From positions 1 to 20,190 of IMG/VR virus record IMGVR_UViG_3300045996_000150: a stretch of 20,190 nt of DNA. The stretch is one strand, 5' to 3'. The number at the start of each line of letters is the position of its first letter. Position 1 is the stretch's first letter. Source of the stretch: a virus. The notes below the pieces were generated by a model, which worked only from the letters and a program-made list of their open reading frames with translations, did not search any database and was not told where the DNA came from. Positions 1-20,190 of the stretch are shown one piece after another. The translations under genes were made by a program, and so were the position numbers.

Positions 1-261
1 ATAACCGTTGCTTGGGTGACCTATGCGGAGCCGTGGGCTGAAGTTGTGCCCGTGTCTGCCCGCGAGTTCATCCAGTCCGATGCCAAGCAGTCAGAGATCA
101 AGGGCCGCATCGTCATTCGCTATCGCAGTGACGTTGACGCCACACACCGCGCCATCCATCGCGGGAAGTATTTCAACTTGCTTGGCGTGATACCGGACGA
201 TGAGTCGGGGAAAGAGCACCTGACCCTGATGACCGCAGAAGGCGTGAATCTGGGCGAATGA
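1..261 (+). CDS. Head closure protein (SPP1 gp16/Phage_H_T_join type), 5' truncated
   Basis: The reading frame is open from base 1, so the gene begins before the window; the GTG at 16 need not be its start. The visible 86 residues carry the usual pattern of phage head closure (stopper) proteins: W-AEVVPVSAREF, then RIVIRYRSDVDATHRAI, then YFNLLGVIPDDESGKEHLTL. By family knowledge such proteins form a ring under the portal/adaptor that seals the filled head and receives the tail. It ends in an ATGA overlap with the next gene. In related phages the next gene is an HK97 gp10-like neck protein; here that gene lies 3.9 kb further on, beyond an inserted block. The family assignment rests on the motif pattern and context. 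Confidence 0.75.
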   Translation: MTVAWVTYAEPWAEVVPVSAREFIQSDAKQSEIKGRIVIRYRSDVDATHRAIHRGKYFNLLGVIPDDESGKEHLTLMTAEGVNLGE

Positions 262-776
262 TCTGGGCGATTCTTGCCACCGGCCCGAGCATGTCTCAGG
301 CCGTGGCCGATTCAGTGCGCGGACGGTGCGACGTTGTTGCGGTGTCCGATGCCTACAAGCTGGCTCCGTGGGCCGATGTTCTGGTTTCGTCGGATCTGAA
401 GTGGTGGCGGCACCACCAGCCAGACTTTCCTGGCGCGAAATACGCAGCAGTGGAAGTCGCCGGGGTTAAGCGATTCGACTGGACGAGCACCGACACCAAT
501 TCTGGCCTACTTGGGATCAAGGTGGCTGCGAGCCTTGGGGCAACGAAAGTCCTTTTGCTCGGGTTCGATATGGGCGGTACGCACTTCTTCGGCAAGCACC
601 CAAGCCCGCTGCGGAACACGACAGACGAAAGGTTTGAGGTTTTCAAGAAACAGTTCGCGGATTACCGGCCGCGAGGCGTCGAGATTATCAACTGCACTCC
701 AGGCAGCGCCCTGAAGTGCTATCCAATGGCGAGATTGGATGAAGTGCTGGCTGAATCTTCGCTACACGCTGCCTGA
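258..776 (+). CDS. GPS-motif protein, DUF115/sialyltransferase-like (putative glycosyltransferase)
   Basis: 172 residues. The N-terminus shows a short strand followed by ATGPSM (residues 7-12), and the middle has NSGLLGIKVAASLGATKVLL (81-100) followed by GFDM (102-105). This layout, with GPS near the N-terminus and an N/T-S-G helix plus a hydrophobic strand ending G-x-D, is shared by DUF115/MptE-like proteins, by flagellin-modifying Maf proteins and by GT42 sialyltransferases such as CstII, where GPS and the later Asp line the nucleotide-sugar site. An enzymatic role in sugar transfer is therefore inferred, not shown. Substrate cannot be read from sequence. It starts at an ATGA overlap and its 3' end overlaps the next gene by 38 bases. 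Phage proteins of this kind are often annotated only as hypothetical. Confidence 0.6.
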   Translation: MIWAILATGPSMSQAVADSVRGRCDVVAVSDAYKLAPWADVLVSSDLKWWRHHQPDFPGAKYAAVEVAGVKRFDWTSTDTNSGLLGIKVAASLGATKVLLLGFDMGGTHFFGKHPSPLRNTTDERFEVFKKQFADYRPRGVEIINCTPGSALKCYPMARLDEVLAESSLHAA

Positions 777-1458
777 GCGCAGGACGCTGTTTGAGGCGGG
801 GTTGTCCCGCCTGGGGTATGAGGTATGCCACGGGCTTCCGAGCGCCACAGAGGGCGTTCTGGTGACGTGGAACCGCATTGGCGCGGCGAATGCCCTAGCG
901 GAAAAGTTTGAGCAGGCTGGATTACCCGTGATCGTCGCAGAGAATGCGGCGTGGGGTAACGAGTTCGCTGGCAGCAAGTGGTATTCCCTGGCGCTTCGCA
1001 GACACAACACGGCTGGCACGTTCCCAGTTGGCGGCTCCGCTAGGTGGGATCGCCTTGATGTCACCCTTGAGCCTTGGCGGCAATCAGGCGAGACCGTAAT
1101 CCTTCCGCAGAGGGGGATCGGTTCCAAGCCTACGGCCATGCCGCATGGCTGGCCGCAGGATGCTTACCGCAGGCACGGCGGACGTATTAGGCCGCACCCC
1201 GGCAGGCAGCCCTGCAAGCCTCTCTGCGACGATCTGGCGAAAGCCGGTCGCGCGGTCACTTGGGGTAGCGGGGCGGCCATACAGGCGCTCCTGTTGGGCA
1301 TTCCGGTCACTTCGGAAATGCCGGAATGGATCGGCGAGCAGGACAACACTGACGAAGGCCGACTGGCGATGTTCAGGCGGCTGGCATGGGCGCAGTGGCG
1401 GCATGAAGAGATCGGATCAGGAGAGGCGTTCGCGTGGCTCTTAGCGTCGTCTGCCTGA
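739..1458 (+). CDS. GT-B-like glycosyltransferase, first of two tandem paralogues
   Basis: 239 residues. The C-terminal half carries a polysaccharide-type GT-B signature: RPHPGRQP (151-158), then VTWGSGAAIQALLLGIPV (173-190), resembling the R-HP and S-x3-AL-x2-G-P-V elements of capsule and CDP-glycerol transferases. N-terminal landmarks are LVTWNRIG (41-48), a highly specific RRHNTAGTFPVGG (87-99) and EPWRQSGETVILPQRG (111-126). It resembles the following gene in order and content of motifs. It starts inside the preceding gene with only a weak GAGA ribosome site, so translation is probably coupled. Acceptor and sugar are unknown. That it is a real gene is nearly certain; the glycosyltransferase role is inferred from motifs. 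Confidence 0.6.
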   Translation: MKCWLNLRYTLPERRTLFEAGLSRLGYEVCHGLPSATEGVLVTWNRIGAANALAEKFEQAGLPVIVAENAAWGNEFAGSKWYSLALRRHNTAGTFPVGGSARWDRLDVTLEPWRQSGETVILPQRGIGSKPTAMPHGWPQDAYRRHGGRIRPHPGRQPCKPLCDDLAKAGRAVTWGSGAAIQALLLGIPVTSEMPEWIGEQDNTDEGRLAMFRRLAWAQWRHEEIGSGEAFAWLLASSA

Positions 1459-2213
1459 CCTCTTCGCTCACGCGGTATCTCGTGGTGGCCGAGGCCATGT
1501 CTCAAGGCATCCGAGCCTATGGCGATCAGGTAACGGTGCGAGGGTTGGGCGAGGGAAAGATTGGCGCTGACGTGGCGGTCTGCTACGGCTGGAAGCATCA
1601 CGACATATTCGAGCGGTATCCCAATTTCGTTTATGCGGACTTGGGGTATTGGCAGCGCGACAACTACTACCGGTTTTCGGTGAACGGTTGGTCGCCAAAG
1701 GTACGGACTGATCTGTCCGCGAGTCGGCTTGACCGGCTCGGCCTGTCCGTTCAGCCGTGGCGGCAGGATGGCCGTCAGATCATCGTGGCGGGCAGTACCG
1801 CTAAGGCGTGCCGAGACCACGGACTTGCGTACATGGACTGGGAAACCCGCGCCTGCAATGCGCTAAAGGATTGCGGAATCCCGGTGGTCTACAGGCCCAA
1901 GCCTAACGACCGGAACGCGCGACCCATTCCAGGCTTCGGTTACGACCAGCGCCCCATTGGCGACGCGCTTGCAGCGGCCAACTTATGGGTTACGCATCAC
2001 AGCAATTCGGCGCTAGACGCTTTGCTGGCTGGAGTGCCAGTCCATTGCGAAACAGGAGCTGGATCACTCTTGAGTGTTCCTATCGAGTCGGCTGCCGCCC
2101 CGCCACTTCTGGATGGACGAGAGCAGTTGCTTGCTGGCGTGTCATGGCTTCAATGGACGGTGGAAGAGATGCGGAGCGGCGAGTGCTGGGCGCATCTGAG
2201 GACTTACATTTGA
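1434..2213 (+). CDS. GT-B-like glycosyltransferase, second tandem paralogue
   Basis: 259 residues, GTG start preceded by GGAGAGG. Motifs line up with the upstream gene: QPWRQDGRQIIVAG (107-120), YRPKPNDR (153-160), VTHHSNSALDALLAGVPV (186-203) and SWLQWTVEEMRSGECWAHL (237-255). The first half has diverged much more; it includes VCYGWKHHDIF (49-59) and YADLGYWQRDNYYRFS (67-82). The HP of the first paralogue is KP here, so the two may differ in donor or acceptor, or one may be less active. The S-x3-AL-LAG-P-V element is a nucleotide-sugar-binding feature of GT-B enzymes in general. It ends in a TTGA overlap with the next gene. Function is inferred. Confidence 0.6.
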   Translation: MALSVVCLTSSLTRYLVVAEAMSQGIRAYGDQVTVRGLGEGKIGADVAVCYGWKHHDIFERYPNFVYADLGYWQRDNYYRFSVNGWSPKVRTDLSASRLDRLGLSVQPWRQDGRQIIVAGSTAKACRDHGLAYMDWETRACNALKDCGIPVVYRPKPNDRNARPIPGFGYDQRPIGDALAAANLWVTHHSNSALDALLAGVPVHCETGAGSLLSVPIESAAAPPLLDGREQLLAGVSWLQWTVEEMRSGECWAHLRTYI

Positions 2214-2917
2214 CAACGTTTGATGCGGTCACGACCTACGCAGATCGCCACTGGGACGAGTACGCAAGCAGGTTTGTCGAGACGTTCCACGCGCACTGGA
2301 AAGACGTAAAACTTCGCACGTACACGGATGACAAGCTGGAGGAATTGTCCGACTGGCTGCCTGAGTTCAAGCAGCGGCACAGACACCGGTCTACTGATAA
2401 CTACCGGTTTGATGCGGTGCGGTTCGCGCACAAGGTCGCAGCCCTAGAGCTTGCCTACCGAGTTGGAAGCGCGGACGTGATGATCTGGATCGACGCAGAT
2501 TGCGTCACGCACGCGGACGTGGATGCCGAGTGGCTTTCCGGACTGATCGGCTACGGCGACTTCGCGTACCTGCGGCGAGAGAAGAAGTACCCGGAATGCG
2601 GCTTCATGATGTTCCGTAGGAATGCGGCTGCGTCGGAACTGCTCCGGCGGATCGTGTCCCTGTATCGGACCGACGACCTGTTCGACCTTCAGGAATGGCA
2701 CGACAGCTGGGCCATAGAGCAGATCCGGAAAAGCATGGGTGATTTGCTCAAGTGCGTATCCCTGTCGGGTGAATTTGAGAGCAGCGGCCACCCGTTTATC
2801 AACGGTCCGCTAGGGGCGCGGCTTGACCACTGTAAGGGCAAGCGCAAGGCGTCCGGAAAGTCCAAGCAGTCAGATTTGAAAACGGCGAGAAAAGAGGATT
2901 ACTGGCGACATGGCTAA
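2210..2917 (+). CDS. GT-A-like glycosyltransferase with DAD motif
   Basis: I choose the TTG at 2210 because it overlaps the preceding stop (TTGA) and has GAGGA about 9 bases upstream; a longer frame would overlap the previous gene by over 200 bases. This gives 235 residues. A hydrophobic strand ends in MIWIDADCVTHADVD (91-105), a DxD metal and nucleotide-sugar site. It is followed by CGFMMFRRN (130-138), EWHDSWAIEQIRK (162-174) and the tail motif HPFINGPLGARLDHCKGKRK (194-213), which is typical of glycosyltransferases carried by tailed phages. The C-terminus is strongly basic (GKRKASGKSKQSDLKTARK). It probably transfers a sugar to a protein or glycan; the acceptor is unknown. It overlaps the next gene by 8 bases. 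Confidence 0.7.
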   Translation: MTTFDAVTTYADRHWDEYASRFVETFHAHWKDVKLRTYTDDKLEELSDWLPEFKQRHRHRSTDNYRFDAVRFAHKVAALELAYRVGSADVMIWIDADCVTHADVDAEWLSGLIGYGDFAYLRREKKYPECGFMMFRRNAAASELLRRIVSLYRTDDLFDLQEWHDSWAIEQIRKSMGDLLKCVSLSGEFESSGHPFINGPLGARLDHCKGKRKASGKSKQSDLKTARKEDYWRHG

Positions 2918-3500
2918 ACGCTACGACCAGATTTTGAAGATTGTTGAAAAGATTCGCCCAAAGTCCGTTGTGGAGGTTGGCGTTCACCGCGCCGTCCGTG
3001 CGGTTTCGATTTGTGCCGAGGCGTTGGTCCACTCGCCGGAAGTCGAGTACGTCGGCTATGATGTGTTTGAGACTTTGGGCGAGGCGTTCCAAGAGGAAGC
3101 ACTGAACGGTAAGGGCATGGCAACGGAAGCTGCCGCACGGGATCGGCTTAACAGCCTGGCGAGGAAGTCGCGTAGACGCTTTAGCTATTCCATTGTGATC
3201 GGCGACACGCGGGACACACTGCACGGAACCCGCGTCAAGGCCGATCTTGCCTTCATCGACGGTGACCACCGAGTGGACGCCATCGTCGGTGATTACGCTG
3301 CGCTAGATGGCTGCCGCGTCGTCATCTTCGATGACTACTACCGCGTTGACGGGGAAGGAAACATTCCTGACCTGAGTCTCTATGGGGCCAATGCAGTAGT
3401 AGATGAACTGGCCGCGCAGGGTCGAAAGGTGGAAATTCTGCCGGTTGGTGACAAGTGCAAGCATGGCGGGCTTTCCCACCTTGCGGTGGTCTACCGGTGA
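2910..3500 (+). CDS. Class I SAM-dependent methyltransferase-like protein
   Basis: 196 residues with a Rossmann methyltransferase layout: motif I SVVEVGVHRAV (19-29), an acidic second strand EYVGYDVFET (46-55), VIGDTRDTL (96-104), then ADLAFIDGDHRVDAIVGDY (111-129) and VVIFDDYY (137-144). The FIDGDH plus VIFDDY pair is characteristic of the Methyltransf_24-type family, which includes sugar- and small-molecule O-methyltransferases. Motif I lacks the usual second glycine, so activity should not be taken for granted. Being embedded among glycosyltransferases suggests methylation of a transferred sugar rather than of DNA; no target-recognition domain or NPPY/PC motif is present. GAGGA lies 11 bases before the ATG. 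It ends in a GTGA overlap. Confidence 0.65.
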   Translation: MAKRYDQILKIVEKIRPKSVVEVGVHRAVRAVSICAEALVHSPEVEYVGYDVFETLGEAFQEEALNGKGMATEAAARDRLNSLARKSRRRFSYSIVIGDTRDTLHGTRVKADLAFIDGDHRVDAIVGDYAALDGCRVVIFDDYYRVDGEGNIPDLSLYGANAVVDELAAQGRKVEILPVGDKCKHGGLSHLAVVYR

Positions 3501-4177
3501 AGATTTACATAGGCCATGACAGCCGCGAGCAGGCGGCCTATGACGTGGCCACGAGCACCCTGGCGAAGCATTGCAGCATCGTGCCCGAGCCGTTGCGATC
3601 AGACCGGCTTGCAGAACGGGGCCTTCTTCGCCGCACGGTGGACCGTCGCGGACAGATGTACGACTTGCCAAGCAACGCCCCATGCGCCACTGACTTTGCC
3701 ATCAGTCGGTTCCTGACGCCGATCCTGGCGCAGACCGGATGGGCGCTGTTCGTGGATTGCGATGTTGTGTTCATGGCGAACCCGGCCGAATTGCTAGAGA
3801 TCGCCGACCCCTCCAAGGCCGTCATGGTGGTCAAGCACGCCCAACAGGGCGGCGGCTACAAGATGGACGGTCAGGTTCAGACGGTCTACTCACGCAAGAA
3901 CTGGTCGAGCGTGATGCTGTTCAACTGTGACCACCCCGCAAACCGCAGGCTATCCCTGTCTGACGTGAACGATCGTCCGGGCCGCGACTTGCACGGCTTC
4001 TACTGGCTACACGACGACGAGATCGGCGAACTGCCACCGGAATGGAACTGGCTGGTTAACGTTGAGGCAAAGCCGGATAACCCGAAGATCGCCCACTTCA
4101 CCAACGGCGGACCTTGGTTCCCGACATGGGCCGGGGCCGAGCATGACGAAATCTGGCTGGAGGCAAGCCGTGGCTGA
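3497..4177 (+). CDS. GT8-like glycosyltransferase with DCD motif
   Basis: GTG at 3497 is chosen because it overlaps the previous stop and starts the protein directly at the first strand, VKIYIGHDSREQAAYDV (1-17), the usual N-terminus of this phage-borne GT-A family. Of 226 residues, GWALFVDCDVVFM (81-93) supplies the DxD metal site, NWSSVMLFNCDHP (135-147) an acceptor/fold motif, and IAHFTNGGPWF (198-208) resembles the C-terminal H-x-x-G-x-x-K-P-W metal-coordinating motif of GT8 enzymes. DEIGELPPEWNWLV (174-187) is also typical. A retaining sugar transfer is therefore plausible. It is the last gene of the inserted block and overlaps the HK97 gp10-like gene by 8 bases. Donor and acceptor cannot be told from sequence. 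Confidence 0.72.
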   Translation: MKIYIGHDSREQAAYDVATSTLAKHCSIVPEPLRSDRLAERGLLRRTVDRRGQMYDLPSNAPCATDFAISRFLTPILAQTGWALFVDCDVVFMANPAELLEIADPSKAVMVVKHAQQGGGYKMDGQVQTVYSRKNWSSVMLFNCDHPANRRLSLSDVNDRPGRDLHGFYWLHDDEIGELPPEWNWLVNVEAKPDNPKIAHFTNGGPWFPTWAGAEHDEIWLEASRG

Positions 4178-4607
4178 TTTCCAGATCCAAGGACTTGAAG
4201 CTTTCCTTCGCAAGATGCAAGGCGTCAAGAAAGAGATCGTCGGCAAGGCGGTCAGGGCGGCTGCTAACAAGGCCATGCGTTCAGTACGGGACGCGGCGCG
4301 CAACAAGGCCCGTGGATTTGATGATCCCGAAACGCCTTCGGACATCGCCAAGAACATAGCGATCAGCACGCGCAACCAGACGAAGCTAGGGCAAGTGATT
4401 GCAAAGGTCGGCGTTCGCGGCGGCGCGAAGCCACAGCCCGGCAATGAGGACACAGGCCACTGGCGGTTCAAAGAGTTTGGCACTGAAAAGATGCCAGCCG
4501 AGCCCTTCATGCGTCCGGCACTGGAAGAGAACATCCAGACCGTAGTGCAGTCCGTCGTGTCAGAACTTGAACCTGCCTTGGATAAGGCCGTAGCCAAGGC
4601 GGTGTGA
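4170..4607 (+). CDS. HK97 gp10-like neck/tail-completion protein
   Basis: GTG at 4170 is chosen because GGAGG lies 6 bases upstream and the product then begins VADFQIQGLEAFLRKM, the usual opening of this family. 145 residues. The hallmark is HWRFKEFGTEKMPAEPFM (97-114) followed by RPALEE, matching the conserved EFGT-x3-PA-x-PF-x-RPA of HK97 gp10 family proteins, which act at the head-tail interface. The early part (residues 11-48) is a basic amphipathic helix rich in Lys, Arg and Ala. It is followed by the tail terminator gene, which is the usual neighbour. The usual upstream neighbour, the head closure gene, is displaced by the glycosyltransferase block. Confidence 0.85.
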   Translation: MADFQIQGLEAFLRKMQGVKKEIVGKAVRAAANKAMRSVRDAARNKARGFDDPETPSDIAKNIAISTRNQTKLGQVIAKVGVRGGAKPQPGNEDTGHWRFKEFGTEKMPAEPFMRPALEENIQTVVQSVVSELEPALDKAVAKAV

Positions 4608-4984
4608 TGTATCCGACTTTCTTCCCAACGCTGATGGCAGATGCCTCGGTGACGGCGGTGCTTGGGTCAAACCCGACAAGGGTTTGGCCCCATAGAGAGG
4701 CGCCTCAAACGGGAACCCAGTTTTATCAGCTTCCCTACGCCACGCATCAACTAATCATCGGGTCGCCGGAAAATTACCTGTCAGGCGCGCCAGACATTGA
4801 TGGGTTTCGGATTCAGTTCAACTTCTATGGTGAAACCTCGGCTCAGGTTATCGAAGCTGCGGCTGCGGTCCGCAGCGCTTTAGAAGACATCGCCTATGTC
4901 GTGAGCCTCAATGGCACGGGGAGAGACCCCGACACTGACAACTACACATACAGCTTCGACGTGGAGTTCATGTCGTCGCGTTGA
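4607..4984 (+). CDS. Tail terminator protein (DUF3168-like)
   Basis: About 125 residues. Either the GTG at 4604 or the ATG at 4607 can start it; AAGG at 4596-4599 is better spaced for the ATG, which forms a TGATG overlap with the preceding gene. The family layout is visible: MADASVTAVLGSNPTRVWP at the start, IDGFRIQFNFYGETSAQVIE in the middle (the strand that reads RIQ-x2-F), a helix AAAAVRSALED, and the closing YTYSFDVEFM. DUF3168-like proteins form the ring that ends tail-tube growth and docks to the head. It is followed by a 206-base non-coding stretch. Assignment rests on pattern and gene order. Confidence 0.8.
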   Translation: MYPTFFPTLMADASVTAVLGSNPTRVWPHREAPQTGTQFYQLPYATHQLIIGSPENYLSGAPDIDGFRIQFNFYGETSAQVIEAAAAVRSALEDIAYVVSLNGTGRDPDTDNYTYSFDVEFMSSR

Positions 4985-5190
4985 TTTAGCCGCGCATAGC
5001 CCCGTCGTGAGACGCCGCGACCGCGCGCACAAATTCGCGGTACAGCGCCCAGAGGTTCAGCGCAGGCGGTCGGCTTTGTTATCCGCTGGCGGTCCCTGTG
5101 GTGAGCCGAGGCCGCGAGCCTAAATCGCAGTACGCGTCTGCGACCAGACCGCCGTGAGGCGGCCTTTCCCATCTAGATGGAGTAACCACC
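4985..5190 (+). promoter_or_regulatory. Structured non-coding leader before the tail tube gene
   Basis: No plausible gene is seen in these 206 bases, which is striking in an operon where genes otherwise overlap. Three perfect hairpins are visible: ACCGCG/CGCGGT (5020-5025 with 5036-5041, 10-base loop), TCGCAG/CTGCGA (5125-5130 with 5138-5143, 7-base loop) and CCGCC/GGCGG with a GTGA (GNRA-type) loop (5149-5162), the last followed by CCTTTCCC. GGCGGTC also occurs twice between about 5063 and 5095. The last hairpin may act as a weak terminator, RNA-stability element or processing site. I see no convincing -35/-10 pair. The role is inferred. Confidence 0.5.
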
Positions 5191-5655
5191 TTGGCTAAGA
5201 AGACCCAGGGAACGCAACTTTATGTTGTGGACCCGGCGGACCTGTCCGTTCTCACCGTTGGCTGCGTGACTGCGATCACCGGTATTTCCGCATCGCGCGA
5301 CCAGATCGAAACTACCTGCCTTGACTCGGCGGCCCGCACGTATGAAGCGGGTCTGGCGACTCCCGGCGCGGCTCAGTTCACGATCAATTTCGATCCTTCC
5401 GACGAATCGCACATGCGCCTGCATGAGCTGTACGTGGCTGGCACCACCCTCAACTGGGGGCTGGGCTGGTCCGACGGCACGGCTGCGCCGACGGCTAACA
5501 GCGCGGGCGAGCTTGTGCTTCCCACCAGCCGCAGCTGGATTTCGTTTGACGGCTTCATCTCTGACCTTCCTTTCGACTTCTCGCTCAACTCGGTGGTTAC
5601 GTCGAACGTGTCGGTACAGGTGTCTGGCTTCCCGGTCCTGACCGAGAAGGTTTAA
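5191..5655 (+). CDS. Major tail tube protein
   Basis: 154 residues from a TTG start with GGAG 8 bases upstream. The protein is beta-rich with low charge and reads like lambda gpV-type tube proteins: AKKTQGTQLYVVDP at the start, then a Thr/Ala/Ser-rich body with IETTCLDSAARTYEAG (about 44-59), a conserved early feature of these proteins, AQFTINFDPSDESH, and a closing VTSNVSVQVSGFPVL. It lies between the tail terminator and the tail chaperones, exactly where the tube gene is expected. Many copies would stack to form the tail. It is flanked on both sides by non-coding hairpins, which suggests that its mRNA is regulated or stabilised separately. TTG as the start of such an abundant product is unusual. 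Confidence 0.85.
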   Translation: MAKKTQGTQLYVVDPADLSVLTVGCVTAITGISASRDQIETTCLDSAARTYEAGLATPGAAQFTINFDPSDESHMRLHELYVAGTTLNWGLGWSDGTAAPTANSAGELVLPTSRSWISFDGFISDLPFDFSLNSVVTSNVSVQVSGFPVLTEKV

Positions 5656-5738
5656 CGGCGAGTAGCAAGTCTTCGGAGCGGTCTGTGGGCGTGTCTCGCC
5701 GCACGTTCCCGCGCTCCACCTATCTAGGCGAGTAGAGA
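5656..5738 (+). promoter_or_regulatory. Intergenic hairpin and GGCGAGTAG direct repeat
   Basis: These 83 non-coding bases follow the tail tube stop. CGGCGAG (5656-5662) can pair with CTCGCCG (5695-5701), a perfect 7-base stem that closes a 32-base internal region. The nonamer GGCGAGTAG occurs at 5657-5665 and again at 5727-5735, just before the next ATG, so the second copy could compete for the same pairing partner. The AGTAGAGA before ATG 5739 offers only a weak ribosome site. A role as transcript attenuator or differential-expression element between tube and chaperone is inferred. Confidence 0.4.
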
Positions 5739-6062
5739 ATGAACCTGAAAGAACTTCGGGCGAAGGGAGCTTTTGTCTCCGCGCACCCAGTAAAGAAAAC
5801 CATCACCTGGAAGCATGGTGATAACGAAGACATGACGTTCGATGTCCACATCAAGCGTCTGGCATTCGGCGATTACGAGCGCCTGTTCTTGGCTGACTCG
5901 GACGACCGATCCCGCATGGCTCGCGCACTGTGCGAGACCGTCAAGCTTGGCGACGAGGGCAAGGAAGAACTGTCCTACAAAGACGCCTATCAACTTGAGC
6001 CTAGCCTCGCCCGCGTTCTTCTGGACGCCGTGAACGAGGTTAACGGCACCCCAAAACACTAA
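5739..6062 (+). CDS. Tail assembly chaperone, short form (lambda gpG-like)
   Basis: 107 residues, acidic and helical: MNLKELRAKGAF at the start, then WKHGDNEDMTFDVHIKRL (about 24-41), FGDYERLF and DAYQLEPSLARVLLDAVNEV (85-104). This is the style of lambda gpG-like chaperones, which bind the tape measure protein and help tube assembly but are absent from the finished virion. It sits between tube and tape measure genes as expected. Its last codons, ACC CCA AAA CAC TAA, contain a -1 slippery heptamer at 6050-6056, so a fraction of ribosomes should read into the following frame and make the longer G-T form. Confidence 0.85.
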   Translation: MNLKELRAKGAFVSAHPVKKTITWKHGDNEDMTFDVHIKRLAFGDYERLFLADSDDRSRMARALCETVKLGDEGKEELSYKDAYQLEPSLARVLLDAVNEVNGTPKH

Positions 6063-6108
6063 CCGCCAGTGATGAGCTGTGGCACGAGCTAGTGCTTGCC
6101 ATTGGCGG
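6050..6108 (+). promoter_or_regulatory. Programmed -1 frameshift signal: CCCAAAA plus downstream stem
   Basis: CCCAAAA (6050-6056) is an exact X-XXY-YYZ heptamer in the zero frame (C CCA AAA). After a 6-base spacer, CCGCCAGTG (6063-6071) pairs with CATTGGCGG (6100-6108) as a 9-base stem with one G-U pair. Inside its loop GCAC (6082-6085) can pair with GTGC (6092-6095). The zero-frame stop TAA (6060-6062) lies in the spacer. The -1 frame is open through to 6367. Heptamer, spacing and stem meet all the requirements known for lambda-type G/G-T frameshifting. Confidence 0.9.
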
Positions 6109-6367
6109 CTGCACGATTGCCGAGCTGAAGCAGCGAATGACCTACGTCGAGTTCATGGCGTGGGTCGCGTATCGGTCTAGGCGGGGACCACTCAACCCAA
6201 TGCTGCGGCAGGACGGGAACTTCTCCCTGCTGCACGCGCAAATCAACAACGCCTGTGGCGGCAAGGCCAAGCCTGCCGACTTTATGCCGTGGGCGAATGA
6301 CGACGAATCCGACGCGACCGTTGGGGACGTGATGACAATTCTCACTGGAGCAAGCCAACTTGGCTAG
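6056..6367 (+). CDS. Tail assembly chaperone T extension (translated as G-T fusion by -1 frameshift)
   Basis: Read after the slip at 6050-6056, this frame adds 103 residues to the first 106 of the short chaperone, giving a G-T protein of about 209 residues. The extension begins TLTASDELWHELVLAIGG, then AELKQRMTYVEFMAWVAYR and RGPLNPMLRQ, wording typical of T domains that recruit tail tube subunits to the tape measure. The W-x2-YR-x2-RG-PLN segment is the most recognisable. No start codon with a ribosome site lies near its beginning (the GTG at 6092 has none), which supports expression only by frameshift. Its stop overlaps the TTG start of the tape measure gene. Confidence 0.88.
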   Translation, partial: TLTASDELWHELVLAIGGCTIAELKQRMTYVEFMAWVAYRSRRGPLNPMLRQDGNFSLLHAQINNACGGKAKPADFMPWANDDESDATVGDVMTILTGASQLG

Positions 6368-8483
6368 TCGTTCGCTTGGGTCTTTGACTCTCGACCTCAT
6401 CCTGAAATACGGCGGATTTGAGCAGGGCATGGATCGTGCTGCCCGCACCGCTGACAAGCGGATGAAGGAGATCGAGGCTCGCGCGCTGAAGTTCGGCAAG
6501 TTCCTCGGCGGCGCTCTCGCTGCGGGCGCAACTGCTGCCGTTGCAGGGCTTGTTGCGGTAACCAAGCAGGCTATCGACGCGGCAGACCGTCTTAACGACA
6601 TATCCCAGAGGCTGGGCGTCAGCACAGAAGCTCTGTCCGCGTGGGGGTACGCAGCCCAGCAATCTGGCACTGACCTTGAGGCGCTGAATACCTCACTGAC
6701 TCGATTCACAAAGAACGTCGCGGCTGCTGCTGATGCGGACTCTAGGCAAGGCAGGCTGTTTGAATCTCTTGGCGTTGACATCAAGGATGCCAATGGGAAT
6801 CTGCGCAGCGTTGAATCGCTTCTCCCCCAGGTCGCAGACAAGTTCAAGGAACTGAACAACGCAACCCTAGAGGCGGCTCTGGCACAAGAGCTGTTTGGGC
6901 GTTCCGGTGGCGAGCTTCTGCAATTCCTGAATCTTGGTTCCGATGGCATCGCCGAATTGACCGAGAGGGCGAGAGACCTCGGGATCATTGTCGGGCAGGA
7001 AACGGCCACGGCGGCTGACAACTTCAATGACACCCTTAACGACCTGAGCAACGTAGCAAAGGGACTTGGACTTCAGGTAGCGACTGCGTTGCTTCCGGAG
7101 CTAACGAAGCTGCTTGAGAAGCTGGTCGCAATCACAGCCGACAGCGACCGCACGCAGAAGTTCATGAACGACCTATCCACTGTTGTCAGTGGTAGCGCAA
7201 GAATATTTGAGTTTGCGGCGGGCCAGATATCGGTCATGGTCGCGCAGCTTGCTGCACTAAAGACAATTGCCGAGGGCGTAATAGGTCTCGACTGGGGTCA
7301 GATCAAGCGGGGGATAGCGGGCGGACTCGGTGCGCAGGCACAGAACAACGGGAACATTTCCCGCCTGCTATCTGGGAGTGGCGGCACCGGCTCTGCACCG
7401 ACTCACCCAGGCGTTGATTTCTCACTTGGTGCCCCACTCACGCCACAGGAGCAGTCTGCGCTAGAGCGCAGGTTGAACGGATTCCTTGCTAACCCAACTG
7501 GGGCCAAGAGCAAAAAGAGCCGCTCTGGAAAGTCCGACGCCGAGCGCGAGGCTGAGCAGCTTAAGGCCGCCTATGACCGGATGAACGAATCACTGGCGCA
7601 GCAGGTTGCGCTATTCGGTCAGGACGGGGAAGCGGCGCGGGTTCGGTACGAGATTGAGCATGGCGAACTTGTAAAGCTTTCTCAGGCCGAGAAGGACAGC
7701 TTGATTGCCAAGGCCGAAAAGCTGGACATGCTGCGCGCCGAGTCTGAAGTCCAGAAGGCTCTGGACGAGACCAACAAGCGGCGCGAGGAAGGCGCAAAAC
7801 AAGTCCTTGAGGACATCCAGACAGAGCGCGACCTCCTCGGCCAAACCATCGAGTTTCAGGACACATATATCCGGCTTAAGCGCGCTGGGGTTGAAGCCAA
7901 CTCCGCGTGGGGCCAGTCGATTGTTGAAAGCAATCACGCGCTCCATGAAGAAGCCAAGGCGATAGCCAATCAGGTCGAGCTTATGGACACGTTCCGCACA
8001 GAAGCGTCGAACGCACTGGCAGACGTTGTATCCGGCACGAAGTCCTTGAGCGATGCGTTCAAGGACATGTTCGACAACATCGCCCAGCGCATCACGCAGA
8101 TGATCGCGGATCGTTGGATAGAGCAGATGTTCGGCGAGATGGGATCGACGGGTGGCGGTACCAGCGGTGGCGGGTGGCTGGCAGCCATTGCGGGTCTGTT
8201 CGGCGGCGGCAAGGCATCGGGTGGCTGGACCTCGCCCAACACCATGTACGAGGTCAACGAGCGCGGCTTTGAGATGGCGACCGTTCGGGGCCGCGACTAC
8301 ATGCTCACCGGCTCCAACCCAGTGCATATCACGCCTAACCACCAGCTTGCAGGGATGGGGGGCGGCGTTAGCCTCAGTCAAACCTTTGTAGTTCAGGGCA
8401 CTCCTGACAATCGAACGCGCGAACAAATGGCGCGCACGTCCGGCCGTGAGGCTGCACGCGGCATAGCACGCACAGGACGCTAA
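6360..8483 (+). CDS. Tail tape measure protein
   Basis: 707 residues from a TTG start (GGAG about 9 bases upstream), overlapping the T frame by 8 bases. The N-terminus has the usual short basic helix region and then a hydrophobic stretch, LGGALAAGATAAVAGLVAV (about 49-67). Next comes the common DRLNDISQRLGVSTEALSAW segment, long Ala/Leu/Glu-rich helices including a charged run around the REAEQLKAAYDRMNES region, and a lambda gpH-like C-terminus: DMFDNIAQRITQMIADRWIE, a Gly-rich linker and YEVNERGFEMATV. Family members set tail length and line the tube; at about 0.15 nm per residue the tail would be near 105 nm. The protein starts directly after the chaperones, as in lambda. Confidence 0.93.
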   Translation: MASRSLGSLTLDLILKYGGFEQGMDRAARTADKRMKEIEARALKFGKFLGGALAAGATAAVAGLVAVTKQAIDAADRLNDISQRLGVSTEALSAWGYAAQQSGTDLEALNTSLTRFTKNVAAAADADSRQGRLFESLGVDIKDANGNLRSVESLLPQVADKFKELNNATLEAALAQELFGRSGGELLQFLNLGSDGIAELTERARDLGIIVGQETATAADNFNDTLNDLSNVAKGLGLQVATALLPELTKLLEKLVAITADSDRTQKFMNDLSTVVSGSARIFEFAAGQISVMVAQLAALKTIAEGVIGLDWGQIKRGIAGGLGAQAQNNGNISRLLSGSGGTGSAPTHPGVDFSLGAPLTPQEQSALERRLNGFLANPTGAKSKKSRSGKSDAEREAEQLKAAYDRMNESLAQQVALFGQDGEAARVRYEIEHGELVKLSQAEKDSLIAKAEKLDMLRAESEVQKALDETNKRREEGAKQVLEDIQTERDLLGQTIEFQDTYIRLKRAGVEANSAWGQSIVESNHALHEEAKAIANQVELMDTFRTEASNALADVVSGTKSLSDAFKDMFDNIAQRITQMIADRWIEQMFGEMGSTGGGTSGGGWLAAIAGLFGGGKASGGWTSPNTMYEVNERGFEMATVRGRDYMLTGSNPVHITPNHQLAGMGGGVSLSQTFVVQGTPDNRTREQMARTSGREAARGIARTGR

Positions 8484-9040
8484 TGGCTTTTATCAATCAA
8501 AGAATGTCGCGATGCGTCGCGGCAGGCTTCGTCGTGGCCGACGTTTGGCAAACGCTGATCGTGAAGCTTGCCAACGGACGTGAGCAGCGCAACGCACAAC
8601 ATCTTTTCCCTGAGTGGCGGGCTAGGGCGAACTATGCCGCCTTCACTGCGGAAGATCGACTGGAGTTGAGATCCATGTTTCTGGCCTGCCGTGGTCAGCT
8701 GCATGTGTTCCGTTTCAGGGATGAGAGTGACGGGGCAGAGTCGTACACGGCAACAAACCAACCGCTGCTGACCGTTGGTGGCGTCACCTATCTTGCCAAG
8801 GCTTACACATTCGGTAGCGAGACAGCCTACCGGCTGATTCAAGCTCCCGTTACGGCAACCCTGTCCGGCGCTGGTTCGGTGGACATGAACACTGGCGTTG
8901 TGACTGGGTCGTCTCCTGGCGACACATGGTCAGGGACGTTTGATGTGTGGGTTCGGTTCGACTCAGACGAAAACCAGATCACGGCCGAGACGCAGAGTTT
9001 CCACCGGACGGACATCGGTCTTGTCGAGGTCCGCCGATGA
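8483..9040 (+). CDS. Distal tail protein, DUF2460-like (GTA gp12 type)
   Basis: 185 residues, TAATG overlap with the tape measure. Visible family features are an early LIVKLANGREQRNAQHLFPE (25-44), where a strand is followed by a G-x-E-x-R motif, LRSMFLACRGQLHVFRFRD (62-80), matching the G-x5-F-R-F-x-D element, and a closing FDVWVRFDSD (153-162). DUF2460-like proteins form the ring linking tube to tip in gene transfer agents and many siphophages, the role of lambda gpM-like or Dit proteins. The ATGA overlap and the order DUF2460, DUF2163, NlpC/P60, tip protein are diagnostic for this module. Confidence 0.85.
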   Translation: MAFINQRMSRCVAAGFVVADVWQTLIVKLANGREQRNAQHLFPEWRARANYAAFTAEDRLELRSMFLACRGQLHVFRFRDESDGAESYTATNQPLLTVGGVTYLAKAYTFGSETAYRLIQAPVTATLSGAGSVDMNTGVVTGSSPGDTWSGTFDVWVRFDSDENQITAETQSFHRTDIGLVEVRR

Positions 9041-9939
9041 AGTCGATCCCGATTGCGCTCCAGTCGCATCTGGACGAGGACGCAACGACCCTTTGCCAGC
9101 TCACCCTAATTGAGACGAAGGACGGCACGGTCTACGGCTTCACCGATCTGGACATGGATGTTGTCTATGACGATGGCGACGGCTCGGTCACGTATCAGGC
9201 TGAGAACGGGTTTACGCCTTCGCGTATGCAGGCGTCCGCAGACCTTGCCGTGGACAACGCCGAGATCAACGGTCTTGTCATGGATACGGGAATCACTGAA
9301 GCCCAGATTCGTGCGGGCCTATTCGACTATGCCCGCGTCAAGGTCTACCGTGTCAATTACATGGACCTCACGCAAGGCCACGAGGTCATTGCCTCCGGCA
9401 CTGCGGGCGAAACGACGTTCAGCGCGAACGGTTGGAAAACCGAGTTCCGCAGTCTGACGCAGCAGCTAAAGCAACCTATCAGCAAGCTGTATTCGCTGAC
9501 GTGTCGAGTTGCGTTTGGCTCGGCCCAGTGCGGCAAGTCCTTTACGTGGGTGTCCGGAACCGTAACGGATGTTGGGGCTAACCCAAAACGTCAGTTCACC
9601 GACACCGCGCTAACTGAAGGCGAAGACTATTTCAAAGACGGCGTAGTTGAGTGGCTAACCGGAAACAATGCAGAAGCACAGATGGAGGTTGACGAATACC
9701 TTCATTCCAGCTCCAACTCGCCCACGTTCGCCCTCGCGCTTCCCATGCCCTATGCCATCCAAGTCGGCGATACCTACCGCGTGCGAAAGGATTGCAGCAA
9801 GGAATGGGGCGATGCGGATAACGGCTGCCTGTTCCATTGGGCCGCAGATCGCGCGCTGCATTTTCGCGGTGAGCCACACATCCCCATCGCCGATGGTGGC
9901 CAGAACATGGTCCCCGGCGCAATGATCGACAGGGCGTAA
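9037..9939 (+). CDS. Tail tip hub protein, DUF2163/phage_BR0599-like, with four cysteines
   Basis: ATG 9037 is chosen for the ATGA overlap; an earlier in-frame ATG would sit inside the previous gene. 300 residues. The N-terminal part (TTLCQLTLIETKDGTVYGFT, DLDMDVVYDDG, then SADLAVDNAEINGLV) is the DUF2163 domain; the C-terminal part (VRKDCSKEWGDADNGC, then GEPHIP) is the phage_BR0599 domain. Besides Cys20, four cysteines are placed as C156-x8-C165 and C253-x10-C264. Lambda gpL, its functional counterpart, holds a [4Fe-4S] cluster with a similar two-pair arrangement, so a cluster is inferred here. It acts as the baseplate hub below the distal tail ring. Confidence 0.85.
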   Translation: MKSIPIALQSHLDEDATTLCQLTLIETKDGTVYGFTDLDMDVVYDDGDGSVTYQAENGFTPSRMQASADLAVDNAEINGLVMDTGITEAQIRAGLFDYARVKVYRVNYMDLTQGHEVIASGTAGETTFSANGWKTEFRSLTQQLKQPISKLYSLTCRVAFGSAQCGKSFTWVSGTVTDVGANPKRQFTDTALTEGEDYFKDGVVEWLTGNNAEAQMEVDEYLHSSSNSPTFALALPMPYAIQVGDTYRVRKDCSKEWGDADNGCLFHWAADRALHFRGEPHIPIADGGQNMVPGAMIDRA

Positions 9940-10419
9940 ATGACCGACTGCGCACATTGCCGCAAGCAAGCGGCACGGGCAGCTATTGCCCCGGAAAACG
10001 CGCCCGCCGTCGTTCGCCTCGATCTTGCCGCACGCAAGTACCTCGGCGTTCCGTTCTTGCATCAGGGCCGCAACCCTGCGGTTGGGATCGACTGCGTTGG
10101 TCTGGGGCAACTCGCCGCACGCGATTGCGGACTCACAACTCCCGACTGGGCCGACTACGGCCGCAACCCTGCGAACGGAATGCTGGAGGCGCGGCTGCGC
10201 GCCATCTTCGGCGCTCCGGTCTGCTGCGCCTCTCCCGGTTGTGTCGTGTCCATCGACTTCCGTGGACAGACCCGACACGTCGCCATCGTTGGCGAACATC
10301 CGCACGGCCTCTCCCTGATTCACACCGCATCGAACGTCGGCCGCGTGGTTGAACACGCGCTCACCGAGACCTGGCGCAAGCGCATCACCGGCATCTATCG
10401 CGTGGAGGCATCCGCATGA
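9940..10419 (+). CDS. NlpC/P60 tail tip peptidase (lambda gpK/GTA gp14 type)
   Basis: 159 residues. NlpC/P60 catalytic landmarks are present: HQGRNPAVGIDCVGL with nucleophile Cys52, RHVAIVGE with His113, and LSLIHTASNVGRVVEH with His128 as the likely third residue. Such proteins are carried in the tail tip and cut peptidoglycan cross-links or process tip components during DNA entry. The N-terminus has an extra MTDCAHCRKQAAR segment with a C-x2-C pair that is not part of the fold and may bind metal or be fortuitous. It starts 1 base after the hub gene stop and ends in an ATGA overlap with the large tip gene. Confidence 0.88.
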   Translation: MTDCAHCRKQAARAAIAPENAPAVVRLDLAARKYLGVPFLHQGRNPAVGIDCVGLGQLAARDCGLTTPDWADYGRNPANGMLEARLRAIFGAPVCCASPGCVVSIDFRGQTRHVAIVGEHPHGLSLIHTASNVGRVVEHALTETWRKRITGIYRVEASA

Positions 10420-13400
10420 GCGGGTCCACGATAGGCGGTGCCATTGGCTTTGTCGTTGGCTCGTTCTTTGGCATGGGCCAAGTCGGCTGGATGGTTGGTT
10501 CCGCCATCGGCGGATACATTGATCCAGAGAAGATTGAGGGTCCGCGTCTTTCTGACGCCCGCACTCAAACATCCCGCGACGGCGTTGCCATTCCATTCGG
10601 TTGGGGCACGTTCCCGCTCGCCGGAAACATCATCTGGCAGCAGCCGACTGTTACCGAACACAAGAACACCGAGACGCAAGGCAAGGGCGGGCCAGAGGTC
10701 ACGACCTTCACCTACACGCGAAGCTATGCGGTCGGTCTGTGCGAGGGCCCGATTACCGGCATCTTGCAAATCAAGCGCAACGGAAAGCTGGTCTACGACG
10801 CTCGCGACGATGCAACGCTTGAGGCGGAATATCAGGAATCGCTAGGCCCACTGTCCACTGTGGGCGATTGGTTTGACCGCATTCGCCTGCAACGGGCGAT
10901 GAACACGCGCTTCATGAACAACTGCGAGGTCTATCTCGGCGACGAGACACAGACGCCCGATCCGACGATTGAGTCTTACGAAGGCGTTGGCAACGTGCCT
11001 GCGTATCGTGGACTTGCTTACATCGTGGTCACCGATGACGACGTGACCGACTTGCAGGGTGCGATTCCTCAGCTTGAGTTTGTCATTGCCGCGTGCGGTA
11101 CGACTTCAACATCGACTAGCGGCGACGGCGCGGTATCCATGCTGGCGGTGGGCCAGTCGCGTGACGTGCCTGAAGCCGATCCGTGCTGGGCAACACTGGA
11201 CTCACTCAATCCGCCATCGTTCGTTGGCATCCCCCGATCCACTGGGGCCAATCTGGATACCAACCCCAGCCCCGCGTGCTGGAACGGCGTGTATTCGATC
11301 ATCCAATTGAACGATGGGGTCGGCCGCTATTCCATCGACAACATGCAAACGTGGGTCACCTCTTCGTCGCCAGCGGGATTCAATACACATACAGCCGGGC
11401 CTGCCGGATTCGTTGGTCACGCTGGCGGATCGACCAATAAGCTATACAAGGCCCCAGTCGGAGTACCCGCCGAATACACGGAGATTCCAGGCGCTCCGGA
11501 GGCAACGGCCAATATTCGCTACACCGGCAGCATGTACACGCTGTACGGGTACCTCGGCGACGGAATCATTCGCACTTGGACCTCCACAGACCTAGTTGAG
11601 TGGACCAACCGCTACGTCTCAACAGTTGGGGCCGGCTATTACGAGATCCACGACATCATCGAGTTTGGCGGCAGCATCTATGTCGCTGGGCGATGGTTTG
11701 ATGGATCAATAAGTCGATACCAGTTCCGTCGCTCTGACGACGGCGGGTATACGTTCCCGACGCTGCTCCTTGAGGACAACATCCACATTCCATATCACTT
11801 GGAATCTGGTAACGGAATCCTCGGGTGCATGACGAAAGACGGTTATGCCTATACCAGCGCCGACAATTTCGCCACGCCGGTTGACACCGGATTGGATGAC
11901 ACATACTCAAGCCGAAACCGAGCGCTTGAGTATGTGGGGGGCTACTTCTACGTCTTAGGCGCGTTGGCCGGCAACCTCTACTACGCCACCGCTTCCGATG
12001 ACATGCAGTCGTGGTCGTCCATCGTGGACACCGGACTCGCAAGTGTCGAAGCATTGGTTGGCCCCGAGGGCGGATTCGTTGGGGAACCACTGCCTGACGC
12101 TCCGGGTTGGTACGTAGACCAGCAGGGCATTGTTACCGGCCCCGGAGGAACGGTTGTCACGCCGTGCGAAGGCGTTGCCCTGTCCACCATCGTTGGAGAA
12201 ATCTGCGAGATGGAGGGCCTAACGTCTGATGAGTACGACGTTTCGCAACTGGAGGACATCTTTGTTCCGGGCTTCCGCGTAGCCAACGAGGGCGACGCAG
12301 CCAGCGCCATTGCAGCCCTTATGCCAGCCTACTTCTTCGATGTGGGCGAGTGGGACGGCAAGGTTCGCTTCATCCTTCGCGGCGGCGATTCCAGCTTTGC
12401 GATCAACGGGGATGATCTCGTTGAACGAGATGGCGATGCGTTTGAGCGCGAGCGGATGCAGGAGGCGGAACTCCTGCGCCGTGTCACGGTGGGCTACATC
12501 GACCCTGCCGCTGCCTACGGCCCGACAACCCAGAAGTGGGAGCGCCGCGCTGGGACCGTGCAGGCGAAGGGCGAAGCGTCGATGGAGCTTCCGCTGACGC
12601 TTGATGCGGACAGTGCAGCGACCATTGCGAAGAAGCGCGGACTGACGGCGTGGGGCGAGCCGGAGAAACAGAAGTTCTCGCTGCCTTACCGGCTGGCCGC
12701 GCTCACGCCAACAGACGTTGGCACTTACACGGACGACGACGGCGAGATTCACACCCTCCGCCTGATGCAGGCCGAGGACGATTCCGGCATCCGCTACATG
12801 GAAGCCGCGACCAACTCGGCAGAAGCCTACGGCGCAACGGCGACGGGCGTATCACCAAAGCCGCCTGCGTTGTCCGGCGTAAACCTGCTAGGCCCGACGA
12901 AGCTGGCCGTAATGGACCTGCCAATATGGCGCAGCACCGACGCTGACGACCTCGGCCTGTACGTCGCCGCATCGGGATACTTCGGAGCGTGGCAGGGGAC
13001 GCAGATTGACGTTTCCACGGACGAGGGCGTGAGCTACGTCAGCGCGGCAACGATCACGGCGGCGGCAACGATTGGCTACACGACCACCGCACTTACTGCG
13101 TGGGAGAGCAGCGAGACGCCAGAGGAACAGGAGGTCACGGTCTACCTGCCGGACGCTCCGGCATCGGTCGATTACGCGACGTTGCTCCGATACAACAACC
13201 GGGCAGCGGTGCAGCTCGATTCTGGCGCGTGGGAAATTCTCCAGTACCAAACCGTTACGGCGCTGGGCGACGATCTCTACACGCTCTCCGGACTCCTTCG
13301 TGGCCGATACAGCACCACGCCTGGAGTTGTGTCCGCCAACTCGACCTTCGTCCTGCTTAACGCTGCGGTGCAGTTCGTCCGCACAGAGCGTGACTACCTC

Positions 13401-13778
13401 GATACCACGCTAACGGTTCGTGCCACGACGTTGGGCACCAGCTCCGACTCTGCCGTGCCGGTCGAGTACGACTTCAGCGAAGGCGCGTCTCAGACCGAAT
13501 GGCCTGTCCACAACGTGGAAGCAGAGCGCGACGGCTCAGACAACGTGACCGTGACGTGGGTCGGCCGCGCGCGACTCGGCACGGAAACCAGCCCGTACCA
13601 ATCGACGCACTTCACCGGCTACCGCGTGACGTTTGACGACGGCGTGACCGAAGAGAGCTTCGACACGACGGACACGACTTACACCCTCGCCAGTGCGGCC
13701 GACCCAATCACCGTCACCGTCGCGCCCCTTAACGACATCACGGGCGCAGGCCCGGCCAGTGCAGGAATCACCGTCTAA
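10416..13778 (+). CDS. Central tail tip/host-specificity protein with inserted beta-propeller-like domain
   Basis: 1120 residues. Residues 1-45 are a Gly/Ala-rich hydrophobic segment; SDARTQTSRDGVAIPFGWGT and TYTRSYAVGLCEGPITGI are the classic opening of GTA gp15/lambda J-like proteins. The conserved core resumes at PCEGVALSTIVGEICEMEGL (583 onward), then WDGKVRFILRGG, the long ERMQEAELLRRVTVGYIDP region and LLRGRYST. Residues 1030-1119 look like a fibronectin type III domain (VTVTW, then YRVTFDDG). Between about 235 and 580 lies a domain absent from minimal relatives. It has five Asp-box-like turns (SIDNMQTW 306-313, TSTDLVEW 389-396, SDDGGYTF 440-447, TSADNF 480-485, ASDDMQSW 526-533) spaced 42-84 residues apart, suggesting a 6-7-bladed propeller. 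Likely role: central spike and receptor contact. Confidence 0.85.
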   Translation: MSGSTIGGAIGFVVGSFFGMGQVGWMVGSAIGGYIDPEKIEGPRLSDARTQTSRDGVAIPFGWGTFPLAGNIIWQQPTVTEHKNTETQGKGGPEVTTFTYTRSYAVGLCEGPITGILQIKRNGKLVYDARDDATLEAEYQESLGPLSTVGDWFDRIRLQRAMNTRFMNNCEVYLGDETQTPDPTIESYEGVGNVPAYRGLAYIVVTDDDVTDLQGAIPQLEFVIAACGTTSTSTSGDGAVSMLAVGQSRDVPEADPCWATLDSLNPPSFVGIPRSTGANLDTNPSPACWNGVYSIIQLNDGVGRYSIDNMQTWVTSSSPAGFNTHTAGPAGFVGHAGGSTNKLYKAPVGVPAEYTEIPGAPEATANIRYTGSMYTLYGYLGDGIIRTWTSTDLVEWTNRYVSTVGAGYYEIHDIIEFGGSIYVAGRWFDGSISRYQFRRSDDGGYTFPTLLLEDNIHIPYHLESGNGILGCMTKDGYAYTSADNFATPVDTGLDDTYSSRNRALEYVGGYFYVLGALAGNLYYATASDDMQSWSSIVDTGLASVEALVGPEGGFVGEPLPDAPGWYVDQQGIVTGPGGTVVTPCEGVALSTIVGEICEMEGLTSDEYDVSQLEDIFVPGFRVANEGDAASAIAALMPAYFFDVGEWDGKVRFILRGGDSSFAINGDDLVERDGDAFERERMQEAELLRRVTVGYIDPAAAYGPTTQKWERRAGTVQAKGEASMELPLTLDADSAATIAKKRGLTAWGEPEKQKFSLPYRLAALTPTDVGTYTDDDGEIHTLRLMQAEDDSGIRYMEAATNSAEAYGATATGVSPKPPALSGVNLLGPTKLAVMDLPIWRSTDADDLGLYVAASGYFGAWQGTQIDVSTDEGVSYVSAATITAAATIGYTTTALTAWESSETPEEQEVTVYLPDAPASVDYATLLRYNNRAAVQLDSGAWEILQYQTVTALGDDLYTLSGLLRGRYSTTPGVVSANSTFVLLNAAVQFVRTERDYLDTTLTVRATTLGTSSDSAVPVEYDFSEGASQTEWPVHNVEAERDGSDNVTVTWVGRARLGTETSPYQSTHFTGYRVTFDDGVTEESFDTTDTTYTLASAADPITVTVAPLNDITGAGPASAGITV

Positions 13779-15226
13779 TGGCAACTACGAACCTCGCTCT
13801 GACCGAGATGCCAAGCAATAGCTTGCAACCCTCGGTTCCGTTCAATGCAGATATTCTGAAGATCGATGCTGCGATAGCCGGGACGCTCACGATTGAGTTT
13901 TCTAGCGACGCCAACCTGACGCTGACCGAAGCGCAATACCAGCAGAGCGCGCTGGTCTTTACCGACTCGCCCTCCACGCTGACGGCGGGGCGGGATGTGG
14001 TATTCCCCGACCACTTCCCTCTGATGTACGTAAAGAACAGCACGGCTCAAACGCTTACGCTGAAGAAGTCAGGGCAGTCAGGCGTCACTGTGCTTGCGGG
14101 CGCGGAGGCCATCGTCGGCTCCGGCGCATCCGATGTGGTTAAGGTGTCGGGCGGCGGCACCGCATCACAAATTTCTATCGTTGATGCCGGAGCGTACTTC
14201 ACCGGAACAGACGTGGAAGCCGCTTTGCAGGAACTGGGGGCGGGCGGTGGTGGCGGCGGCGGACTGACACATTTCACAGAGGCCGCCAACAGTTCAGCGC
14301 CCAACGGAACTGTTCCTGTTGTCTCCCTAGCCGCGACCAACGCAGCAACCAACGTGGACGTGGCACTTGCCCCCAAAGGAACGGGGGGGCTGGCCGCGCA
14401 TATCGCGGACAGCGCCAGTACGGGGGGCAACAAGCGAGGCGCTAGTGCGGTGGACTGGCAAACGGTTCGCTCCGTAGCGTCACAGGCAGCTACCGGTTCG
14501 CAGTCGGTCATCGGTGGAGGCTCTGCCAATACGGCATCCTTCGCCAACTCTACTGTTGCTGGCGGGATCAGCAACACCGCATCGGCTGCATACGCCACCG
14601 TTACCGGCGGAAACAGCAACACCGCATCCGGTCAGTACTCAACCGCAGGCGGGCGTAGCAATGTGGCGTCTGGAGCGCAGTCAACCGCGTTCGGCCACAC
14701 CAATACGGCATCTGTAGCCTCAGCTACAGCTTTTGGACAGAACGGTACGGCTAACGGAATAACATCCTTTGTGATGGGCACGGCGGGGAATGCCCGGAGC
14801 ATTGCCAATTCCCGAGTTCTCGGCTCCGGCACGGGGCGGCAGGAAACGTGCGTTGTTCTCTACAAGAACACCACGGATGCCACGCCCACTGTCTTAATTT
14901 CTGACGGAGGCGCTGCATCAGCAACAAACCAATACGCGCTTTCGTCCGGCATGGCGTCCTGCCTGAACATCATGATCGTCGCGAGGCAGACCGCAGGCAC
15001 CGGAACTGGCGCGGTTCACGCTTGGCAAGCGTTTGCGCTCATAAAGAACATCAGCGGCACGACTTCGCTAGAGGCGGCGGTAACGCCGACCACTGTGGCG
15101 GGGTCCACTTCATGGACGGTCGCGGTCACGGCCGACAGCACCAACGACACGCTGGTCATCACGGTTACCGGAGAGGCGAGCAAGACGATACAGTGGACCG
15201 CCCGAATCGTCGGGGTAGACGCCTAA
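13778..15226 (+). CDS. Tail fibre/receptor-binding protein with YadA-like head repeats
   Basis: 482 residues, TAATG overlap with the tip gene. Residues 1-125 are a beta-rich attachment domain. DAGAYFTGTDVEAALQELGA (136-155) is a common fibre trimerisation motif and runs into a nine-residue Gly-rich linker (154-162). WQTVRSVASQAATGSQSVIG leads into five to six repeats of 14-15 residues, each with an N-T-A-S core (251-254, 266-269, 281-284, NVAS 295-298, 309-312). This is the left-handed beta-roll style of YadA and Hia heads, which is trimeric. The C-terminal 150 residues (CVVLYKNTTDATPTVLISDG to TIQWTARIVGVDA) form a beta domain of the sort seen at phage fibre tips. Receptor unknown. Confidence 0.8.
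   Translation: MATTNLALTEMPSNSLQPSVPFNADILKIDAAIAGTLTIEFSSDANLTLTEAQYQQSALVFTDSPSTLTAGRDVVFPDHFPLMYVKNSTAQTLTLKKSGQSGVTVLAGAEAIVGSGASDVVKVSGGGTASQISIVDAGAYFTGTDVEAALQELGAGGGGGGGLTHFTEAANSSAPNGTVPVVSLAATNAATNVDVALAPKGTGGLAAHIADSASTGGNKRGASAVDWQTVRSVASQAATGSQSVIGGGSANTASFANSTVAGGISNTASAAYATVTGGNSNTASGQYSTAGGRSNVASGAQSTAFGHTNTASVASATAFGQNGTANGITSFVMGTAGNARSIANSRVLGSGTGRQETCVVLYKNTTDATPTVLISDGGAASATNQYALSSGMASCLNIMIVARQTAGTGTGAVHAWQAFALIKNISGTTSLEAAVTPTTVAGSTSWTVAVTADSTNDTLVITVTGEASKTIQWTARIVGVDA
14500..14758 (+). repeat. In-gene tandem repeat, period 42-45 bases (YadA-like units)
   Basis: Degenerate direct repeats encode the N-T-A-S units of the fibre. Core words such as AACACCGCATC and AATACGGCATC recur every 42-45 bases, always in frame. 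Units have already diverged, so copy number changes by slippage are possible but not evident. Confidence 0.75.
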
Positions 15227-15243
15227 ACGCGGAGGGATAGTTC

Positions 15244-15510
15244 ATGGCAACTTATGTACAACGTGCGGTCGCGATCTTCGATGCGGTGGTCAACGGAACA
15301 GCAACGGTCGCCCAGCAGAACGCCATCGTGCAGGCGTGGTGCCCCAACCTCCCGGCCGAGTACACGCAGGCCCAGAAGGCGCAGGCGTTCGTCCGCACGG
15401 TGGTCCAGCACACCCGAGCGTGTTACCAGAGCCAGATTCAGCAGACCAGCATCGACGCGGCCATCGCATCAGCCGCAACGCAGGCGACGACCGACATTCC
15501 AGAGGCTTAA
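15244..15510 (+). CDS. Hypothetical protein downstream of the fibre gene
   Basis: 88 residues with a strong GGAGGG 7 bases before the ATG. Mostly helical: TYVQRAVAIFDAVVNGTATV, a central Cys-Pro in AWCPNLPAEYTQAQKAQAF, then VRTVVQHTRACYQSQIQQTS and an Ala-rich C-terminus. There is no signal peptide or membrane segment. I do not recognise a family. Its place between the fibre and the late terminator suggests a virion-associated or fibre-accessory role, which is only a guess from context. It lies in the same reading frame as the next gene, separated by a single TAA and three further codons. Confidence 0.7.
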   Translation: MATYVQRAVAIFDAVVNGTATVAQQNAIVQAWCPNLPAEYTQAQKAQAFVRTVVQHTRACYQSQIQQTSIDAAIASAATQATTDIPEA

Positions 15511-15519
15511 CATGCCTCA

Positions 15520-15762
15520 ATGCTCCCACCCGGCTACCGATGGCACGACGCAGACAGCCGTGACACGCCGGGCTGGTGGCAGCTGCTGAACGAGTCGGGT
15601 GGTGTTGCGGCGCAGATCCAGCCTCTTGAAGGGCGCTACTGGATCACGGTCGGCCTCGACGGCTACGCGCACGCGGTCAAGAACGGCAGCACGGTCAGCC
15701 TTGAACGGGCTAAGGCGCATGTGGAGCGGTGGGCGGGGGAGAGGGCTGCGGGGCACAGATAG
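15520..15762 (+). CDS. Hypothetical protein, last gene of the late operon
   Basis: 80 residues: LPPGYRWHDADSRDTPGWWQ, then GGVAAQIQPLEGRYWITVGL and a C-terminal helix SLERAKAHVERWAGERAA. The pattern (Trp-rich start, V-A-x-I-x-P-x3-R-W/YW-I-x-V strand pair, S-x-E-x-A-x3-VERW helix) recalls small proteins found at the end of the tail region of other phages; their function is unknown. ATG 15520 is the only in-frame start. The nearest ribosome site, AGAGG at 15501-15505, is 14 bases away and is better placed for an out-of-frame ATG at 15512 that opens a 25-codon frame, so initiation may be coupled. A terminator follows about 70 bases later. Confidence 0.65.
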   Translation: MLPPGYRWHDADSRDTPGWWQLLNESGGVAAQIQPLEGRYWITVGLDGYAHAVKNGSTVSLERAKAHVERWAGERAAGHR

Positions 15763-15808
15763 TCGTTCCGCAATTCCTCGGCTACCCCAATATTCACCGG
15801 GAAATACT

Positions 15809-15830
15809 GCATTAGTAATTCTACTAAATG
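15809..15830. other. Imperfect inverted repeat between late operon and attP
   Basis: GCATTAGTA pairs with TACTAAATGC across an ATTC loop, with one bulged base; the inner TTAGTA/TACTAA arms are perfect (15812-15817, 15822-15827). It immediately precedes the terminator hairpin. AGTAATTC from its centre (15814-15821) recurs directly at 15925-15932 on the other side of the attP core, so these may be integrase arm sites; that is speculative. Confidence 0.35.
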
Positions 15831-15863
15831 CGGAAACCGGATCGCGGTTTTCGCCTTGTTTTA
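15830..15863 (+). terminator. Rho-independent terminator of the late (tail) operon
   Basis: GCGGAAACCG (15830-15839) pairs with CGGTTTTCGC (15845-15854), a 10-base stem with one G-U pair and a GATCG loop, followed by CTTGTTTTA. It lies 68 bases past the last + strand gene and just before the tRNA-like attP core. Reading leftward the same stem is followed by ATTTAGTAG, a weaker T tract, so it may also stop the converging - strand operon. Confidence 0.8.
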
Positions 15864-15876
15864 TGCGATACGTAGT

Positions 15877-15925
15877 CGGACTTTTAATCCGCTGGTCGTC
15901 GGTTCGATTCCGACACGACCCACCA
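15877..15925 (+). other. attP core: 3' end of tRNA-Lys(UUU) carried by the phage
   Basis: These 49 bases match the 3' half of a tRNA-Lys gene: anticodon loop CTTTTAA (TTT at 15883-15885) with its 3' stem strand, variable region, T arm GTCGG-TTCGATT-CCGAC, acceptor strand ACGACCC, discriminator A and encoded CCA (15923-15925). The 5' half (D arm and GGGTCGT acceptor strand) is absent upstream, where a terminator sits instead, so it is not a functional tRNA gene. Tyrosine-integrase phages commonly carry such a fragment to rebuild the host tRNA on integration, and the integrase gene lies about 190 bases away. Confidence 0.85.
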
Positions 15926-15930
15926 GTAAT

Positions 15931-16113
15931 TCAAGGCGATTCGGAGATTGGCCCGTTTCCGCAATCGGGAATATTTTCCGCAAAATCATCGGCGATGACC
16001 CGCCACATCCCGTAGCTAAGAAAGGCGAACGAAAATATCAAGAACAATCCCATCGCCAGCATGGCAATAGAGCCCACAATGCCTATAGCCCGTTCAATCC
16101 AGTAATCCATCAT
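15931..16113 (-). CDS. Small membrane protein between integrase and attP
   Basis: 60 residues: MMDYWIERA, a long hydrophobic stretch IGIVGSIAMLAMGLFLIFSFAFLSYGMW (about 10-37), then an acidic C-terminal tail with one Cys. It could be one long or two tightly packed membrane helices. GAGGTG, made by the last codons of the integrase gene, lies 6 bases before the ATG, so it is co-transcribed with and downstream of the integrase. Its stop is 5 bases from the tRNA-like core. No family recognised. Position next to the attachment site is typical for lysogeny-expressed accessory genes (for instance superinfection exclusion), but that role is only inferred. Confidence 0.65.
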   Translation of the reverse strand: MMDYWIERAIGIVGSIAMLAMGLFLIFSFAFLSYGMWRVIADDFAENIPDCGNGPISESP

Positions 16114-16117
16114 CCCA

Positions 16118-17155
16118 TCACCTCGTTGGTGTGACCTTATCGCCGCGCCGGTTCCTGACGTACTGCTCTGTCATCGTCACCGACGCGTGCCCCAGTTGCT
16201 TCTGTGCCTGACGAATGTCGCCAGACGATTCTGCCTTGTCCGTTCCCGCCTTCGCCCGCAGATCGCGGAACTGAAAGGCGTCTTTCGCAATCCCTGCCAG
16301 CCTGCGTGCCTTGTCGAAACGGTAGCGCAACGCGTCCCGCCTAAGCGGCATTCCATCCTCTCCCACAATCAGCCGAGTGCTGTAGACCTCGCACCCGCGC
16401 TTCCTCGCCTTGATCCGGTCAATGACGGCCTTCAGCTCGCCCTGCACCTCGATCCGGCGCTTCGTGTTCGTCTTCCCCTGCTTGATGTGTAACGCCCCGT
16501 CCCTGATGTCCGTGTCGTCGTAGGAGCGCGTGTCTGCGGGCCTCTGTCCGGTCAGGTAGGCTAGGTCCAGCGCGTCCCTGAGCGGCTGGTCTGCGTGCTT
16601 GTAGACGGCCTCCAGCACACTGTCCTCCACGTACACGTCCCGGCCAGTTTCCGTGTTGCCTTCAATGCCCTTGCATGGGTTCGGCGCGTCGGTGTAACCC
16701 CACTTCCTCGCCTTGTTCCACATGTGGGAGAGCAGCGCTTTCTCACGGTTGGCACGCACCAAGGCAACGGTTCCGTGCTTCGTCCGCCAATCCATGTACT
16801 GCGCGACGTGCATCGGTTTGATGCTTGCCAGTGGTGCGGGAGGCTCGCCAAAAAATACCTGCAACTTCTTCCACTCGTTCAGGTTGTCTACCTGAGTACG
16901 CGGACCCTTATTGGGTACAACCTCGCGCACGTATCGCTCCCATACGTGGGGGAGCGTCACTATCTCTGGCGTGGCGTGGTCGTCCGCCTCTAGTTCGGCC
17001 CACTTGCGCACGGCGTCGGCGTAGACGCGGCCCAGAGGAACCTCGGCGGGCTTCTTGGGCCGCTGGTCGTAGTAGTAGTACGTCACCCGCCCACGCACGC
17101 GGGCACGCATACGCGGCGGCAGATGGCGGAACTTGCTGGTGCGGTTTCGGCCCAT
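16118..17155 (-). CDS. int: Tyrosine-recombinase integrase
   Basis: ATG 17155 is chosen because it overlaps the stop of the DUF4224 gene (TAATG) and gives MGRNRTSKFRHLPPRM, the normal start; a longer frame would run through that gene. 345 residues. The N-terminal DNA-binding region includes RVTYYYYDQRPKKPAEVPLG; a SAM-like core-binding domain spans about 65-165. The catalytic set is R205 (LTGQRPAD), K228 (QGKTNTK), R300 in FRDLRAKAGTD, H323 (LGHASVTMTEQYV) and nucleophile Y332. The first residue of the H-x-x-R box is Arg (R297) rather than His, as in related phage integrases. It ends in VTPTR and catalyses insertion at the tRNA-Lys gene whose 3' end lies nearby. Confidence 0.93.
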   Translation of the reverse strand: MGRNRTSKFRHLPPRMRARVRGRVTYYYYDQRPKKPAEVPLGRVYADAVRKWAELEADDHATPEIVTLPHVWERYVREVVPNKGPRTQVDNLNEWKKLQVFFGEPPAPLASIKPMHVAQYMDWRTKHGTVALVRANREKALLSHMWNKARKWGYTDAPNPCKGIEGNTETGRDVYVEDSVLEAVYKHADQPLRDALDLAYLTGQRPADTRSYDDTDIRDGALHIKQGKTNTKRRIEVQGELKAVIDRIKARKRGCEVYSTRLIVGEDGMPLRRDALRYRFDKARRLAGIAKDAFQFRDLRAKAGTDKAESSGDIRQAQKQLGHASVTMTEQYVRNRRGDKVTPTR

Positions 17156-17376
17156 TAGGCGGCGTCGAGTGCTTTGGAGCGCCAGGTGGATTCTTCCGGC
17201 TTCGCTCGCTCTCCGTTGACGGCCGATAGTGGCACGACCGGCCAGCCTGCGGCGTTGATCGTATGCCGCACTCCGTTCTGGCGCAGCGTGCGTAGCTGCG
17301 TGTCGCGGGTATGCGCGCCCGTCATCTCGGCAACCTGCCCGTGAGATCCCGGTGTCAGAAACAGTCGCTCGCTCAC
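17155..17376 (-). CDS. DUF4224-like protein, putative integrase partner/excisionase-like
   Basis: 73 residues, GTG start with a strong GGAGGTGG just upstream and a GTGA overlap with the preceding gene. FLTPGSHGQVAEMTGAHTRD, then LRTLRQNGVRHTINAAGWPV and a final AVNGE stretch match the DUF4224 pattern (F-L-T, helix ELTG, then L-x3-G-I-x5-A-x-G-x-P-V). DUF4224 genes are regularly found directly before phage tyrosine integrases; the fold suggests a small winged-helix-like DNA-binding protein, so a directionality role is possible but unproven. The TAATG junction links it translationally to the integrase. Confidence 0.8.
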   Translation of the reverse strand: MSERLFLTPGSHGQVAEMTGAHTRDTQLRTLRQNGVRHTINAAGWPVVPLSAVNGERAKPEESTWRSKALDAA

Positions 17377-17687
17377 GCTCCACCTCCCTCGCCGTCACCC
17401 GCTGGTAGTAGGCGGACGCGCTTGCCCTTCACGGACTCCGGGTTGTCCATCTGCACCACGGCGCCAGTGCATGCACTCACGAAGTCTGGACCGCTTTGCC
17501 CAACAACGAATCCAACCGGAGCCGCCAACACCCGCGCCTCCAGCGCCCGCAGCCGGTCCAGTTCGTCCAGCAGAGCTTGGCCGTGTCGGCGAATGAAGAT
17601 GCCCGCCTTGTGGCCCACTGGCCCGTGGACTTTGTAGTGCTCGATTTGCTCCGCAAGCTTGCCGCGCAGCTCATTGGTATCAACCAT
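17373..17687 (-). CDS. Hypothetical helical protein
   Basis: 104 residues from ATG 17687, chosen because CTGGAGGA lies 6 bases upstream. NELRGKLAEQIEHYKVHGPV leads to a basic patch GIFIRRHGQ and a coiled-coil-like LLDELDRLRALEARVLA. The second half looks small and beta-rich (PVGFVVGQSGPDFVSACTG, VVQMDNPESVKGKRVRLLP). No family recognised. Its beginning lies inside the 3' end of the preceding small membrane gene and its end overlaps the DUF4224 gene by 4 bases, so it belongs to the leftward integrase operon. Confidence 0.7.
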   Translation of the reverse strand: MVDTNELRGKLAEQIEHYKVHGPVGHKAGIFIRRHGQALLDELDRLRALEARVLAAPVGFVVGQSGPDFVSACTGAVVQMDNPESVKGKRVRLLPAGDGEGGGA

Positions 17688-17850
17688 TGCTGTCCTCCAG
17701 CAGGTAGCGGTCAAGCTTGGGGAACAGGGCGCGCGCCATGAACCACAGCGTCAGCATGCCAATGACCACGGAGGCAATGGGCGAATCCTCTCCACGAAGG
17801 CAAAGAAAGCAGATAAGCGCCAGCGCCAAGTTTGCTTCGGATCGCGTCAT
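17680..17850 (-). CDS. Small membrane protein (56 residues)
   Basis: MTRSEANLALALICFLCLRG, then EDSPIASVVIGMLTLWFMAR and ALFPKLDRYLLEDSNG. Two hydrophobic stretches (about 7-18 and 25-40) are separated by a short charged turn, so a two-helix hairpin membrane protein is likely. GGAGG lies just upstream of the ATG, the start overlaps the preceding stop (TGATG), and the end overlaps the next start, all signs of a real gene despite its size. No family recognised. A holin is conceivable from topology, but no lysis enzyme gene is nearby, so I do not assign it. Confidence 0.65.
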   Translation of the reverse strand: MTRSEANLALALICFLCLRGEDSPIASVVIGMLTLWFMARALFPKLDRYLLEDSNG

Positions 17851-17999
17851 CACTCGCCTCCCTCGCCTGAGCTGGGGAGGGGTTTAGCCCGGAATGCCGT
17901 GACTATTTCGGCAACGGCAGACCCGACCACACTGATTAGGATGATCGTGCCGATGCAGGGCCAAAAGCCGCTCAGTACAAACTTCAGGATCTCAAGCAT
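17850..17999 (-). CDS. Small membrane protein (49 residues)
   Basis: Starts at ATG 17999 after a purine-rich GGGGGAAAG. MLEILKFVLSGFWPCIGTII is followed by LISVVGSAVAEIVTAFR and a hydrophilic tail LPSSGEGGE. One or two membrane helices (about 4-34). A longer upstream frame exists but overlaps other genes and has no fitting start. It overlaps both neighbours by a few bases. No family recognised. Confidence 0.6.
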   Translation of the reverse strand: MLEILKFVLSGFWPCIGTIILISVVGSAVAEIVTAFRAKPLPSSGEGGE

Positions 18000-18174
18000 C
18001 AACTTTCCCCCGGCCGTGCCGTTGTGCGTGGCGGCGTAGGTAGCGGCGCGCCCACTTATGCAATTCGACTGGAACATGAAACCTGAAGGCCCGTCCGTAT
18101 GGCGTAGCAATCGGATACGGACTGACCCCGTAGCAGCGAAGCGCACACCTTGCCATCTGCACTGACTTACCCAT
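17992..18174 (-). CDS. Hypothetical basic protein (60 residues)
   Basis: Rich in Arg and His: GKSVQMARCALRCYGVSPYP, then YGRAFRFHVPVELHKWARRY and a basic tail HAQRHGRGK. The start overlaps the preceding stop by 8 bases and AGGGG lies about 8 bases upstream; the end overlaps the next gene. Basic character could reflect nucleic-acid binding, but no motif is recognised. It could also be a chance frame in GC-rich DNA; the tight overlaps argue for a real gene. Confidence 0.5.
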   Translation of the reverse strand: MGKSVQMARCALRCYGVSPYPIATPYGRAFRFHVPVELHKWARRYLRRHAQRHGRGKVDA

Positions 18175-18787
18175 TGCCCGCGCCCCTGGCTGTGTCGATG
18201 GAGGCGTCTAGGTCGTGCCCCGGTGCTGAAAAGTCGATGTCCAGCGAAGGCGCGCCCTTGTTGTGCGGCATATCCGAAACCCATTCGCGCTTGCAGTTGT
18301 CGCGCAGCCACAGGTAACGCTCGGCGTTCGCATCCCGCTCGCGCTGGAGGGATGCCAGCTCGGTTAGTGCGTCGTCGTAATCCTTGCGGAACTCGGCAGC
18401 GTCACGCTTCACCAATTCGGCCAGCGTCGGATACACCAGCGCGGCAGGGGTAGGATCGCCGTCGTTGTCAAAGCCAAGCGTTGCCCGCGCATCCCAGCAG
18501 GCTTGGCGTAGTTCGGCATGCCGCTCAAAATCACGCGCGGTTTCGTAGTTAGGCAGCACTAGAAGCTCGCGGCCATCCTTAAGCGAAATGATCCCGTTCT
18601 TCTCGCCGTGGCCGCTACAGGAAGCCACAGTACGCACGCCACCCGCATTCAAGGCCTGAACAAGGTCAGCGATCTCCGGGTCACACCAGACCGTGGGAAT
18701 GCCAGCTTGGTCACGCTCGACTACGACCATGCGATCCTCTCTGGACTGAGACATATGCACCTTCTCGGCGGTGGTCGGGTTGGTCAT
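18167..18787 (-). CDS. Phage hypothetical protein with SCSGHG motif
   Basis: 206 residues from ATG 18787 (ATGA overlap, AGGTG 5 bases upstream; Met12 is a possible alternative). The conserved part is VWCDPEIADLVQALNAGGVR, TVASCSGHGEKNGIISLKDG and RELLVLP. The C-SGHG plus G-x-I-x-L-x-DGREL pattern is shared with small proteins of other proteobacterial phages, whose function I do not know; Cys/His clustering may bind metal. The C-terminal half is helical and contains LQRERDANAERYLWLRD, an element that recurs in many shuffled phage early proteins. No enzyme assignment is justified. Confidence 0.7.
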   Translation of the reverse strand: MTNPTTAEKVHMSQSREDRMVVVERDQAGIPTVWCDPEIADLVQALNAGGVRTVASCSGHGEKNGIISLKDGRELLVLPNYETARDFERHAELRQACWDARATLGFDNDGDPTPAALVYPTLAELVKRDAAEFRKDYDDALTELASLQRERDANAERYLWLRDNCKREWVSDMPHNKGAPSLDIDFSAPGHDLDASIDTARGAGNG

Positions 18788-19155
18788 GGCTTCACCTGTA
18801 GCGCGGCGGTCAGGGCGGCACGCATCTCATCAACAGGGAATCCCTTAGCCCCGCTTGGGCCGAAGAACCGCGCACAGGCTGCCTCGACCATCGCATCCGA
18901 CACCGCGCCCTGCGGCTGCTCTGCCCATGCGGCGTTCCAGCCATCAAGCGCAACTTGCCGGTGCTGACCGGCAGCGACTTGGCAATACTTGCTTGCACGC
19001 CACCACGAATCAAAATCACCCGCCACCGCCTCGGGCTGCTGCGCTGAAAGGGCGCGGATGGCTGCGTCTAGGGCGTCGCGCTGCCACTGAGGTGCCTTTG
19101 GGTTGATGCTGCGAAGCTCGCGCAACACCCTCACATGGTCGTCGTTAGCTGCCAC
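18784..19155 (-). CDS. Phage hypothetical protein, modular early-region type
   Basis: 123 residues, GTG start with AGGAG about 10 bases upstream, overlapping the end of the small membrane gene by 11 bases. DHVRVLRELRSINPKAPQWQ and RDALDAAIRALSA form a helical N-terminus; SDAMVEAACARFFG and EMRAALTAAL close it. These short modules recur in mix-and-match proteins of phage early regions. Function unknown. It ends in ATGA with the SCSGHG gene. Confidence 0.65.
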   Translation of the reverse strand: MAANDDHVRVLRELRSINPKAPQWQRDALDAAIRALSAQQPEAVAGDFDSWWRASKYCQVAAGQHRQVALDGWNAAWAEQPQGAVSDAMVEAACARFFGPSGAKGFPVDEMRAALTAALQVKP

Positions 19156-19246
19156 GGGAAAACATCTCCTTAATCTTGTCGATCAGACAAACGATGCAGC
19201 CGCCGATCACAAACACAATGGCAGCGTATTTGGAGGGGAATTTCAT
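19145..19246 (-). CDS. Very small membrane protein (33 residues)
   Basis: MKFPSKYAAIVFVIGGCIVC followed by LIDKIKEMFSRGS: one membrane helix (about 8-22) between a short basic N-terminus and an amphipathic basic C-terminus. GGAG lies 7 bases before the ATG, which overlaps the preceding stop (ATGA), and its 3' end overlaps the next start. Two cysteines sit at the helix end. Below usual gene-calling length, yet the junctions fit the operon perfectly. Function unknown. Confidence 0.6.
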   Translation of the reverse strand: MKFPSKYAAIVFVIGGCIVCLIDKIKEMFSRGS

Positions 19247-20118
19247 TTGCCATCTCCTGCGCCAGCGGGGGCGAGCATGGCGGCGCGCCACTGCCCTAAG
19301 CGGATATCGTTGTAGGTGAACTCACCGACGATCCGAACGTGCCTGAAGGCGACGCTAAGGAACTCGGCACACTGGTCATCAGTCCAAGGCGTCGGCGGCA
19401 GAATTTGCATGCCAGAGCCGACTTCAATCCCCTCCGGCATCGCGGGCGCGGCTGCCGCGAACTCGGGGCGGGTGAGGGTGGCGCAGGTCTTTTCGTGCAG
19501 GACTCGGCTCGCTAGACAATCGCACTCCCGCTCCCCGCTTCCGGCGCGCAGTGCATCAGCGCGGCCAGCTTCCCATCCCTTACGGAATGTTTCGGCTTTG
19601 TCATCCCCACCGCTGGCGGCTGTGGAGGCGAGGGCTTGGATGGCGTCTGCCAATCTAATGCTTTGCGCCTTAGTGACTCGGGCGGGCACGTCAAGAGAAT
19701 TTATCCATTCCAGAACTTTGCTTAGTTCGTCTAGTACACCGATCTTCACCGCCGAGCTGCTGGGCGCGGGTGGGGTGGTGCTTTTGATCGCCCATTGCGC
19801 CTGTCGGAAGATTCGCGGCGCGTGCCAGTTTGGATCGCTGATGATTGTGTGCGGACCCGGATAGTTCAGGCAGAACCATGTTGCAAACGTCTTCTGAGCT
19901 TCATCGCTATCCGCCTCCCCGCCTTGCGCGGTGAGGGTGGATCGCTGTTGTAGCCAAGACAGCGCCGCGCCTAGCGTGTTCTGTCCCGCCTCTTGGTCGT
20001 CCAATGGCACGAGGAAGTCCACGCCGTTCGCACGCATCTTGCGGAACCAAGCGTCTCCGACGTGGCACGTTTCGCCGATCACAAGCGTCTCTACCTGCGG
20101 CAGCTCATTGGGGGTCAT
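19243..20118 (-). CDS. Phage hypothetical protein, large modular early-region protein
   Basis: 291 residues; AAGGAG lies about 8 bases before the ATG, and the start overlaps the preceding partial gene (ATGA). N-terminus VETLVIGETCHVGDAWFRKM and ANGVDFLVPLDDQ; a middle section with KVLEWINSLDVPARVTKAQS and IRLADAIQALAS; then AETFRKGWEAGRADALRAG, a common short helix in phage early proteins, a Cys-bearing ECDCLASRVLHEKTC, and a C-terminal TPWTDDQCAEFLSVAFRH. It appears assembled from small modules rather than being one enzyme. No catalytic motif seen. Probably an early-region accessory gene. Confidence 0.65.
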   Translation of the reverse strand: MTPNELPQVETLVIGETCHVGDAWFRKMRANGVDFLVPLDDQEAGQNTLGAALSWLQQRSTLTAQGGEADSDEAQKTFATWFCLNYPGPHTIISDPNWHAPRIFRQAQWAIKSTTPPAPSSSAVKIGVLDELSKVLEWINSLDVPARVTKAQSIRLADAIQALASTAASGGDDKAETFRKGWEAGRADALRAGSGERECDCLASRVLHEKTCATLTRPEFAAAAPAMPEGIEVGSGMQILPPTPWTDDQCAEFLSVAFRHVRIVGEFTYNDIRLGQWRAAMLAPAGAGDGK

Positions 20119-20190
20119 GCGGAGGCTCCTTGTGAGCGGGCGACACGATAGACGCTCTCGTCCCAGAACCCGCCGGCCTTAGTTGCCCAT
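20115..20190 (-). CDS. Partial gene entering at the right edge (C-terminus only)
   Basis: The last 24 codons of a frame that continues beyond the window, ending KAGGFWDESVYRVARSQGAS-A and a TGA that forms an ATGA overlap with the following gene. Composition is protein-like and the junction matches the rest of the operon, so it is probably real. Too little is visible to name it. Confidence 0.5.
   Translation of the reverse strand, partial: WATKAGGFWDESVYRVARSQGASA

Follow-up and report, generated by a model that had tools for sequence, protein, structure and literature searches.

A recurrent glycosyltransferase and methyltransferase cassette among the structural genes of a temperate siphophage, with a possible role in virion glycosylation

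The IMG/VR record that we analysed over its full 20,190 bases (hereafter the window) carries six genes, A to F, which fill positions 258-4177 between the gene for the head closure protein Hc1 and an HK97 gp10-like gene, and all six received a putative glycosyltransferase or methyltransferase assignment. The block is real, conserved and mobile. Our preferred reading, to which we give a probability of roughly 0.6, is that its products form a soluble, late-expressed pathway that would build an O-methylated oligosaccharide on a virion protein from host sugar nucleotides.

Genomic context of the cassette

The window derives from a siphophage whose tail tube, tape measure and tail tip genes all lie on the + strand, and since it also encodes an integrase (16118-17398, - strand, ~12 kb from the cassette) the phage is temperate. 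A megablast search of the whole window against phages gave no match, and genome (MAG) hits numbered only three. As the tail tip protein was closest to those of Xanthomonas phages XAJ2 and Langgrundblatt (~37-39% identity across two thirds of the protein), the host is probably a proteobacterium.

A sequence-only reading of the window had described a block of six co-directional, overlapping genes set between two neck genes, and this description was confirmed: A to F are all on the + strand, neighbours overlap by 4-38 nt, and the block also overlaps both Hc1, with its stop at 261, and gp10 (Table 1). When positions 1-5700 were scanned we found no promoter-like site, and terminator-like sites were no commoner than expected by chance. 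The pN/pS values were 0.12-0.25 for C to F compared with locus L014 and 0.27-0.47 for A to F compared with locus L015, in the same range as those of the flanking structural genes; A to F are under purifying selection, and due to these values the block is not attributable to chance. Recent foreign insertion of A to F was considered and rejected, because their base composition (GC 0.57-0.63) equals that of the flanks (0.55-0.60).

Table 1. Coordinates of the cassette genes and neighbouring structural genes in the window
Feature	Coordinates	Strand	Evidence
Head closure protein Hc1 (Phage_HCP), left flank, 5' part cut by window start	16..261	+	PF05521 E 8.9e-16, profile positions 32-103; phrog_25 E 7.3e-21
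Gene A, 172 aa, GT42 (CstII sialyltransferase)-like putative glycosyltransferase	258..776	+	phrog_4603 E 3.5e-34
Gene B, 239 aa, predicted GT-B fold, KpsC/WbbB Kdo-transferase type	739..1458	+	AF2 pLDDT 93.5
Gene C, 259 aa, predicted GT-B, paralogue of B	1434..2213	+	BLASTP to B E 4e-10
Gene D, 235 aa, TTG start, predicted GT-A, DAD residues 95-97	2210..2917	+	AF2 pLDDT 90.9
Gene E, 196 aa, predicted class I SAM methyltransferase (Methyltransf_24)	2910..3500	+	PF13578 family match, alignment
Gene F, 226 aa, GTG start, putative GT-A/GT8-like, DCD	3497..4177	+	phrog_28018 E 1.4e-49
HK97 gp10-like tail completion/neck protein, right flank, GTG at 4170	4170..4607	+	PF04883 E 1.8e-6; phrog_5 E 6e-19
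Tail terminator	4604..4984	+	PF11367 E 4.8e-10; phrog_78
Major tail tube protein, survey anchor independent of cassette	5191..5655	+	PF16460 E 6.6e-61

Predicted activities of the six products

Gene A matched a PHROG family named alpha-2,3-sialyltransferase, and its similarity to the GT42 sialyltransferases runs across the catalytic domain, with the family profile of A reaching the GT42 enzyme CstII at an E-value of 4.5e-4 and the GPS and SG..LG...L.G.D blocks lining up between the two. The alignment stops before CstII His188, and the invariant H109 of A falls near CstII Tyr162; His188 and Tyr162 belong to the catalytic His/Tyr set of CstII, whose donor is CMP-Neu5Ac. Homologs of A include P1 PmgO, D3 orf7 and PAJU2 ORF010, and within the cassette A counts as one of the most constant members.

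B and C are paralogous, and searches of Pfam, NCBIfam and PHROG assigned neither window protein to a family. The AF2 model of B matched WbbB (Z 12.2 over 224 residues), KpsC (Z 11.8) and KrkA (Z 9.7), the next unrelated chain scoring Z 7.1, and on this model B is a predicted GT-B protein of the KpsC/WbbB type (GT107/GT99). Giant-virus 'capsule polysaccharide' proteins likewise match B. Profile searches were weaker: the C profile matched KpsC with an E-value of 0.087, the joint profile of B and C gave weak KpsC matches in the PDB, and the sole PDB match of a B-only profile was dismissed as chance. The modelled fold of B is that of the KpsC, WbbB and KrkA Kdo transferases over nearly its whole length; unlike them B is shorter, and the candidate nucleophile is replaced. 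In a weak alignment (E 0.11, sequence only) the KpsC nucleophile D160, the Asp that forms the Kdo adduct, aligns to Gly128 of B within an invariant R-G-I-G, so that we rejected the name 'Kdo transferase' for B.

The best PDB fold for the AF2 model of D was domain 1 of PBCV-1 A064R (Z 15.5, rmsd 3.0 over 180 residues; next family 12.8), and the DAD motif (D95-A-D97) was invariant in 13 relatives. D is accordingly modelled as a GT-A glycosyltransferase with a DXD motif, of the A064R-D1 type. Glycos_transf_2 matched six of the 13 D relatives (best E-value 6e-4), and a PDB profile search with D gave no match. A match of D to MLTR_LBD (E 8e-4, below cut-off, 3/13 members) was rejected, as the GT-A model and the DXD motif account for the protein.

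PF13578 (Methyltransf_24) matched all nine E relatives (best E-value 2e-9), with the window's own E scoring 24.6 bits, under the cut-off of 26.3, and D117-G-D-H and D141-D142 were invariant in the alignment. From the family match and these acidic motifs, E is a predicted class I SAM methyltransferase of the Methyltransf_24 type. D117 and D141-D142 recall what we take to be the metal-binding sites of TylF/MycF-like sugar O-methyltransferases. A PDB profile search with E gave no match, and a 'DNA methyltransferase' PHROG match (3.7e-5) was set aside as reflecting the shared class I fold. For F, the strongest match was to a PHROG family (Table 1); the GT8 family PF01501 matched weakly (E 7e-4, 19.7 bits against a cut-off of 24.3), which does not place F within GT8, and there was also a match to WbbM (E 0.006). 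D87 and D89 (DCD) are conserved in relatives of F, a subset of which has D-A-S-D instead, and F is a putative GT-A enzyme that is weakly GT8-like.

The glycosyltransferase and methyltransferase identities given in the sequence-only reading are therefore supported by profile and fold evidence. It had recognized B and C as GT-B-like paralogues, in agreement with their BLASTP similarity and with the KpsC/WbbB fold of the B model, and D and F as GT-A-like enzymes through their DAD and DCD motifs, which proved invariant or conserved; both structure models, of B and of D, gave glycosyltransferase folds. Its proposal of a sugar-building set expressed late also agrees with the reading that we prefer.

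Recurrence of the cassette in other phages

Scans of IMG/VR identified 121 B relatives, of which 80 were kept, together with 45 relatives of F, 15 of D and 34 matches to E, about half of the last being weak; 172 loci were annotated by profile. The ordered set A-B-C-D-E-F occupied the slot between Hc1 and gp10 in nine loci, counting the window, and two of these loci probably represent one virus; the order A-B-GT-C-methyltransferase-F was found in the same slot in many more loci, while dozens of others have permuted or substituted sets. In some loci the whole set lay just upstream of Hc1, or A had moved to the end, and other sets were located between capsid and Hc1, after the tape measure or, in Caulobacter jumbo phages, after the tail genes. 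The block does move as a unit, a question that the sequence-only reading had raised, the ordered set recurring across phage records, and in most new locations the sets remain beside structural genes.

So that loci would not be selected by the cassette itself, a control survey was anchored on the tail tube protein and yielded 47 loci, not deduplicated, in which both Hc1 and gp10 were found. The sequence-only reading had taken Hc1 and gp10 to be normally adjacent, which is correct for 16 of the 47 (gap -121 to 63 nt) but not for the other 31, which carry an insert of more than 500 nt; the slot is therefore often occupied. At least five insert sets were present in this survey, among them the window set, A-B-GT-C-MT-F, GT9 with a methyltransferase, sets of GT-D/GT2/FkbM, and A accompanied by additional genes, one of them GDPD-like. 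Over all loci there were 57 distinct occupied slots, of which 48 contained two or more putative GT-family genes and 42 one or more methyltransferases, fractions that are biased upward because loci were partly picked by B, F and E and several family assignments are weak or were made by eye. Since sets are also placed ahead of Hc1, behind the tape measure and behind tail genes, the neck position would appear to reflect a tolerant site among the structural genes and not to point to the acceptor. The sequence-only reading had listed neck proteins among possible acceptors; nothing points there, as the sets sit in structural-gene clusters and not at the neck only.

Counterparts in cultured phages and known systems

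Relatives in cultured phages were found by tblastn. In the Caulobacter jumbo phages CcrSC and CcrColossus (Bertelyvirus, Colossusvirus) collinear homologs of A-B-C-F are followed by a methyltransferase and GT9; unlike in the window, this set lacks D, is located after the tail genes and before the endolysin, and has an unrelated methyltransferase. The 2012 Caulobacter paper that describes CcrColossus makes no mention of glycosyl genes. Pseudomonas phage PAJU2 (ORF010-012) encodes an A homolog, a GT9-like protein and a methyltransferase in exactly the position used in the window, after Hc1 and ahead of the gene that precedes the tail terminator, and Pseudomonas phage D3 has the same three kinds of gene in split form in its head-neck region (orf7, orf12, orf13), with A before Ad1. 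D3-type phages thus already hold reduced versions in the same region, although A alone is homologous to the window (~30% identity) and the remaining enzymes are unrelated. In Tetraselmis viridis virus S20 two A-like genes lie upstream of Hc1, together with genes annotated as glycosyltransferases and a methyltransferase. In Pelagibacter phage Mosig, relatives of D and F are adjacent and sit among nucleotide-metabolism genes, not structural ones, which is a counterpoint to the other locations.

Virion glycosylation in mycobacteriophages reportedly involves few glycosyltransferases and is not known to rely on a set of six genes that combines GT42-like enzymes, KpsC-like enzymes and a methyltransferase; the window set is distinguished from it by description and not by sequence comparison. 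Passages of PMC12619734 and PMC10955285 that draw on Freeman et al. 2023 describe phage-encoded glycosyltransferases that place glycans on the capsid and tail tube subunits of mycobacteriophage virions. In the chlorovirus PBCV-1, virus-encoded glycosyltransferases and O-methyltransferases (A064R, A061L) make a methyl-capped capsid glycan, A064R uniting two rhamnosyltransferases and a methyltransferase (PMC9614988). PBCV-1 is the nearest well-studied precedent, resembling the window set in its combination of glycosyltransferases with methyltransferases and in the A064R-D1 fold predicted for D; PBCV-1 differs in being a eukaryotic giant virus with an N-linked glycan and fused domains, and sequence identity is ~10%. 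Within open-licence papers we found no description of the cassette or of a GT42-like gene in neck operons, and an earlier description is possible. The cassette is ordinary in kind, with precedents in phage glycosyltransferases and virion glycosylation, and unusual in scale, organisation and recurrence.

Proposed pathway and alternatives

Thymidylate synthase-type, CMP-sugar synthetase, GtrA (PF04138) and NDP-sugar epimerase families were absent from 15 cassette-bearing records, which are not confirmed to be complete; this disfavours DNA-base glycosylation and Gtr-type seroconversion, and donors would presumably be host nucleotide sugars. A to F contain no clear membrane segment (best 19-residue hydropathy 1.72). 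In the pathway that we propose, A to F would be co-transcribed with the structural genes, being read through with the late structural operon, and one or another of the glycosyltransferases would start a chain, using host nucleotide sugars, on a concurrently produced virion protein. This chain would then be lengthened by B, C, D and F and capped by E through O-methylation, so that capsid, tail tube or fibre subunits would carry a short oligosaccharide with methyl groups. We infer in this scheme the order of sugar addition, the identity of the sugars, the acceptor and the presence of the product on the virion. The proposal is consistent with the predicted glycosyltransferase or methyltransferase assignment of all six genes, the modelled nearness of D to A064R-D1, the gene overlaps with no internal promoter-like site, the recurrence, the company of structural genes, the lack of a clear membrane segment and the absence of the four families named above from the 15 records.

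Seroconverting phages are well known, and usually two to three conversion genes are involved. Modification of the LPS core or capsule in the host envelope, either from the prophage or late in infection, so that progeny do not stick to debris or competing phages are excluded, seems improbable to us for the present cassette and is still a serious rival, because A resembles GT42 sialyltransferases and B and C resemble the Kdo transferases of capsule and LPS assembly. These resemblances, to enzymes for lipid-linked glycans (LOS sialylation, Kdo linkers), suit an envelope target, as does the temperate nature of the phage. However, the genes lie inside the late structural cluster and not beside the integrase, a GtrA-type flippase is absent from the 15 relatives, related sets also occur in the large genomes of Caulobacter and Pelagibacter phages, and five glycosyltransferases with a methyltransferase exceed the usual number of conversion genes. 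Gtr-type seroconversion cassettes consist of a GtrA flippase with GtrB/GtrC near the integrase, an arrangement that the window cassette does not show.

The acceptor of E could equally be a protein or a small molecule. That the enzymes as a whole synthesize or alter a small molecule or a secreted glycan (e.g., an anti-defence metabolite or a cell-wall sugar) in place of a virion glycan is distinctly unlikely, given that the location with virion genes persists in unrelated phages and that glycosyltransferases are swapped modularly as in glycan antigen loci; PADLOC defence models matched none of the six genes, which counts neither for nor against it. Slimmer still are the chances that A to F are passengers in a permissive insertion site with no common pathway: the slot does take at least five kinds of gene set, and a third of the tail-tube relatives have it empty, but enzymes of glycan or methyl transfer predominate among its occupants, distant phages share the same gene order, and selection is purifying. 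Glycosylation of phage DNA (hypermodified bases) we regard as the least probable, for although phage glycosyltransferases acting on DNA are common according to work cited in a passage of PMC12619734, the thymidylate synthase-type hydroxymethylase family is absent from the 15 cassette-bearing records (completeness unconfirmed), the cassette lies within structural genes and the folds match protein or polysaccharide glycosyltransferases.

Implications

If the cassette does act on virion protein, the coat that it makes would plausibly alter particle adsorption, stability or recognition. Few systems of phage virion glycosylation are known, and here a multi-enzyme cassette occupies one structural-gene slot of many phages, with counterparts in the cultured phages D3, PAJU2 and Caulobacter jumbo phages that would make the proposal directly testable. 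Virion glycosylation by this cassette would explain genes labelled 'alpha-2,3-sialyltransferase' or 'morphogenetic' (P1 PmgO, D3 orf7), and soluble enzymes might place multi-sugar glycans on protein in bacteria. More tentatively, and at somewhat under even odds, the sets may together represent a widespread, portable and as yet unnamed locus among the structural genes of Gram-negative phages, which would specify a lipid-independent cytoplasmic pathway for a variable, O-methyl-capped glycan assembled directly on virion subunits by interchangeable enzymes (GT42-like, KpsC-like, A064R-like, GT8/GT9/GT-D, FkbM and other methyltransferases, and sometimes a 2OG-Fe(II) oxygenase). Such a locus, if real, would be a phage 'antigen locus' that parallels the capsid glycan system of the chloroviruses.

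Alternative gene sets and the Hc1-gp10 slot

The slot between the head closure (Hc1) and gp10-like genes also houses a gene for a 2OG-Fe(II) oxygenase in 5 of the 57 distinct occupied slots, in a set of loci picked partly by B, F and E, and this enzyme could hydroxylate either the acceptor residue or a sugar. An alternative slot set, found in five loci (L206, L207, L212, L214 and L218), consists of A, a 297-residue protein and a GDPD-type phosphodiesterase (PF03009, 8.9e-20 in L206), with a putative glycosyltransferase also present in four of the five. The 297-residue protein had no Pfam match and, judged by eye, looks ATP-grasp-like; the set might attach a phosphodiester-linked group. Homologs of A in well-studied phages (P1 PmgO, P7 HdmB and D3 orf7) are annotated only as morphogenetic or as homology-based sialyltransferases.

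The slot set of L172, L175 and L177 combines methyltransferase-like genes, called FkbM-type from a relative's profile match or by eye, with an enzyme of the GT-D fold (PF08759, 2.1e-19 in L177). Locus L074 (12534 bases) carries B-C-C-C-methyltransferase-D-F on a contig binned as Candidatus Methanoperedens, an archaeon, so that L074 is either an archaeal virus or a phage put in the wrong bin.

Forms of F and a candidate acceptor

Two divergent forms of F, DXD and D-A-S-D, occupy an identical cassette position (alignment A4), a sequence pattern that looks as if they were swapped for specificity. The ORF at the tail-fibre position gave no match in a PHROG search and is a possible glycan acceptor.

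Features of the window and related loci
Feature	Location	Observation
2OG-Fe(II) oxygenase	L030:6767-7516 and relatives (slot family u4)	PF13640, E-value 6.5e-15
F	window 3497-4177 and relatives	
ORF at tail-fibre position, 482 residues	window 13778-15226	short imperfect N/T/A/S-G repeats
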